The notes beneath the pieces were generated by a model. It saw nothing but the letters and a program-made list of their open reading frames with translations. It had not been told where the DNA came from and searched no databases. Made by a program: the position numbers and the translations under genes. Positions 1 to 61,432 of a DNA stretch of 61,432 nucleotides are shown piece by piece. Position 1 is the first letter of the stretch. Every line of letters begins with the position of its first letter. Source of the stretch: Eggerthellales bacterium (GTDB lineage: Bacteria; Actinomycetota; Coriobacteriia; Coriobacteriales; Eggerthellaceae); assembly GCA_029225085.1 (NCBI GenBank), contig JAQXVU010000041.1, positions 1 to 61,432 on the forward strand, given 5' to 3'.

Positions 1-69
1 TCTACCCCTGTTGGGCTGGGGATGATGGTGGGGTTGGATCGGGCACGGGATTGTTGCGCTGGGACGACG

Positions 70-837
70 TCAGTCGTCTTCCACCTCTTCATCTTCGAAG
101 AGATAGCCCAAGTACCTCTCGGGGTCGTTCAGGAACGCGCGCATGAGGGTGAAGTGCTCGGTGTCCTGGTAGTTCACGGGGGCTATGCCTTTGTTGGTGA
201 GCTGCAGCACCTCGGCGCCGGGCAGAGCCATGAGCATGGGGGAGTGGGTGGCGATGATGAACTGGGAGGTGGGCTGCAGGCGTTGAATGGCGCACATGAG
301 GCGCATGACGTTGCGCGGGGACAGGGCGGCCTCGGGTTCATCGAGGATGTACAGGCTGTTGCCGCCGAAGCGGTTCTCGGCGATGGCTAGGAAGCTCTCG
401 CCATGGGATTGCTTGTGCAGGGATATGCCACCGTAGGATGCGATGATGGGTCTGCCGGCATAGGGGTCTTTGTCGAGCTCGTCGATGTAGCTGGCTGCGT
501 TGTACACGCCCTCGGCCCGCAGGAAGAAGCCGTCATCGGGGTGGCGGTAGCCTTTGCGTATGGTCAGGGCGTCGCAAAGGGTGGAGTGGGTGTCCTCTGT
601 GGCGAACTGAAAGTTCCTGGTGCCGCCCTCGGGGTTGAAGCCCAGGTTTACGGCGATGGCCTCTATGAGGGTCGATTTTCCCATGCCGTTCTCGCCAACC
701 AGGATGGTGATGCGGTTTGTTATGTCTAGGCCGTCGGTTTTGCGGAGGTGGCGCACGACGGGCAGCTTCTCGACGTAGCGCTCGCAGATCACGTCCTGCC
801 TTATGCCTATGTGGGTGACGAAGAGCTCGCTGAGCAT
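70..837 (-). CDS. AAA family ATPase (ABC-like, predicted stand-alone)
   Basis: This 255-residue soluble protein has the complete nucleotide-binding core of the AAA_21/AAA_23 ATPases. Walker A is GENGMGKST at about residues 48-56, a signature-like SHGE follows near 145, Walker B is YILDEPEAAL and the switch histidine lies in ATHSPM. No membrane segment or partner domain is visible, so it is not an ordinary transporter subunit. Relatives are often annotated only as AAA ATPases, some linked to DNA-directed or defence functions; the substrate cannot be read here. The ATG has an AAGGAGG-type ribosome site just upstream. It lies head-to-tail with the DUF6508 gene, about 75 bp away, in a leftward accessory cluster. 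Confidence 0.85.
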   Translation of the reverse strand: MLSELFVTHIGIRQDVICERYVEKLPVVRHLRKTDGLDITNRITILVGENGMGKSTLIEAIAVNLGFNPEGGTRNFQFATEDTHSTLCDALTIRKGYRHPDDGFFLRAEGVYNAASYIDELDKDPYAGRPIIASYGGISLHKQSHGESFLAIAENRFGGNSLYILDEPEAALSPRNVMRLMCAIQRLQPTSQFIIATHSPMLMALPGAEVLQLTNKGIAPVNYQDTEHFTLMRAFLNDPERYLGYLFEDEEVEDD

Positions 838-913
838 GGGGCCTCCTTAGGGTGCGACGGTTGGGCTGAGCGTGGTGCTGCGATAAGTGCGGCTGGTGGA
901 CGCACGCGTGGCG

Positions 914-1336
914 CTATCCTTCCATATCGTCGATTTCCCGGAGGCGCTTGGCCCACTCTAGAAGCTTGCCGTTGTCGAGGTACTCCTTCACGGTTCCCTC
1001 GCAGAACCGGTCCGCGCGGATGACGTAGAGGATCATGGCTAGCACGCAGCGGGCGTCGAGCTGGATGACGTCGGCATTGTTAAACGCCTCCTGGTCATCG
1101 AGGCCGTACTCCTCTAGAACGTCGAAGTAGTCGTGGGAGCCCAGGTCGGGGTTGTTGTGGTCGCAGATGTACACGGCCTTCACGAGCTCGGTCTCTGCGA
1201 CGGTGTATCCCACGAAGGGCATCTGAATGGGATCGTCGTCGGTGCCGGCGTGCTCGTGGTCGAGGATCCATTGTCCGTGGGTTTCTTCGGCCTCGAGGGC
1301 GGGGATGAGGCTGGTCAGAGGTTCGAAGCGCTTCAT
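914..1336 (-). CDS. DUF6508 family protein
   Basis: This 140-residue acidic cytoplasmic protein has no signal peptide or membrane segment. The C-terminal block, LAMILYVIRADRFCEG followed by a Trp-containing LEWAKRLREID end, matches my memory of the DUF6508 family, whose members share an alanine-leucine-isoleucine stretch before RAERFC and end in a leucine-rich helix. Family function is unknown. The gene is preceded on its strand by the RelE-like toxin gene about 95 bp away and is followed by the AAA ATPase, so the four leftward genes form an accessory patch. The ATG has a GAAAGGACC-like ribosome site. Confidence 0.7.
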   Translation of the reverse strand: MKRFEPLTSLIPALEAEETHGQWILDHEHAGTDDDPIQMPFVGYTVAETELVKAVYICDHNNPDLGSHDYFDVLEEYGLDDQEAFNNADVIQLDARCVLAMILYVIRADRFCEGTVKEYLDNGKLLEWAKRLREIDDMEG

Positions 1337-1431
1337 GGCGGGTCCTTTCTGTGTGCGGGTTGGGCGACGTGAGATGGCGATGGTTGGCGGGAGCGGCAGG
1401 TCTTTGTGGGAGCATTGCGTGGGACGGGGCT

Positions 1432-1737
1432 CTAGATGAGGTTTCCGTAATCTTGTCGCTGATGGAATACGTGGGCGACGATTAGTGCGTCGTCTCGGTA
1501 GGTGTAGATGACGACGTAGTTGCCCACGAGCAATGTCCTGTAGCCAAGGTTCGCCAGTTCAGGTATGCGTGACAGCCCAAATAGTTCGGGTTGTTCTCTC
1601 GCGAGGTTTATTTTGTTCTGAAACTCATCGACGAATTTCTTTGCCGGGATGGGACTGCCCGAGGCGGTCATGAGGTACGCGACGATTGCTTCTAATTCGG
1701 CTTTTGCCGTATCGAGCAGTAAAAACCTAGAGGCCAT
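1432..1737 (-). CDS. RelE/ParE family toxin
   Basis: Starting at the ATG at 1737 this encodes 101 residues (MASRFLLL...). It has the length and closing pattern of RelE/ParE toxins: an N-terminal helix rich in Ala, Glu and Lys, a central R-T-L-L-V segment, and a C-terminal strand ending in VFHQRQDYG, which resembles the catalytic tail of this superfamily. It would be an mRNA-cleaving or gyrase-blocking toxin; which of the two cannot be decided. Its start lies inside the 3' end of the antitoxin gene (11-bp overlap), the usual sign of translational coupling. A longer frame upstream to 1809 overlaps the antitoxin and is less likely. Confidence 0.82.
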   Translation of the reverse strand: MASRFLLLDTAKAELEAIVAYLMTASGSPIPAKKFVDEFQNKINLAREQPELFGLSRIPELANLGYRTLLVGNYVVIYTYRDDALIVAHVFHQRQDYGNLI

Positions 1738-1996
1738 GGGATTCCCTGATTCGGGAAAGGAATTCGTCACCATCTGAGTATTTGCCGGAAGAGTATTCGT
1801 GCTCGGCAAGAAGCATCCTGTTGAGCAGGCGGGTCTGCGCGAGATCTTGTTGAAGCGCTTCGTAATCAGCCGACTTCATGACGACGAAGGCATCGTATCC
1901 GTTCTTCGTTACTGTTACGGGACCGCGGGCGTTTTCTATGGTCTTTGCGAAGGACGCAGTATCTTTCATGTCTTTGATGGGAACGCAAACGGGCAT
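1727..1996 (-). CDS. Phd/YefM family antitoxin
   Basis: This 89-residue protein has the N-terminal Phd/YefM DNA-binding fold signature. It opens with IKDMKDTASFAKTIENA, then GPVTVTKNGYDAFVVMK, the conserved 'neighbouring-gene repressor' strand pattern, and ends in a charged helix likely to wrap the toxin. It would neutralise the RelE/ParE toxin encoded immediately downstream and repress the shared promoter. A strong AAGGAGG site precedes the ATG at 1996, and a TATAAT box sits about 30 bp upstream. Confidence 0.85.
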   Translation of the reverse strand: MPVCVPIKDMKDTASFAKTIENARGPVTVTKNGYDAFVVMKSADYEALQQDLAQTRLLNRMLLAEHEYSSGKYSDGDEFLSRIRESHGL

Positions 1997-2024
1997 AGCT
2001 CCTCCTTAGCATAAAGATGGCCTA

Positions 2025-2030
2025 ATTATA
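2025..2030 (-). promoter_or_regulatory. -10 box of the toxin-antitoxin promoter
   Basis: On the minus strand the hexamer reads TATAAT and lies about 29 bp before the antitoxin ATG. No convincing -35 box is visible at 17 bp. The surrounding ATAATTA/TAATTAT symmetry could be part of the autorepressor operator, but that is inference. Confidence 0.5.
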
Positions 2031-2240
2031 CCATCGGAAGGGGTTTGAAGACTGGGTCGCTCTGGTGTCAATCGCGTCGGTTCAGCCTTCCCTCAAAGTC
2101 AATCTTGTACTTTTTCGAAATAGGGAGTATTAAGCCTTATCTACATTTTCTGGTTAGATTGGGAAACGCAGCTGTAGACGAGTTTTGGGTGGCAACTTAG
2201 AGGATGGGTTTTCGGCATTGGCTTTAGAAAGGTGGGTTGC

Positions 2241-2795
2241 ATGAGCGAACTGGTAAAAATTCTTGGGCGTCGATTCGCCAGGCTTACTCCCACGGCTCGT
2301 GAGGCTCTCGCCGAAGCGGGCCTTGCCCTTACGCATGAGCAGCTTGCTATCATTGAAGAAGCCGAGCGGGCTGCAGCTGCCGAAGCTGAGCGTGTGTCCT
2401 TTGGGCGAAGCGCAGCAGATCGCATCGTGACCGAGTTGGCAGATTCTCCCTTCATCGTGCGAGATCGCGCTGACCGCTCCTTCGCCGATCTGATTTCCGC
2501 TTTCTATGATTTGCGTGACGCTGTTCCTTCTGAGGTGACGGACCAGGAGCTCACGGAACGGCTTCGTGACGCATTCAACGGCGAGGCGGCGGGCGATGCC
2601 GACGAGGCTCATGCTCTGGTGCGGGACGCTTTGCATCGTGAGTTCTTCATCGATCTGGAAGAGGACTATGAACTTCCTGCAGGCGACGAAAGGGTTCCCT
2701 GCAGGGACGATGGCCGGTGGGCTGAGGGGCAATGGGCTGACAACGTTACCGTTCCTGGATGGCATGGCGAGCGTTGGGAGGACGACTATGAGTGA
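2241..2795 (+). CDS. DUF6323-like protein
   Basis: This 184-residue cytoplasmic protein starts at the ATG at 2241 behind AGAAAGG; a GTG at 2232 is a weaker alternative. The middle of the protein, LALTHEQL then RVSFGRSAADRIV, then ADSPFIVRDR and DLISAFYDLRDAV, resembles the DUF6323 family as I remember it: a learned-position Gly/Phe after the arginine, then DSP and a FY-containing helix. No enzymatic motif is visible. Its last 8 bp overlap the next gene, the DUF6179-like partner, so the two are translationally coupled. The biochemical role of this pair is not known. Confidence 0.55.
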   Translation: MSELVKILGRRFARLTPTAREALAEAGLALTHEQLAIIEEAERAAAAEAERVSFGRSAADRIVTELADSPFIVRDRADRSFADLISAFYDLRDAVPSEVTDQELTERLRDAFNGEAAGDADEAHALVRDALHREFFIDLEEDYELPAGDERVPCRDDGRWAEGQWADNVTVPGWHGERWEDDYE

Positions 2796-3423
2796 TATTC
2801 GCGTTGCGGGTCTCGAACATGCCGCCCAGGAGAATTTCGCAGAGCTTATGGTTCATGTGTGCAATCTATTTACCTGTGGGGAGTCTGGTAGCGTCTCAGC
2901 GGCAGAGGCTACAGACCTGGCGAATTCCGTGCTGTACGTTTTGGGAGCGAGAGACCTTTCCGCTGATGAGGCCCTTGCGATGTTGGCTCGGCCTGATTTA
3001 GTGCGGGTGTGGGGCGAGAGACGACAGCGCTTGCAAGATCGGGTGGCTGAGGTCATGGCTCTGTGGGAAGAAACGGTGCGAACCATGCCTTCCGTGCGCA
3101 ACATCGCCCTTCGCGATACCCTCGAAAGCATCGGAACGCTGCCTCGGGTGTACGACGCGTTCTTCAGGGCTCATGAGGTTCCGGTCAGCGTCGATTACCC
3201 GCTGAGTGTGCCCGTAGATGAAAGCTTGCAGGGTCTCGATTATTTGGAAGTCTGGCTCACTCAGCTCCTTGCCGAAGCGCGGTTCCTTGCGCGGTTCAAC
3301 GTGAACGATATGGTGGCGTACCTGCAGAGCTGGTGTCCGGATTACCAGGGTTTGCTCATTAACCTGTACGAACCTATTCGCGACGCCTGGAAGGCGGGCA
3401 AGCTTCCGATGGTGGGTGAGTGA
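2788..3423 (+). CDS. DUF6179-like protein
   Basis: Starting at the ATG at 2788, which overlaps the previous stop, this is 211 residues. An N-terminal helical region contains ESGSVSAAEATDLANSVLYVLG. The C-terminal half has FFRAHEVPVSVDYPLSVPV, LDYLEVWL and a final YQGLLINLYEPI, a pattern recalled from DUF6179: an IDYPL motif, then a tyrosine-rich end. No catalytic motif or membrane span is seen. DUF6323 and DUF6179 genes tend to sit together, and here the reading frames overlap, which supports both assignments. The protein may be shorter than typical family members. Function unknown. Confidence 0.55.
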   Translation: MSDIRVAGLEHAAQENFAELMVHVCNLFTCGESGSVSAAEATDLANSVLYVLGARDLSADEALAMLARPDLVRVWGERRQRLQDRVAEVMALWEETVRTMPSVRNIALRDTLESIGTLPRVYDAFFRAHEVPVSVDYPLSVPVDESLQGLDYLEVWLTQLLAEARFLARFNVNDMVAYLQSWCPDYQGLLINLYEPIRDAWKAGKLPMVGE

Positions 3424-3508
3424 CCAAGGCCAGAGCGCCTCGTCGCTGATCTTCATAAGCGAGGGCGAATGTTCGAGATTAAGCGTAAATCCTGTAACCC
3501 CCTCTTCT

Positions 3509-3543
3509 TATCTGCATCATATATGGCTAAAATGGTGCAGATA
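3509..3543. promoter_or_regulatory. palindromic operator over the fic promoter
   Basis: The arms TATCTGCATCAT (3509-3520) and ATGGTGCAGATA (3532-3543) are inverted repeats with 11 of 12 positions matching and an 11-bp spacer. A TAAAAT hexamer (3528-3533) inside the repeat is a plausible -10 box, so a bound dimer would block RNA polymerase. The Fic ATG follows 18 bp later. The Fic protein itself ends in a winged-helix-like region, so autoregulation is a reasonable inference. Confidence 0.6.
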
Positions 3544-3561
3544 ATTTAGGAAGGGAGTCCC

Positions 3562-4683
3562 ATGCGAGTGTTCGACTACGCGCAGCTGCCTCAGAGCCTG
3601 CTCACCTACGAGACCATGAATCTGGTGGCGAAGGTACACGAATGCCGTGGTCGTCAGGGCACCCATTTGGCCGCGAAGCCAGACTTCCTTGCCAGCCTCA
3701 CCGGCGTTGCCATGCAGCAATGCGCCGAGGCCTCCTGCGCTATCGAGGGCATCTGCACCACTGATGAGCGCCTGCCCCTCATCCTCTCCGAAGGCGCCAA
3801 GCCTCGCAGCTGGGACGAGAAGTACCTGGCGGGTTATCGTGATGCGCTGCGGGTGGTGCTGGCCGAGTACTCCACGGCAAAGGTGACCCCGGAACTGTTG
3901 CAGCGGTTGCACAGAATCCTCTTCCACCATGGCTTCACACTGTCGGCGGGCAGGTTCCGCAACATGCAGGATCTCTTTCCCGACCCTGGTCCTGAAGGCC
4001 GCAAGATTCGCTATGCCGATGCCAAGGCGGCACCCCTGGTTTCCGTCTGGAGCTCTGAGGCGCCCAAGCCCGTGTCCTATATTGGCACGGAGGGCGCGCT
4101 GGAAGAAGCGGTGCCCGATCCGGTTATTCATCTGTGCGCGGCGCTGCGTGTGGGCCTGACCGACGACAAGTGCGACCCATTGCTGACCACGCTGCTGTTC
4201 ACCCTCGATTTTCTCTGCATGCATCCCTTCGCGGATGGCAATGGCCGTATGAGCCGTCTGCTGGTGCTGTTGCTTCTGTGCCAGTCCGGGTTCTTTGTGG
4301 GTAAGTATGTCTCGGTGGCGGCGGAGATGAATCGTACGGCGGACGAGTATCGCGCGGTTCTTGCGGCGAGCTCCGAAGGCTGGGCTGAGGAATGCAATGA
4401 CCCGGCGCCCTTTGTGAACTATATGTTGGGCGTGATCCTCTCGGCGTACGTTGAGCTCGAAAGCCGCGTGGTGGGCGTGAGTACGGGCAAGATGAGCAAG
4501 GCTCAGCGGGTTGCCGCCTGCATCGGCCAGGCAGAGGGCAAGGTGTGCAAGGCGGACATCCTGGCGGCTTGCCCCGATGTGAGCATGACTACCGTCGAAC
4601 GTGTGCTGGCCGACCTGCTAGCCGAGGGACGTATCCGCAAGGTTGGTGGCGGCCGCAGCACCGGCTACCTGTGGGTGGGGTGA
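3562..4683 (+). CDS. Fic family protein, class II, with C-terminal winged helix
   Basis: This 373-residue protein carries the full Fic active-site motif HPFADGNGRMSR (residues 221-232), which catalyses AMP transfer from ATP to a target hydroxyl. The N-terminal helix contains SCAIEG (58-63), the class II inhibitory (S/T)xxxE(G/N) motif whose Glu competes with ATP gamma-phosphate binding, so the enzyme is probably self-inhibited. The last 70 residues (from about 305) look like a helix-turn-helix or winged-helix domain ending in GGRSTGYLWVG. The start has a strong AGGAAGGGAG site. It sits alone behind a palindromic operator, suggesting autorepression. The target protein is unknown. Confidence 0.9.
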   Translation: MRVFDYAQLPQSLLTYETMNLVAKVHECRGRQGTHLAAKPDFLASLTGVAMQQCAEASCAIEGICTTDERLPLILSEGAKPRSWDEKYLAGYRDALRVVLAEYSTAKVTPELLQRLHRILFHHGFTLSAGRFRNMQDLFPDPGPEGRKIRYADAKAAPLVSVWSSEAPKPVSYIGTEGALEEAVPDPVIHLCAALRVGLTDDKCDPLLTTLLFTLDFLCMHPFADGNGRMSRLLVLLLLCQSGFFVGKYVSVAAEMNRTADEYRAVLAASSEGWAEECNDPAPFVNYMLGVILSAYVELESRVVGVSTGKMSKAQRVAACIGQAEGKVCKADILAACPDVSMTTVERVLADLLAEGRIRKVGGGRSTGYLWVG

Positions 4684-4714
4684 ATCTGCGGGCAGGGTAG
4701 AGCCCACTATTTCT

Positions 4715-4814
4715 GCGGGTCAAGCGGGTGCTCCTCCTGTGGCTGCCATTCCTGTGTGCGCTCTTCCTGCGCGTGCGGCTCCTGCGACCTCTACTCCCGC
4801 GGGTCAAGCGGGTG
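4715..4814. repeat. 16-bp direct repeat in a decaying spacer
   Basis: GCGGGTCAAGCGGGTG occurs exactly at 4715-4730 and 4799-4814. The 68 bp between are a Pro/Ala-coding-like string in one frame with no ribosome site. I see no gene here. The spacer from 4684 to 5192 holds this repeat and the inverted-repeat element described next. Confidence 0.6.
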
Positions 4815-4859
4815 GGGTAGGACCCGATTTTAGTTCGGGGAGCAAAACCCCGTCTCAAT

Positions 4860-5007
4860 GTAAGATTTGGCGTCTTGTTTGGTCTGGTTTTTGCGAGAGA
4901 GCGCGTCGAACTTGCGTTCGTGTCGAATAACGCCTTGTTCGTGCAATCGGATATCGCCGAAGCGGTTCGAAACCCTCGGATAAGCCAAACAAGACCGCAA
5001 ATCTTGC
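4860..5007. repeat. Inverted-repeat element of about 148 bp (MITE-like)
   Basis: Two 24-bp arms, 4860-4883 and 4984-5007, are inverted with 20 of 24 positions matching (core AAGATTT and TCTTGTTTGG). The internal 100 bp have smaller hairpins such as CGAAC/GTTCG and CGAA/TTCG. Composition is more AT-rich than the flanks. The shape is that of a non-autonomous miniature transposable element or of a structured RNA. No target-site duplication could be identified with confidence. Open frames of about 70-75 codons on both strands cross it but lack convincing ribosome sites. Confidence 0.5.
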
Positions 5008-5192
5008 AAAAACATGCCGATTTCTTTCCCTGGCTCACTGTGCCGAGCCGATTGCATCCCTTTGGGATTGCGGCGCCAGATTGATGCATCCCGATCTGAT
5101 GCGCTGACCCCGGGATTCGTTTGCTGCGGGATTGCTATTGCCGTGGGGCTACAATTGTCCTGTTGCCGACGTGGTCCGTGAGAGGGGTTCCC

Positions 5193-5720
5193 ATGAGAAC
5201 GTTCATTGCCCTAGAACTCCCCGAGGAGTTTGCCTACGAGGTGGCCGAGCTGTCTCGCAGCCTTTCCCATGAGGTGAGGGGCCGTTTCATGAAGCGGGAC
5301 ACCTATCACCTGACCTTGGCTTTTATGGGCGACACGTCGCCAGAGGGAGTCTCGGCAGCCTGTGAGGTTCTTAATTCTTTGGAAGGTGGGGGAGCGGTCT
5401 CTCTGGTTCCGAACGGACTGGGCAAGTTCGGTCGCAGCGCTGATGCGACGCTTTGGCTTGGTCTGGTGGAACGTCCTGAACTTCTGTCCCTTGCTGAGGA
5501 TGTTCGCGTTGGCCTGCGTGCACAGCACGTCTGGTTCGACCCGAAGCCCTTCAAGCCCCACATCACTCTGGCTCGACGCTGCAAGCTTACGGGCGCGAAT
5601 CTGAGCCAGCTCCCATTTCCTGTCACGTCGGAAGCTACGCGAGTGACGCTTTTCAGAAGCACCCTTAGCTCGGAGGGCGCCTCTTATGAGCCCATTCATA
5701 CGGTGGGCTTGTGGGATTGA
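5193..5720 (+). CDS. thpR: RNA 2',3'-cyclic phosphodiesterase
   Basis: Starting at the ATG at 5193 (MRTFIALELP), the protein is 175 residues. The two 2H-phosphoesterase motifs are clear: HLTLAF near residue 32 and HITLAR near 122, spaced as in the LigT/ThpR family, which hydrolyses 2',3'-cyclic phosphate RNA ends to 2'-phosphates. It is cytoplasmic and of typical length. AGAGGGG precedes the start; the frame is open upstream to 5121 but that stretch does not look coding. It is monocistronic as far as can be seen, with hemH following 270 bp later. Confidence 0.9.
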   Translation: MRTFIALELPEEFAYEVAELSRSLSHEVRGRFMKRDTYHLTLAFMGDTSPEGVSAACEVLNSLEGGGAVSLVPNGLGKFGRSADATLWLGLVERPELLSLAEDVRVGLRAQHVWFDPKPFKPHITLARRCKLTGANLSQLPFPVTSEATRVTLFRSTLSSEGASYEPIHTVGLWD

Positions 5721-5854
5721 TGCGAACTTCTGGAAACTGAAGCGATCTTCCGCAAACCTCGCGAAGGTGTCTTTTGCCGAGTAATGCACAGCGAAAAGCT
5801 TTCCGTGCAACATGGGCTTGTCATTCTGCACTAGCATGCTCCCGTACCTTATGC

Positions 5855-5978
5855 GGGGCAGCGGATAGGCCTTGCGCAGGTGCATGGCGCGGGGCCGAGC
5901 GGATAGGCCTCGTGCGTGACGGGCTGAGCGGATTGGCCCGAACGGAGCGGGGCTGAGCGGATTGCCTCGCGAAGCCGG
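5855..5978. repeat. Degenerate tandem repeat upstream of hemH
   Basis: Four imperfect units of about 28-36 bp share the core GGGCTGAGCGGATTGGCC or GGGCCGAGCGGATAGGCC, starting near 5855, 5891, 5921 and 5949. The array ends just before the hemH ribosome site. The rest of the 5721-5993 gap shows no gene. Confidence 0.6.
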
Positions 5979-5993
5979 AAGCAAGGAGCACAC

Positions 5994-7103
5994 GTGCGGC
6001 TTGGAGTATTGCTGATGAACACGGGAACGGCCGATGCGGCTACGGTTCCCGCGATTCGCGCGTATCTGGATCAGTTCCTCATGGATCCCGCCATCATCTC
6101 GGCGCCGTATCCCATTCGTCGATTCGTCGTGAACCGCATCCTGAAGACGCGCCCGGAGGCGACTCTGCCTCGCTACAGGAATTTCTACACCCAGGAAGGC
6201 TCGCCCTTCATTCGCACATGCGCTCAGCAGGCGATCCTCCTTCAGCATGTCCTCGAAGCCCGCTTTGGCCTCGTCGCCGGCAAAAGCAATGTGGAAGGTG
6301 CCGCAGGAGCCCAGGCTGATTTCACGGGGAGGAACCAGGCTGATCTCGTCGCAGGAGCCCAATCTGATCCCGTGACCGCCGTGAAGGTGGTCTCCGCCAT
6401 GCGCTACGGTAACCCTTCGCTGCGTGCTGGCCTGAAGGAGCTGTGGAAGTTCGAGGCCGACCAGGTGGTTTTGTTGCCTGCGTATCCTCAGGAGGTGAAG
6501 GTCTGCACAGGCACCTGCTTGAAAGCAGCCAGCAAGGAGCTTGACCGTCTGCGTCGAGACGTGAATTGGAGCCCCTTTGTTGTGGAATGCGGGTCGTTCT
6601 ATGCAGATCCTGCGTGGCGCGAGGCCCTCGCCCAACAGGTAGAGGCTCATTGGGATCATCGGACTCCCGAAGGTGTTCATGAAGCGGGTGCGAAGCTGCT
6701 GGTGAGTTTTCACTCTACGCTGGTGAAGGACATTCGGGCGGGGGATCCCTACGAGGGCCAGGTACAAGAGACGGTCAAGAATCTCGTTGCTGACCTGGGC
6801 ATTCCTGAGGAGGATGTCATCCTTTGCTACCAGAGCCGCTTCGACAACAGGAAGTGGTTGCAGCCTTTGGCCCCCGCAGTAGCCCACGACCTGGCAAAAC
6901 AGGGTGTGCAGGACGTGGCGGTGGTGTGCCCTGGCTTCGTCGCGGAAAACATGGAGTCCGCCTTAGAAATCGGCGTCGACTTGCGCAATGAGTTTCAGAC
7001 TGCCTCTACGTCGGGCGCTCGCATGACCTATGTGCCTTGCCTTAACGACGATTCCGGCCTCATTCAGGCATTTGCTAACTGCGTGATTCGGGCTTTGGAG
7101 TAG
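5994..7103 (+). CDS. hemH: Ferrochelatase family (heme or coproporphyrin ferrochelatase)
   Basis: This 369-residue protein inserts Fe2+ into a porphyrin at the end of heme synthesis. It begins MRLGVLLMNTGTA, has the RYRNFY segment, the metal-binding histidine in LLVSFHSTL followed by GDPYEGQVQET, the YQSRFDNRKWLQP substrate loop, and the acidic residue in CPGFVAENMESALEIG corresponding to the conserved Glu. In actinobacteria most such enzymes use coproporphyrin III; the substrate cannot be settled here. An in-frame low-complexity insertion (about residues 90-125) contains repeats of a GAQAD/NQAD/GAQSD type. The start is a GTG with AAGGAG upstream. No other heme genes are adjacent. Confidence 0.87.
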   Translation: MRLGVLLMNTGTADAATVPAIRAYLDQFLMDPAIISAPYPIRRFVVNRILKTRPEATLPRYRNFYTQEGSPFIRTCAQQAILLQHVLEARFGLVAGKSNVEGAAGAQADFTGRNQADLVAGAQSDPVTAVKVVSAMRYGNPSLRAGLKELWKFEADQVVLLPAYPQEVKVCTGTCLKAASKELDRLRRDVNWSPFVVECGSFYADPAWREALAQQVEAHWDHRTPEGVHEAGAKLLVSFHSTLVKDIRAGDPYEGQVQETVKNLVADLGIPEEDVILCYQSRFDNRKWLQPLAPAVAHDLAKQGVQDVAVVCPGFVAENMESALEIGVDLRNEFQTASTSGARMTYVPCLNDDSGLIQAFANCVIRALE

Positions 7104-7197
7104 GATCCCTCTCTTCAATAGCTCATTGCTAGCAATTGCCTGGGTTGTATCGCTTCCCACTACTCTTTTCAACGCATAAGGAAAAGCACCCAGAAGA

Positions 7198-7224
7198 GGA
7201 AAAGCGCCCCGAAGGGCGCTTTCC
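7198..7224. terminator. Terminator hairpin between hemH and the L,D-transpeptidase gene
   Basis: AAAGCGCCC-CGAA-GGGCGCTTT forms a stable stem. On the minus strand it runs into CGCTTTTCCTCTT, a reasonable T-rich tail for the transpeptidase gene reading leftward; on the plus strand it could also stop hemH transcripts, although that tail is weak. Confidence 0.6.
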
Positions 7225-7252
7225 AAATTGACAGAGGACCGAAATAGCTGGT

Positions 7253-7345
7253 CGGTCAGGAGGCGTTGATTCCCGAGCGGTCGGGAGGCCTTGCTTACCT
7301 CGGGGCGGTCGGGAGACGCTGATCGCTGGTCGATCAGAAACCTTG
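7253..7345. repeat. Degenerate tandem repeat downstream of hemH
   Basis: Units of 25-28 bp begin CGGTCAGGAGGCG (7253), CGGTCGGGAGGCC (7278), CGGTCGGGAGACG (7306) and CGATCAG (7331). They fill the space between the terminator and the end of the transpeptidase gene. No coding potential is seen. Confidence 0.6.
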
Positions 7346-7352
7346 CCAGCCC

Positions 7353-8738
7353 TTAGGGGATCGACAGAACCTTGGTTCCGTTGGGGATGTGGTCGTACAT
7401 CCACTTGGCGTTCTTGATGTCCAGGCGCACGCAGCCGTGAGTCATGTTGTGGCCCAGGGCGTTCTCGAGGATGTCGCTGCGCTTCTTAGAGCCGGTGACG
7501 TAGGTCTCGCTGTGGAACAGGTAGTCGCCGTACCACTCTACCCAGTACCAGCAGGTGAAGCCGTTGCCGAAGCTGTAGCCGCGACCGTCGACGGTGAAGG
7601 TGCCCTTAACCGATGGGGTAGCGGGAGCGCCGGTTGCGCACAGCCAGTACTTCTCCAGCTTCCAGTTGCCCTTCTTGCCCTTGAAGATGGCGCAGCGGTT
7701 ATAGGTGCTGCTGAAGATGACGATGTACTTGGTCTGGGAGGATTTGTTCTTCACCTTCGATGCGTACACGTTCTTCACGTAGAAGTCGAAGCCGCTGTTG
7801 CTCTTGGTGATGTAGGCATGAGCAGTAGAACCTGGGGCCTTACTGCCCTTCTTCACCAGCTTCACCTGGTATGCGGTGATCTTGCGCCAGGAGGTGCCGG
7901 CGGTTTTGGCGTTCCTCGTCCAGCCGAGCCAGCCACCTTCGCCCACCTTCACGCGGTAGTACACGTCGTACGTGTCGGCCAGCTCGCCTGTGAGCTTCAC
8001 CTTAATGCCGCGGATAGTCTGCCCGTAGTTCGATGCGGTGGCGCCGTTTTTCACGTAGGAGCTCCAGCCGGAAGAGGTCTTCACCTTGTAGTACACGGAG
8101 CCGCTCAGGTTGGTGGACTTGTTGTAGATGCGGATGCCGGTGAGGGTGCCGGATCCTGCGCTCTTGCCCATGGCCACGGAGCTTGCCCAGGAGGATTTCT
8201 TGGCTTTGTAGCTTACCAGGCCGCGGGTGAACTTGGCATATACCTTCACGGCGCCGTTCTTTGCGTTTGCGCTGGTGAGCTTGGTAACCTTGGTCTTAAA
8301 TTTGGAATCGAGGTACCAGCCGGCAAAGGTGTAGCCAGAGCGGGAAGCTTTGGAAAGGGTCAGGCTGCCGTCGGAGCTGAAGGATTTGGCGTTAGAGGAA
8401 GCGTTCTTGCCGCCATTCAGCACGTAGGTAACGGAGATGGAAGTGGCCTCTTCAGCTGGGTCGTCGGGATCTTCGCCATTGTCGGGATCGGTTACGTCGG
8501 CAGGGGTGGCGATAGGCTCGTTTGCAGGCGCGGTGGAAGCATCGGCTGCGCTATCGGAAGCGGCTGCGCTATCGGAAGTGGTTGCGCCGTTGTCTTCCTC
8601 TGCGGCAGCGGGGGCGCTTGCGACGCTGCTGTCTGCCTCCTGTGCGTTGGCTACCTGCATCAGGGGGCTGAAGCCGGTGACCAATGCCAGGGCCAGGAGC
8701 AGTGCGAGCCCCTTCTCCCAGGTCTTTGTCAGGGTCAT
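7353..8738 (-). CDS. Secreted L,D-transpeptidase with InlB and ChW repeats
   Basis: From the ATG at 8738 (AAGGAGGACCTC site) the protein has 461 residues. A signal peptide (KGLALLLALALVTGFSP) is followed by an Ala/Asp/Ser-rich linker, an InlB B-repeat (TYVLNGGKN... to YTFAGWYLDSKF) and about three ChW-type repeats with VYYKVK/VYYRVK and paired tryptophans. The C-terminal YkuD domain has an FHSETY segment and the catalytic motif HNMTHGCVRL. Such enzymes make 3-3 crosslinks in peptidoglycan or attach proteins to it; the repeats suggest cell-surface retention. The last residues KVLSIP are typical of YkuD domains. A 48-codon upstream extension lacks a ribosome site. Confidence 0.9.
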   Translation of the reverse strand: MTLTKTWEKGLALLLALALVTGFSPLMQVANAQEADSSVASAPAAAEEDNGATTSDSAAASDSAADASTAPANEPIATPADVTDPDNGEDPDDPAEEATSISVTYVLNGGKNASSNAKSFSSDGSLTLSKASRSGYTFAGWYLDSKFKTKVTKLTSANAKNGAVKVYAKFTRGLVSYKAKKSSWASSVAMGKSAGSGTLTGIRIYNKSTNLSGSVYYKVKTSSGWSSYVKNGATASNYGQTIRGIKVKLTGELADTYDVYYRVKVGEGGWLGWTRNAKTAGTSWRKITAYQVKLVKKGSKAPGSTAHAYITKSNSGFDFYVKNVYASKVKNKSSQTKYIVIFSSTYNRCAIFKGKKGNWKLEKYWLCATGAPATPSVKGTFTVDGRGYSFGNGFTCWYWVEWYGDYLFHSETYVTGSKKRSDILENALGHNMTHGCVRLDIKNAKWMYDHIPNGTKVLSIP

Positions 8739-8830
8739 GAGGTCCTCCTTATGGTCGGAATCGTCAATCTTGTGGTTGGGATAATCGGGGAAAGTATACC
8801 ACCTCAGGTTTGTCGCCTCGCCATATGCAA

Positions 8831-8854
8831 GCAGCCCCTCGGGTGAGGGGCTGC
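8831..8854. terminator. Strong hairpin between two leftward genes
   Basis: GCAGCCCCTC and GAGGGGCTGC are perfect 10-bp arms with a 4-base loop. It lies about 165 bp beyond the flavin reductase-rubredoxin gene on the minus strand. Neither side has a full T-run, so termination efficiency is uncertain. The rest of 8739-9019 shows no gene. Confidence 0.5.
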
Positions 8855-9019
8855 ATTTGTAACTACTATTGCGGTGCGTCACGCATCGAAGATGTTTTGC
8901 ATCGCGCCAGCGTTTCGGCGGAGTGCGTGCCGTGCTGCGTTTTGGCGATGATAGGCGGCTTCCAGAGATTGGTCGCTAAATCGCGGAACCGCGTCACCGC
9001 GTCGCGCTGACCCTCTTTT

Positions 9020-9709
9020 CTACAGCTCTACCTGCTCGAAGAGCTCGCGACCCATGCCGCACAGAGGGCACTTGAAGTCGGCGGGCAGCTCAGGGCCGTC
9101 TACGTACTCGATGTGGCCGCAGATGGTGCAGCGCCAAGCAGTGCGAACGCCAGAGGCCTCAGTTGCAGGCGCGGCCTCCTCTTCCTTCACGGCAACGGTG
9201 GCGTCGCCCTCGAAGCTAGAAGCCTTAGGAGGAGTCTTGCCGCCCTTCACCTGATGGTAGTAGGCGTAGGTCATAGGGGCGCCAAAACCAGTAGACTCGG
9301 CCTCTTCAACCTCGCCGATGAACATGAGGTGGGTTCCCACATCGATGGTCTGCACGACCTTGGCGGAGAAGCGAGAGACGGTGTGCTCGGTAACGTAGGG
9401 GACGCCAGCGGCATCGGCGGCGAAAGGATGCTCGGCGAACTTGTCGATCTCGGCGCTGGTGCGGAAGCCGAAGGTGCCGATGAGGTCCATGGGGGTGTCC
9501 TCGTCGAGGATGACGGCAGTGAAGCGGCCGGACTCTGCTACCAGGCGAGAGGTGACGTTCTCCTTGTTAATTGCCACGCTGACCTGGGCAGGAGAAGAAG
9601 TCACCTGGCACAGGGTGTTCACAACGCAGCCTCCACGCTGGTCACCGGACTGTGCGCCGATGATATACAGGCCGTAGGAGAGGCCACGGAATGCTTGCTT
9701 GTCGATCAT
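9020..9709 (-). CDS. Flavin reductase-rubredoxin fusion (Hrb-like)
   Basis: This 229-residue protein starts at the ATG at 9709 behind a GGGGG site. Residues 1-165 form an FMN-binding split-barrel flavin reductase (SYGLYIIGAQSGDQRGG, VTSSPAQVSVAINKENVT, ESTGFGAPMTYAYYHQVKGG). After an Ala/Glu linker, a rubredoxin domain carries its iron ligands in WRCTICGHIEY and FKCPLCGMG. The arrangement matches high-molecular-weight rubredoxins of anaerobes, which pass electrons from NAD(P)H to flavodiiron proteins or rubrerythrins for O2, peroxide or NO removal. A Fur-like sequence overlaps the promoter, which would fit an oxidative-stress role. Confidence 0.88.
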   Translation of the reverse strand: MIDKQAFRGLSYGLYIIGAQSGDQRGGCVVNTLCQVTSSPAQVSVAINKENVTSRLVAESGRFTAVILDEDTPMDLIGTFGFRTSAEIDKFAEHPFAADAAGVPYVTEHTVSRFSAKVVQTIDVGTHLMFIGEVEEAESTGFGAPMTYAYYHQVKGGKTPPKASSFEGDATVAVKEEEAAPATEASGVRTAWRCTICGHIEYVDGPELPADFKCPLCGMGRELFEQVEL

Positions 9710-9760
9710 TGGGATCCCCCTTTTGTGTCGGAATGCGATGGGCTCATTGTAAAGCATATT

Positions 9761-9778
9761 GATACTGATTCCTATTAG
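9761..9778. promoter_or_regulatory. Possible Fur/PerR-like box at the rubredoxin gene promoter
   Basis: Three consecutive hexamers, GATACT, GATTCC and TATTAG, loosely follow the NATWAT pattern of Fur sites. A minus-strand TACAAT (9746-9751) lies just downstream and could be the -10 box, placing the site on the -35 region. The match is weak. The remainder of 9710-10000 shows no gene. Confidence 0.25.
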
Positions 9779-10000
9779 ACAATTACCCAGTATGGGGTAT
9801 TTGATGTGGAATGATTTGCCGCCCATGAGGATCTCTCCTTCTCGCTACTATATTCAGGAGCAGGTGGAAAGCGCGCGAGTGATGTGCATGCCTGCAGCTG
9901 GAAGCCTTGAGGGTGCGTATGCTCTGGGAGCGATGCAGGTGGAAGTGCTGATATCGTGCAGGGGCATGTACGTTGGCCGATGTTGAAAGGTGGGCGAACC

Positions 10001-10309
10001 GTGGGCAGCAAGAAGCGCTCTGCGCGGGCGAAGGAAATCGCCCAATTCAAAGACAGCCTTGGGGCTGGGGATCTGTTTGGCGGGGAAGACGACATCTTCG
10101 CCCGTGAGGACCAGAGGCAGCAGGAGCTTGCCGAGGCTCGGGAAGATGCGATGCGCTTGAAGGCTTGCGAATCGAAGAATCGCTATCGCAGCCGGACGGA
10201 AGCCGAGGAGGCCATTGCCTCCTGCGCGGAATACGGTACCAAGGGCCTGCATTGCTACAAATGCAAGTATTGCGGAGGCTGGCACCTGACCTCTCATCCT
10301 TGGGAGTAG
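10001..10309 (+). CDS. Small protein with C-terminal CxYC zinc-ribbon-like end
   Basis: A 102-residue protein begins at the GTG at 10001, preceded by GAAAGGTGG. The first half is basic then acidic and glutamine-rich, probably helical; the second has ACESKNRYRSRTEAEEAI and ends CYKCKYCGGWHLTS. The CxxCxxC-GWHLT tail recalls small actinobacterial and phage proteins with one zinc-binding knuckle, whose role is unknown. It is divergent from the flavin reductase gene. The downstream DNA repeats its last codons. Confidence 0.6.
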   Translation: MGSKKRSARAKEIAQFKDSLGAGDLFGGEDDIFAREDQRQQELAEAREDAMRLKACESKNRYRSRTEAEEAIASCAEYGTKGLHCYKCKYCGGWHLTSHPWE

Positions 10310-10350
10310 ATCCCGCTCTGGGAACGGATCCTGCTCTGGGATTGAGCCCC
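10299..10350. repeat. 17-18 bp tandem repeat seeded at a gene's stop codon
   Basis: Three units: CTTGGGAGTAGATCCCG (10299, which includes the last codons and TAG of the upstream gene), then CTCTGGGAACGGATCCTG and CTCTGGGATTGAGCCCC. The copies are imperfect but the period is regular. Confidence 0.5.
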
Positions 10351-11129
10351 GCCATTAAACGCAAAAGAGGCTTGGGGCTCCAAGCGCAAAGTGTGCAAGT
10401 GGGGACATCGCGCGTATGCCACGCGGATGGCGCAGGAGCCCCAAACCTCCCGAATCAGTATGAACCCTATTGGGGTATAAGCAGTCGAAAATGTGGGTGA
10501 AATACATAGATATTACTTATTGATTCGAGGATGTTTCCAAATTGATTTCGTGCTGAATTTCAACTAGCTTGTGCTGTTTTGCAGGGAAAATGTTACTCAG
10601 ATGTAGATAAACGTATCCCTTATTTGCGTTCGAAATTAGACAAAAAATGCCATGTGCGCAGGTAGGGAAATAGTGTCGTTATCGACTTGTTTGCTTTCGG
10701 ATTTTCCCTTCGAGTGGAAGAAAATACACATTTTTTCTCATTTATCCTATTACCAGAGAAAGGTTTCGTTCCGGATCGCCCTAGGGACGGCCCCGACCCC
10801 GATTCTCTTCACTTTGCAGGTGGCGAGAACTGCCCGGTTCCATCGGAGCGGCAGCTGCCTAATCCGCTTCCTTTCCGCAGGGTGGGAGACCGTTCCGATC
10901 CGCCTCTTCTCACAGAGTGGGAGACCGCTCCGACCCGTCTTCTTCCAGAGGAAATGAACCTTGTTTTTCGGCGCCTGTAAAAAGCTCTTCATGGTTGCTC
11001 GTTGTGAGCATCTGACACACGTAATTTGTTGTACATTGTTCTCGCACGAGTGGCTATTTGCTCGTAGAATTAATCCCCTTTGAAAGAACCTCTTTCCACC
11101 CCTTAATGAGAAGAAACGAGCGTGGCCCA
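10351..11129. other. Long non-coding gap, locally AT-rich
   Basis: About 780 bp with no convincing gene. 10490-10760 is clearly AT-rich compared with the flanks. 10760-10960 is made of degenerate repeats, the best pair being units at 10882-10916 and 10917-10950 that both begin GTGGGAGACCG. Open frames across it have no ribosome sites and follow the repeat. It may be a decayed mobile or horizontally acquired segment. Confidence 0.5.
10882..10950. repeat. Tandem repeat of about 35 bp
   Basis: Two adjacent units (35 and 34 bp) share GTGGGAGACCGYTCCGAYCCG and then a pyrimidine-rich TCTTC end. More decayed versions seem to extend leftward to about 10770. Confidence 0.6.
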
Positions 11130-11828
11130 GTGAACATCGCAGTGATACTTGCAGGAGGCGTAGGAAGCCGTATGCGCTCCTTCGTTCCCGTGCAGTTCAT
11201 TAAGGTGCAGGGCCATCCCATCATCTCCTATTCGGTGCAGCGCTTCGACAAGCACCCCGACATCGACGCCATCGCCATTCTCTGCCGTCCCGGTTGGGAG
11301 AACTACATCGCTGCGTTGGTGAAGCGGGAACGTTTCACGAAGGTCCGCTTCATCATCCCCGGCGGCGCCTCCTACCACCAGTCGGTGGCCAACAGCATCT
11401 TCGCCCTGAAGGGACGGGTGAAGGACGACGATACCGTGCTCTTTCAGTATGCAGAATCGCCCCTGGTCAGCGCTAAGAACATCAGCGATGCACTACTGCT
11501 TGCCAGCGTTCGCGGCGATGGATGTCCCGCAATGCCCCGAGGCTACTCCCTCAGCGATTATGCGGTGCGCATCACCACGGCGCGAGGCGACGTTATGAGT
11601 CTCGACAGCCCCCATGCCATGAGCTTCGGCGACGCCTTCGATCTGTATTGGACGGCCTATCAGAAGGGCATCCTCACCAAGGTCGATCACCACACCGCCT
11701 GCATGATGAAGGCCCTGGGGAAGACGCCCCATTTCTGCGCCAGCGCCGACATCAACTTCCGCATCATCAGGAACAGCGATCTGGCTCTCTTCGAGCGGCT
11801 GCTCGAGCTGAACAGCAAGAAGGAGTAG
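11130..11828 (+). CDS. IspD/TarI-like cytidylyltransferase homologue, active site altered
   Basis: The fold is that of IspD/TarI nucleotidyltransferases: VNIAVILAGGVGSRM at the start, then FKV-type QGHPIISYSVQRF, and ADINFRIIRNSDLALFERLL near the end, matching the 'DN-I-pedL' closing motif. Those enzymes transfer CMP to methylerythritol phosphate or ribitol phosphate. Here key positions differ: the P-K-Q of IspD is PVQ, the H-D-A-A-R-P motif is FQYAESP, and the TPQ-type motif is SPHAMSF. The true activity is therefore doubtful. I chose the GTG at 11130 (232 residues); an ATG at 11106 is possible. The MoaE-like gene follows 5 bp after the stop. Confidence 0.6.
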   Translation: MNIAVILAGGVGSRMRSFVPVQFIKVQGHPIISYSVQRFDKHPDIDAIAILCRPGWENYIAALVKRERFTKVRFIIPGGASYHQSVANSIFALKGRVKDDDTVLFQYAESPLVSAKNISDALLLASVRGDGCPAMPRGYSLSDYAVRITTARGDVMSLDSPHAMSFGDAFDLYWTAYQKGILTKVDHHTACMMKALGKTPHFCASADINFRIIRNSDLALFERLLELNSKKE

Positions 11829-11833
11829 GAATT

Positions 11834-12313
11834 ATGCGCGAGTCTTCCGTTAAGCAGGATTCTCTCGACACGCAGGGAGCTTGCGGTGCGCAGACGCCCG
11901 CAGGTGCGCAGGTGCCTTCGAACGCTCAGGCACCCTCTATGGATGCGTGGCTGGCGGAGGCCAAGGCCCACGAGACCGCTCCTCTGTGCGGCATGTACCT
12001 GACCCACAATGGCGTGGTGCGGGAGCTGCCCAAGAAGCTGGTGCGCCAGGGCATCGATGATGGCAGCACGGTGGTTGCCATGAACTTCTCCTATGACGCC
12101 GACGGTCTGGAGCAAGCGCGGCAGCGGGCTCTGCAGATGCCGGGCATTCATTACGTTCGCTGCTGGCTTAATGAGGGCACGCTGCAGGTGGGCGATGACA
12201 TCATGTTCGTGCTCATTGGCGGCGACATTCGTCCCCACGTGGTCGACTGTCTGCAGTGGCTGGTGGGCACCATAAAGAACGAGTTGGTTTCCGAGGTGGA
12301 AGTATACGGATAG
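11834..12313 (+). CDS. MoaE-like protein (molybdopterin synthase large-subunit fold), degenerate
   Basis: This 159-residue protein starts at the ATG at 11834, with AAGGAG overlapping the IspD-like stop. After a Gln/Ala-rich leader of about 40 residues, CGMYLTHNGVVRELPKK corresponds to the G-A-V-x-F-x-G-x-V-R motif of MoaE, and LNEGTLQVGDDIMFVLIGGDIRP to its 'G-L-vGe' strand. MoaE with MoaD makes molybdopterin. The usual second active-site lysine (the WK-E motif) is replaced (NELVSEVEVYG), and the HR pair is IR. It may be a divergent or non-catalytic relative. It is co-transcribed with the IspD-like gene. No MoaD, MoaA or MoeA is nearby. Confidence 0.6.
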   Translation: MRESSVKQDSLDTQGACGAQTPAGAQVPSNAQAPSMDAWLAEAKAHETAPLCGMYLTHNGVVRELPKKLVRQGIDDGSTVVAMNFSYDADGLEQARQRALQMPGIHYVRCWLNEGTLQVGDDIMFVLIGGDIRPHVVDCLQWLVGTIKNELVSEVEVYG

Positions 12314-12356
12314 GCGCAGGCCGAGGGCGATGATGCCGCGATTGCTGCGACTGCGA

Positions 12357-12428
12357 ATCACGTTGCTGCCGTAGATCACGTCGCGGCCGTGGATCACGTT
12401 GCTGCTGCTGATCATGTCGCGGCTGCGA
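12357..12428. repeat. Four 18-bp tandem repeats
   Basis: Units at 12357, 12375, 12393 and 12411 each begin ATCACGT or ATCATGT and continue with a TGCTG/CGCGG-type tail. Read in the frame shared by the MoaE-like gene and the following subtilase gene they would encode (D/N)HVAA(V/A) units. No stop interrupts that frame between the MoaE-like TAG and the subtilase. Confidence 0.8.
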
Positions 12429-12490
12429 GTTGCAGGGCGCGGCAACTGCAAGCCCAGGGTGCGCTGACGGGAAAGAAAGGGACGCCGACC

Positions 12491-15055
12491 ATGAAGGGGA
12501 ATCGTCGTAGGCCGGTAGCCGCTTTAGCGGTGGGAACTTTGTGCGCTTTCGTTCTGGCTCTTTTCTTGGGCGTTGCGGGGGTCCCCTTGCTGGCCCCTAA
12601 TGCTAGCGACCTGGGATCTTCCTCTGCGGCTGGCTTGGTGCAGGATTCTTCGGTAGAAGATGACACTGGGGCTAGCGATGGTGCCGCCTCCGATGACGCT
12701 GGGGTCGCCGATTCCGATGCTGCTGCCGCTAACTCCGGCAAGACCGATGGCTTTCAGGCCCACGACCAGGGCGTCGCTGCTGGCAAGTCCGACGATTTCG
12801 CCTCTTCCGTCTCTGAGAAGAGCCCTTCTAAGCGCAAGGTCGTGACGGGCGACGATGGCTCTCAGTATGCGGCTGGCGAGCTGCTTCTGACTTCGGCGGA
12901 AGGCGTCTCCGAGCAGGAGGCCATACAGAGCCTGAAGAACCAGGGCGTGCAGGTGACCGAGGTGCAGGCTCTGGCATCGGACGGTGGTGGAGCGTTGGTG
13001 CTGCAGGTGTCCTATAAGGGCAACGCTGATCCTGCTGACTTGTGCGAAGCTTTGGAAGCAGACGGCGTTTCCTTTGCTGCTGAGCCGGACTACCTGGCTA
13101 CCATCAATGAGGATGTGACCTGGGACGGTGAGGACGTCGATGCCGACGAGGGCGTCGATGGCGCGAGCGTCGCTGCCGATGACGCCTCTGGCAACGATGA
13201 CGAGGGCGCCGACGCGGAAAGCGACGAGGATTTTGTCGCGGCGGAAACCGCTGACGACGACACGGCCGAAGCCACTGACACTACTTCCACACCTTCTTAC
13301 ATCTGCGACGACCCCCATGCCAGCTCGTACGGATTCCTGGCAGCAACGGGAGCCATTGCAGCCTGGAACACCGTGCGCACGCGGGGTCAGGTGACGGTGG
13401 CGGTGATAGATACCGGTGCCGACTACTCCCATCCTGACCTGGTGAAGAACCTGGTAAGTTCAGCGTACGCCGTGAACGTGGTGGACGAGCTCTCCGACGG
13501 TTCCTACGTGTACGGTGTCTCCGCCGTGACTGACAGGGTGGGTCACGGAACCCATGTGGCGGGCATCGTGGCGGCAGAGGCTGATAATGCCGAGGGCGTG
13601 GCGGGTGTCTCCTACAACGCCAAGGTGCTGCCGGTGATGGCCTATGACGTTATCGACAAGGGCTTCTACGCCTCTGACTTGGTGCAGGCCCTCGATTATC
13701 TCGTTGCCTGCAAGAAGTCTGGCGTCCCCGAGCTGCAGAACATTCGCGTGGTGAACATGAGCTTGGGCATGTCTAACTGGGTGTACTCCCTGAAGGAGGC
13801 TATTGATCGTGCTCACGAGGCTGGCATCATGGTGTGCGCCGCTACGGGCAACGAGTATGCCGGCGTGGTGAACTATCCGGCGGCCTACGATAACGTGGTG
13901 GCTGTTGCCTCGGTTGGCGTGAACGGCGATGGAACCTACGGCTCTCGTTCCCGCTTCAGCAATTACGGCGGCACGGTAGACCTTGCCGCTCCTGGTGAGT
14001 CGGTGCTGTCTACCTGTCCTCTCGCCCTGACTTCTGAGGGCTATTTGCCTTATTACTACTCATCGGGAACCTCCATGGCGACGCCTATGGTTTCTGGGTC
14101 TGCGGCGCTGTTGCTGACGGCCCACCCAGAGCTTTCCGTCGATGAGGCTGAGTACTATCTGGAACTCGGTGCTGAGGACCTTGGCAAAGCAGGACGCGAC
14201 GATGAGACGGGCTGGGGCGGCGTGCGCATAGACCGATCCCTCGTGGCCGCTGATGCGGATCTCGCGTTGGAAGACGCCGTAATCTCACCCATATCTCAGC
14301 AGCGTTACACCGGCAAGAGCGTGTGCCCTAAGCTCACGGTAAAGATCGGCGACTTTACTCTACGAGAGGGCGTCGACTACAAGGCGACCTATTCTGACAA
14401 TGTGAAGCTGGGAACGGCTCAGGTGACGTTGGTGGGCAAGGGGAAGGTCAGCGGATCTGCGTCTGCCACCTTCACCATTCGCGCTTTGAAAGCGGGGGAG
14501 ACCTTCACCTATAACAGCTGCACCTACAAGGTCACTAAGACCGGTTCCTCCCCAGAGGTGCGACTGGAATCAGTGAGCTTTAAGGCTACCAGCGTGACGG
14601 TGCCGAAGACGGCGAAGCTGGGCACCATGTCCTACAAGGTCACGTCCCTGAAGGCCTCGGCTTTTGCGGGGCACAAGTACCTGAAGACGGTGAGCGTTTC
14701 CTACCTGCAGACCATTCCTTCCAAGGCGTTCTACAAATGCCCCAAGCTCGCTACGGTGACGCTGGGATCCGGGGTGAAGACCGTGGGGTCTTATGCCTTC
14801 TATAGGTGCCCGAAGTTGTCGAAGGTCTCGGTGGGCGCGGGTGTGAGGTCTATCGGGACGAAGGCCTTCTATGGTTGCGGCAAGCTTGCCACAGTGTACC
14901 TGAAGACGACTCATCTCTCTAGCTCGAAGGTGGGGAGCAAGGCCTTTGGCGGCACCTACGCAAAGGCGAAGGTGAAGTGCTACAAGAAGCTGTCCTCCTA
15001 CAAGAAGTGGCTACCGAAGAAGGGCTTCTCGAAGAAGGTTCGCTACTACAAGTAG
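12491..15055 (+). CDS. Secreted subtilisin-like serine protease with BspA-type repeats
   Basis: From the ATG at 12491 (GAAAGGGAC site) the protein has 854 residues. A signal peptide (LAVGTLCAFVLALFLGVAG) precedes an acidic Ser/Asp-rich stretch and a fervidolysin-like prodomain (YAAGELLLTSAEGVSEQEAI). The S8 catalytic triad is Asp307 (VAVIDTGADYSHPDL), His352 (GHGTHVAGI) and Ser528 (SGTSMATPMVSG), with the oxyanion Asn in AATGNEYAG. A beta-rich YDG-like domain (ISQQRYTGKSVCPKLTVK) follows, then BspA-type leucine-rich repeats (KAFYKCPKLATVTLGSG). The Lys-rich end KKVRYYK lacks a sortase signal; attachment is probably non-covalent. It probably degrades host or dietary protein outside the cell. 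Confidence 0.92.
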   Translation: MKGNRRRPVAALAVGTLCAFVLALFLGVAGVPLLAPNASDLGSSSAAGLVQDSSVEDDTGASDGAASDDAGVADSDAAAANSGKTDGFQAHDQGVAAGKSDDFASSVSEKSPSKRKVVTGDDGSQYAAGELLLTSAEGVSEQEAIQSLKNQGVQVTEVQALASDGGGALVLQVSYKGNADPADLCEALEADGVSFAAEPDYLATINEDVTWDGEDVDADEGVDGASVAADDASGNDDEGADAESDEDFVAAETADDDTAEATDTTSTPSYICDDPHASSYGFLAATGAIAAWNTVRTRGQVTVAVIDTGADYSHPDLVKNLVSSAYAVNVVDELSDGSYVYGVSAVTDRVGHGTHVAGIVAAEADNAEGVAGVSYNAKVLPVMAYDVIDKGFYASDLVQALDYLVACKKSGVPELQNIRVVNMSLGMSNWVYSLKEAIDRAHEAGIMVCAATGNEYAGVVNYPAAYDNVVAVASVGVNGDGTYGSRSRFSNYGGTVDLAAPGESVLSTCPLALTSEGYLPYYYSSGTSMATPMVSGSAALLLTAHPELSVDEAEYYLELGAEDLGKAGRDDETGWGGVRIDRSLVAADADLALEDAVISPISQQRYTGKSVCPKLTVKIGDFTLREGVDYKATYSDNVKLGTAQVTLVGKGKVSGSASATFTIRALKAGETFTYNSCTYKVTKTGSSPEVRLESVSFKATSVTVPKTAKLGTMSYKVTSLKASAFAGHKYLKTVSVSYLQTIPSKAFYKCPKLATVTLGSGVKTVGSYAFYRCPKLSKVSVGAGVRSIGTKAFYGCGKLATVYLKTTHLSSSKVGSKAFGGTYAKAKVKCYKKLSSYKKWLPKKGFSKKVRYYK

Positions 15056-15404
15056 AGCTGCGCGGGCTGTCTTGCGGGCGGGTTTGCGACAGCTTGGGCG
15101 CCGTGCTGCTCTCCGAATTGCCTCAGTTCGGGACTGGGTTTCCGGTCGAATTGGCGGCAACGCCTCACGCATTCCTGACGTGTTGTTTTCGCGGGACGAA
15201 TAACCTTATGCGAGGTCCGTTTCTCCCCATGCGTACCTACTATTTTGCGTTGGTCTGGGGTAATATGACAGATTGATTGATTGTGTGAAAAAACGGGTAG
15301 GTAAGTGTCGGAAATGGGCAACGTTTTCTGACCGTTTACGGGCTTACCTGCCTTGGCAGTTTGTTTCTGCCTGACGAAGGGAACTACGGGAGTGACCTGG
15401 GAGA
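15056..15404. other. 349-bp gap upstream of the GH3 operon
   Basis: No gene is visible. 15240-15320 is AT-rich and contains TAATAT and TTGATTGATTG, so a promoter for the following operon probably lies here, but no clean -35/-10 pair can be fixed. The segment 15330-15400 is a transcribed-leader candidate with no riboswitch consensus that I recognise. Confidence 0.4.
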
Positions 15405-16121
15405 ATGGGTTTCGTAACCGCCATATTGCTTTTAGTTGCAGCAGCTTACGGGCTGTTCTTCCTGTATGACTGGGTGACCATTCGCTTCGCTGGTGCCAAG
15501 TGGTCGGCTGTTCTTTTCGCCGTCGCCTTCGCGCTGAATGTGATTGCGGTGGGATTGCTCCTGTATCACGAGATTCCTGCGTGCTCTTGGGACGTCCCTT
15601 GCACCCTCTGCCTCTTTGCTGCTCTTATCTGCGGGGCTCTGCTTATGCGGTCCCTGTTCTTCTGCTTACCCAAGGGCACCTATTCCGACCCCGAGCAGGG
15701 GAGGAAGGTGTACCGACGGGGCATGTATGCCGCTTGTCGCCACCCTGGCGTGGGCTGGTACTGCCTGGTGTTCTGCTTTTTGGCTCTGGCCTTCCACACC
15801 CCTGAGGCCCTAGCTGCCTGTGCCTTGCTGATGATGGGCGATGTGGCCTACATGATCTTCCAGGACAACTACAGCTTCCCCCGCACCTTCTGCGACTACG
15901 ATGACTATCGGGCTACGACGCCCTTCTTCCTGCCTACCATGACGAGCTTGCGTCTGGCATTTGCCCCTGCTCCCGTTGTTGCGGGGGCGGCTACGACTGG
16001 TGCCTCTGTCGCGGCTGCGGCTGGTGCTTCCGTTGCGACTGCTGGTTCTGCAACGGCGGGCGCTTCGGCCGATGAGGCATCTGAGGCATATGCCGGGGAT
16101 GTTGCCGGAGGTGGGCGGTGA
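15405..16121 (+). CDS. Membrane protein resembling isoprenylcysteine/phospholipid methyltransferases
   Basis: This 238-residue protein has about five hydrophobic segments from the N terminus (GFVTAILLLVAAAYGLFFLY onward). The middle has YRRGMYAACRHPGVGWYCLVF, then a later FCDYDDYRATTPFFLP. The G-x-Y...RHP and Y-x-x-Y-x-x-T-P-F-x-x-P pattern is that of the ICMT/PEMT-type membrane methyltransferase fold, so an SAM-dependent role is plausible but not proven. A soluble Ala/Gly/Ser-rich tail (from about residue 185) is low complexity. Its TGA overlaps the GTG of the GH3 gene by 4 bp, so the two are translationally coupled. Confidence 0.6.
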   Translation: MGFVTAILLLVAAAYGLFFLYDWVTIRFAGAKWSAVLFAVAFALNVIAVGLLLYHEIPACSWDVPCTLCLFAALICGALLMRSLFFCLPKGTYSDPEQGRKVYRRGMYAACRHPGVGWYCLVFCFLALAFHTPEALAACALLMMGDVAYMIFQDNYSFPRTFCDYDDYRATTPFFLPTMTSLRLAFAPAPVVAGAATTGASVAAAAGASVATAGSATAGASADEASEAYAGDVAGGGR

Positions 16122-17770
16122 GTTTCCTGCGGTCATCTAAGGACTTCGATCTGTACGGGTATCAGGATGTGCTGAACCCTGAGGCTGCATGGGACGAGTA
16201 CTGCGGGTTCCTGACCCTCACCATCGACCAGTACCTGCACATTCAGCGCCGCCTGATGGAAGAGCAGATGCGCCTGTGGTGTCCTTCGGGCATCGGTCAG
16301 CGCATTCTGAAGGGAAAGAACCCTCAGACCATCGAGGAGTTCCTGCAGGAAGTTCCTCTGACTACCTATGAGGACTATGCTGACGTGCTTTTGGCTCGCA
16401 GGGAGGACCTGCTGCCTGCTCCTGCGGTTACTTGGGTCGAGACCACCTGGGAGGGCGGCAAGCGTCCTGTGAAGGTGGCCCCCTATACCCAGGGCATCCT
16501 CGATTCCTTCAAGCGCAATGGCAAGGGCATCATCATGCTTGCTAGTGCCGACGATTGGGCTCACTACGACATCGGCGATTGTGTGCTGTCGGGTCTTGCG
16601 CCGCTGCCCTTCCTTACCGGCGTCATGGGCATTATCCTCGACCAGGAGTTCGGCTTCCGCTTCATGCCCCCGCACAAGACCACCACGACCATGGGCTTCA
16701 CGGAGCGCATGAAGTACGGCTTCAAGATGGCCCTGAACTCCGGCATCGATTACTTCCTGGGCATGGGCTCTATCAGCTACTTCATGAGCAAGAAGCTGGT
16801 GGGCGCGGTGTCCGGTGGCTCCCATGGCTCTGGCGGCGGTTCTTCGAAGACCTCGCTGCGTGCGGCTGCCCGCGTTCTGAAGGCGCGCAAGAAGGCCAAG
16901 GACGAGGGACGCGAGATGCTGCCCAAGGACCTGTTCACTCTGCGCGGCTTCATCTGCGCTGGCACCGACAACGCTTGCTATAAAGATGATCTGGAAGAGC
17001 TGTGGGGTGTGCGCCCCATGGAGCTCTTCGCGGGTACCGAGTGCAGCCTCGTGGGCACTGAGACCTGGAACAGGAAGGACCTGTACTTCTTCCCAGACGC
17101 TTGCTTCTACGAGTTTTTGCCCTTCTCCTACGTGCGCCAGACCGACCGCTATCTTCCCACTGTCACCATCGATCAGGTGCAGCCGGGAGAGAAGTACGAG
17201 CTGGTCATCACCTCCTTGCGAGGTGGCGCTTTCGCTCGCTATCGCACCGGCGACGTGTATCGTTGCATGGGTATCGGTGACAGGGCGGATCATTCCACCT
17301 TGCCCCGCTTCCGCTATATAGACAGAGTGCCGGGCATCATCGATATCGCGGGCTTCACCCGCATTACGGAGAACTCCGTGAATGAGGTCATCTCCCTGTC
17401 TCACCTGCCCATTAAGGACTGGTGTGCCGCTAAGGAGTTCGACGCTCAGACCGGCCATCCCTTCCTGCATATGTATCTTGAGATGGAGCCTTCCTCCATG
17501 CAGAACCTGGCGGTCAGCGAGGAGATCATCCGCCATCATCTCGAGATCTACTTCAACTATCTCGATAACGACTATGAGAGCCTGAAGGCCATCCTCGAGA
17601 TGGAGCCCCTGCAGATCACCTTCTTGCAGCACGGTTCCTTCGCTGCCTATGAGGAGCTGGCTGGGGTGCCTATGCAACGCATCAGCCCCGAGCCCGACAC
17701 GGTGCGCCTGCTGCTTTCCGCTATGAAGTCCCGCGAGCCCCTGAGCTTTTGGAATGAGGTGATCGGGTAA
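16118..17770 (+). CDS. GH3 family acyl-adenylating enzyme
   Basis: This 550-residue soluble protein starts at a GTG overlapping the previous stop, with GGAGGTGG upstream. It resembles the GH3 auxin-responsive family, ANL-type enzymes that adenylate a carboxylic acid and may join it to an amino acid. Supporting features are the ATP-loop-like GGSHGSGGGSSKT, the acid-binding motif MELFAGTECSLVGTETW, the ITSLRGGAFARYRTGDVY strand-loop and the hinge/C-terminal ENSVNEVISLSHLPIKDWCAAKEF. Substrate is unknown; bacterial members are little studied. It sits between an ICMT-like membrane protein and a c-di-GMP-type signalling protein, with stop-start contacts on both sides. The genes should be made as one unit. 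Confidence 0.78.
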   Translation: MSFLRSSKDFDLYGYQDVLNPEAAWDEYCGFLTLTIDQYLHIQRRLMEEQMRLWCPSGIGQRILKGKNPQTIEEFLQEVPLTTYEDYADVLLARREDLLPAPAVTWVETTWEGGKRPVKVAPYTQGILDSFKRNGKGIIMLASADDWAHYDIGDCVLSGLAPLPFLTGVMGIILDQEFGFRFMPPHKTTTTMGFTERMKYGFKMALNSGIDYFLGMGSISYFMSKKLVGAVSGGSHGSGGGSSKTSLRAAARVLKARKKAKDEGREMLPKDLFTLRGFICAGTDNACYKDDLEELWGVRPMELFAGTECSLVGTETWNRKDLYFFPDACFYEFLPFSYVRQTDRYLPTVTIDQVQPGEKYELVITSLRGGAFARYRTGDVYRCMGIGDRADHSTLPRFRYIDRVPGIIDIAGFTRITENSVNEVISLSHLPIKDWCAAKEFDAQTGHPFLHMYLEMEPSSMQNLAVSEEIIRHHLEIYFNYLDNDYESLKAILEMEPLQITFLQHGSFAAYEELAGVPMQRISPEPDTVRLLLSAMKSREPLSFWNEVIG

Positions 17771-20292
17771 TGGCCAGCTTCGCGTTCATTCCCATTTGCG
17801 CACTGTTCCTGTTCCTGTTCGAGTTCTGCATCCTCATCGCAGCCAAGCGCAACCCCCTGGTGACCTGTTTCACCGTCATGCTGGTGTTCCTCATTCTGTG
17901 GTCGGCGGGCTCTGCCCTCATGCGCATTCAGTTCCTGGGGCTCATAGACCCTTGGTTTCACTTGTCCCTGATAGGCATTTGGGTTGCCTGCGTGGCCCTC
18001 GACGAGCTGCTGTGTCGCTTTCAGCGGAAGCATCTGGCCTGGTACGAGAAGGTCCTGGCTTTGGTGCTGGTGGTTATGCTCGTCGCTAATGTGGCAACGG
18101 GTTGGTTCCTGGCACCCCCTGCTCTGCAGGAGCTTTCTAGCGGCGTGGTCGCCTTCGTGTATGGCAATTTCACCATCGGCACCTATCTCATGTACGGCGT
18201 CTTCGCGGTGTTCTCCGGCTCTATCCTCATGCGGGTTTCCGGATGCGTGCGCTGTCGGAGCCTCACCTCCGCTCAGGCCCTGCCCATTTCCGTGGGCACC
18301 GTGTTCATGATTGTGGGCCAGATCCTTATCATGCTTCCTCCCTTTGCGGGAATCCCCCTAGATATCGTGGCGGGCATTGTCTTCGGCGCCTGCTGTTTCG
18401 TGAGCTTGTACAACAAGCATCTGTTCCCCCTGACTCTGGCCTTCTCTCGCCGCACCTATGCCTTGGTAACCTTGCTCATGGTGGTGCTGTTTAGCTCGTT
18501 CTTTGTAGATGACCTGGTGGCGTTCTTCTCCGGCCTGCCCAACCCGCTGGGATCGAACAGCGTTACCTGTGTGGTGCTGCTGCTGGTGGCCCTTGCCTTC
18601 AGCATCTACGGTCTGTGCAAGCGCTTGTCCGACAGCTTCTTCCTGAAGGACCAGACCAGCAGGACCGAGAGCCTGAAGGGCTTCCAGGAGGATATCTCTC
18701 GTTCGCTGAGCGTGGCTGACATCAGCGAGCTGTATTGTCATCAGGTGGCGCAGGACGTGCCCCGTGTGCGCAACGTGCGCATTTGTCTGAAGGACGCTGA
18801 GGGCAACATGGTGGTTGCGGGAAGCAGCATCCCCTTCGAGGCGGGCACGGTGCTCTTCGAGTCTCGCAGTGCCGTGGTCGATTGGCTAACGAACCATAAG
18901 GATGTGCTGACGCCGGCAGAGTTCAGCCGCAGTGTGGAATTCAGGAGCATGTGGGAGTCCGAGCAGGCCAAGCTCCGTCAGCTCGACCTGCATTGCGTGG
19001 TGCCGCTGATTGCCGACGATCAGCTCATCGGTCTTTCTACCATTGCGTTGAAGGACCCGCGTGGCAGCCTGACCATCAACGACATGGACCATCTTCTGGG
19101 CCTTTCTTCGGTGATGGCCGTTTCCGTGAGGAATTGCCAGCTGTATGAGTTGGCTGCTCAGGAAGCTCGCAGCGATGATCTGACTGGTCTTCTGAACCGC
19201 AAGCACTTCTACAAGGCCATGGATGAGCTCTCGGCCGACAATCCCAACAGGGTCATGAGCCTGGTGCTCATAAACATCGACGACTTCAAGCTCTATAACC
19301 AGCTGTATGGCGAGGCCATGGCGGATGACCTGCTGCGCCGCATCTCGCTGATCCTCACGCAGACTGCGGGGGAGGGCAACCTCATCGGACGCATCGGTGG
19401 TAAGGAATTCGCCATCCTCATGCCTGATCGGGACACCAGCGCCGCCCGTCGTCTGGCGGAGAATCTGCAGCAGCAGATCTTCCACATGAACAGGGATGGA
19501 AGCTACGACGAGGCTCTGAAAGTGGTCACCTGCTCGATCGGCATCTGCAGCATGCCCTTCGATGCCCACACCGTGAAGCAGCTGCTCGACAACGCTAACC
19601 TGGCGGTGTTCCAGGTGAAGCAGCGGGGCAAGAACGCCATCATGGTGTATTCCACGGGTATGGCCCAGGCAGGTCAGCAGGCGTCCGAGATCGACCACAA
19701 GAGCGTGTACTCTACCTATGCCGACACCATCTACGCGCTGACGGCGGCCATTGACGCCAAGGATCACTACACCTTCACTCATTCCAACAACGTGGCTTAT
19801 TACGCATCGGTGCTGGCCAGCGCCTACGGACTGAATGCCGAGACGGTGGAGATTGTCCGTGAGGCCGCCATGCTGCATGACATCGGCAAGATCTCTATCC
19901 CTGAGTTGATTCTGCAGAAGCCCGGTCGTCTGACCGCCGATGAGTACGAGATCATGAAGAAGCATCCGGAGAACGCTGTGGCCATCATTCGCCATCTCCC
20001 CAGCATGGATTACGTAATTCCTGCCGTGGTGGGGCACCATGAGCGCTGGGACGGTAAGGGCTACCCACGCAGGCTTGCGGGAGAGGACATCCCTCTGGCT
20101 GCTCGCATTCTGTGCATCGCCGACTGCTTCGACGCCATTACCACCAAGCGCTGCTACCAGGATCCTCGCGAGATGCAGAATGCCCTGCGCATCATCGAGG
20201 ACGGTGCGGGCACGCAGTTCGATCCTGAGCTGGCCCGTCTCTTCATCGAGAAGGCTAACGACGGCACCATCGAGCTGCAGGCCTCCCGCTAG
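17770..20292 (+). CDS. Membrane GGDEF (degenerate)/HD-GYP signalling protein
   Basis: This 840-residue protein has a seven- or eight-helix membrane region (residues 1-285), a GAF-like domain (about 300-460), a GGDEF domain (from DDLTGLLNRKHF, 468) and a C-terminal HD-GYP domain. The GGDEF signature is GGKEF (543-547), with Lys at the catalytic acidic position, so cyclase activity is probably lost. The HD-GYP side looks intact: HDIGK (703) and HHERWDGKGYP (GYP 764-766), so it probably hydrolyses c-di-GMP to GMP, or a related cyclic dinucleotide. Its ATG shares a base with the GH3 stop (TAATG). The membrane part suggests it senses an unknown, perhaps GH3-related, signal. Confidence 0.87.
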   Translation: MASFAFIPICALFLFLFEFCILIAAKRNPLVTCFTVMLVFLILWSAGSALMRIQFLGLIDPWFHLSLIGIWVACVALDELLCRFQRKHLAWYEKVLALVLVVMLVANVATGWFLAPPALQELSSGVVAFVYGNFTIGTYLMYGVFAVFSGSILMRVSGCVRCRSLTSAQALPISVGTVFMIVGQILIMLPPFAGIPLDIVAGIVFGACCFVSLYNKHLFPLTLAFSRRTYALVTLLMVVLFSSFFVDDLVAFFSGLPNPLGSNSVTCVVLLLVALAFSIYGLCKRLSDSFFLKDQTSRTESLKGFQEDISRSLSVADISELYCHQVAQDVPRVRNVRICLKDAEGNMVVAGSSIPFEAGTVLFESRSAVVDWLTNHKDVLTPAEFSRSVEFRSMWESEQAKLRQLDLHCVVPLIADDQLIGLSTIALKDPRGSLTINDMDHLLGLSSVMAVSVRNCQLYELAAQEARSDDLTGLLNRKHFYKAMDELSADNPNRVMSLVLINIDDFKLYNQLYGEAMADDLLRRISLILTQTAGEGNLIGRIGGKEFAILMPDRDTSAARRLAENLQQQIFHMNRDGSYDEALKVVTCSIGICSMPFDAHTVKQLLDNANLAVFQVKQRGKNAIMVYSTGMAQAGQQASEIDHKSVYSTYADTIYALTAAIDAKDHYTFTHSNNVAYYASVLASAYGLNAETVEIVREAAMLHDIGKISIPELILQKPGRLTADEYEIMKKHPENAVAIIRHLPSMDYVIPAVVGHHERWDGKGYPRRLAGEDIPLAARILCIADCFDAITTKRCYQDPREMQNALRIIEDGAGTQFDPELARLFIEKANDGTIELQASR

Positions 20293-20389
20293 GGTTTCGG
20301 CGCATGGCTGCACGCTGATCGCGCTGCAGGCCTCCCGTTAGGGGTTTTGATGCGTGGCTGCGCGCTGAACGAGCTGCAGGCCACTCGCT
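20271..20389. repeat. 49-50 bp tandem repeat including a gene's last codons
   Basis: The first unit (20271-20319) includes the last seven codons and TAG of the HD-GYP gene. The second (20320-20369) begins CGCTGCAGGCCTCCCGTTAG and follows the same order; a third, partial unit runs from 20370. The copies are clearly related but diverged. Confidence 0.75.
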
Positions 20390-20559
20390 TTGTTGCGGTT
20401 GCCCGTTTTGCTGCAGCTGCGTAGAACTTTTGCGTGCGATTTGCTGGCGGTTACGTTTCGGTGAGCTTTGGAAGAGGTTTCTCGGAAGTTTCCCCGAGCT
20501 TTGCGTAAAGGTCTGATGACCCCTTCCCTTCATCCTTGAAAGAGGAAGGGAGGTGCCCC

Positions 20560-21369
20560 ATGAAGCGAGGAAACATTACCGCCATGTTGGCTACCGGAGC
20601 CCTCTGCGCCGTGCTCATGTTCGCTTTCACCCAGTCTGTTCAGGGTCAGGCCGCCAAGGAGCGGTCCGAAGTCCTGGAGAAATATGGGGGAGAGCAGGTG
20701 GAGGTCTGCGTAGCGACTTCTGCAATTCCTGCGGGGGAGACACCTAACCTGGGCAACACCGCCATACAGCTCTGGGTTTCGGGTCTTCTTCCCGAGGATC
20801 CGGTCACCTCCCTTTCTCAGGTTTCAGACAAGACCCTCACCACCTCCGTTGTGAAAGGCGAAGTGCTGAGCTTTCGCCATTTCGACCAGGTTGCCTCCTC
20901 GGTAGAGGTGCCTGAGGGTTATTGCGCTATTTCTGTTCCTACGGAGGATGTCCGTGCAGTGGGCGGAGCCATCGGCGCAGGCATGCGGGTAGACGCCTAT
21001 CTCTCCGGTTCGTCGGAAATTTCCCTGTTGGCCGAGGATGTGCTGGTGCTTGGCACCAGTGTGACTGAGGAGGGAAATTCCCAAGCCGCATCGAAGATGT
21101 CCTGGGTTACGTTGGCGGTTCTGCCTGAAAAAGTGCCCGAGTTCATTTCCGCGGCGGATAAGGGAAGCCTGTATTTCGCCTTGCCTGGTCAGGAGCCTGA
21201 TGCCGCTGACGAGTCGACCGATGAGGCAAGCGATTCTTCTGCTGGCGATGGCAAGTCCTCCGATAACGGCGGCTACTCCTCTGATGCCTCCGGCAAGTCT
21301 TCCGATAAGACTGACGGTTCGTCGGATTCTTCCAGCAAGTCCTCCGAGGATGGAAAGGGAGGTCGCTGA
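20560..21369 (+). CDS. cpaB: Flp pilus assembly protein CpaB/RcpC-like (SAF domain)
   Basis: From the ATG at 20560 (GGAAGGGAGGTG site) this is 269 residues. An N-terminal membrane helix (ITAMLATGALCAVLMFAF) anchors the protein. A SAF-like region follows, with VEVCVATSAIPAGETPN and then VVKGEVLSFRHFD, the pattern of CpaB proteins that bridge the tad machine and its pilus. EGYCAISVPTEDVRAVGGAI and AGMRVDAYLS complete the family. The last 60 residues are a Ser/Asp/Gly-rich tail (SSDASGKSSD type), probably a cell-wall spacer. First gene of the tad operon; it ends in TGATG with cpaE. Confidence 0.85.
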   Translation: MKRGNITAMLATGALCAVLMFAFTQSVQGQAAKERSEVLEKYGGEQVEVCVATSAIPAGETPNLGNTAIQLWVSGLLPEDPVTSLSQVSDKTLTTSVVKGEVLSFRHFDQVASSVEVPEGYCAISVPTEDVRAVGGAIGAGMRVDAYLSGSSEISLLAEDVLVLGTSVTEEGNSQAASKMSWVTLAVLPEKVPEFISAADKGSLYFALPGQEPDAADESTDEASDSSAGDGKSSDNGGYSSDASGKSSDKTDGSSDSSSKSSEDGKGGR

Positions 21370-22730
21370 TGGCAACGGTCATGCTTTGCGCAGACGAGGT
21401 GAGCCTGCGCTCCCCTGAGCTTCTGGGCCTTGAAGGCTACGAGCTCGACGGTCTTCCCTGGCTTGCCTGCATGTGGGATGCGGGGCTCGCCAGGCGCGCC
21501 CTGCAGGGTCCCCATGACATTTCCGAGGTCTGGGTGGTCTCCTCTGATGAGGTGGAGCCCATTAACCTTGCGGCAGCATTGAAGAAGGATGCGCCCGATG
21601 TGCGCGTTGCCTTGGTTTGCCCTCAGGATTCCGGGTCGGTGCGCAGTCGTGCCGCTGCGGCGGGGATAGATGAGGTTCTCACCATGGCGGGATTCCTCGA
21701 TCGGTTCTCTTCCTTCGCAAAGGGACGGGGAAGCGTGGAGCCTGATGCCCCTATGAAGGCGGGCTCATCGTCTGGTGGTGAAGTGGCCATCCCCATGAAG
21801 GTGGGTTCTTCGTCTGGTAGCGAGGCGACCGCTCCCATTTGCGAGGAAACTGCACCTATTCGTCCTAGCTCTAAGCCTGCCGAGAAACGCGGGGATTTGG
21901 CGGTAAATGCGACTGGGGCAGCTACGGGGTCCCGCAGGGGCTACGTGCTCACCATCGTCAGCGGACGTGGCGGCGTGGGAAGAAGCACCCTTGCGGCACT
22001 GTTCTCCCTGGTTGCAGCGAGGTCGCTGCTCTCTGTGGCGGTGGTAGATGCCGATCTGCAGTTCGGAGATATGGACGCAATGCTCGGCCAGCATGATTGC
22101 CTCAGGTCCGATCAGTGCTTGCGCACCAGGGATTTCATTCCTCAGGGTGCAGTTTGCCCTGGGAAGGTCTTTCTGGTGGGCGCACCCCGACGCATGGAGC
22201 GGGGCGATCTGGTGAGGGGTCAGATTGCCGACATGGTGCGGGCGCTTCGTGAGCGCTTCCAGATTGTGGTGGTGAACACCGGGTCCTTTTGGGATGAGGC
22301 TCAGCTTGCGCTGGTGCAGGAGAGCTCCCATGTGCTGTTCCTCATGGATCAGCGCCCTTCGTCGGTGCAGATGGTGAAGGGCTGTATCGGATTGTGCAGC
22401 AGGTGCGGTGTGGCTACGTCGCCCTTCGTGTTCGCCATGAATCGCTGTCGAAAGGGCGAGGCTCTTTCGGGGGTCGATGCGTCTTGCGCCCTCGGTGGGG
22501 TAAAGGTCCTGGAGTTTCCCGATGGGGGACCTCAGGTAGAGGAAGCTTGCAGCGTGGGGAGGCCTCAGGCTCTCTTTGAGGAGGGAAATGCCCTCGTGCG
22601 ATCTGTAGCAGAGGTCTTTTCTTCACTGTATCCCCAGGTGGGAGAGCTTTCTAAGAATATCTTGGAAGAAATGGCTCCTCCCGCGAAGAAGGGCTTGTTC
22701 AGCCGGTTTAGGAGAGGGGGCGGATCGTAA
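21369..22730 (+). CDS. cpaE: TadZ/CpaE-like pilus localisation ATPase, degenerate Walker A
   Basis: This 453-residue protein has an N-terminal receiver-like domain (MLCADEVSL to DEVLTMAGFLDRF), then a MinD/ParA-like domain. CpaE/TadZ proteins place the tad machine at one pole or site. The deviant Walker A is SGRGGVGRST (residues 198-207): the lysines of KGGxGK(S/T) are Arg, so ATP hydrolysis may be weakened or absent. Walker B is VAVVDADLQFGDM. The linker between domains contains two copies of an APMKAGSSSG/IPMKVGSSSG repeat (about residues 124-155). The ATG overlaps the cpaB stop by one base and the TAA overlaps the cpaF ATG. Confidence 0.82.
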   Translation: MATVMLCADEVSLRSPELLGLEGYELDGLPWLACMWDAGLARRALQGPHDISEVWVVSSDEVEPINLAAALKKDAPDVRVALVCPQDSGSVRSRAAAAGIDEVLTMAGFLDRFSSFAKGRGSVEPDAPMKAGSSSGGEVAIPMKVGSSSGSEATAPICEETAPIRPSSKPAEKRGDLAVNATGAATGSRRGYVLTIVSGRGGVGRSTLAALFSLVAARSLLSVAVVDADLQFGDMDAMLGQHDCLRSDQCLRTRDFIPQGAVCPGKVFLVGAPRRMERGDLVRGQIADMVRALRERFQIVVVNTGSFWDEAQLALVQESSHVLFLMDQRPSSVQMVKGCIGLCSRCGVATSPFVFAMNRCRKGEALSGVDASCALGGVKVLEFPDGGPQVEEACSVGRPQALFEEGNALVRSVAEVFSSLYPQVGELSKNILEEMAPPAKKGLFSRFRRGGGS

Positions 22731-24076
22731 TGTCCCTTATCGATGTGGTGCTCAGGGCGAACAAGGACGAGGAGGTCCCCGAGGCGGCGAGCCTGGGGGT
22801 AGAGGAGCTGGCGGAATCTATGCGCGCGTACCTGCAGAGCCGCTTGCCCAGTTACCGCATGGCTCGGCTTATGCGGGAGAGCCCCCAACGTGCCCGAAAC
22901 GAGATTCGCAGTATCTGCTTGCAGGGATTTGCCGAGGATGCCTATGGGACGGTGAACCTTTCGGAGGCGCAATGCCAGCAGGCGATAGACACGCTGCTGA
23001 ACAGCATCTTCGGCTATGGGCTCCTCGAGCCTCTTTTGGAAGATGAGACCATTACCGAAATCATGGTGAACGGGACGGAGTCGCTTTTCTACGAGCGCGA
23101 TGGCGTCATTTGCCAAGCAGAGACGCGCTTTCGGGATGAGGAATCCGTGCGCGCACTTATAGACAGGATCATTGGGCCAGTTGGCAGGAGGGTCGATGAG
23201 TCTTCCCCTATGGTTGACGCTCGTCTGCCTCAGGGTTACCGCGTGAACGCCATCATCCCCCCGCTTTCTCTGACGGGGCCCGTGCTCACCATCAGGAAGT
23301 TTTCTCGGCGAGTCATTACGTTGCGGGAGATGCAGGAAGCGGGATCGGTAGAGGCTCCTGTGACTCAGCTGCTGAAGTGGGCCATTGCCGCGGAATGCAA
23401 TCTTCTGGTGTCGGGGGGAACCGGCACGGGAAAAACCACGCTGCTGAATGCCCTGTCCTGCGAGATAGACCATGCCCAGCGCATTGTCACCGTAGAGGAC
23501 TCCGCTGAACTGCGATTTTCCGAGCATCCTCATGTGGTTCGGTTGGAATCCCGCCCTCGTAATGCCGAGGGGCAAGGCGAGGTGACCATTCAGGATCTGG
23601 TGATCAACGCCCTGCGCATGCGCCCTGACCGCATCATCGTGGGCGAGTGCCGCGGTGAGGAGGCCAATGACATGTTGGTTGCTATGAACACTGGTCATAT
23701 GGGATCCCTCTCGACCCTTCATGCCAACTCTCCGCGAGATGCCGTCATCCGCCTTTCAACCATGGTGCGATTGGGAGCCGAGCTACCAGTAGACGTCATC
23801 GAGCGACAGGTGGGCTCGGCTATCGATCTCATCGTGCAGGTAGAGCGCTCGTCTTCAGGAGAGCGCTATGTGTGCCAGATATGCCAGGTGGGCCTCGCCG
23901 AAGACGGATGGACCCTCCTGCTCGACGAGGTGTACATCAGGGATTCCTTCCAGGCGAAGGGTGAGTGGAAGATGGCACCCCTGTTCGTGAAGCGACTTGC
24001 TGATAAGGACGTTGCGACTGAGGAGGAGGTGGAGGAATGGATATCGGAACTCTCCTTGCCTTCGCAGGATTCGTAG
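22730..24076 (+). CDS. tadA: TadA/CpaF secretion ATPase
   Basis: This 448-residue protein is the hexameric ATPase that drives Flp pilus assembly. Walker A is [10 protein letters not shown] (228-237), followed by the [11 protein letters not shown] Asp-box, the [19 protein letters not shown] Walker B/Asp region and the [15 protein letters not shown] His-box, all in the order of the VirB11/CpaF family. The N-terminal domain includes [15 protein letters not shown], the diagnostic CpaF sequence. The start is TAATG with the previous gene; the tadB start lies 40 bp inside its 3' end. Confidence 0.93.
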
Positions 24077-25008
24077 GAGCCTTCGTGTTCGGGTGCTTGC
24101 TGTTTCGTGTGGCGGATACCCGAGCTCGAAGAATTCTGCAGGTTGTTGGCGCTCAGGTGGCGGCGGGAAGCGATGCGGGCTTTTTTCAGAGGTCGTTAAG
24201 GACGGGAATTCCCCAGATCTCTCGCATCGCCGATGCTCTCAGGCGTTTCTCCCTGGTGTCTGGGTTCGCGGAGAACCTTGCCTGGTTTCTGCGTCGTCGA
24301 GGATACGAGACTGATCCTGCCAAAGCGCTCGAGTGTCTTATCGCATCCCTTGTCGCACTTTCTCTGATGCTTTCGGTGCTGTCGGGCTCGGTGGCGGTGG
24401 GGTTGCTGCTTTCCTGTGGTGCGCTTCTTGCCTTGCAAGGTGCTTTGCAGAGCAAGAGAGAGGAGGAGGCGCAGGCCATGCGTCAGGGGGTTCCTGATGT
24501 ACTGCATGCCATGGGCGCCTGCTTTGGGTCCGGCCTCTCGTTGTTGCAGACCTTTCAGCATCTCGCCCAGGAAGAGTCCGGCCCTTTGCGGGAGGCGTTC
24601 GGAAAGGCTGCAGGTGCTATGGAAGCGGGGGAGACCCCCGAGCAAGCCCTTGCCATCTTAAGGGACGAGGCGAAGGTGCCCGAGATCCTCTTCGTCAGCG
24701 TTGCCCTTGAGGTGCAGCACCGATCCGGCGGCAGTATGCAGCAGGTGCTCGAGGCGGCTCGGGAGTCGGTTGCAACTGAGCTGTCTCTCGAGCGGCAGCT
24801 TCGGGTGCAGACGGCTCAGGCAAGGCTTTCCGCACAGGTGGTGACAGTGATGCCCTTTCTGTTGGTGGGAGCCATCTCCCTGTTGTCCCCTGGGTTCCTC
24901 GGTCCTTTCTTCTCCTCAGTTACCGGGCTGTTGCTGCTCCTGGTTGCCTTGGGGATGCAGGTAGCGGGTGTCCTCATCGCCAGGCGCATGCTGAAGGTGC
25001 CCCTATGA
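24037..25008 (+). CDS. tadB: TadB-like inner-membrane platform protein
   Basis: This 323-residue protein has membrane helices at the N terminus ([18 protein letters not shown]), in the middle (IASLVALSLMLSVLSGSVAVGLLL) and two at the end. Between them is a T2SF/GspF-type cytoplasmic domain with VPDVLHAMGACFGSGLSLLQTFQHLAQ and LEVQHRSGGSMQQVLEAARES. This is the layout of TadB, which with TadC forms the platform turned by TadA. The ATG at 24037 has a GGAGGTGGAGG site inside tadA and overlaps it by 40 bp. Confidence 0.88.
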   Translation: MDIGTLLAFAGFVGAFVFGCLLFRVADTRARRILQVVGAQVAAGSDAGFFQRSLRTGIPQISRIADALRRFSLVSGFAENLAWFLRRRGYETDPAKALECLIASLVALSLMLSVLSGSVAVGLLLSCGALLALQGALQSKREEEAQAMRQGVPDVLHAMGACFGSGLSLLQTFQHLAQEESGPLREAFGKAAGAMEAGETPEQALAILRDEAKVPEILFVSVALEVQHRSGGSMQQVLEAARESVATELSLERQLRVQTAQARLSAQVVTVMPFLLVGAISLLSPGFLGPFFSSVTGLLLLLVALGMQVAGVLIARRMLKVPL

Positions 25009-25080
25009 CGATGCCAATAGTGCTGAGCTCGGGGAATTTCTCGCAGCGAAGCGGCTGCTTTCCTGGTAGGTGGTGATCTT

Positions 25081-26019
25081 ATGACGACGGTGCTGATGGT
25101 TTCCCTGCTGGTTTTCGGCTATCTGTTCGGTGCGTGTGCGTGCAGAGTGGCTTTGCAAGAGCTGGCCCTGCGTCAGAGAAAGCGGGCCTTGGGGTTCGTA
25201 TCTGCTTCTGACGGAGAAGTTGGTCCTAGGCTGCAGTCGACGGGTGTTGCTGCCGCCTTGGTCGGTTTCATGCGCCGAGAATCTGTTCGGGTGCATGAGG
25301 GCTCTTTGCCGGAGGGATTGGCGGGAAGGCTTCTGCTGTGGGGTGCTGGCGGGCTCAGCGAGCAGCTGGGGAAGGCTGGCGTATCCCAGGTGGTCTCGGT
25401 GGAAGGCGTGGTCCTTGCACGAGGGAAGCTTGCCCTCGCTCTTGCTGTGGCGGGGTTGTTGCTGGGGATCTTCTTTTCCTGGCAGCTCTCTCTGCTATTG
25501 GGCCTTTTGGGTTTTGCGGGTGCTTTCGGTTTGATCCCCTGGGCGCTTAAAGCAGAGATGCGCATGAGGAGGGTGAAGCTGGAGTCCGAGCTCTCGGAGA
25601 TGCTGGAGGTGGTGGTTCTGGGCTTGTCCGGTGGCCTGTCCTTCGAGCGATCCCTGCATCTGTATTGCCAACATTTCCCCACGTTCCTCTCCGAGGCTTT
25701 CGGCAATTGTCTTAAGCAATGGAAGTGGGGCATCACCACGCGGGATCAGTCCCTGAAGGATTTGGCCAGCCAGTTCGATTCACCCTTGCTCACCCGCGTT
25801 GTCGACAGCATGGTTCGATCCTTGCGCTTCGGCGTGCCAGCGGCAGGGGTTCTTAGTGAACTTGCGACGGAGGCCAGGGAAGCACGAAAGGCTTACCTGC
25901 AGGAACAGGTGGCTAAGGCGCCCGTGAAGATGATGGTGCCCGTTGGGGCTCTGATTCTTCCCGCCATGTTGCTGCTGGTCATGGGCCCGGTGCTCTTAGA
26001 GCTCATGAACGGTTTCTAA
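25081..26019 (+). CDS. tadC: TadC-like inner-membrane platform protein
   Basis: A 312-residue membrane protein with N-terminal (LMVSLLVFGYLFGACACRVA), central (ALAVAGLLLGIFFSWQLSLLLGL) and C-terminal (GALILPAMLLLVMGPVLLEL) spans. The T2SF domain has LEVVVLGLSGGLSFERSLHLYC and a long repeat of the same fold as TadB. It pairs with TadB as the platform. It begins 72 bp after tadB, with GGTGGTGATCTT before the ATG. Confidence 0.86.
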   Translation: MTTVLMVSLLVFGYLFGACACRVALQELALRQRKRALGFVSASDGEVGPRLQSTGVAAALVGFMRRESVRVHEGSLPEGLAGRLLLWGAGGLSEQLGKAGVSQVVSVEGVVLARGKLALALAVAGLLLGIFFSWQLSLLLGLLGFAGAFGLIPWALKAEMRMRRVKLESELSEMLEVVVLGLSGGLSFERSLHLYCQHFPTFLSEAFGNCLKQWKWGITTRDQSLKDLASQFDSPLLTRVVDSMVRSLRFGVPAAGVLSELATEAREARKAYLQEQVAKAPVKMMVPVGALILPAMLLLVMGPVLLELMNGF

Positions 26020-26035
26020 AGGAAAGGTACGTGAA

Positions 26036-26227
26036 ATGAAGTGTTTGCAACGCGTTTGGTGCAGAACCGCGTCTTGGTTGAAGACGGGAAGCCGCGGTCA
26101 GGGAACAACGGAATACGCCATCTTGGTGGGCGTTCTGGTGGTCATTGCCATTTTGGCTATCACGCTAATCGCTCCGAAGGTGCAGAGTCTGTGGGACGCC
26201 ATAGCGACGGGCATAAACGGTCTGTGA
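26036..26227 (+). CDS. flp: Flp-type major pilin
   Basis: A 63-residue prepilin. A basic leader ends SRG, then QGTTEYAILVGVLVVIAILA: cleavage after the Gly would leave Glu at +5 and Tyr at +6, the Flp signature. The hydrophobic stretch is followed by a very short tail, as in Flp pilins that form the tad fibre. It begins 16 bp after tadC with GGAAAGG upstream. It is the best candidate for the main subunit. Confidence 0.88.
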   Translation: MKCLQRVWCRTASWLKTGSRGQGTTEYAILVGVLVVIAILAITLIAPKVQSLWDAIATGINGL

Positions 26228-26502
26228 CCGATGACTTGGCCGATTGGCCTGATCCGCTGCTTCGAAGAGGTTCATTCTCCGTTTTGCGTCGTAAAACATT
26301 CGGCTATCTGAGGAGTGAAGCGGGACAGAGCACGGTGGAATACGCCGTGGTGCTCTTCGCTGTCTTGGGAATGCTGGTTGGTTTGGGCGTTCTCGGGAAC
26401 TTCTTGCAGGATGGGGGGCTGGTGCAGCATGCGCTGCAAAGCGCCTCTCATCATCTGACAGCGGTTTCGAAGGGGGCGCTTCTCGATGTGTTCCTGTATT
26501 AA
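26224..26502 (+). CDS. Second pilin-like protein of the tad operon
   Basis: A GTG start at 26224 overlapping the Flp stop (GTGA) gives 92 residues. After a 32-residue leader, EAGQSTVEYAVVLFAVLGMLVGLGVL contains a G-QSTVEY cleavage site (Glu +5, Tyr +6) and one hydrophobic helix. The rest is a short soluble tail. It is therefore a Flp-like or pseudopilin protein. The start rests mainly on coupling, as no clear ribosome site is seen; a slightly longer form beginning further upstream in this frame cannot be excluded. Confidence 0.7.
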   Translation: MTDDLADWPDPLLRRGSFSVLRRKTFGYLRSEAGQSTVEYAVVLFAVLGMLVGLGVLGNFLQDGGLVQHALQSASHHLTAVSKGALLDVFLY

Positions 26503-27154
26503 GGGGTCTTTCAGAACGCTACTTCGTGCCGAAGCCTCAGGAACCTGTGGGGCCGCAAAGGACTCAGGGGTTAGCGACGAGACAAGGTCTTTCCAGATGA
26601 ATACGGCTTGCTTTGGGAGCGGCTTCGCATCCGGGAGCGCGATTGATCTTTGGCGAAGGCGCGGTCAGTCGACGATCGAGGCGGCGGTGACTATTCCCGT
26701 CATCTTTCTGCTGCTGCTTCTGCTCTTGCAGCCGGGTATCTATCTGTATGACCGCGTGGTCATGATGGGTGCCGCGGCAGAGGGCTGTCGTCTGCTGGCC
26801 ACGTCCGAAGAGGTTTCTGGTGCCGGTGATGAGGGGTGCGAGCAGGCTATACGGAGGAGGTTGGGAGCCATCCCCTCCCAGGAGCTCTTCCATGTGTACG
26901 AGGGGGAGTGCAGCTATCAGATCGGTTTGGAAGGCAGCGAGGCCACGGAACGGGTGCAGGTGACCATCGAGAACAAGCTGCGTCCGCTTCCCATTCTCGA
27001 TATGGGGGCGACGTTACTTGGTCTCACCGATTCCGAAGGCTGCCTGACGTGCAAGGTACAGGTCTCTCTGTCCACTCAGGATGAATGGGTGGCTCAGGGA
27101 TCTTTGGGGCTGAATCCGTCGGGCTGGGCGAATGCGAGGGAGGGGACGTCATGA
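26486..27154 (+). CDS. tadE: TadE-like pseudopilin
   Basis: This 222-residue protein has an unusually long leader (about 58 residues) before RRRGQSTIEAAVTIPVIFLLLLLLLQ, a type IV-like hydrophobic helix with Glu at +5 and the TadE 'STIEAAV.IPV' pattern. The soluble domain after it includes paired Cys (GCEQ.../ECSYQ, GCLTCK) that could form disulfides outside. TadE is a minor pilin needed for Flp pili. The start at 26486 overlaps the previous gene by 17 bp; a later ATG at 26597 is possible but lacks a ribosome site. Confidence 0.8.
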   Translation: MCSCIKGSFRTLLRAEASGTCGAAKDSGVSDETRSFQMNTACFGSGFASGSAIDLWRRRGQSTIEAAVTIPVIFLLLLLLLQPGIYLYDRVVMMGAAAEGCRLLATSEEVSGAGDEGCEQAIRRRLGAIPSQELFHVYEGECSYQIGLEGSEATERVQVTIENKLRPLPILDMGATLLGLTDSEGCLTCKVQVSLSTQDEWVAQGSLGLNPSGWANAREGTS

Positions 27155-29286
27155 AAATGGGCACGCGATCGCTGCTCTTCGATGAGCGAGGCTTTTCGAC
27201 CATTGGCATGGCCCTTGCCATGATCATCACCCTGGCTCTGATATTTACCGCAGCGCAGGTGCAGCAGCTCTCGAGCGCATCTGCCGAGATTCAGGAGGTA
27301 GCTGACAGTGCGGCTTTGGCGGCTGAAAATGAGGTCGCCCAGTTCTATCTACTGGCTCAGATCTGCGATGCGGTTCTCCTGAGCCAGACCCTTGCCGTGA
27401 TGCTGACCTATGGGGCTGGCCTGGTCTTCCTTTGCGTGCCCTTTATGCAAGGCTTGGGGCAGGATTTGCTCGCCATTGGCGAGAGCCTTCTTTCGGCTCG
27501 GTCTGACTTTTACAAGGCGGCCACGCAGTCTCTGAACACCTTGCAAGACTCACTTCCGTTCTTGGCCATGGGGAAGGCCTCTTTGGTGATCGCTGCCAAT
27601 GCCAACCCTCACCTGGGAACGTCCTATGCGGGATTGGGCATTCTCCTGCCCTTGCAGGGTCAGGACATCGTTGCTTCAGACTTGCAAGGCTCTGAGGCGT
27701 TGGCGCAGGAGATAAGGCAAAGCGGAGACTCCATTGCCGACGAGGCGCGAAAGGTAGAAGAGCTGGCGGCCGAGGCTAACGAGGCGAAGGAGAGAGCCTT
27801 CATGGCCGATTGCGGCGCGAATCCTGAATACTGCATGTACCAGCGGGCTTCGACGCTTGCCGGCATGACGGGCTCGGAGAACCCCCTGTATTCCACGGTG
27901 GATACCTGGAGTTTCTCAGTGGCGCTTCAGCGTGCTAGGGCCTACTACGCGAAGCGCTATGAGCAGGAGGCTCCAGCGTCGGATGACGTGATGGAACAAG
28001 CGCGGTCCGTTCTCAGGAAGAATTTCTACGCCTTCGCGGTCGATCAGATGCAGGAGGGGTACGTGCACGAGGACGAAGCCAGGGGTTTCTCGGCGAACTT
28101 TCCTCTTATGCCGAAGAACACTGAGGAGATGAAGGGCACCGTTTTGTATTCCCAGGAGGTTTACCCGTTGTCGGAGCTTAACGGCAAGACGGTCATGCAT
28201 GCCTATGACGGATGTCCGGGAATAGGGACGATTGCCGGGAGAGGATCGTTGGCTGCAAGAGATCGCAAGAACATGCCGGAGTGCCCGTACTGCCATCTGA
28301 CCTCGGCGAGTATGGGAAAGGTCGCTTCTGCCTCTACTGCCATAGAGAACGGTTTCGAGTACCACTACAACATCGTTGCCGAGGCGGCGAAGGAGTACCA
28401 GGAGAAGCAAGGCGACTATCAGCAGGAGGCTTCGGGGGTTAAACAGACGGTTTCCGATCTCATGGCATCCTTGCAGTCGCTGGTTGCCCAGGGAGCCTCT
28501 CAGCGTATTTCCGTGTCGCCTCCCGGGCGAGTGGGGGCCTTGGCCCTGGTGTTCAGCACCGCGGAGGTTTCGTCGGAGGGCGGCTATTCCAACGGTTTCG
28601 TAAAGAGCTCGGGAACGCTGGGGACTCGGCTTGCCATCTCGGCGGCAACTTTGGCGCCTGATTCATCTGAAGGATCAAAGACGGTTATCACCTCCTTGCT
28701 CGATGGTTTGCGAGACAGGGTGCCTTGGTTGTCCTCTACGCAGGGGTCGACGCTTCTGCAGATTTGGTCGGCGGCTCTTGGCAGCTATGGGTCAGGGCAG
28801 GAAGCCCTGGTGGAAGGAGTGCGGCAGGTCTGCTCGAAGAGCAAGCTCCTCAGCGCCAGCGGCCTTGGGCCGTGGGCTGCGGACAAACTGCAATCTGCCA
28901 TTGAAGCCCTGGGTTTGCAGGCGGCGGATTTGTCGGCTGTGCGACCGGTGGTGGTGAACAGCTATCACGTCCTTGCCGCCGATGGCTCAGCCTTCTCCTC
29001 CCAGGTGCTCTCGGCGCGCTCATGGGCCCTGTCTTACGGAGAGGGGACCTTGCTCTCTACGGCTTTGTCTTACCTGACGTATCAGGGAGTTTCGCAGCTG
29101 GCTTCTCTAGCGGGGGATTTTGCGGTGGCCACCATAGGCTTCACGGGCTCTCCGTCGGGTGATCAGGTGCTGTCGGTGGTTCTGCCTTCCTTCATACGGG
29201 GCATGTCGGCCGATGCGGCGAATTCATTAGTTGCGCGTTTGGGATCTTTGTTCCCTACGTTGTCGGGGGTGAGGCAATGGGAGTGA
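27151..29286 (+). CDS. Large TadG-like pseudopilin/secreted protein
   Basis: From the ATG at 27151, overlapping the tadE stop by 4 bp (ATGA) behind GGGAGGGG, the protein has 711 residues. The N terminus FDERGFSTIGMALAMIITLALIF is prepilin-like but has Gly, not Glu, at +5, then EVADSAALAAENEVA, a TadG/Flp-assembly marker. The remainder is a long extracellular domain with helical Glu/Ala-rich stretches and two CxxC pairs (MPECPYCHL near residue 380). Its size is well above ordinary TadG proteins. It could be a tip adhesin or an assembly factor. It overlaps the next gene by 10 bp. Confidence 0.7.
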   Translation: MKMGTRSLLFDERGFSTIGMALAMIITLALIFTAAQVQQLSSASAEIQEVADSAALAAENEVAQFYLLAQICDAVLLSQTLAVMLTYGAGLVFLCVPFMQGLGQDLLAIGESLLSARSDFYKAATQSLNTLQDSLPFLAMGKASLVIAANANPHLGTSYAGLGILLPLQGQDIVASDLQGSEALAQEIRQSGDSIADEARKVEELAAEANEAKERAFMADCGANPEYCMYQRASTLAGMTGSENPLYSTVDTWSFSVALQRARAYYAKRYEQEAPASDDVMEQARSVLRKNFYAFAVDQMQEGYVHEDEARGFSANFPLMPKNTEEMKGTVLYSQEVYPLSELNGKTVMHAYDGCPGIGTIAGRGSLAARDRKNMPECPYCHLTSASMGKVASASTAIENGFEYHYNIVAEAAKEYQEKQGDYQQEASGVKQTVSDLMASLQSLVAQGASQRISVSPPGRVGALALVFSTAEVSSEGGYSNGFVKSSGTLGTRLAISAATLAPDSSEGSKTVITSLLDGLRDRVPWLSSTQGSTLLQIWSAALGSYGSGQEALVEGVRQVCSKSKLLSASGLGPWAADKLQSAIEALGLQAADLSAVRPVVVNSYHVLAADGSAFSSQVLSARSWALSYGEGTLLSTALSYLTYQGVSQLASLAGDFAVATIGFTGSPSGDQVLSVVLPSFIRGMSADAANSLVARLGSLFPTLSGVRQWE

Positions 29287-29729
29287 TGGGATTGCTCGTG
29301 AAGGGTGCTTCCGGGTCGCGGGGGCAGATGACCATCGAGCTGGTGGTCGTGCTGCCTGTTGTCCTGGCCTTGGCAGTGGTTGCGGTGAATGCGCTGCAGT
29401 TCTTCGGGGATTGCGCCGCCTTCGACAGGGAGGCTCGTAATGCCATACGCGTGCAGTGCACGTCCCTTACCTATGGGGAGCTGGGGGAAAGCGCAGCTTC
29501 CCAGGTGCAGAGCTATCTGGAAAGCCAGCTAGGAAGCGAGTATCTGTCCTGTTCAGTGCAGATGCAAGCTGAAGCGGGTGGGCTGGTTCGGTATGAAGCA
29601 ACTTTGAGCTATCTGCCCAACCTCTTTGGCAGAGGTATGCGGTCGGAGGTCTTCGGGGTGTCCATGCCTGCCCTTACTCATAGGACGTTTCTGGTGGTGG
29701 ATCCCTATAACCCGGGGGTGGTGTTCTGA
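29277..29729 (+). CDS. TadE/TadF-like pseudopilin
   Basis: This 150-residue protein has SRGQMTIELVVVLPVVLALAVVAVNA: a G-QMTIEL site with Glu at +5 and a hydrophobic helix, like minor pilins TadE/TadF. The soluble part has two Cys (DCAAF, LSCSV) and ends LVVDPYNPGVVF. It starts inside the end of the TadG-like gene, so translation is coupled. Its stop forms TGATG with a short frame of no clear value; the next real gene starts 61 bp on. Confidence 0.78.
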   Translation: MGVMGLLVKGASGSRGQMTIELVVVLPVVLALAVVAVNALQFFGDCAAFDREARNAIRVQCTSLTYGELGESAASQVQSYLESQLGSEYLSCSVQMQAEAGGLVRYEATLSYLPNLFGRGMRSEVFGVSMPALTHRTFLVVDPYNPGVVF

Positions 29730-29790
29730 TGGGCGCGAAGTTGGCGGAATCGAAGCCGAAAGGCGTGAATGCGATGGGGGTGTGAAGGCG

Positions 29791-30357
29791 ATGGGCGCTG
29801 GGGAGGTAGGTGCAAAATCGATGGGCACGAAGGCAGTAAAGGCTCTGGGCATCGTCGTCGTTCTGCTAGCGGCGGTGTGGCTGGTGGGCCGCGCTGTAGA
29901 AGGAGAGCCGAGCGCTTCCTCTGATGGGGGAAGCCTTGAGGTTGCGATGGTGCAGGGCCGGGATCAGGAGCTGTCCGATGCCCTGTCCTTTGCCAAGGAA
30001 CTGGGGTTCTACGGCTCGGTAAATCTGTACGAGCCGGGAGAATCCGATGCGCAGCTGCCTGCGGGATTCACCCAGGAGCTTCTGTCGGTGGACTCCTATT
30101 CTGCGGTGCTTGTTGCGGAGGGGAGGAACTTGGTGGGCTTTGCCAGCAACCTTGCGGCGAGCGCCCTGTATGAGCAATGCCTAGATGAGCTGACGGCGAA
30201 GGGATGGGTGGCGGTGCCCTCTGGTCAGGAGAACCAGTGCTCTTTAGTGAAGGAGACTGGTGAGTACACCTGGGCCTATTTGGTATGCGCCGATTCGTCC
30301 GAGGGGAGCATGGGAGCCCTGTCCTTTCAGACGGAGCAACTCGAAGATCGGGGGTGA
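29791..30357 (+). CDS. Tad-operon protein with one N-terminal membrane anchor, unknown
   Basis: A 188-residue protein from the ATG at 29791; an ATG at 29821 with GGGAGGT farther upstream is an alternative. The anchor is ALGIVVVLLAAVWLVGRAVEG. Outside it is an acidic domain with VAMVQGRDQELSDALSFAKELGF, then SALYEQCLDELTAKGWVAVPSG and a final WAYLVCADSSEG. I recognise no family. Its place between a pseudopilin and the DUF192 gene suggests a role in the pilus or its export, by position only. Confidence 0.7.
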   Translation: MGAGEVGAKSMGTKAVKALGIVVVLLAAVWLVGRAVEGEPSASSDGGSLEVAMVQGRDQELSDALSFAKELGFYGSVNLYEPGESDAQLPAGFTQELLSVDSYSAVLVAEGRNLVGFASNLAASALYEQCLDELTAKGWVAVPSGQENQCSLVKETGEYTWAYLVCADSSEGSMGALSFQTEQLEDRG

Positions 30358-30361
30358 TGGC

Positions 30362-30727
30362 ATGAGGATGAGGCTCGCCACGTCGTTCGCGGCGAGAATG
30401 AGAGGGCTGTTGGGGGTGATGCCCGGTAATGAACGAGCCGAGGGCGTCCTTGTTCTGGCGCCCTGCAGATCCGTGCACACCGTGGGCATGGCCTTCGCGC
30501 TCGACATCGCCTTTGTGAGCTCGGAGGGGCGGGTTCTTGCTTCGCAGAGACAGGTTCCGCCCGGTCGCTTCCTGAAGAGGAGGGGAGCGGCAGCGGTGCT
30601 GGAGCGACGATCGTGCAAGTGCCCGTGGTATGAGCCAGGGGAATTCGTGTCATTGGCAGTGCCAGAAGAACCTGTAGGGCTTACGGCGCTTGAAGGGCTA
30701 CAGAGCATGATGAAGGAAGGGAAGTGA
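30362..30727 (+). CDS. DUF192 family protein
   Basis: The ATG at 30362, with GGGGGTGATGG upstream, gives 121 residues. The DUF192 pattern is clear: MRLATSFAARMRGLLG, then RSVHTVGMAFALDIAFVSSEG and VPPGRFLKRRGAAAVLE, ending FVSLAVPEE. DUF192 proteins are small beta-rich domains of unknown function; many are exported, but no signal peptide is visible here. It lies 4 bp after the previous stop and 4 bp before the next start, so it is part of the tad operon. Confidence 0.82.
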   Translation: MRMRLATSFAARMRGLLGVMPGNERAEGVLVLAPCRSVHTVGMAFALDIAFVSSEGRVLASQRQVPPGRFLKRRGAAAVLERRSCKCPWYEPGEFVSLAVPEEPVGLTALEGLQSMMKEGK

Positions 30728-30731
30728 CGCT

Positions 30732-31085
30732 ATGAAAACGTGTCCCGTATGCCATGGGAAGGTGTTTGACGATATGGACACCTGCTTCGGCTGCCTGCAT
30801 TCCTTTGCAGGGGACGAGGGAATGCGAGAGGCTGATAGGCCCATCGCCCCTGAGACGAAGCGCCGCCCTAAGGAGTGGACGGTGCCTCAGGTGCTTGAGA
30901 TGCCAGAAGAGAAACTCGTCGGCGGGGTATTGGAGGAGCTGTCCGCCGCCAAGGCACCTGAAGAGTCGACCGCTGAAATGCCCGTTGGCAAGACGCTAGA
31001 AGAAGCGCCCGTTAAGGAAGGGTCTCTTGGAAGCTTCCCCCTCCCTGAAGGCTATAGATTGGTGATATCCGTAGAGCGGTCGTGA
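30732..31085 (+). CDS. Small zinc-ribbon protein at the end of the tad operon
   Basis: This 117-residue protein starts MKTCPVCHGKVFDDMDTCFGCLHSF, a double CxxC zinc ribbon. The rest is acidic and low complexity with a PEEK/EEAP-rich centre, and ends in LPEGYRLVISVERS. No further domain is recognised. It is the last gene of the operon. Its final 34 bp run into the 3' end of nudC on the other strand, so the two transcripts are convergent and overlap in coding DNA. Confidence 0.7.
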   Translation: MKTCPVCHGKVFDDMDTCFGCLHSFAGDEGMREADRPIAPETKRRPKEWTVPQVLEMPEEKLVGGVLEELSAAKAPEESTAEMPVGKTLEEAPVKEGSLGSFPLPEGYRLVISVERS

Positions 31086-32035
31086 ATCATCTTCTCGATC
31101 TCGTGGCCATGGTTATGGAAGAACACCATCATGTCTCGGGTGAGGCTGTAGTTGTCATTCTCGCTGGGAACATCCTCAGGGGCGTACCAAGCGGCATCGG
31201 CCAGCTCGGAAGTGTCGAGGGTGATCTCGTCGGATCCGTCGAGCTCGCAGAAGAATCCCACCAGCAGGGAAGAGGAGGGAGGCCAGGGCTGGCTTCCATA
31301 GAAGGTGATGTTCTTCACCTTCAAGCCGACCTCTTCGGCAACCTCGCGGCGCACGGTGTCCTCGATGGGCTCGCCGATTTCCGAGAAGCCAGCGATGAGT
31401 GCATGGGAGGTGTAGGGCCTGCCGACGTAGCGGCTCATGAGGAGCTTACCCTCGTGTACGATGCCCACGATGACGCCGGGGCAGATCTTGGGGTATTCCA
31501 TGGTGCCGCACTTGGGGCAGCGAATCATGCGCTCGTTGTTGTCGAGCTCGGTCTTCGAGCCACACCTGCCGCAGAAACGACGGCTCTCGTACCAGTCGTT
31601 CAGCTGACGGGAAACCTGGCAAACGAAGGACAGGTCGTGGCTCATGGCTCTGAACTCAGAGGAGGGGTGAAACTCGAACTCTTCGGGAGTCTTCGAGCAG
31701 CCCTTGGAAAGTCCTGCCTTCAGCTCGTCGTTTACCACCAGGAAGTAGCGGGTGGTGCCGATGCTGAAGAGGTAGGTGAACATGTTATTGATGGCGGTGA
31801 TAACGTTGGCGAAGCTGAACTCGGGGTTGCGTCCGCCGGCGCCCTTCATGCCTGCCTTGCGCAGGGTCTTCTGCTCTACGCTGCTGAGGATGTCGCGAAC
31901 GGTGGGCAGGCCGAGTCCTCCGGGGGTCCTCATCATGAGAAGGCTGTCACCGTTGAAGGCCAGAACCAGGTCCTGAGGATCGGGGGTGTGGTTGTCCCAA
32001 TGGTTGTTGAAGACGTCCGCAATGTCGTGTAGCAC
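31052..32035 (-). CDS. nudC: NAD+ diphosphatase (NudC-like, mRNA decapping)
   Basis: The enzyme hydrolyses NADH or removes NAD caps from RNA 5' ends. The zinc ribbon (RFCGRCGSKT and IRCPKCGTMEYP), the Nudix box GX5EX7REVXEEXG in GFSEIGEPIEDTVRREVAEE, and the NudC-specific SQPWPPSSSLL after it all appear in order. The GTG at 32035 is favoured because GGAAGGAAG sits 7 bp before it; the ATG at 32065 has no site. On that start the protein is 327 residues. It reads toward the tad operon and overlaps its last gene. The promoter should lie near 32040-32090. Confidence 0.9.
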   Translation of the reverse strand: MLHDIADVFNNHWDNHTPDPQDLVLAFNGDSLLMMRTPGGLGLPTVRDILSSVEQKTLRKAGMKGAGGRNPEFSFANVITAINNMFTYLFSIGTTRYFLVVNDELKAGLSKGCSKTPEEFEFHPSSEFRAMSHDLSFVCQVSRQLNDWYESRRFCGRCGSKTELDNNERMIRCPKCGTMEYPKICPGVIVGIVHEGKLLMSRYVGRPYTSHALIAGFSEIGEPIEDTVRREVAEEVGLKVKNITFYGSQPWPPSSSLLVGFFCELDGSDEITLDTSELADAAWYAPEDVPSENDNYSLTRDMMVFFHNHGHEIEKMIHDRSTDITNL

Positions 32036-32088
32036 GATGAAACTTCCTTCCCGTCGTCTCGCCATGTGCCTCAGTGTAGCAACAAAAA

Positions 32089-32119
32089 GGGCGCTAAGGT
32101 TTACATAACCAAAGCGCCC
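32089..32119 (-). terminator. Intrinsic terminator of thrC
   Basis: Arms GGGCGCT and AGCGCCC enclose a second stem AGGTT/AACC with a TACAT loop. Read on the minus strand the hairpin runs directly into CCCTTTTTGTTGC. This is a textbook stop for the UPF0210-thrC transcript. Confidence 0.85.
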
Positions 32120-32219
32120 CCGATTCTAGCGAATGTGATGGGTTCCTATGTTTCAGGCGTGTGTCATCATGCCAGGAATTCGCCAACGGCAAACAGGCTG
32201 GCGAATAATCCCGCGGCCG

Positions 32220-33761
32220 TTACGCCAGGAACTCGTCGACAGCGGATTCGATGGCGGGAACCTGAGAGTCGATGACGGTGGTGAAGCGAATCTCCTTGTC
32301 CTCGAGGGCAGCAAGGCCGGCGGGGATAGAGGAGCCGTTGGTCTCGGCGGAGATGAGCTCGTTGAGCTTGCAACCGGACAGAGCGGCTACCTCGGCGGGC
32401 AGCTCACCCTCAGGAGCGATGCCGTGCAGACCGCGGTACACGTTCTCGCCGAACTTAGCCCAGTGGGCGGTGCTGGCGATGAGGACGGGGTTGGTGCCAC
32501 GGAGGTTCTGCGCCACCTGATAGGCCACAGCGGAGTGAGGATCGAGAACGTAACCGTACTGATCGAAGACTTCCTTAATGACCTGCAGGCACTCAGCGGA
32601 GCTGACGGAATCGGCGGCAAAGTGCTCACGCAGCTTGGCGAAGGTGTCGGCATCGACCTTGAAGCACTTCTTCTCCTTCAGGTCGCGCATCCAGCCAGCG
32701 ATGGCCTCGGCGTCGCGGCCGGTGAGCTCGAAGAGCTGACGCTCCAGGTTCGAAGACACCAGGATGTCCATAGAGGGGGAGGGGGTCAGCTTGAAGGGGC
32801 GATCGGAAATGTCGTAGGTGCCGGTGTTGATGAAATCGGCCAGCACGCGGTTCTCGTTGGATGCGCAGAACAGCATGTCGATGGGGGTGCCCATCTGCTT
32901 GGCGTACCAGGCGGCCAGAATGTTGCCGAAGTTGCCGGTAGGGACGCAGACGTCGATGGGCTGGCCGGCTTCCACCTTGCCCTGAGCTACCAGGGTGGCG
33001 TAGCTGGAAACGTAGTACACGATCTGAGGCATGAGACGGCCCCAGTTGATGGAGTTAGCGGAGGACAGGGCGATCTTCTTGTCAGCGGCCAGATGGTCGT
33101 TGAAGGCCTCGTCGCCGAAGATGTTCTTGGCGGCAGTCTGGCAGTCGTCGAAGTTGCCCTTCACGGCCCAGACCTGTACGTTGTCGCCTTCCTGGGTGGC
33201 CATCTGACGGTACTGGATGTCAGAAACGCCGCCGTCGGGATACAGCACGCCGATCTTCACGCCGGGCTGGTTCTTGAATCCTTCCAGAGCGGCCTTACCG
33301 GTATCGCCGGAGGTTGCCACCAGGATCAGGAACTCGTTGTCGATCTTGCCGGCCTCGCGCAGAGCTGCGGCGGAAGCGGCGAAGAAGCGGGGCAGGCACT
33401 GCAGGGCCATGTCCTTGAAGGCGCTGGTGGGGCCATGCCATAGCTCGAGGATATGGGTGTTCTCGTTCAGGGAGGTGATGGGGCAGATGGCCTCGTCGTC
33501 GAAGTTAGTGGAATAGGTATCGGCCATGAGGGCGTCGATGGTCTCATCGGGCAGGTCGATGCCAAAGGCCTTGTAGATGTAGGCTGCACGCTGAGCGTAG
33601 GGCATGTCGGCCAGGGCGAGGATCTGGCTCAGGGTGAGCTGGGGGATCTCCTGGGCAACGTAGAGTCCGCCGCCGTCTGCAAGGCCGTTGATGACGGCCT
33701 GGGTGAAGGTGACGGGCTCGGTGGTGACGCCGCGGGTGTCGATGTAGCGGTTCTCGTTCAT
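32220..33761 (-). CDS. thrC: Threonine synthase
   Basis: This 513-residue PLP enzyme converts O-phosphohomoserine to threonine. It has the N-terminal MNENRYIDTRG motif, the PLP lysine in HGPTSAFKDMALQ, the phosphate-binding SGDTGKAALEGF, and QYRQMATQEGDNVQVWAVKGNFDDCQ cut here as a typical thrC loop. Length fits the longer class of thrC. It follows the UPF0210 gene by 8 bp and ends at the intrinsic terminator. Confidence 0.94.
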   Translation of the reverse strand: MNENRYIDTRGVTTEPVTFTQAVINGLADGGGLYVAQEIPQLTLSQILALADMPYAQRAAYIYKAFGIDLPDETIDALMADTYSTNFDDEAICPITSLNENTHILELWHGPTSAFKDMALQCLPRFFAASAAALREAGKIDNEFLILVATSGDTGKAALEGFKNQPGVKIGVLYPDGGVSDIQYRQMATQEGDNVQVWAVKGNFDDCQTAAKNIFGDEAFNDHLAADKKIALSSANSINWGRLMPQIVYYVSSYATLVAQGKVEAGQPIDVCVPTGNFGNILAAWYAKQMGTPIDMLFCASNENRVLADFINTGTYDISDRPFKLTPSPSMDILVSSNLERQLFELTGRDAEAIAGWMRDLKEKKCFKVDADTFAKLREHFAADSVSSAECLQVIKEVFDQYGYVLDPHSAVAYQVAQNLRGTNPVLIASTAHWAKFGENVYRGLHGIAPEGELPAEVAALSGCKLNELISAETNGSSIPAGLAALEDKEIRFTTVIDSQVPAIESAVDEFLA

Positions 33762-33769
33762 GGTTCCTT

Positions 33770-35134
33770 CTAGTTCTTCAGGGAGTTGATGGGTGCGGGG
33801 ATGCGGCCGCCGCGATGGGCGAAGACGGTGCCGGCGTTCTGGTTCACGGGCATGACGGGGGCATAGCCGAACAGACCGCCGAAGTCGAGCTTGTCGCCGA
33901 CCTCCTTGCCGATGGCGGGGATGAGACGGACGGCGGTGGTCTTGTTGTTGATCATGCCGATGGCAGCCTCGTCAGCCATGATGCCGCAGAGGGTTTCGAC
34001 GGTGGTGTCGCCGGGAACGGCGATCATGTCGAGGCCCACGGAGCAGACGCAGGTCATAGCCTCGAGCTTCTCGAGGGTCAGAGCGCCCTGCTCGGCGGCG
34101 CGGATCATGCCTGCGTCTTCGGACACGGGGATGAAGGCACCGGAAAGACCGCCGATGGTAGAGGAGGCCATGACGCCGCCCTTTTTCACGGAGTCGTTCA
34201 GCATGGCCAGAGCTGCGGTAGTGCCAGGGCCGCCGCAGGTGCCCACACCGATAGCTTCCAGAATCTCTGCTACGGAGTCGCCTTCAGCGGGGGTAGGTGC
34301 CAGGGACAGGTCGAGGATGCCCTGGGCGTAACCCAGGCGGCGGGCAGCAGCGCGGGCCATGAGCTCGCCTGCGCGGGTGATCTTGAAGGTAGTTGCCTTA
34401 ATGGCTTCGGCGATGGTGGTCAGGTCAGCGTCCTTGGGCATAGAGGCCAGAACGCTGCGAACGACGCCAGGGCCGGAGACGCCAACGTTGATGACCTCGT
34501 CGGCCTCGCCTGCACCGTGGAAGGCGCCAGCCATGAAGGGGTTGTCCTCGACGGCGTTGCAGAAGACCACCAGCTTAGAGGCGGCCACGCACTCGCGGTC
34601 AGCGGTGAGCTCGGCGCACTCGCGGATGACCTGGGCCATCTTCAGGGCGGCATCCATGTTGATGCCGGCGCGGGTAGAGCCGATGTTCACGCTCGAGCAG
34701 ACGCGGTCGGTGACGGACAGGGCCTTGGGGATGGAGTTCATCAGTCGCTTGTCCGCAGCGGTGGCACCCTTGTGCACCAGGGCGGAGAAGCCGCCAACGT
34801 AGTCGACGCCTACCTCCTTGGCGGCTTTGTCCATGGCGATGGCGATAGGGGTTAGGTCCTCAGCCTCGCAGCAAGCGGCGATCTCGGCGATAGGGGTGAC
34901 GGAGATGCGCTTGTTGATGATGGGGATGCCGTATTCGCGCTCGATCTGCTGCGCGGTGGGTACCAGATCCTTGGCGGCGCTGACCATGCGGTCGTAGACC
35001 TTCTCGGCCATGCGGTCGATGTCGGTGTCGGCGCACATGTGCAGGTTCATGCCGAGGGTGATGGTACGGATGTCGAGGTGCTGCTCGCTGACCATGGCCA
35101 GCGTTTCGGAGACCTCTTGGGGGGTGATCTGCAT
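33770..35134 (-). CDS. UPF0210/DUF711 family protein (PFL-like fold)
   Basis: Starting at the ATG at 35134 (AAAGAGAG site) this is 454 residues. It matches UPF0210: [19 protein letters not shown], the [13 protein letters not shown] and [21 protein letters not shown] motifs, VNVGVSGPG, and the final [26 protein letters not shown]. The family has a glycyl-radical-like barrel but no known activity. It often travels with an ACT-domain protein (UPF0237), not seen here. It is the first gene of an operon with thrC, so a link to amino acid balance is plausible but unproven. Confidence 0.87.
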
Positions 35135-35252
35135 ACTGCTCTCTTTCCCTTGCGTGCCGAAGGCGTTTGCGTATGTACGGATATATCTTTGCCAGTCTAG
35201 CACGGCAAAGTGGAAGGGGATTGCCAGGGTCGTTAAATGCAGGTGAACGGGA

Positions 35253-35343
35253 GCGGGGCGGACGCGTTGGAAGGCGGCTTTCCTCGCGTGGCGTGGGTTC
35301 TGGGTTTCCTTGTGTAGTGCGGCGGGGCGGACGCGTTGGAAGG
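35253..35343. repeat. 22-bp direct repeat upstream of the UPF0210 gene
   Basis: GCGGGGCGGACGCGTTGG plus AAGG occurs exactly at 35253-35274 and 35322-35343, 69 bp apart. Both lie in the divergent gap (35135-35565) between the UPF0210 gene and the activase gene. No function is evident; the rest of this gap holds the promoter and hairpin listed next. Confidence 0.7.
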
Positions 35344-35417
35344 GTCGTCTATACCAGGCGTACCTGGGGGATTTGTCAAAAATAGGTGGCGACAGGGGAG
35401 AAACCTCTTACAAGCCA

Positions 35418-35423
35418 TATAAT
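35418..35423 (+). promoter_or_regulatory. -10 box of the activase gene promoter
   Basis: A perfect TATAAT in CCATATAATGG. The -35 hexamer is not convincing. Transcription from here would leave a 5' leader of about 135 nt before the ATG at 35566. Confidence 0.55.
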
Positions 35424-35460
35424 GGAGAATGCTTTTTTGTGTCCTGAGACGCTTTTCGTA

Positions 35461-35481
35461 CTGTTTGCCGAAGGCAAACAG
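35461..35481 (+). promoter_or_regulatory. Hairpin in the activase 5' leader
   Basis: CTGTTTGCC-GAA-GGCAAACAG is a perfect nine-pair stem with a 3-base loop, about 35 nt into the predicted leader. No T-run follows, so it is not a simple terminator. It could stabilise the RNA or be a protein site. Confidence 0.5.
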
Positions 35482-35565
35482 CTGGTGGCGGCTCGGTGAC
35501 CTTCCACACATATATATGACGTTCCCGCCTCCTTTTGGGATGGCCCTGGAAACGAAGGGAAATAC

Positions 35566-38500
35566 ATGACCGCAAGTAACTTGCACATCGGTATCGACGT
35601 GGGATCTACCACGGTTAAGTTCGCCATTCTCGACGATGACAACAACATCCTGTACGACCTGTACCGCAGGCACCATGCAGACGTTCGCGCCACCGTCATC
35701 GAGGTCATTGGCGAGGCGGCTGCCGCCTATGGCGACCAGGAGATGACCATCGCCATCACCGGTTCCGGCGGACTGCTGCTTGCTCAGTGGCTGGGCATCG
35801 AGTTCGTGCAGGAGGTTATCGCCAGCAAGACCGCGGTGAACACCTTCATCCCTCAGACCGACGTGGCCATCGAGCTGGGCGGCGAGGATGCCAAGATCAT
35901 CTACTTCGACAACGGCATCGAGCAGCGCATGAACGGCACCTGTGCAGGCGGTACCGGCGCCTTCATCGACCAGATGGCGGCCCTGCTTGACACCGATGCC
36001 TCCGGTCTGAACGAGCTGGCCAAGAACCACACCACCATCTATCCTATCGCCTCCCGCTGCGGCGTGTTCGCCAAGACTGACGTGCAGCCCCTGCTGAACG
36101 AGGGCGCCAAGAAGGAGGACATCGCCGCCTCCATCTTCCAGGCTGTGGTGACCCAGACCATCGCGGGTCTGGCTTGCGGCCGTCCCATTCGCGGCAACGT
36201 TGCCCTGCTGGGCGGCCCCCTGCAGTACCTCTCCGAGCTCGACAAGCGCTTCTGCGAGACCCTGAACCTCACCGACGAGACGGTGATCCGCCCTGAGAAC
36301 GCCCATCTGTTCGTGGCTTCCGGTGCCGCTATCTGTGGTCGCGAGGGCAAGCCCGAGCTTCTGGGCGACGTACTGCAGCGCCTGAAGAACCTGGGCGACA
36401 TTCAGGGCTCCGAGGTGGTGCGCCTCGACCCTCTCTTCGCCACTGAGGCCGACTACCAGGAGTTCTGCGACCGTCACGCCAAGGAGGCCGTGCGCCGTGG
36501 CGACCTGGCAACCTATCGCGGTGATGTCTTCCTGGGCATCGACGCCGGTTCCACCACGCTGAAGGCTGCGCTCATCGGCGCTGATGGCGAGCTGCTGAAG
36601 ACTTTCTATGCCAACAACAAGGGCGACGTTCTGGGCACCTGCCGTCGCATGCTGGGCGAGTTCTTCGACGCCATGCCCACCGACGAGAACGGTGAGCCTC
36701 TGGTGCGCATCGGCCACGCCACCGTCACCGGCTACGGCGAGGGCCTGCTGCTCGAGGCCGTGAAGGCCGACTCCGGCGAGATCGAGACCGTGGCACACCT
36801 TCGCGGTGCTGAGGAAATGCTCCCCGGCGTTGAGTTCATTCTGGACATCGGCGGTCAGGACATGAAGTGCCTGCGGGTGAAGGATGGCGTCATCGAGCAC
36901 ATTATGCTGAACGAGGCCTGCTCCTCCGGCTGCGGCTCCTTCATCGAGGCCTTCGCTACTTCCCTGAACCTGTCTGTACAGGAGTTCGCCGCCGAGGCCA
37001 TTAAGGCCAAGGCCCCGGTAGACCTGGGCAGCCGTTGCACCGTGTTCATGAACTCCCGCGTGAAGCAGGCCCAGAAGGAGGGCGCCACCGTTGGCGACAT
37101 TTCCGCTGGCCTGTCCTACTCCGTCATCAAGAACGCCCTGTTCAAGGTCATCAAGGTCCGCGATGTCTCCGAGCTCGGCGACAAGGTTATCGTGCAGGGC
37201 GGCACGTTCCTGAACGATGCGGTCTGCCGCGCCTTCGAGCTGTTGGCCGGCCATGACGCCGTTCGCCCTGACATCGCCGGCACCATGGGCGCCTACGGTG
37301 CTGCTCTGCTGGCCCGCGACCGCGCGACAGGGGAGGGTTCTACCTTGCTGACCCCCGCTCAGATCGACGAGCTGGAAGTAAAGCACACCACCGCTCGCTG
37401 CCGTCTCTGCGAGAACGCCTGCCTGCTGACCATCAACGACTTCGGCAAGGATCCCCTCACCGGCAAGCGCCGTCGCTTCATCACCGGCAACCGCTGTGAG
37501 AAGGGTGCGGGCAACGCCAACAAGATGGCTCAGGTGCCCAACCTCTTCGAGTACAAGGAGCACCTGCTCTTCGACCGTGACAGCATTCCCGCTGAGACCG
37601 CCAAGTACGGTTCCGTGGGCATCCCTCGCGCTCTGAACATGTACGAGAACTACCCCTTCTGGCACACCTTCTTCACCAAGTTGGGCTACCACGTCGAGAT
37701 CTCCGATCCTTCCACCAAGAAGACCTACGAGGCCGGCATTGAGTCCATGCCCTCTGAGAGCGTGTGCTATCCCGCCAAGCTCTCCCATGGCCACATCATG
37801 GATCTGCTGCAGCGCGACATCGACTTCATCTGGATGCCCTGCATCAACTATGAGCGCCAGGAGGACGCCGGCGCCAACAACCACTACAACTGCCCCATCG
37901 TCATGAGCTACGCCGAGGCTCTGAAGCTGAACATCGACGAGCTCCGCGACAGCAGCATCGACTTCCTGAACCCCTTCTTGCCCTATGACGACAAGGAGGC
38001 CCTGAAGAAGCGTCTATACGAGCAGCTGAACGAGAACCGCGGCGAGGTCCTGCGTGGTCGCGGCATCGCCAACCCTGCGCTGCCCACCAAGGCTGAGATT
38101 TCTGAAGCGGTGGAAGCTGCCTGGCAGGCCGACCTCGACTTCAAGAACGCCATGCGCACTGCCGGCGAGGAGACGTTGAAGTGGCTCGAGCAGAGCGGTG
38201 GCCACGGCATCGTGCTGGCCGGCCGCCCCTATCACAACGACCATGAGATCAACCATGCCATCCCCGAGCTCATCACCAGCTACGGCATGGCGGTGCTCAC
38301 AGAGGATTCCGTGGCTCACCTGGGCAACCTGCAGCGCAACCTGCGCATCTACGACCAGTGGATGTACCACACCCGCCTGTACAACGCCGCCAAGGTGGTC
38401 ACCCAGCGCAACGACCTCGACCTCATTCAGCTGAACAGCTTCGGCTGCGGCCTCGATGCCCTCACCACCGACCAGGTGCAGGAGATTCTGGAAGGCTCCG

Positions 38501-40032
38501 GCAAGGTGTACACCGTGCTGAAGATCGACGAGGTATCTAACCTGGGCGCCGCCCGCATCCGCATCCGCTCCCTGCTGGCAGCCTTGCGTCAGCAGAACGA
38601 GGGCATGCGCCTCGACCTCACTGATGACGAGGTTGCATCCCTGAAGCAGAGCCTGCAGATGTGCTCCGCTTGTCCCACCGGCGAGATGGAAGTGCAGCGT
38701 GAGGCTGAGAGCACCGAGTTCGAGCGCTCCGAGTTCACCCAGCAGATGAAGGACGAGGGCTGGAAGATCCTGGCTCCTCAGATGGCCCCTATTCACTTCG
38801 AGCTGCTGGTGCCCATCTTCCATAAGTTCGGCTACAACGCCGAGCTGCTGCCCTCGGTAGACCCTGGCGCGGTGGAAGCGGGCCTGAAGTACGTGAACAA
38901 CGATATCTGCTACCCCTCTATCCTGACCATCGGCCAGATCATGGAGGCCGTGACCTCGGGCAAGTACGACATGAACAAGACCGCCATCCTCATCACCCAG
39001 ACCGGTGGCGGCTGCCGTGCAACCAACTACATCTCCCTGATCCGCAAGGCCCTGAAGGAAGCTGGCTATGGCCACGTGCCCGTCATCGCCTTGGCCTTCA
39101 GCCACACCAATGAGCACAACTCCGGCTTCCATATGGAGGCAGGCATGTGGAAGGCCGCTGTCCCCGCTCTGCTGGCCGGCGACCTGATCATGATGCTGCT
39201 GTACCGCGTGCGCCCCTACGAGAAGGTGCCCGGTTCCGCCAATGCCCTCTTCGACAAGTGGATGACCTACCTGAAGGAGCACGTGAACGACCTGGGTCTG
39301 CGCAGCTCCGTCAAGGTCTTCAGGCAGATGATCAAGGAGTTCGACGAGCTGCCCTGCGAGAACTTCGGCTCTAAGCCTCGCGTAGGCGTGGTGGGCGAGA
39401 TCCTGGTGAAGTTCCACCCCACGGCCAACAACCAGCTGGTAGACGTCATTGAGTCCGAGGGCTGCGAGGCAGTAGTGCCCGGCCTGGTAGACTTCTTCCT
39501 CTTCGTGATCATGCACCGCATCACCCGCCACGAGGAGCTGTCTCCCAATATGAAGCAGAACCTGGTGGCCACGGGCTTGCTGAAGCTCATCGAGCAGCTG
39601 CGCCAGCCCATCCGCAAGGCCCTGGACAAGTCCGAGCGCTTCGAGGCCTTCGGCAACATCTGGGAGACCGCTGAGGGCGCCGCTGAGATCGTCGACCTGG
39701 CCAACATGATGGGCGAGGGATGGCTCCTCACCGGCGAGATGGTAGAGCTCATTAAGACCGGCACCCCCAACATCGTGTGTACCCAGCCCTTCGCCTGCCT
39801 GCCCAATCACGTGGTGGGCAAGGCGGTCATCAAGGAGCTGCGCCGTCGCTACCCCAAGAGCAACATCGTGGCGGTAGACTACGACCCCGGCGCTTCCGAG
39901 GTGAACCAGCTGAACCGCATCAAGCTCATGATTTCCGTGGCTAAGTCTAATCTGGAAGAGGAGCGGGAGCGCGCTGCCACCGAGGACGCAGGTGCCCTGG
40001 TGGTAGAGGAAACCCATCTGGAGGATAAGTAG
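35566..40032 (+). CDS. Double-activase 2-hydroxyacyl-CoA dehydratase-type fusion protein
   Basis: This 1488-residue protein fuses two BadF/HgdC-like ATPase domains ([16 protein letters not shown] at 7 and [15 protein letters not shown] at 323), each with a cluster-binding Cys ([12 protein letters not shown] at 126; [12 protein letters not shown] at 452). A cysteine-rich region (CRLCENAC, 612) leads to a DUF2229-like and an HgdB-like dehydratase domain. The family injects low-potential electrons into 2-hydroxyacyl-CoA or other demanding substrates; related double-cubane proteins reduce small molecules. The physiological substrate is unknown. Codon use is strongly biased to C-ending codons, consistent with high expression. 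RsmI follows one base after the stop. Confidence 0.87.
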
Positions 40033-40033
40033 C

Positions 40034-40966
40034 ATGGCCGAGCCTTGTCTGGCTAGCGAGAGGTGCGGGGCAGATGAGCCTGTGCTGACGGGCGAGCGTC
40101 CTTCAGCGCGAAACCCCCGTCTGGTCATCTGTCCTACGCCCATCGGCAACCTGGGAGACATGCCTCCCAGGGCCCTTGCCGCGCTGCGGGAGGCGGACGT
40201 GGTGTGCGCCGAGGACACCCGTGTCACCGGCAAGCTCCTGGCTGCCTTGGGGGTTTCCGGCAAGCGCATGGAGCGCCTTGACGAGGCCATGATCGCCACC
40301 AAGGCCGACAAGGTTCTTTCCTGGGTGGAAGAGGGCCAGGTGGTGGCCTTCTGCTCTGATGCCGGCATGCCCGGAGTGTCCGATCCCGGTCAGCGCCTCA
40401 TCGCTGCAGCCTATGAGCGGGATGTGGCGGTGGAAGTGCTGCCTGGTCCTACGGCGGTGGCCACGGCCTATGTGGCCTCGGGCTTCACCAGCACCCAGTT
40501 CATGTTCTGCGGCTTCTTCCCTCGGAAGGCTGCAGAGGCCAAGACCCTGCTTACGTCCTATGCACCCATTCCCGGGGTGCTGCTGTTCTATGAGAGCCCT
40601 CGACGCATCGTGGCGGCTCTGCAAGTGGTGGCCGAGGTGCTGCCCCTGCGCAAGGTGGCGGTGTGCCGTGAGCTCACCAAGCTGCACGAGGAAGTGCTGC
40701 GTGGTACGGCGGCCGAGGTGGGGGAGACCCTGCAGGCTCGGGAGGCCGCTGAGGGCGTTAAGGGCGAGATCGTCCTGGTGATTGACGCTCCTGGTGACGA
40801 AGAGGCCCAGGTGGCCCATGACCAGGCGGTTTGCGGAGCCGAAGAGCGAGCTCGCGAGCTTTTGGCGGCTGGTTCCATGACCAAGAAGGACGTGGTGCGC
40901 TCCTTGCGCCAGGAGTTCGGGCTGTCCCGTAACGAGGCCTACGGCTTGGTCATGTCCTTAGGGTAG
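40034..40966 (+). CDS. rsmI: 16S rRNA (cytidine(1402)-2'-O)-methyltransferase
   Basis: This 310-residue SAM enzyme has the RsmI/tetrapyrrole-methylase fold: PRLVICPTPIGNLGDMPPRAL, VVCAEDTRVTGKLL, the SDAGMPGVSDPGQRLI loop, VEVLPGPTAVATAY and FFPRKAAEA-K. It methylates the ribose of C1402 in 16S rRNA at the decoding centre. The C-terminal end (MTKKDVVRSLRQEFGLSRNEAY) is a small RsmI-type helical domain. A 35-residue leader precedes the core. ATG at 40034, directly after the activase stop. Confidence 0.93.
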   Translation: MAEPCLASERCGADEPVLTGERPSARNPRLVICPTPIGNLGDMPPRALAALREADVVCAEDTRVTGKLLAALGVSGKRMERLDEAMIATKADKVLSWVEEGQVVAFCSDAGMPGVSDPGQRLIAAAYERDVAVEVLPGPTAVATAYVASGFTSTQFMFCGFFPRKAAEAKTLLTSYAPIPGVLLFYESPRRIVAALQVVAEVLPLRKVAVCRELTKLHEEVLRGTAAEVGETLQAREAAEGVKGEIVLVIDAPGDEEAQVAHDQAVCGAEERARELLAAGSMTKKDVVRSLRQEFGLSRNEAYGLVMSLG

Positions 40967-41207
40967 GGCTGTTGGCGAGCGCTCCGTTCGCTGGGGCTGC
41001 TTTGACGCATGGCGTCGCGGGGGCTTTAGCTTATGTGAAGCGAGCGTTCCCTTATAGGGCCGCCTCGTGAGGCCATCGCAGTTCTTCCACAATTCCTTCA
41101 CATGTGTCGAGAAATGTTATGCCTGGTCAGCTAGGGAGGAGATGGGCAGAACTCCCATGGTGGTAAGGCGCGTCCTTCGCGGTTCGGTGGGCAGTGGGCG
41201 CCTTCGC

Positions 41208-41213
41208 TATAAT
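41208..41213 (+). promoter_or_regulatory. -10 box for a leaderless mRNA
   Basis: A perfect TATAAT ends 6 bp before the ATG at 41220, so transcription is expected to start at or within one base of the initiator A. There is no ribosome site between. A weak TTCGGT 19 bp upstream is the only -35 candidate. Confidence 0.6.
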
Positions 41214-41219
41214 GTAACA

Positions 41220-42329
41220 ATGCGCGTTTTGTGTAGCAAAAAATACCTTGCCGTTCTCATGGCATTCCTCCTGGCGTTTTCGGTGACGCTGGGCGGTCTT
41301 GCTACACCTGCAAGCTCCTTCGCTGAGGAGCAGTCCGTTGCCGATACCTCCGAGAACCCTGCTTTGGTGGCCGCTCAGAAGAAGGTCACCCAGTCTGCCG
41401 AGGTCTACGATGAGGCCAACGACAAGGTGAAGGAGCTCGAGAAGAAGGCCAAGAAGGCCCAGGGCAAGGTCGACGAGATAGAAAAGGCCATCCCTGAGCA
41501 GCAGGAGAAGGCCGACGCGGCCATGATCTCCCTGTACAAGTTCAGCACCGAGACCTCGGGATTGCTCGATCTGATCCTGAACGCCGACAGCTTCGGCGAT
41601 TTCATTGACACCATGGAATATCTGAACACGGTGCAGACCTACAACCTCTCCGAGATCGCTAAGCTCAACGAGATGAAGACCGAGCTAGTCTCCGCCCGCG
41701 ATCAGGTTGAATCTGACCTGAAGGAAGCCACCGAGCAGCGTGAGAAGGCCTCTGCCGCCCTCGAGGAGGCCAAGGCCCTGCGCAAGCAGCTGCAGGAGAA
41801 GGCTCTGAAGGAAGCCGAGGAGGAGGCCGCCGCCAAGAAGGCTGAGGCCGAGAAGAAGGCTGCTGAGAAAAAGAAGAACGAGTCTTCTGGCAACAAGAGC
41901 GACAAGAACGACTCCGAGGAGTCCGATGCCCCCGCCCTGAAGGACGGGGAAGTGAATTGGGATGTCTCTAAGGATGAGTTCGTGGCCACCTGGACAAAGC
42001 GCATCGACGCCTATCTGGCTGGTTCTAACCTGGCTGGCACCGGCAAGTACTTCGCCGTCGCCGCCTGGAATTATGGCGTCGACCCTCGTTGGTCGCCCGC
42101 CATCTCCTGCGTTGAGTCCGGTAAGGGCGCCAACTGCTTCCTGCCCTACAACGCCTGGGGTTGGGGCTCTTCGTCTTGGAGCTCCTGGAAAGAGGCCATC
42201 AACGCCCATGTGCATGGCCTGGCGGTAGGCTATGGCTATACCGTGACCTGGGCCAACGCTCAGAAGTACTGTCCTCCTAACTACAAGCACTGGTACAACA
42301 CCTGTGTTTCGGAGATGAACAAGATCTAG
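41220..42329 (+). CDS. Secreted cell-wall hydrolase with coiled coil and lysozyme-like domain
   Basis: From the ATG at 41220 the protein is 369 residues. A signal peptide (YLAVLMAFLLAFSVTLGGLA) is followed by a long coiled coil (QKKVTQSAEVYDEANDKVKE through the Lys/Glu-rich EEEAAAKKAEAEKKAAEK) like peptidoglycan hydrolase hinge domains, then a C-terminal lysozyme/SLT-like domain: FAVAAWNYGVDPRWSPAISC, VESGKGANCFLPYNAWGWG, and WKEAINAHVHGLAVGYGY. It should cut peptidoglycan glycan strands. It occupies the place of YabE (an RpfB-like protein) in the Bacillus rsmI-metS-ksgA region. Frames upstream to 41067 lack a signal sequence or a good ribosome site. Confidence 0.82.
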   Translation: MRVLCSKKYLAVLMAFLLAFSVTLGGLATPASSFAEEQSVADTSENPALVAAQKKVTQSAEVYDEANDKVKELEKKAKKAQGKVDEIEKAIPEQQEKADAAMISLYKFSTETSGLLDLILNADSFGDFIDTMEYLNTVQTYNLSEIAKLNEMKTELVSARDQVESDLKEATEQREKASAALEEAKALRKQLQEKALKEAEEEAAAKKAEAEKKAAEKKKNESSGNKSDKNDSEESDAPALKDGEVNWDVSKDEFVATWTKRIDAYLAGSNLAGTGKYFAVAAWNYGVDPRWSPAISCVESGKGANCFLPYNAWGWGSSSWSSWKEAINAHVHGLAVGYGYTVTWANAQKYCPPNYKHWYNTCVSEMNKI

Positions 42330-42374
42330 CATTCGGGTGCTTTTCCCGCTCGTCGGAGATGAGCAAGATCTAGC
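42309..42374. repeat. Tandem repeat copying the 3' end of the hydrolase gene
   Basis: The 22 bp at 42309-42330 hold the last seven codons, including the stop TAG, of the hydrolase gene. They recur at 42353-42374 with one mismatch, 44 bp downstream. The following gap to metG shows no gene. Confidence 0.8.
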
Positions 42375-42443
42375 TTCGCGGGCTCTGCCATCAGAACGCG
42401 GGCCATCGTCTGGCGACCGTAGAAAACCTATTTCAACCTAGCG

Positions 42444-42462
42444 AGCTGCGCTTGGCGCAGCT
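42444..42462. terminator. Hairpin before metG
   Basis: AGCTGCGC-TTG-GCGCAGCT is a perfect eight-pair stem followed by GCTTTC. It probably ends hydrolase transcripts, but the tail has few T bases. Confidence 0.4.
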
Positions 42463-42554
42463 GCTTTCGTAGCTCAAACGCCTTCGCCGTGCTACCATGC
42501 TATGTTGCTCACATAAAACCAGCGGGGTTTCATTTGCCTCGCGCAAGCACAAGG

Positions 42555-42585
42555 GGAGCGGCGGCCTCATTTGCCGTGACGCTCC
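42555..42585 (+). promoter_or_regulatory. Possible hairpin in the metG leader
   Basis: GGAGCG and CGCTCC enclose an inner CGGC/GCCG stem, just before the GAAGGAG ribosome site. It is too short and lacks T-box sequences, so if it acts at all it is a simple RNA structure. Confidence 0.35.
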
Positions 42586-42600
42586 GAAGAAGGAGAGAAC

Positions 42601-44193
42601 ATGAGCAAGGGAACCTATTCCTTTACCACCCCCATCTACTACGTAAACGCAGCCCCACACCTGGGAACGGCCTACACCACCGTCGCTGCCGACACCGTCG
42701 CTCGCTATCAGCGCATGAACGGCTACGACGTGGCCTTCGTCACCGGCATGGATGAGCACGGTCAGAAGGTTGCCGAGACCGCCGAGAAGCACGGCATGAG
42801 CCCTCAGGAGTGGTGCGATTCTATGGAGCCCGCCTTCCGTGACACCTGGGATCTGCTGAACATCACCTATACCGACTTCGTCCGCACCACCGAGCCTCGC
42901 CACGCTAAGACCGTGCAGAAGTTCTGGACCGACCTGTACGATAAGGGCTACCTGTACAAGAGCGCCTATGAGGGTTGGTACTGCGTGCACGAGGAGACCT
43001 ACTACGCCGAGTCCGACCTGCTGAAGGACGAGGAGGGCCAGTTCGTCTGCCCCGACTGCAAGCGTCCCGTGCAGCGCATGTCCTCCGGCGAGGAGAACTG
43101 GTTCTTCAAGCTGTCCGACTTCCAGGACAAGCTGCTGGCCTTCTACGACGAGAACCCCGACTTCATTCGTCCGGTTACCCGCCGCAACGAGATCGTCTCC
43201 TTCGTAAAGGGCGGTCTGAAGGACCTCTCCATCTCTCGTTCCACCTTCGATTGGGGCGTACCCCTGCCCTTCGATGAGGGTCACGTGGCCTATGTGTGGG
43301 CAGACGCTCTGCTGGCCTACCTTACCGGCATCGGCTACGGCGACGACTCCCGCCCCGGCGAGTTCGATCAGCGCTGGCCCATGCAGTACCACTTCGTGGG
43401 TAAGGACATCATCCGCTTCCACTGCGTGATTTGGCCTGCCATGCTCATGGCTGCCGGCCTGCCCATCACCCACACCGTCTTCGGCCATGGCTTCCTGCTC
43501 ACCAAGGGCGAGAAGATGTCGAAGAGCAAGGGCAACGGCGTCATGCCCGCTGACCTGGTGAAGATCTTCGGTGTCGATGCCTATCGCTACTACTTTATGA
43601 GCGACGTGCAGTTCGGCCACGACGGCGGCATCAGCATCGAGCGTATGGTGCAGGTGTACAACGCCGACTTGGCAAACACCTGGGGCAACCTGTGCAGCCG
43701 CGTGCCCGGCATGAACTCCAAGTACTTCGACGGCGTGGTGCCCGAGGTTCCCGAGAGCACCAAGCATCTGGTGACCGAGAACCCTCTGGCCGAGCTGGCT
43801 GCGGGTCTGTACGAGAAGTACGATGCCTGCATGACCGACGTCGATTTCTCCGGTGCTGCCGCTGCCGTTCAGGAGCTTGCTCATCGTGCCAACGCCTATA
43901 TCGACGAGACCGAGCCTTTCCGCATGGCCAAGGATCCCGAGAAGCGCGACGAGCTGGCTGCCGTCATGTACAACCTGCTGGAGGCTATCCGCATCGTGGC
44001 CCTGTATATGGCTCCCTTCATGCCCAACACCTCCGCTGAGGTGTATCGCCGTCTGGGTCTGGGCGACATCACCCAGGTCACTGACATTCAGGCCGCTACC
44101 GCTTGGGGTCAGCTGCCTGCCGGTAATCCCGTCGAGAAGGGCGAGGCCCTGTTCATGCGTCTCGACGAGAGCGAAATCAATCTGGATATGTAG
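42601..44193 (+). CDS. metG: Methionyl-tRNA synthetase
   Basis: This 530-residue class I synthetase charges tRNA-Met. Near the N terminus YVNAAPHLGTAYT contains the HIGH-like PHLG motif; the KMSKS loop is exactly KMSKS (305-309); a zinc-knuckle insert has VCPDCKRPVQ. The end, with VEKGEALFMRLDESEINLDM, is the short form lacking the C-terminal tRNA-binding domain. A good AAGAAGGAG site precedes the ATG. The TatD gene follows by 3 bp. Confidence 0.95.
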   Translation: MSKGTYSFTTPIYYVNAAPHLGTAYTTVAADTVARYQRMNGYDVAFVTGMDEHGQKVAETAEKHGMSPQEWCDSMEPAFRDTWDLLNITYTDFVRTTEPRHAKTVQKFWTDLYDKGYLYKSAYEGWYCVHEETYYAESDLLKDEEGQFVCPDCKRPVQRMSSGEENWFFKLSDFQDKLLAFYDENPDFIRPVTRRNEIVSFVKGGLKDLSISRSTFDWGVPLPFDEGHVAYVWADALLAYLTGIGYGDDSRPGEFDQRWPMQYHFVGKDIIRFHCVIWPAMLMAAGLPITHTVFGHGFLLTKGEKMSKSKGNGVMPADLVKIFGVDAYRYYFMSDVQFGHDGGISIERMVQVYNADLANTWGNLCSRVPGMNSKYFDGVVPEVPESTKHLVTENPLAELAAGLYEKYDACMTDVDFSGAAAAVQELAHRANAYIDETEPFRMAKDPEKRDELAAVMYNLLEAIRIVALYMAPFMPNTSAEVYRRLGLGDITQVTDIQAATAWGQLPAGNPVEKGEALFMRLDESEINLDM

Positions 44194-44196
44194 GTC

Positions 44197-45234
44197 GTGG
44201 CAGTGAGTCACGCACCTCTGACCCCCGAGGATCTGCAGTTTCGCGTGCCCCGCAAGAAGGGGAAGATGAAGGTCGTTGAGCCTCCTTCCCCTTCTTTGGA
44301 AGGGCCCGTGGCGGATACCCACGCTCACCTCTCTATGGTCGACGCTCCGTTGGCCCTGGCTCGTTGCGCCTACTACGGGGTCGATTTCCTCTGCTGCATG
44401 GCCGATGTCACTGAGGACGCTCAGGTGGTGTTCTCCGGTCTGGAAGGATGGCTGAGGGAAGCCTCTGCCCTTGTGGCCGAGCTGCCTGCCGTTCTTGCGG
44501 CGGGGGAGGCCGAACGCGATGCGGCGGAGGCCGAACGCTCCGACGCGCTTGTCGCGAAGCCGGGTGCCGAGCTGCAGCTTCCCAAAGTGCGCCTGGCGGT
44601 GGGCGTGCACCCCCATAACGCCAAGGACTACACCCGTGAGAAGGAAGAGGAGCTGCTGACCTGCTTGGCTGATCCTCGTTGCGTGGCGGTGGGCGAGGTG
44701 GGCCTCGACTATCACTACGACCTGTCTCCCCGTGACGTGCAGCGCCGGGTCTTCACCCGTCAGGTGCAGATCGCCAAGGGCACCGGCATGCAGTTGGTGC
44801 TGCATGTGCGCGAAGCCCATGACGAGGCCCTGCAGATTCTTGATAAGGCGGGCGCCGATCCTGAGAAGACGGTGCTGCATTGCTGCAGCCTGTCTCCTGA
44901 GGAGCTGGCTCCTTGGGTGCAGCGAGGCTATCGCATCGCCTACGGCGGTGCCTACACCTTCGCCAACTCCCAGGCTTGTCGCGAGGCCTCCCATCAGGTG
45001 CCCCTTGGCGCCATGGTGATGGAGACCGATTCCCCCTACATGGCCCCTACGCCCTTGCGGGGAGCTGAGTGTCTGCCTGATTTCACGCTGTTCACCGCTT
45101 CGGCTATGGCTGCCGAGCTGGGCTTTGAGCCCGGCGAGTCCCGCAAGGCCTTCTTGGCCCAGCTGCACGATAACGCCCTTGCCTTCTTCGATAAGGAGCC
45201 GACCCCATGGCAGATGGCCCAGCACTTGTCCTAA
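44197..45234 (+). CDS. tatD: TatD family metal-dependent hydrolase
   Basis: This 345-residue TIM-barrel hydrolase has the metal ligands of TatD DNases in order: DTHAHLSM (HxH), VHPHNAKDY, AVGEVGLDYHYD, LHVREAHDE, LHCCSLSPEEL and METDSPYMAP. TatD enzymes are 3'-5' DNA/RNA exonucleases. A low-complexity insertion (AGEAERDAAEAERSDALVAK, about residues 104-125) is longer than in standard TatD. The start is a GTG 3 bp after metG; there is also a GTG two codons further. Its end overlaps the flavodoxin-like gene by 28 bp. Confidence 0.88.
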   Translation: MAVSHAPLTPEDLQFRVPRKKGKMKVVEPPSPSLEGPVADTHAHLSMVDAPLALARCAYYGVDFLCCMADVTEDAQVVFSGLEGWLREASALVAELPAVLAAGEAERDAAEAERSDALVAKPGAELQLPKVRLAVGVHPHNAKDYTREKEEELLTCLADPRCVAVGEVGLDYHYDLSPRDVQRRVFTRQVQIAKGTGMQLVLHVREAHDEALQILDKAGADPEKTVLHCCSLSPEELAPWVQRGYRIAYGGAYTFANSQACREASHQVPLGAMVMETDSPYMAPTPLRGAECLPDFTLFTASAMAAELGFEPGESRKAFLAQLHDNALAFFDKEPTPWQMAQHLS

Positions 45235-45785
45235 ACGCTTCGCCTCAGCGCCAGGGAACCTGCGGATCCTTGGCTCGTTTGGTGGCGAGCCGTCTGCGCT
45301 TCGATTCCGCTTGCGTGCAGGAGCTTGCCGGCGATGGCCAGCAGCAGGCTGAGGGCCTGTTCCTGCAGCTCGCGGACTTCCAGATTGCCGGGTGCCGCGG
45401 CTGCAATGCCTGTGCTTCCACCCCAAACCATGTCTGCGTCATCTCCGACGATATGGACGAGCTCATGGGGCTTCTGGCGGAGGCCTCATCTCTGACGGTG
45501 GTGTGCCCGGTGTACTTCGCTGGTCCGCCCTCCCAGGCCAAGGCCTTCCTAGATAGGCTGCAGCCTCATTTCTGGAAGGAGACCCGGAAGGCTCCCAAGC
45601 GCCCCGCGACTCTGTACGTGGTGGGGCAGGGAGGCGACCCTCACGGCTTCGAGCCCCTAGTGACCATCTTCCGTTCCGCCCTGGCGGTTGCCGGATTCTC
45701 CCTTACCGCCGTGCATAGCTGCATCGGCGTCAGCCCTGCAGATCTTTCCGCTTATCTCGACGAGGAGGAGATAGAGCATGCCTAG
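45207..45785 (+). CDS. Flavodoxin-fold/iron-sulfur-like NAD(P)H-dependent reductase
   Basis: This 192-residue protein has the FMN phosphate loop LNASPQRQGTCGSLA, the planar-ring region GCRGCNACASTPN with three Cys in a CxxCxxC pattern, VVCPVYFAGPPSQAKAFLDR, and YVVGQGGDP. This is the multimeric-flavodoxin (iron-sulfur flavoprotein) layout; the Cys cluster may bind an Fe-S cluster, although one spacing is short. It overlaps both neighbours (28 and 8 bp). It lies where Firmicutes have rnmV (RNase M5), which is absent here. Redox substrate unknown. Confidence 0.82.
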   Translation: MADGPALVLNASPQRQGTCGSLARLVASRLRFDSACVQELAGDGQQQAEGLFLQLADFQIAGCRGCNACASTPNHVCVISDDMDELMGLLAEASSLTVVCPVYFAGPPSQAKAFLDRLQPHFWKETRKAPKRPATLYVVGQGGDPHGFEPLVTIFRSALAVAGFSLTAVHSCIGVSPADLSAYLDEEEIEHA

Positions 45786-46797
45786 CGTGTCCCCCTTGGC
45801 TTCTTGGAACGCCACCAAGGAGGTCCTGGATGCCCACGGACTTTCCACCAAGCACTCCCTGGGTCAGAACTTCCTGGTGAACGACGGGGTTCTGGCTCAT
45901 ATCCTGCAGCTTTCCGAAGCTTGCGACGAGGATGTGGTTCTGGAAGTTGGCCCTGGCATCGGCACCTTGTCCCTGGCGCTGCTACCTCACGTGTCCCACC
46001 TTATTTCGGTGGAAGCCGACACGGACCTTCCCGCGGTGCTGACGGATACCTGCGCCGCGTATGCCTCCGATCGCTTCACCCTGTTCTCGATGGACGCCCT
46101 GAAGCTCACCGAGGCCGATCTGGTTGCGGACGCTCGGGGTGCGGCTGGCGTTGAGGCCGTTGCGGACGTTCAGGGTGCGGCTGGCGTCGAGGCCTCTGTG
46201 GGCTCCCGGAGTTCCGCTTTGGTGCCCGGCTTTGCGCCGTTGCCCCAGCGCCTTCCCAACAAGCTCATTTCCAACTTGCCCTATGCGGTGGCAGCCACGT
46301 TGGTCCTCGACTACTTCCAGCGCTTCCCCTTCATTCAGAGCATGACGGTGATGGTGCAGAAGGAGGTGGCCGACCGCATGTGCGCCGACATCGGCTGCAA
46401 GGACTACGGCGCCTATACCGTGAAGCTGCGGTTGTACGCGGATTTCGTGGGCAGGTTCCCCGTGTCGCCAGGCAACTTCTTCCCGCCACCCCGGGTCGAT
46501 TCCGCGGTGGTGCGCTTCGACAGGCGCGGTGCTGGCGATGAGCTAGGGGACCTGACGGAGGAGGATCGCGCTTGGGCGTGCCTGATGGCCGATGCCGCTT
46601 TTGCCGCTCGTCGGAAAACTATTTCCAATTCCTGCAAATCCTTCTTCTCCCGCTATGGGGGAACCTATGGGCGCATCGTCGAAAACCTGCCCGCCATTTT
46701 CGCTGACGCGGGTATTGACCCCCGCCGACGTGGGGAGACGCTAACACTTGCAGACTTTGTGTTGTTGGGCAAATTGGCTAAAGCGGTGATTGACTAA
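45778..46797 (+). CDS. ksgA: 16S rRNA dimethyladenosine transferase
   Basis: This 339-residue SAM enzyme adds two methyl groups to each of two adjacent adenosines at the 3' end of 16S rRNA. The family motifs are LGQNFLVNDGVL, LEVGPGIGTLSLALL, the catalytic NLPY (166-169) and FPVSPGNFFPPPRVDSAVV. Between the methyl-donor pocket and NLPY lies an insertion of about 40 residues, including two 12-residue VAD(A/V)(R/Q)GAAGVEA units, longer than in ordinary KsgA. It starts 8 bp inside the flavodoxin gene. Veg follows by 54 bp. Confidence 0.92.
   Translation: MPSVSPLASWNATKEVLDAHGLSTKHSLGQNFLVNDGVLAHILQLSEACDEDVVLEVGPGIGTLSLALLPHVSHLISVEADTDLPAVLTDTCAAYASDRFTLFSMDALKLTEADLVADARGAAGVEAVADVQGAAGVEASVGSRSSALVPGFAPLPQRLPNKLISNLPYAVAATLVLDYFQRFPFIQSMTVMVQKEVADRMCADIGCKDYGAYTVKLRLYADFVGRFPVSPGNFFPPPRVDSAVVRFDRRGAGDELGDLTEEDRAWACLMADAAFAARRKTISNSCKSFFSRYGGTYGRIVENLPAIFADAGIDPRRRGETLTLADFVLLGKLAKAVID
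46123..46194. repeat. 36-bp tandem duplication inside ksgA
   Basis: Units 46123-46158 and 46159-46194 are nearly identical and encode two copies of a 12-residue block (residues 116-127 and 128-139). The repeat keeps the frame. Confidence 0.9.
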
Positions 46798-46851
46798 TGT
46801 GTTAAACTTTCCAACGGAATTTTTGCATTTTCGTGACGGAGGATAGTTCAC

Positions 46852-47181
46852 ATGGATTTGGAGAAGCAGGTAAACCTCATCGGCTCCATACATGACACCC
46901 TCAACGATTTCGTGGGACAGCGCCTGAAGGTTCGCGCCAACATGGGCCGCTCCAAGATCGTCGAGAATGAGGGTGTACTGAAGCAGGTTCATCCATCTCT
47001 GTTCATTATGGAGGTCGATCGTAAGCGGGGTCGCACGGCCCGTCAGTCCTACCAGTACGTCGATGTACTCACCGGCATGGTAGAGCTTTCCCACGACGGC
47101 GAGTCCCTGTTCGAGCCCCTTATGCTCGAGCTGAACGGCAAGCCCGCTGATGAGGCAGAGCTGGTAGACCAGGAGGCATAA
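46852..47181 (+). CDS. veg: Veg-family protein
   Basis: This 109-residue protein has the DUF1021/Veg core: LKVRANMGRSKIVENEG, then VHPSLFIMEV and ARQSYQYVDVLTGMVEL. In Bacillus subtilis Veg affects biofilm formation; the biochemistry is unclear. Its position next to ksgA is conserved in Gram-positive bacteria. The ATG at 46852 has GGAGGAT upstream. Its last codons and stop are duplicated immediately downstream. Confidence 0.92.
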   Translation: MDLEKQVNLIGSIHDTLNDFVGQRLKVRANMGRSKIVENEGVLKQVHPSLFIMEVDRKRGRTARQSYQYVDVLTGMVELSHDGESLFEPLMLELNGKPADEAELVDQEA

Positions 47182-47198
47182 GGACCAGGAGGCATGAG
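47167..47198. repeat. 16-bp tandem duplication of the veg stop
   Basis: GACCAGGAGGCATAAG (47167) is followed directly by GACCAGGAGGCATGAG (47183). Fifteen of sixteen bases agree, and the copy keeps a stop codon in a different frame. Confidence 0.85.
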
Positions 47199-47272
47199 CC
47201 TTCGGCGGCAAGCTGATTTTCCGGAGCGCTTGATGCATGTCAGGCGCTCCTTCGCTTATAGAGAGGAGTCTT

Positions 47273-47821
47273 GTGGAAGAGGAAGAGAAGAAGGGCGGCT
47301 TTCTGCGCAGCGCCATCGAGCTGGTGGTCATGTTCGTCATCATTTTGGCCATCACCTTCGGCATTACCAACTATGTGGTGACCCCTTACCAGATTCCCTC
47401 GGAGTCTATGACCACTACCATCCTCGAGGGCGACCGCGTGCTCTCCGAGAAGGTCAGCTACTACGGCGGTTCCCCTGAGCCTGGCCAGATCGTCACCTTC
47501 AACGATGTGGATGACGAGGGCTCGGTGCTCATTAAGCGCTGCATCGCTACGGCAGGGCAGACCGTCGACTTGCGTGACGGCGAGGTCTACGTCGATGGCC
47601 AGCGCCTCGAGGAGCCCTACACTCAGGGCAGGCCTTCCTATGACTTGGAATCCGACGTTACCTATCCCCATACGGTGGCCGAGGGCTGCATCTGGGTCAT
47701 GGGCGATAACCGCACCAACTCCCTTGATAGCCGCTGGTTCGGCGATGTGCCCCTCGAGAACGTGACGGGACACGCCTTCTTCCGCTATTGGCCTATCGAT
47801 CGCATCGGAGGCATGGAATAG
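47273..47821 (+). CDS. lepB: Signal peptidase I
   Basis: The GTG at 47273 with AGAGGAG upstream gives 182 residues. A membrane helix (IELVVMFVIILAITFGITNYVV) precedes the catalytic Ser43 (QIPSESMTTT) and the general base Lys88 (LIKRCIA). VMGDNRTNSLDSRWFG and the closing AFFRYWPI are type I signal peptidase box D/E. It is a single-TM Gram-positive type that removes signal peptides at the outer face of the membrane. The window encodes several secreted proteins that would be its substrates. Confidence 0.92.
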   Translation: MEEEEKKGGFLRSAIELVVMFVIILAITFGITNYVVTPYQIPSESMTTTILEGDRVLSEKVSYYGGSPEPGQIVTFNDVDDEGSVLIKRCIATAGQTVDLRDGEVYVDGQRLEEPYTQGRPSYDLESDVTYPHTVAEGCIWVMGDNRTNSLDSRWFGDVPLENVTGHAFFRYWPIDRIGGME

Positions 47822-47835
47822 GCCGGAAACCTCTC

Positions 47836-48015
47836 GTGGCGTTATGGGGCCGCCGAGAAAGCTCTCGCATCCGCATGACGGGGCGGGGGTCGTCGGGAGC
47901 TGCTGAGCCTGGCTCCACCCGCAAACAACATCCGTGGCGTTATAGGGCCACCGAGAAACTCTCGCATCCGCACCCGCTTCGCTCTGCGAAGGATGCTCGA
48001 GCTCCTCGGTGGCCC
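47836..48015. repeat. Direct and inverted repeats forming a large hairpin
   Basis: A block of about 40 bp (GTGGCGTTATRGGGCCRCCG then AGAAA...CTCTCGCATCCGCA) occurs at 47836-47875 and 47934-47972. In the second copy GGGCCACCGAG (47945-47955) pairs with CTCGGTGGCCC (48005-48015); inner pairs GCATCC/GGATGC and TTCGC/GCGAA add to the stem. A second copy of the right arm (CTCGGTGGCTC) is at 48095-48105. It may be the 3' structure of the lepB transcript or a mobile-repeat relic. Confidence 0.6.
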
Positions 48016-48125
48016 TTGTGCGTTCCGGCGGGCTCGCTGTTTAAAAGTTTCAGCCTCTTGGTGCCTAAGCCGCCCCGTTTCCGATCGCGGGTTCCTCGGT
48101 GGCTCTGTGCGCCTCGAGTGCTTTA

Positions 48126-48560
48126 ACTGGCCGGGGCTTAGTGGGGTCCTGGGTGGCTAGAGCTTTGGCAAATGGAGACGGGGGAGGATAGAACCCTGGT
48201 GAATGGAGGTGGGGACTAGGATTCGGGTTGAATGGCTAGAACCTCGCTAAATGGCAGTGGGGTGGCTAGAAACTCGCTAAATGACACGGTGAACAAGGAA
48301 AATCAGGCTTATTTGGCGACTTCTTCGCTAAATGACAATCATCGTGAGAGAAGATGGCAGTTAATAAGAATTAATCTTGAAGTTTCTATACAGAATGAAT
48401 TGTCTGACCATCATTTATCTTCTTCAACCTGGCTTCGCTGCGCCATTAAGCGGAAAACTCGCCACGCGACCCTTAAAAAGGAAAGTTCGATTGCGCATTT
48501 AGGGACAAACTCGCCACCAACCCTCTGTTCCGAGGTTTTCCATTGCCATTAAGAGGGATT
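48126..48560. repeat. AT-rich core flanked by TCGCTAAATG-type repeats
   Basis: Between 48150 and 48290 a decayed unit of about 30 bp recurs (GGCTAGAACCTCGCTAAATG, then GGCTAGAAACTCGCTAAATG). TCGCTAAATG occurs at 48244, 48274 and 48325. 48300-48430 is the most AT-rich stretch of this gap, and on its right side sequences such as GCATTTAGGG and CTCGCCACCA look like the same motif turned round. No gene or RNA was recognised; a 106-codon frame here simply follows the repeat. It lies just beyond the 3' end of a tRNA gene on the same strand. Confidence 0.5.
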
Positions 48561-48576
48561 CTGGCCACTTGGGGTT

Positions 48577-48676
48577 GGGACCGCCGGAATGTGGGCTGGC
48601 CGGGATCGCCGGAATGTGGGCTGGCCGGGTCCGCGGGAATACGAGTTGATCGGGATCGCTGAAGCGTAGCTAGCCG
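48577..48676. repeat. Four 25-bp tandem repeats
   Basis: Units begin at 48577, 48602, 48627 and 48652. The first two are GGGAYCGCCGGAATGTGGGC plus TGGCC; the third and fourth keep the frame and GGG start but have diverged. It lies just before the tRNA terminator. Confidence 0.85.
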
Positions 48677-48691
48677 GGGCTTTCAAATGAA

Positions 48692-48721
48692 AAGGCCGAA
48701 CATCATGTGATGTTCGGCCTT
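48692..48721 (-). terminator. Intrinsic terminator of tRNA-Ala
   Basis: AAGGCCGAACATCA and TGATGTTCGGCCTT are a perfect inverted repeat. On the minus strand it lies 10 bp past the CCA end of the tRNA and runs into TTTTCATTTG. Confidence 0.9.
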
Positions 48722-48730
48722 GCTAATTCA

Positions 48731-48806
48731 TGGTGGAGATGATGGGGTTCGAACCCACGGCCTCCGCATTGCGAACGCGGCGCTCTCCCAACTGAGCTAC
48801 ATCCCC
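48731..48806 (-). tRNA. tRNA-Ala (anticodon CGC)
   Basis: On the minus strand the 76-nt gene begins GGGGATGTAGCTCAG and ends with a genomic CCA. The D-arm (GCTCAGTTGGGAGAGC), anticodon stem CCGCG/TGCGG, anticodon loop TTCGCAA with anticodon CGC, and T-arm GGTTCGAACC all fold. The acceptor stem GGGGATG/CATCTCC puts G3 opposite U70, the well-known alanine identity pair. It reads GCG alanine codons. Confidence 0.96.
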
Positions 48807-48875
48807 GTTTGGGCGTGTTCCATTTTGCTCCAAGGCCCCGACCTTTGTCAATGAGTCCCGCAGGTCGTTGCGGGA

Positions 48876-49030
48876 CGGCGCGCGGTTGCGCGGTGGGGTT
48901 GGCCTGATGGGTGCCGCGCGGTTGCAGGTTGCCGAGCGGCGCGCGGTTGCGCGTTGGGTTGGCCTGATGGGTGCTGCGCGGTTGCAGGTTGCCGAGCGGC
49001 GCGCGGTTGCGGGGTGGGGGCGGCCTGGTA
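48876..49030. repeat. 60-bp tandem repeats upstream of the helicase gene
   Basis: Two full units (48876-48935 and 48936-48995) and a partial third share CGGCGCGCGGTTGCG, a GGGTTGGCCTGATGGGTG centre and CGCGGTTGCAGGTTGCCGAG. The period is exactly 60 bp. The frame that includes the helicase can be read through it, but the helicase ATG at 49132 has the ribosome site. The rest of 48807-49131 shows no other gene. Confidence 0.9.
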
Positions 49031-49131
49031 TCATCAGAGGCCTACGTGTGATTATGGCGCGGGCGCGAACAGTTGCCCTGGCGCAGCGCACTCATGTGCC
49101 CCGTGGCATCCCGACGAGAAAGGTCCCCTGT

Positions 49132-51717
49132 ATGGATTCCTACTTCCAGAAGATACTTGAAGGCGAGGAGAGTGCTCATACCTTCGGTTCCTTGGGCCGT
49201 CTCGCTGACGAGGTGTGGGATGCCGAGTTGGGCAGCGATGGGGCAGAGGTCCTCGACCGCTTCCTTGGCTGGGTGGAATCCCGCGGTATCGATCTATGGC
49301 CTCACCAGGAAGACGCTCTCATGAACCTCATGGCGGGAGACCACGTCATTCTGGGTACGCCTACTGGCTCCGGCAAGTCCCTGGTGGCCCTGGGCATGCA
49401 TTTCCTGGCCCTGTGCGACGACAAGACTTCCTTCTACACGGCGCCCATCAAGGCACTGGTGTCCGAGAAGTTCTTCCAGCTGGTAGAGGTCTTCGGCCGT
49501 CAGTACGTGGGTATGATCACCGGCGACACCTCCATTAATCCTACGGCTCCCATCATCTGCTGCACCGCAGAGATCTTGGCGAACCAGGCTCTGCGAGAGG
49601 GCGCTGAGTCCGACGTGAGCTACGTGGCCATGGACGAGTTCCATTACTACGGAGACCCGGACCGCGGTTGGGCCTGGCAGGTGCCTCTGCTGACCCTGCC
49701 CAACTGCCAGTTCCTGCTCATGAGCGCGACCTTGGGAGACACCAGCGCCATTGCAGAATCCCTTCAGGAGCGCACTGGCGTGCAGGTAGACGTCATCGAT
49801 GACGCACCTCGCCCCGTGCCCCTGAGCTACGAATACGTGGATACCTCTCTGGAAGCCACGGTGGAATTGGCCATGAACAAGGGCGCCGCTCCCATCTACG
49901 TGGTGCATTTCTCTCAGGACGAGGCCCTCGCCAGCGCTCAGGCTCTGGCAAGCTTCGGCATCACCACCAAGGAGCAGCGTGAGGCCATCAAACAGGCCAG
50001 CAAGGGCACCAGCTTCTCCTCGGCGTTCGGCAAGATCTTGCAGCGCCTCCTAAGCTGCGGCATCGGCGTGCACCATGCGGGCATGCTGCCTCGCTATCGC
50101 CTGCTGGTAGAGAAGCTGGCTCAGCAGGGCCTGCTGCCGGTGATCTGCGGAACCGACACCTTGGGCGTGGGCATCAACGTGCCCATTCACACCGTGATCC
50201 TCACGCAGCTCACCAAGTTTGACGGCACGAAGATGCGCCGCCTGAACCCCCGCGAGTTCCATCAGATCGCCGGCCGTGCGGGCCGCAGCGGATTCGACAC
50301 CGAGGGTCTGGTCATCGCCGAGGCCCCCGAGCACGAGATCGAGAACGCCAAGCTGAAGCGTAAGGCTGCCGGCGACCCCAAGAAGCTGAAGAAGCTGAAG
50401 CTGAAGAAGCCTCCTGAGCGCTTCGTGGCCTGGAACGAGAAGACCTTCACCACTCTCATCGAGGCTCGTCCTCCCGCCCTAAAGCCCCACCTGCGCATCA
50501 CCCATTCCATGGTGCTGGCCGAGATCAGCCAGGGTGGCGATGCCAAGGCCCGCGTGGCTGCCCTCATCGACGACTCCCTGCAGACCGATGAGCAGAAGCT
50601 CAACCTGCATGCCCGAGCCGCAGAGGTGTTCGCCACCCTCATCGCTGCCGGCGTGGTGGTGGAAGAGACGGCGGATGACGGCTCCCTGCAGCACACCCTT
50701 ACGGTCGACCTGCCCGACGATTTCGCCCTCGACCAGCCCCTGAGCCCCTTCCTGCTGGCATCCCTCGAGCTCCTTGACCCCGAGAGCGACACCTACGCCC
50801 TCGATGCGGTGTCTATGGTGGAGGCCACTATGGAAGACCCCCGTCAGATTCTGCGGGCTCAGGAGCGTCGCGCCCGCGACAAGGCCTGGGCGGAGATGAA
50901 GGCTGAGGGCGTCGACCATGATTCTATGGTGGAAGAGATCGCCGAGGTCACCTATCCCAAGCCTTTGGAAGACCTGCTGGAAGGTGCCTTCGACCTGTAC
51001 TGCAAGAGCGTGCCCTGGGCCAGGGATTATGCCCTGAGCCCTAAGTCGATCCTGCGGGAGATGATAGAGAAGGGCGACACCTTCAAGAGTTATGTGGCAA
51101 GCTACGGCATCGCTCGCTCTGAGGGCCTGCTGCTGCGCTATCTGTCCGAGACCTATCGCTCCCTCGACAAGACCATCCCCCTCGACAAGCGCAATGACCA
51201 GCTGAAGGACATCATCGCCTGGCTGTCCGTGGTGGTGCGCTCCGTCGATTCCAGCCTGGTAGACGAGTGGGAGGGTGCCGGCGTGACCGAGGATGCCGAG
51301 CCTCTGGTTTTGGCAGGTTCCGTGGTCACCGATCGCCGTGGCCTTACGGTGCTGGTGCGTAATGCCCTGTTCACCCGCGTGAAGCTGGCAGCTGCCGACG
51401 ATGCGGAGTCCCTGGGCGACCTGGATGCCGATTGGGGCTTCGGCTACCGTCGTTGGCGGGAGGCGCTGGATGCCTATTACGACCTCTACGACGAGATCCT
51501 CACGGACGCCGATGCTCGCAACGCCAGCTACTTCCATATAGATGAGGCGGATGAGAAGGAGAAGCATCTGTGGCACGTGCTGCAGATTGTGAAGGACCCC
51601 GAGGACACCCGGGAGTTCCGCATGGTGGCCGACGTCGACCTCGATGCCACTCAGGATGGCGGTGACGTGGTGTTCACCTCCTTCGCGGCGGGCTTCTTCG
51701 ACGACTTGGCGCAGTAG
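49132..51717 (+). CDS. Ski2-like DEAD/DEAH helicase (DUF3516 type)
   Basis: This 861-residue protein has the helicase motifs I to VI: LGTPTGSGKSLVALGMHF (I), TAPIKALVSEKF (Ia), AMDEFHYYGDPDRGWAW (II, DEFH-type), LLMSATLGDTSAI (III), VVHFSQDEALA (IV), CGTDTLGVGINVP (V) and HQIAGRAGRSGFD (VI). The DEVH-like box and order are typical of Ski2-like RNA/DNA helicases. The C-terminal half, with KKLKKLKLKKPPERFVAW and a long helical tail, looks like DUF3516. Proteins of this type may act in RNA decay or DNA repair. Start 49132 with GAAAGG. Confidence 0.88.
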   Translation: MDSYFQKILEGEESAHTFGSLGRLADEVWDAELGSDGAEVLDRFLGWVESRGIDLWPHQEDALMNLMAGDHVILGTPTGSGKSLVALGMHFLALCDDKTSFYTAPIKALVSEKFFQLVEVFGRQYVGMITGDTSINPTAPIICCTAEILANQALREGAESDVSYVAMDEFHYYGDPDRGWAWQVPLLTLPNCQFLLMSATLGDTSAIAESLQERTGVQVDVIDDAPRPVPLSYEYVDTSLEATVELAMNKGAAPIYVVHFSQDEALASAQALASFGITTKEQREAIKQASKGTSFSSAFGKILQRLLSCGIGVHHAGMLPRYRLLVEKLAQQGLLPVICGTDTLGVGINVPIHTVILTQLTKFDGTKMRRLNPREFHQIAGRAGRSGFDTEGLVIAEAPEHEIENAKLKRKAAGDPKKLKKLKLKKPPERFVAWNEKTFTTLIEARPPALKPHLRITHSMVLAEISQGGDAKARVAALIDDSLQTDEQKLNLHARAAEVFATLIAAGVVVEETADDGSLQHTLTVDLPDDFALDQPLSPFLLASLELLDPESDTYALDAVSMVEATMEDPRQILRAQERRARDKAWAEMKAEGVDHDSMVEEIAEVTYPKPLEDLLEGAFDLYCKSVPWARDYALSPKSILREMIEKGDTFKSYVASYGIARSEGLLLRYLSETYRSLDKTIPLDKRNDQLKDIIAWLSVVVRSVDSSLVDEWEGAGVTEDAEPLVLAGSVVTDRRGLTVLVRNALFTRVKLAAADDAESLGDLDADWGFGYRRWREALDAYYDLYDEILTDADARNASYFHIDEADEKEKHLWHVLQIVKDPEDTREFRMVADVDLDATQDGGDVVFTSFAAGFFDDLAQ

Positions 51718-51787
51718 CGGTTCCGCGGCGGCCCATCAGGGGTACAATGGCCTGACGTAATGAACGAACTCCGAAGAAAGGTCGTCT

Positions 51788-52603
51788 ATGAAGGCCCTTA
51801 TTCCTGCTGCCGGTCTCGGCACTCGCTTCCTCCCAGTCACCAAGTCCGTGCCTAAGGAGATGCTCCCCGTTGTCGACAGGCCCCAGATTCAGTACATCGT
51901 GGAAGAAGGCCTGGCCTCCGGCGCTGACGAGGTCGTTATCATCAACAGCCGCGAGAAGAAGATCATCGAGGACTACTTCACCGAGAACGCCCACCTGGTG
52001 AGCCACCTGCGCGCTAAGGGCAAGGACGCCTATGCTGACGAGGTGCAGCACGTGGGCGAGCTGCCGGTGAGCTACGTGTATCAGGACGAGCCTCTGGGCT
52101 TGGGCCATGCCGTGCACTGCGCCGCCGAGAAGACCGGGGACGAGCCCTTCTTCGTGCTGCTGGGCGACGTGATCGTTCCCGGCAACGACATGCTGGTGCG
52201 CATGAAGGAAGTCTCTGATGCCCATAACGGCGCCAGCGTCATCGCCGTGCTGCCTGTTCCCGAGGACCAGGTGAGCCGTTTCGGTATCATCGCCGGTGAG
52301 GCTGTGTCCGACGACGTGTGGAAGGTCGAATCCCTGGTAGAGAAGCCTGCCGTCGAGGACGCTCCTTCTAACCTGGCGGTCTTCGGTCGCTACCTGCTGT
52401 CTCCTCGCGTCATGGATCTTTTGGCAGAGGTGAAGCCCGGTGCCGGCGGAGAGATTCAGCTTACCGACGCTATGGACGCCGTGCTGAAGGAGGAGGAGAT
52501 GTACGCCCTGATCATCGATGGCGATGAGGGCTTCGACCTGGGCACCGTCGACTCCTGGCTCGAGACCAACAACATCCTCTATCAGCGCCGCTTCGGCAAA
52601 TAG
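51788..52603 (+). CDS. galU: UTP-glucose-1-phosphate uridylyltransferase
   Basis: This 271-residue enzyme makes UDP-glucose for cell-surface sugars. The nucleotide-binding loop LIPAAGLGTRFLPVTKSVPK and EMLPVVDRPQIQYIVEE are exact family features, and GEIQLTDAMDAVLKE and DLGTVDSWLETN follow. It is slightly shorter than the usual 290-300. A TACAAT (51743-51748) before it may be the -10. The next gene starts 9 bp after its stop. Confidence 0.94.
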   Translation: MKALIPAAGLGTRFLPVTKSVPKEMLPVVDRPQIQYIVEEGLASGADEVVIINSREKKIIEDYFTENAHLVSHLRAKGKDAYADEVQHVGELPVSYVYQDEPLGLGHAVHCAAEKTGDEPFFVLLGDVIVPGNDMLVRMKEVSDAHNGASVIAVLPVPEDQVSRFGIIAGEAVSDDVWKVESLVEKPAVEDAPSNLAVFGRYLLSPRVMDLLAEVKPGAGGEIQLTDAMDAVLKEEEMYALIIDGDEGFDLGTVDSWLETNNILYQRRFGK

Positions 52604-52612
52604 GGAGGGACC

Positions 52613-53524
52613 ATGGCTGATCTGCAGCTTCGCTTCCATAAGGACATCTTGGTGCTGTCCGGCAACCTCGACTCCGCTCTGGCCAGCTACGGCATCGACG
52701 TGGAACGAGACCGTGAGTTCACCCATCTCTTCGAGCCCGAGACCGTCCTCGAGGCCCTGAAGATGGAGGCCATGGTGGGCGCCCAGTGCATCGTCACCAA
52801 CACTCCGGGCATCACCCGCGCCAGGCTCCTGCATTCTCGCCTCGAGAGCAACGCCACCGAGATTGCCGCCTCCGCCCTCGACACCGCTCACAGTGTGGAA
52901 CCTCAGCACGTTCTGGCCCAGATCGGCCCCACGTTGCTGCCCATCGACCCTGATAGCAAGACGTCTCTGAAGCAAAACCGCGATCAGTACGCGGTGGCCG
53001 CCCGCGAGTTCCCCGCCGAGCGCATCGACGCCTACTTCCTCGATGGCATGGTGAGCCTTTCGGACCTGCGTTGCGCTCTCATGGGCGTGCGCATGGTGTC
53101 TGACCTGCCCATCATCGCTTCGGTTCCCATTGACGCTCAGGGCCGTATTGCGGGTCACCCCGGCCAGACCTTCGCTGAGGCCGTGGCCATTATGGAAGAG
53201 CTGCAGGCCGACGTGGTGGGCTTCTCCTCTATCGCGGGCCCTGAGGATCTGGTGCGCGTGGTGAAGGAGACCGCAGCTCAGACCGACCTGCCCATCCTTG
53301 CGCAGCTCGAGGTGGGGGAGCACACCAAGCGGGATCTGAATCCTGGCCTGACTCCGGTGGTCATCACCCCGGACAACCCCTACAAGACCCCCGATGCCCT
53401 GGTAGACGCGGCCCTGCTGCTGCAGGAGGCCGGCGTGCAGTTCTTCCGCGCCGTAGGTCAGAGCAGTCCTTCCTACACGGGCGCTCTGGGCATTGTGGCT
53501 AGCCTGCGCGAGTGCAAGCGATAG
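52613..53524 (+). CDS. Homocysteine S-methyltransferase-like protein lacking zinc cysteines
   Basis: This 303-residue protein aligns with the Hcy domain of MetH along its full length: ILVLSGNLDSALASYG (LLDGAxGT region), IVTNTPGITRARLL (the TNTFGA motif), AQIGPTLLP, and DADLRCA-type AYFLDGMVSLSDLRCALM. The residues that hold catalytic zinc are missing: the NC pair is FSSIAGPEDL and the GGCCGTTP motif is VGQSSPSYT. The start also has SGN for DGA. The protein probably binds a ligand or is a pseudoenzyme; it cannot use the usual mechanism. It follows galU by 9 bp. Alternative start sites are not better. Confidence 0.75.
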   Translation: MADLQLRFHKDILVLSGNLDSALASYGIDVERDREFTHLFEPETVLEALKMEAMVGAQCIVTNTPGITRARLLHSRLESNATEIAASALDTAHSVEPQHVLAQIGPTLLPIDPDSKTSLKQNRDQYAVAAREFPAERIDAYFLDGMVSLSDLRCALMGVRMVSDLPIIASVPIDAQGRIAGHPGQTFAEAVAIMEELQADVVGFSSIAGPEDLVRVVKETAAQTDLPILAQLEVGEHTKRDLNPGLTPVVITPDNPYKTPDALVDAALLLQEAGVQFFRAVGQSSPSYTGALGIVASLRECKR

Positions 53525-53533
53525 GGGGGCGCG

Positions 53534-53794
53534 GTGACCGAGATCATTCAGGGAGAGCACTACGGGGAGCTGCAGCGCTTCGTCGACCGCATCTTTCAGG
53601 ACCTGCCCGAGGACGATGAGCTGACTCGCCTAGACATCCTGTCCTTCGGCGAGGTCTACGATCTGCCGGCTGACCTGATGGAAGTGCTGTCCCTTCTTCC
53701 CAGTGGCTCCTACCATCGCACGAAGCTGTGCACCCAGCTGAACTCTATCGTCAGCTCCCATAGCTGGAGTTTCGTGTACGGCACGGTGGAATAA
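53534..53794 (+). CDS. Small conserved-looking protein, unknown
   Basis: An 86-residue acidic protein starting at a GTG (53534), 9 bp after the homocysteine-methyltransferase-like gene. It has EIIQGEHYGELQRFVDRIFQ, then LDILSFGEVYDLPADLMEVL and HRTKLCTQLNSIVSSHSW, and ends FVYGTVE. Secondary structure would be mostly helical with no membrane span. No family is recognised. Position suggests it is translated with the two preceding genes. Confidence 0.6.
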   Translation: MTEIIQGEHYGELQRFVDRIFQDLPEDDELTRLDILSFGEVYDLPADLMEVLSLLPSGSYHRTKLCTQLNSIVSSHSWSFVYGTVE

Positions 53795-53862
53795 GCGCCT
53801 TTTGGATGCTTGTAAGCGAAGCTGGCCACTGAAGCGAAGCTGGCCACTGTTTTCGGGCATAA

Positions 53863-54033
53863 GAAAAGACCCCACCCCTGCTTAGGATGAACCCACCTCA
53901 GAGAAGGTGGGTGCCCGCAGCGGGAATCCTGGCTTTCGTGTCAACGGACGCGAATCCCCATTCCGCACCACAATCTTGGGCTCCCTAAATGTAAGCATCG
54001 GTCCATCGCAAAACGTCAGGGACAGGGCCTGGT
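53863..54033 (-). ncRNA. ssrS: Probable 6S RNA
   Basis: About 170 nt on the minus strand. The 5' end (after TATAAT) AGACC-AGG-CCCTG pairs with the 3' end CAGGG-GTG-GGGTCT to close a long stem, then TTTTCTT follows. Near the 5' side GTCCCTGA agrees with a sequence I associate with 6S RNA. On the 3' side, a CCCACCT-TCTCTG-AGGTGGG hairpin followed by GTTCATCCT fits the 6S central-bubble arm. It lies beside rarA, a common neighbour of 6S RNA in Gram-positive bacteria. 6S RNA binds sigma-70 RNA polymerase. The exact ends and full bubble were not modelled. Confidence 0.6.
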
Positions 54034-54036
54034 CTC

Positions 54037-54042
54037 ATTATA
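54037..54042 (-). promoter_or_regulatory. -10 box of the 6S RNA
   Basis: A perfect TATAAT on the minus strand, with transcription expected about 4-7 bp beyond it at 54033-54030. No good -35 is seen at 17 bp; TTATTC is the nearest. Confidence 0.55.
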
Positions 54043-54221
54043 GAAACACTCGTCTGGCAGAATAACCCTTGACATTAGCTCGTCAGGTACTTCCTTCCAA
54101 ATTGTCTCACCAGGCGTTTTCCTGAAGGCGAACCGGTCGGGGCCTTATTGCATCACGCGCTCCGTGTTTGTTCGAAACCACGTGGCCTGCGCCTCTGGCT
54201 GGCTGTGATAGAGTGAGGCCT

Positions 54222-55559
54222 ATGGAAATGGAAAGTCTCTTCAGCGAAATCGATGCCCAGACTCGCAATGACAATGCGCCTCTGGCTGTTCGCATGCGCC
54301 CTGAATCCCTGGACGAGTTGGTGGGGCAGACCGAGGCGGTGGGACCAGGCAGCTGGCTTCGCTCCGCTATCGAGCACGACACCCTGTCCTCGGTGATCCT
54401 GTATGGTCCTGCCGGTACGGGTAAGACCTCCTTGGCCCACGTTATCGCCAAGGCAACCAAGGCAACTTTTGTGGAAGTGTCCGCTATCGGCGGTACCGTG
54501 TCGGATCTGCGTCGGGAGATCGACGCCGCCGACAAGCGCTTGCTGTACAACGGCGGACGCACCATCCTCTTCGTAGATGAGATTCATCGCTTCAATCGAA
54601 GCCAGCAGGACGCTCTGCTGCATGCGGTGGAAAATCGCACCCTCATCCTCGTTGGCGCTACCACGGAAAACCCCTATTTCGAGGTGAATACTGCGCTAAT
54701 CAGCCGTTCTCGCGTGGTGCAGCTGCAATCTCTCACCGATGAGGACATCGCCACCTTGGTGAAGCGGGCCCTCGCGTCCCAGAAGGGTCTGAAGGGGGCC
54801 TACGAGCTCACCGATGATGCCCTTGACGCTCTGGTTCTGGCGGCAGCAGGCGACGGCCGTGCGGCCCTCACCACCCTCGAGCTGGCGGCGGAGCTCGCAG
54901 CGGATTCTTCCACAGCTTCTTCTGCCTCTTCTGCAGTCCCTGCCGTCATCACCGCTGAGCTGGTGGGCGCCGCTAACCCTCATCGGGGCCTTGCCTACGA
55001 CAAGGACAAGGACATGCACTATGACATCATCAGTGCATTCATCAAGAGCATGCGTGGCTCCGACCCCGATGCCACCTTGTACTGGCTCGCCCGCATGATC
55101 GATGGGGGAGAGGACCCCAAGTTCATCGCTCGGCGCATCATGATCGCCGCCTCTGAGGACATCGGCAATGCGGACCCTCAGGCGCTGCTCATTGCCGAGG
55201 CCGCCTTTAAGTCTGCCGAGGTCATTGGCTATCCGGAGTGCCGCATCAACTTGGCGCAGGCCGCCCTGTACAACGCGTTGGCTCCTAAGTCGAATGCGGC
55301 TGAGGCGGGCATCGATGCCGCTTTGGCCGAGGTGCGCAATGGCCCCCGTCGCGACGTTCCCTCGTATCTGCGGGATCGCCATCGTCCCGGCTCCGAGGAC
55401 TACGGGGAGTACAAGTACCCTCACGATTACCCTTCCGGCTGGGTCGATCAGCAATACCTGCCCGACGGCCTCGAGAAAGGCTGCTTCTTCCAGCCCTCAG
55501 AGCGAGGTTGGGAATCCTATCGTGTAGATGCTACGCAGCGGGACAGAAAGGGTCGGTAG
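54222..55559 (+). CDS. rarA: Replication-associated recombination protein A (RarA/MgsA)
   Basis: This 445-residue AAA+ ATPase acts at stalled replication forks. Walker A is LYGPAGTGKTSLAHVIA, followed by Walker B LFVDEIHRFNRSQQDALL, the sensor ATTENPYFEVNTALISR, and the C-terminal oligomerisation region including HYDIISAFIKSMRGSDPDAT and YPHDYPSGWVDQQYLPDGL. In the linker between ATPase and C-terminal domains there is an Ser/Ala-rich insertion (AADSSTASSASSAVPAV). Start at 54222 with GAGTGAGG. It is divergent from the 6S RNA gene. Confidence 0.94.
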   Translation: MEMESLFSEIDAQTRNDNAPLAVRMRPESLDELVGQTEAVGPGSWLRSAIEHDTLSSVILYGPAGTGKTSLAHVIAKATKATFVEVSAIGGTVSDLRREIDAADKRLLYNGGRTILFVDEIHRFNRSQQDALLHAVENRTLILVGATTENPYFEVNTALISRSRVVQLQSLTDEDIATLVKRALASQKGLKGAYELTDDALDALVLAAAGDGRAALTTLELAAELAADSSTASSASSAVPAVITAELVGAANPHRGLAYDKDKDMHYDIISAFIKSMRGSDPDATLYWLARMIDGGEDPKFIARRIMIAASEDIGNADPQALLIAEAAFKSAEVIGYPECRINLAQAALYNALAPKSNAAEAGIDAALAEVRNGPRRDVPSYLRDRHRPGSEDYGEYKYPHDYPSGWVDQQYLPDGLEKGCFFQPSERGWESYRVDATQRDRKGR

Positions 55560-55608
55560 ACGTTTAGAGGCCGTGGTATAGTCGAACGAACGTAAAAGGA
55601 GGTTTCTC

Positions 55609-56097
55609 ATGGATGCAAACTTCATCGATATGATCATCCCCGTCGCCTTTGGCCTGGTGGGATTGGCGCTGGTCTGGCTCTTGGTAGAGCTTGCCCTGAC
55701 CATGCGCAAGGCCCGTGCAGCGGTAGAAGACTTGGCTAAGGAAGCTGAGCCCATCATCAAGGACGCCGCGGAACTCACGGAGAGCCTGAAGCCTACGGTG
55801 GCAAAGCTCGATCCCCTGATGGACAGGGTGAACCTCACCATCGACGCCGCTAATCTCGAGATCATGCGTGTCGACACCATCCTCGAGGATGTGGGTGACA
55901 TCACCAACACCATTTCTAACGCAAGCAAGACCGTTGACACCATCGCATCTGCCCCTGTAGCTGCAGTAAGCTCCGTCTCCGACAAGGTGCGTGAGGTTAT
56001 CAACGGCAAGAAGGCAGGTAGGACCTCCGCTGACCTGGCAAAAGCCAAGCGCGCTGCTGCCGCCGACGAGGGTCAGGATGCGGAGGTAGAGGCCTAG
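55609..56097 (+). CDS. DUF948-like single-span protein
   Basis: This 162-residue protein has one N-terminal membrane helix (MIIPVAFGLVGLALVWLLVELAL) and a long amphipathic helix after it (ARAAVEDLAKEAEPIIKDAA to DKVREVINGKK), as in DUF948 proteins, whose role is unknown. The end is Ala/Glu-rich. It has a strong AAAAGGAGG site, and a TATAGT (about 55576) could be its -10. It precedes the permease gene by 13 bp. Confidence 0.65.
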   Translation: MDANFIDMIIPVAFGLVGLALVWLLVELALTMRKARAAVEDLAKEAEPIIKDAAELTESLKPTVAKLDPLMDRVNLTIDAANLEIMRVDTILEDVGDITNTISNASKTVDTIASAPVAAVSSVSDKVREVINGKKAGRTSADLAKAKRAAAADEGQDAEVEA

Positions 56098-56110
56098 CAG
56101 GCCGTTTCCC

Positions 56111-57454
56111 ATGAGCTCAACTGAATCCGTTAAGAATCTCGACGCTTGGAAGAAGCGAGGCTTTGTCGTCTGGACGCTCATCGGCGTGTGCGCCTTGGTG
56201 TACGTCTTCGGCATCCTCGCTTCTGTTCTTTCCGTTCCCGTAGGCATCCTCATCTGGACGGTCATCATCGTCTTCTGCCTGCGCCCCATCGTTAATTGGC
56301 TCGAACGGCACGGCATTGGCCGTGGTTGGGGAACCACGGTGGCCTTCGTCACCATGGCGGCCGTCCTCATCGGCCTGGTGGTGCTCATGGTGTCGCCAAT
56401 GTTCGGCATCAACACCCAGTTCACCAACTTGGCTGAGAACCTGCCCCAGTACTACAACGCTCTCATGGCATGGCTGAACGACATGTACGCTCAGTACTCC
56501 CACTACCTGCAGAGCGATACCGTGAAGTCATGGATAGATTCCGCCGCTGCCTCTCTCTCCGGGCTTCTGGCCGACATGAGCCAGCTCACCGCCACCGGTC
56601 TGGTGTCTCTGGGCTCAGCGGTGGCAAGCTCGGTGATGGTGCTGGGCTTCGCCCTGGTCATCTCCTTCTGGATTCTCATGGATCTGCCCCATATGGGTGC
56701 CGAGATGATGCGCCTCATCCCCGATCGCCTGCATGAAGATGCTTCCATGATATCCACCACCCTCACCACGGTGATTGGCGGCTACATCCGAGGAACCCTC
56801 ATTCAGTGCTTCCTCATCGGCCTGGCCTCGGGCATCTGCTACGCCATCATCGGCCTGCCCTCCGCTATGGCACTGGCCATCATCACCGGCGTTCTGAACA
56901 TCATCCCCGTGGTTGGTCCCTGGCTGGGCGGTGGCCTGGCTGCTCTCGCCGCGCTCATGGTGTCCCCGCTGTCCGCGCTGCTTACCTTCTTGGCGGCCAT
57001 CGTGGTGCAGCAGGTGGTGTACACCTTCATCTCCCCGAAGGTCATGGGCGAGTCGGTGGACATTCACCCTGCTCTCATGATCCTGGCCCTCATGTGCGGC
57101 TCCGCCATTGGCAACATCACCGGCGGTCTGGGCGGCTCTATCTTCGGCATGCTGGCTTCCATTCCTCTGGTGGCGGCTGCCAAGGCCCTCTTCGTGTACT
57201 ACTTCGAGAAGAAGACCATGCGGCGTCTGGTGCATCCCGACGGCGTCTTCTTCCGCGGCGATGTAGATGTGGAATCTGAGTCCTTCGTACCCAGTGCCGA
57301 TGCGACGGCTACTCGTCCTATGCCCGAGAGCTTCAGGGACGTGGTGAACGATCGCCACTGGCGAGCGGAAACGGGCAAGTTCTTCCCTGTAGACGGAAGG
57401 GGCCCCAAGACTAAGGTGCAAAAGGACGCCGAATCCCACAACGACGAAGAATAG
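56111..57454 (+). CDS. AI-2E family transporter (PerM/YdiK-type)
   Basis: This 447-residue protein has about eight membrane segments, beginning VVWTLIGVCALVYVFGILASVLSV-type at residue 17. It matches the UPF0118/AI-2E exporter family: the GGYIRGTLIQCFLIGLASGI segment, the VLNIIPVVGPWLGG motif and the FISPKVMGESVDIHPALMIL motif. Members export autoinducer-2 or ions; the substrate is uncertain. An acidic soluble tail of about 80 residues follows the last helix. Its neighbour alaS is the usual one in Bacillus (yrrI-alaS). Confidence 0.88.
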   Translation: MSSTESVKNLDAWKKRGFVVWTLIGVCALVYVFGILASVLSVPVGILIWTVIIVFCLRPIVNWLERHGIGRGWGTTVAFVTMAAVLIGLVVLMVSPMFGINTQFTNLAENLPQYYNALMAWLNDMYAQYSHYLQSDTVKSWIDSAAASLSGLLADMSQLTATGLVSLGSAVASSVMVLGFALVISFWILMDLPHMGAEMMRLIPDRLHEDASMISTTLTTVIGGYIRGTLIQCFLIGLASGICYAIIGLPSAMALAIITGVLNIIPVVGPWLGGGLAALAALMVSPLSALLTFLAAIVVQQVVYTFISPKVMGESVDIHPALMILALMCGSAIGNITGGLGGSIFGMLASIPLVAAAKALFVYYFEKKTMRRLVHPDGVFFRGDVDVESESFVPSADATATRPMPESFRDVVNDRHWRAETGKFFPVDGRGPKTKVQKDAESHNDEE

Positions 57455-57523
57455 TTCCATTTTTTCTCGTACAATGAGGCGTCACAGAAAAACGACTTTC
57501 AAGCAAACGGAGTAACCAGTAGT

Positions 57524-60172
57524 ATGAAGTACATGACGAGCGCGGAGATCCGCGAGAAGTACCTGCAGTACTTCGAGGACAAGGGTTGCAAGCGCATGCC
57601 CTCCTCCTCCCTGATACCTGACGACCCATCCCTGCTGCTCACCAGCGCAGGCATGGTGCAGTTCAAGCCCTACTTCCTTCATCAGAAGGAGTTCGACGAC
57701 GCCTATATCGGCGCCACCACCGCGCAGAAGTGCGTGCGCACCAACGACATCGACATCATCGGCACCACCGGCCGTCACCAGAGCTTCTTCGAGATGCTGG
57801 GCAACTTCAGCTTCGGCAAGTACTTCAAGAAGGAGATGTGCGAGTGGGCCTACGACTTCTCTACCAACCCTGATTACCTGGGTCTGCCTCCTGAGAAGCT
57901 GTACTTCACCGTATTCGAGGACGACGACGAGACCATCGAGATCTGGAAGAGCCTCGGTGTTCCCGATGACCACATCTCTCGTCTGGGCGAGGACGACAAC
58001 TTCTGGCGCGCTGGTCCTACCGGCCCCTGCGGCCCCTGCTCCGAGATTTACTTCGACCAGGGTCCTGAGGTAGGTTGCGGCAGCCCCGACTGCGCACCTG
58101 GCTGCGATTGCGATCGCTTCCTGGAGTACTGGAACTGCGTGTTCACCCAGTACGATGGCCAGGAGGACGGCACCCTTGCTCCGCTGATCACCAAGAATAT
58201 CGATACCGGCATGGGCCTCGAGCGTATCGCTGGCATCATGCAGGGCGTTACCTCTAACTATGAGACCGACATTCTGCGCAGCCTCATCACCATCGGCGAG
58301 GAGCTCTCCGGCAAGACCTATGGCGAGGATCCCCAGGTAGATATGGCCCTGCGCATCATGGCTGACCACAGCCGCTCCGTGACCTTCATGATCGCTGACG
58401 GCATCATTCCTTCTAACGAGGGCCGTGGCTACGTGCTCCGTCGTCTGCTGCGTCGCGCCGTTATGAAGGGCAACCTCATCGGCGTCGAGGGCGCCTTCCT
58501 GAACACCTACATCGACGAGATCGTTCGCCTCATGGGCGAGTACTACCCTGAGATCGTCGAGAAGCGCGAGACCATCCGTCAGTTCGTCCTCTCCGAGGAG
58601 GAGCGCTTCGGTGCCACGCTGCGCCAGGGTCAGTCCTATCTGGATGCCGCCCTTGCCGAGCTCACCGGCACCGTGCTTCCCGGCAAGACCGCCTTCGTGC
58701 TGCATGATACCTACGGCTTCCCTGTAGAGGTCACCCAGGAGATGTGTGCCGAGCGCGGCATCGAGGTAGACATGGATGAGTTCAGCGCCTGCATGACCGA
58801 GCAGCGCAACCGCGCCCGTGCCGCTAACATCGATGACGCTGAGGCTGCTTGGAGCACCTTTGGCGGCGTTCACGCTGACCTGCTGAAGGAACTGGGCCCC
58901 ACCACCTTCGTGGGCTACGACAACCTGGCTGCCGAGGCTAAGATCGTGGCGCTGATCGCTGACGGTGCCTCCGTGGTCTCCGTTCCCGCCAATGGCTCCG
59001 ATGTGGAAGTCGTCCTCGATGTGACTCCTTTCTACGCTGAGATGGGCGGCGAGGTCGGCGACACCGGCACCATCGCCACTGCTACCGGCGTACTGCAGGT
59101 AACTGACACCAAGGCCCCTCAGAAGGGTCTGACGGTGCATAAGGTGAAGGCTGACATTGCCCTTACCGTAGGCGACGAGGTGACTGCCCAGGTAGATGCC
59201 GAGCTCAGGCTGAACATCACCCGCAACCACACCGCCACCCACGTGCTGCATGCCGCTCTGCGCCAGGTCCTGGGCTCCCACGTGAACCAGGCCGGCAGCT
59301 ACGTTGGCCCTGACCGCCTCCGCTTCGACTTCACCCATTTCGAGGCTATGACCCCCGAGCAGATCGCCGAGGTCGAGAACGTGGCCAACAGCTTCATCAT
59401 GTCCTGCACCGATACCAACATCTACGAGACCAGCCTCGATGCTGCCCGTAAGTCCGGCGTCACCGCCCTCTTCGGCGAGAAGTACGGCGAGACCGTTCGC
59501 GTGGTAGAGGCAGGCCTGTTCAGCCGCGAGCTCTGCGGTGGCTGCCATGTTTCCAACACCAGCCAGATCGGCTTCGTGAAGATCGTGGCCGAGACCTCCG
59601 TTGGCGCTAACACCCGCCGTATCGAAGCGGTGACCGGTCCTGCTGCCCTCGAGTACGTTGGCAAGATGGAAGCCCAGCTGAAGGAGACCGCTTCTCTGCT
59701 GAAGGCTTCTCCTTTCGACGTTGCCGAGCGCACCGCCGCTAACCAGAAGGCTATGAAGGAGCTGCAGATCGAGGTCCGCAAGGCCAAGGAGGCCGTTTCC
59801 GACGACGGCGTCAGCTCCCTGCTCGACGCTCAGTTCACGGCTGCAGCTGGCTATCCTGTGGTTGTCGCCTCCTTCCCTGGTGAGGTAGACGCTTCTCAGA
59901 TGCGCAATCTGTGGGACGTTCTGCGCTCTCGCATGAGCGCTCCCGGCGCCTGCGTCCTGGCCGGCGTGAACGAGGGCGGCAAGCCCGTTCTCATGGCTGC
60001 CGGTACCGACGAGGCAGTGGCAGCCGGCTTCAATGCTGGCGCTGTCATCAAGGCCATCGCTCCTGCGGTAAAGGGCGGTGGCGGCGGCAAGCCTTCTATG
60101 GCTCAGGCCGGCGGTAAGGATGCTTCCGGCATCGATGCCGCACTCGACCAGGCTCGTTCCATCTTGGCTTAG
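57524..60172 (+). CDS. alaS: Alanyl-tRNA synthetase
   Basis: This 882-residue class II synthetase charges tRNA-Ala. The catalytic domain has FKPYFLHQKEFDDAYIGATT-type motif 2 and the GPTGPCGPCSEIYFD loop. The editing/zinc site has His569 and His573 (HTATHVLH) and the CGGCH site at 671-675. The C-terminal C-Ala domain ends with GGGGGKPSMAQAGGKD and QARSILA. The window also encodes a tRNA-Ala with the G3:U70 pair that this enzyme reads. Confidence 0.95.
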   Translation: MKYMTSAEIREKYLQYFEDKGCKRMPSSSLIPDDPSLLLTSAGMVQFKPYFLHQKEFDDAYIGATTAQKCVRTNDIDIIGTTGRHQSFFEMLGNFSFGKYFKKEMCEWAYDFSTNPDYLGLPPEKLYFTVFEDDDETIEIWKSLGVPDDHISRLGEDDNFWRAGPTGPCGPCSEIYFDQGPEVGCGSPDCAPGCDCDRFLEYWNCVFTQYDGQEDGTLAPLITKNIDTGMGLERIAGIMQGVTSNYETDILRSLITIGEELSGKTYGEDPQVDMALRIMADHSRSVTFMIADGIIPSNEGRGYVLRRLLRRAVMKGNLIGVEGAFLNTYIDEIVRLMGEYYPEIVEKRETIRQFVLSEEERFGATLRQGQSYLDAALAELTGTVLPGKTAFVLHDTYGFPVEVTQEMCAERGIEVDMDEFSACMTEQRNRARAANIDDAEAAWSTFGGVHADLLKELGPTTFVGYDNLAAEAKIVALIADGASVVSVPANGSDVEVVLDVTPFYAEMGGEVGDTGTIATATGVLQVTDTKAPQKGLTVHKVKADIALTVGDEVTAQVDAELRLNITRNHTATHVLHAALRQVLGSHVNQAGSYVGPDRLRFDFTHFEAMTPEQIAEVENVANSFIMSCTDTNIYETSLDAARKSGVTALFGEKYGETVRVVEAGLFSRELCGGCHVSNTSQIGFVKIVAETSVGANTRRIEAVTGPAALEYVGKMEAQLKETASLLKASPFDVAERTAANQKAMKELQIEVRKAKEAVSDDGVSSLLDAQFTAAAGYPVVVASFPGEVDASQMRNLWDVLRSRMSAPGACVLAGVNEGGKPVLMAAGTDEAVAAGFNAGAVIKAIAPAVKGGGGGKPSMAQAGGKDASGIDAALDQARSILA

Positions 60173-60202
60173 CGAGTCGTCGGACTACAACGAAACGAGC
60201 AA

Positions 60203-60268
60203 ACGCGTGCGCATGCGTGCGCGCTTGTGCAAGCGAATGCGTGCGCACGCAGATACATGTGCACACAA
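60203..60268. other. Alternating purine-pyrimidine tract
   Basis: Between alaS and ruvX the sequence alternates R and Y for most of 66 bp, with the palindrome GCGTGCGCACGC near 60239-60250 and three GCGTGCGC copies. Such DNA easily takes Z-form or cruciform shapes. Whether it does so here is unknown. Confidence 0.5.
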
Positions 60269-60289
60269 ATACGTAAAGAAGGGGGCGTT

Positions 60290-60703
60290 GTGCGAGTTCT
60301 TGCCTTAGACATCGGACAGGTTCGTTGCGGCATTGCCATCAGTGATCCTGCGGGCAACATCGCCACGCCCCTCTGCGTTCTCCCCATGAACGAGGTAGAA
60401 GGACACGCGGCGCCCTTCAAGCGCATTCTTCAGGATTGGGAGCCCGAGCTCATCGTCTCGGGCATGCCCTACACCATGTCCCATCAGCAGGGCCCTCAGG
60501 CTCAGCGGGTGCGCGCCATCGCTGAGAAGGTTGCCGCCAACTGTGGCCTTCCCCTGGAATTCTGCGACGAGCGCTTTTCTTCGAAGGACGCCAAGCGCAT
60601 TCTGAGAGAGCAGGGAATGAGGGAGTCCGAGATGCGAGGCAAGGTCGATATGATCGCAGCGAGCCTCATGCTGCAATCTTGGCTCGATTCCCATAAACAG
60701 TAA
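60290..60703 (+). CDS. ruvX: Holliday-junction resolvase-like/pre-16S rRNA nuclease RuvX
   Basis: The GTG at 60290 with AAAGAAGGGGG gives 137 residues. RVLALDIGQVRCGIAISDP is the conserved RNase H-like start, followed by VSGMPYTMSHQQGPQAQRV and LEFCDERFSSKDAKRIL. The final KVDMIAASLMLQSWLDS completes the family. RuvX/YqgF trims the 5' end of 16S rRNA and may cut DNA junctions. It lies between alaS and mltG as in Bacillus. Confidence 0.93.
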   Translation: MRVLALDIGQVRCGIAISDPAGNIATPLCVLPMNEVEGHAAPFKRILQDWEPELIVSGMPYTMSHQQGPQAQRVRAIAEKVAANCGLPLEFCDERFSSKDAKRILREQGMRESEMRGKVDMIAASLMLQSWLDSHKQ

Positions 60704-60722
60704 CGGATGGCAAGGAGCTCCC

Positions 60723-61432
60723 ATGGCCCGACACGGCATGACCTACTCTTCGAAGCCCTCGCGGGCTGCCCGCAATGCCCATCGTATGGGGGAGAAGCAG
60801 TTCAAGACCTATGACACCTCCTACATTCGGCCTAAGAAGAGCAAAGCTCCCATCATCGTTCCTCTTGTGGTGATTCTTGTCCTGGCGTTGGGCATCGGCT
60901 TCTTCGTCATGCACTCCTGCTCGAGCACCGAGGTTGCCGAGGGCCAGGAGATTACCGTCACCGTTTCCGAGGGCGCTACCACCAAGGACATCGCTGCCAC
61001 CTTGCAGGACAACAAGGTTATTGGCAACAGTGGCGACTTCGTGAACCGCGTGAACGCCCTGGGTGTGGCGAACTCCCTGAAGCCCGGCACCTACATGTTC
61101 ATCGGCGGTGCCCCTCTCGATGACATCATTTCCCAGCTCGAGGCTGGTCCTACGGAGACCCCGGTGGTGATTCCCGAGGGTAAGACCCTTTCCGGCATCG
61201 CCTCTATCGTGGAATCTTCCACTTCGGGGGCTATCACCGCTGATGAGTTCCTGACTCTGGCCAAGGACGCCTCTGCCTATGAAGCCGACTACCCTTTCCT
61301 GGCAGACGCCTACGATAATTCTCTGGAAGGATTCCTCTTCCCTAAGACCTACGGCGTCACCTCTGAGACCACTGCGGATTCCCTGATTCGCATGATGCTC
61401 GATCAGTACCAGGCCGAGGTCACCGCCCTCGA
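60723..61432 (+). CDS. mltG: Endolytic murein transglycosylase MltG (3' part beyond window)
   Basis: The frame from the ATG at 60723 is open to the window end, so only the first 236 residues are seen. A cytoplasmic basic segment precedes one membrane helix (IIVPLVVILVLALGIGFFV). The extracellular YceG/MltG domain begins VTVSEGATTKDIAATLQDN and includes LEGFLFPKTY, the family LEGYLFPDTY motif. The enzyme cuts growing glycan strands. It starts 19 bp after ruvX. Confidence 0.9.
   Translation, partial: MARHGMTYSSKPSRAARNAHRMGEKQFKTYDTSYIRPKKSKAPIIVPLVVILVLALGIGFFVMHSCSSTEVAEGQEITVTVSEGATTKDIAATLQDNKVIGNSGDFVNRVNALGVANSLKPGTYMFIGGAPLDDIISQLEAGPTETPVVIPEGKTLSGIASIVESSTSGAITADEFLTLAKDASAYEADYPFLADAYDNSLEGFLFPKTYGVTSETTADSLIRMMLDQYQAEVTAL

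Follow-up and report, generated by a model that had tools for sequence, protein, structure and literature searches.

A conserved three-gene cassette of an ICMT-like membrane protein, a GH3-fold protein and an HD-GYP receptor in Eggerthellales and Clostridia

RpfF belongs to the crotonase-type enzymes, and RpfR has the domain composition PAS-GGDEF-EAL; RpfC/RpfG is a two-component phosphorelay with a separate sensor and HD-GYP regulator. In the RpfF-RpfR (BDSF) system, the gene for a lipid-signal enzyme lies beside that for its cognate c-di-GMP-hydrolyzing receptor (PMC4698668, PMC8846402), and the BDSF fatty acid binds RpfR and raises its phosphodiesterase activity (PMC8846402). OlsH is a characterized bacterial GH3 enzyme that makes N-acyl-ornithine, and its operon also contains a lipid methyltransferase (PMC12493201). 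Bacterial GH3 enzymes are barely understood, and none in the literature searched has been linked to second-messenger signaling; the ligands of c-di-GMP receptors in gut bacteria are mostly unknown.

The locus described here lies in a stretch of 61,432 nucleotides from an Eggerthellales bacterium (contig JAQXVU010000041.1 of assembly GCA_029225085.1; hereafter, “the window”). It encodes an ICMT-like protein (ICMT/PEMT/steroid-5-reductase superfamily), a GH3-fold protein and a 7TM-GAF-GGDEF-HD-GYP protein (“the receptor”). The arrangement resembles that of RpfF-RpfR; however, the Pfam domains differ, and RpfF-RpfR would be the closest working analogue by function only, assembled from unrelated parts. 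The RpfC/RpfG DSF system, in which a fatty-acid signal is sensed at the membrane and the output is of the HD-GYP type, is also comparable, but the cassette has one fused receptor, and its ligand is putative. The OlsH-OlsG-OlsI operon of Singulisphaera likewise combines a bacterial GH3 protein with a methyltransferase and acts on fatty acids, but it has a canonical motif 1 (TSGTTQG) and the unrelated OlsI acyltransferase and is without a c-di-GMP receptor (PMC12493201). In the open-access full-text literature (where absence is not proof), no paper was found that ties GH3 acyl-acid enzymes to GGDEF/HD-GYP proteins, and GH3 goes unmentioned in a published census of c-di-GMP inputs. The initial annotation's statement that no system of this composition had been described thus held in that literature; the families themselves are known, and within the scope of these searches both their conserved association and the loop of the GH3 protein are new.

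Gene order and distribution

The host genome (1.93 Mb, with the window as its contig 41) is rated 100% complete and 0.49% contaminated. All three genes are on the forward strand: gene 1 (15405..16121) encodes the ICMT-like membrane protein (238 aa, several TM helices), gene 2 (16118..17770, GTG start) the GH3-fold protein (550 aa) and gene 3 (17770..20292) the receptor (840 aa). They touch at both junctions, as initially annotated, through GTGA (16118-16121) and TAATG (17768-17772). The cassette is set off from its neighbors, a subtilase/LRR gene 349 bp upstream and a Tad/Flp pilus operon 243 bp downstream. Two long ORFs on the antisense strand, of 514 and 475 aa, were disregarded and are attributed to GC-rich codon usage. 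Promoter and terminator scans did no better than shuffles, and no c-di-GMP riboswitch was found in the window, where a tRNA was the sole match.

The upstream neighbor (12389-15055) is a subtilase with BspA-type LRR_5 repeats, likely a secreted or surface protease. The downstream operon (20536-29286) comprises RcpC/CpaB, ParA-like, T2SSE ATPase and further genes; a link between it and the cassette was rejected, the adjacency being restricted to the window and absent at relatives. Plasmid carriage was also rejected (no match), as was a role in anti-phage defense, for which PADLOC gave nothing beyond generic HD-domain similarity to Cas3.

A peptide scan from the window against 84,980 species genomes returned four relatives, each of which carries these three genes; further loci were obtained by profile searches of selected genome samples. 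The GH3 clade was present in 3/138 genomes of the window's own family, 8/394 of the order of Fournierella, 9/392 of the order of Merdimonas and 10/299 in a sample of the phylum to which the latter order belongs; among 198 Actinomycetota genomes, only the window had it. Cassette GH3 proteins scored >400 bits (full-length genes), versus <65 bits for ordinary bacterial GH3 proteins. The order ICMT-like, GH3, receptor occurred at all 31 distinct loci of the clade (Eggerthellales, two Clostridia orders and others) and is therefore not unique to this genome. These include two loci split across contigs (L079/L080 and L146/L147) and two that break off within the receptor gene (L006, L087), which are consistent with the order. 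Junctions ranged from -28 to +51 bp (22 loci measured) and were usually touching, and the surroundings were otherwise unrelated between loci. Clustering of flanking ORFs for a fourth core gene found only DegV (5 loci) and nothing universal. Strong ICMT-like matches (at least 237 bits; next best 41) fell in exactly the same 9/392 genomes of the Merdimonas order as the GH3 matches. This 9/9 co-occurrence, the invariant order and the congruent trees described below support the proposal in the initial annotation that the three genes form one system.

Folds and catalytic motifs of the three proteins

The three products had been called from the letters an ICMT-like membrane protein, a GH3 enzyme and a membrane GGDEF/HD-GYP protein with a c-di-GMP output; the profile and structure comparisons that follow agree with each of these assignments. 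For gene 1, the sole Pfam match was PEMT (E 0.41), far below the curated cut-off. Among 21 relatives, the PEMT model was touched by 8 (best E 0.0034) and the ICMT model by 7 (best E 0.0016), all sub-threshold, and searching PDB sequences with this profile family yielded only chance matches to rhodopsins. The predicted model (pLDDT 85) matched Ma-ICMT (4a2n) with Z 9.0 over 144 aligned residues, followed by the insect (Tribolium) ICMT (5vg9, Z 8.9) and by sterol C14-reductase and steroid 5-alpha-reductases (4quv, 7c83, 7bw1; Z 8.2). These top five matches all belong to the ICMT/sterol-reductase superfamily and rank above unrelated ones, although a Z of about 9 is modest for a helical protein and plain Foldseek was weak (best E 0.31). 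Gene 1 thus has a predicted ICMT-like fold, with a chemistry that may be that of a methyltransferase or of a reductase.

The SAM-binding motifs of ICMT are RHPxY and EE. Across 30 gene 1 sequences, RHPG, FP, Y..Y, P...P and one Ser are invariant. At the corresponding positions, these sequences have an invariant RHP followed by G, and (Q/E)(D/E) in place of EE. The membrane fold, RHP and a C-terminal Y..Y....P signature are common to gene 1 and the Ma- and Tribolium ICMTs; however, gene 1 is 13-15% identical to them and has RHPG for RHPxY and QD for EE, and SAM binding is putative. The Ala/Gly/Thr-rich C-terminal tail of gene 1 (15963-16118; about aa 187-238) is unique to the window, with pLDDT <50.

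For gene 2, Pfam recognized GH3_M (7.6e-13), with GH3_C (0.0046) and GH3-N (0.022) under the cut-off. A PF03321 query of the window's own genome missed the gene because of its divergent N-terminal domain. The model (pLDDT 82) matched JAR1/GH3.11 (4epl) with Z 28.1 and an rmsd of 4.1 over 472 residues, a match spanning the full length, and all top structures were GH3 proteins. The likeness to these plant acyl-acid amido synthetases thus covers the fold over about 470 residues and motifs 2 and 3; in contrast, identity is about 16%, motif 1 of the cassette is altered, and the plant enzyme is without an operon membrane partner or receptor. One cassette GH3 protein matched the OlsH model weakly (E 0.0046).

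Motif 1 is remodeled. Gene 2 has TTWEGG (aa 109-114; 16442..16459, forward strand, computed from the gene start at 16118) rather than the GH3-type [ST]SG[TS][TS]xG. In the model, TTWEGG occupies the position expected of motif 1, a loop flanked by strands 103-110 and 118-124. Residues T109-E112 (TTWE) are identical in every derived-clade GH3 protein with the region present; relative to motif 1, a hydroxyl is retained (Thr), Gly is replaced by Trp, and Glu is added. Motif 2 (GTE, 306-308; TE invariant, usually GTE) persists, and motif 3 (RYRxGD, 374-379) is invariant. Mutation of the motif-1 serine of OlsH (S115A) abolished acyl-ornithine synthesis (PMC12493201). Because motif 1 is altered where that serine is essential, adenylation by gene 2 is uncertain, and a GH3 protein with the TTWE loop may have lost this activity.

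For gene 3, the Pfam matches were HD_5 (1.7e-41) and GGDEF (1.4e-33). Among 19 relatives, the N-terminal 7TM region was recognized as HisKA_7TM in 13 and the GAF domain in about half. The window and nearly all relatives have unaltered HD-GYP signatures (HDxGK and HHExxDGxGYP); in gene 3, the catalytic region runs from HDIGK (aa 703-707) to HHERWDGKGYP (aa 756-766), at 19876..20067 on the forward strand (from the gene start at 17770). The cyclase site is degenerate in the window and its own clade: the window has GGKEF (aa 543-547; 19396..19410, forward strand, computed from the same start) and NQ instead of ND. From the established roles of GGDEF residues, cyclase activity is not expected of gene 3; c-di-GMP hydrolysis is the predicted output.

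The window's genome has six other GGDEF matches, which makes c-di-GMP turnover plausible in the host; no PilZ effector was found in it. Genes of c-di-GMP metabolism (GGDEF, GGDEF-EAL-like or HD-GYP) adjoin the cassette upstream at L087 and at L139:5751-10221 and L140:7945-9099.

Shared inheritance and sequence of changes

Trees were built from 29 loci. The GH3 and receptor trees have 23/26 splits in common, and the ICMT tree shares 15-17/26 splits with each of them. Strongly supported splits did not conflict, and shuffled labels shared at most 2-3 splits. The three genes are thus inherited together. In the GH3 and receptor trees, the copies from Eggerthellales (window, L006, L072) group, with support 100, as sister to those of Fournierella and of a Clostridia MAG; the three genes therefore passed between phyla together. 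The cassette is horizontally mobile, and the crossing could have occurred in either direction. Each of the three genes is under purifying selection, with dN/dS values of 0.07-0.17 (dS partly saturated).

The cassettes differ in motif 1 and the cyclase site. In the early-branching L142-L145, both ancestral sites are kept: the GH3 protein has TSG[KR] and the receptor GGDEF/ND is intact. The L145 receptor has HDIGL in its HD-GYP site, and that of L144 (7494-9464) lacks the HD-GYP domain and consists of an N-terminal 7TM-like region, a GAF domain and an intact GGDEF domain; therefore, the output can be that of a cyclase. At the split loci, TTWEG in GH3 accompanies GGEEF/ND in the receptor, so that the cyclase site is intact in L079 and L142-L146. 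The remaining cassettes combine TTWE[GS]G with a Lys-containing cyclase signature (GKEF; GKIF/GKVF in three) and NQ/NE. The loop was thus remodeled first and the cyclase decayed second, each apparently once; the changes belong to one lineage and are not independent replicates. The matched changes amount to a built-in evolutionary experiment.

Candidate function and alternatives

A DegV gene lies directly upstream of the cassette on the same strand, leading the operon, at L072, L075 and L076, and adjoins it at L009; the fifth locus has a distant DegV gene. The genomes have 4-8 DegV genes each, and the chance of one occupying a given neighbor slot was roughly estimated at ~0.3%; L075 and L076, being sisters, may count as a single event. 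Fatty acids are bound by proteins of the DegV/FakB type (PMC10138225). Together with the OlsH precedent, the DegV neighbors point to a fatty acyl group, which by analogy is probably the GH3 substrate.

The preferred reading, which we hold tentatively and at slightly short of an even chance, is that a carboxylate-conjugating or -modifying pair is coupled to a cognate c-di-GMP receptor in one mobile signaling cassette. The GH3 protein would handle a membrane-derived carboxylate, most likely fatty acyl, and join it to an amino compound, or would release or recognize such a conjugate. The ICMT-like protein would modify the lipid, plausibly by methylating a carboxyl or amine group. The 7TM-GAF protein would sense the lipid or conjugate, its putative ligand, whereupon the HD-GYP domain would alter c-di-GMP hydrolysis, in a direction that is conjectural. 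Counting against conjugation is the TTWE motif 1; against the methylation step, the sub-threshold ICMT-like profile matches and the steroid reductases that match the gene 1 structure almost as well; and against the lipid clue, the minority of loci with DegV and the commonness of DegV genes. The failure to find a PilZ effector in the genome also weighs against the reading. If true, the preferred reading would link c-di-GMP to the fold of a hormone conjugase and to that of a membrane methyltransferase, and would make the cassette a candidate for quorum or host-lipid sensing in gut bacteria.

The foremost rival, though rather unlikely, is a GH3 pseudoenzyme: the protein would bind a nucleotide or carboxylate and act, together with the ICMT-like protein, as a component of the receptor that gates HD-GYP, and the cassette would make no signal. 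The universal TTWE of the derived members with the region present, with Trp for Gly and an added Glu where phosphates sit, would suit such a binding role, as would the invariance of motifs 2 and 3. The loop change also arose in the lineage whose receptor cyclase later decayed to GKEF, as if the two had shifted roles jointly. However, the whole GH3 protein is under strong purifying selection, with K119, T307, E308, R374, D379 and K439 invariant, as would suit an active site; TSG is kept in early-branching cassettes, and the Thr of TTWE retains the hydroxyl of the essential OlsH serine.

A membrane-lipid pathway appears less probable still. The GH3 and ICMT-like proteins would make a modified amino lipid in the manner of OlsH/OlsG, with the receptor merely reporting the state of the membrane to c-di-GMP; the OlsH operon is a precedent (PMC12493201), and the DegV neighbors are in keeping with it. 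Nevertheless, the cassette is without an acyltransferase such as OlsI, and a receptor is present in every cassette, even at L144, where the GGDEF domain alone is left.

The phosphate loop for ATP could be dispensable if the derived GH3 protein used an acyl donor that is already activated, such as the acyl-phosphate that a FakA/DegV pair would supply; this we consider improbable. FakB-bound fatty acid is converted to acyl-phosphate (PMC9136124), and DegV adjoins TTW-type cassettes only (L009, L072, L075, L076). However, the loci are few, two of them are sisters, and only four TSG-type cassettes can be compared; the nucleotide motifs 2 and 3 are also retained. In the most novel version, which would make the cassette a new class of bacterial lipid-signaling system, the TTWE-loop protein of Clostridia and Eggerthellales would take such a donor (for example DegV-bound acyl-phosphate) rather than ATP, and the resulting amide or ester would be methylated by the ICMT-like protein and read by the 7TM HD-GYP receptor; we regard this sequence as improbable. 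Finally, adjacency of three unrelated genes by chance has nothing in its favor beyond the varied flanking genes, and it is ruled out, with negligible probability, by the order kept at 31/31 loci across phyla, the congruent trees and the 9/9 co-occurrence.

At L149:4416-9169, a complete cassette ends a 35.8-kb IMG/VR viral contig, right after tail- and lysin-like genes, where it may be either phage cargo or flanking bacterial DNA. Another member is found in a named strain, Fournierella massiliensis An912.
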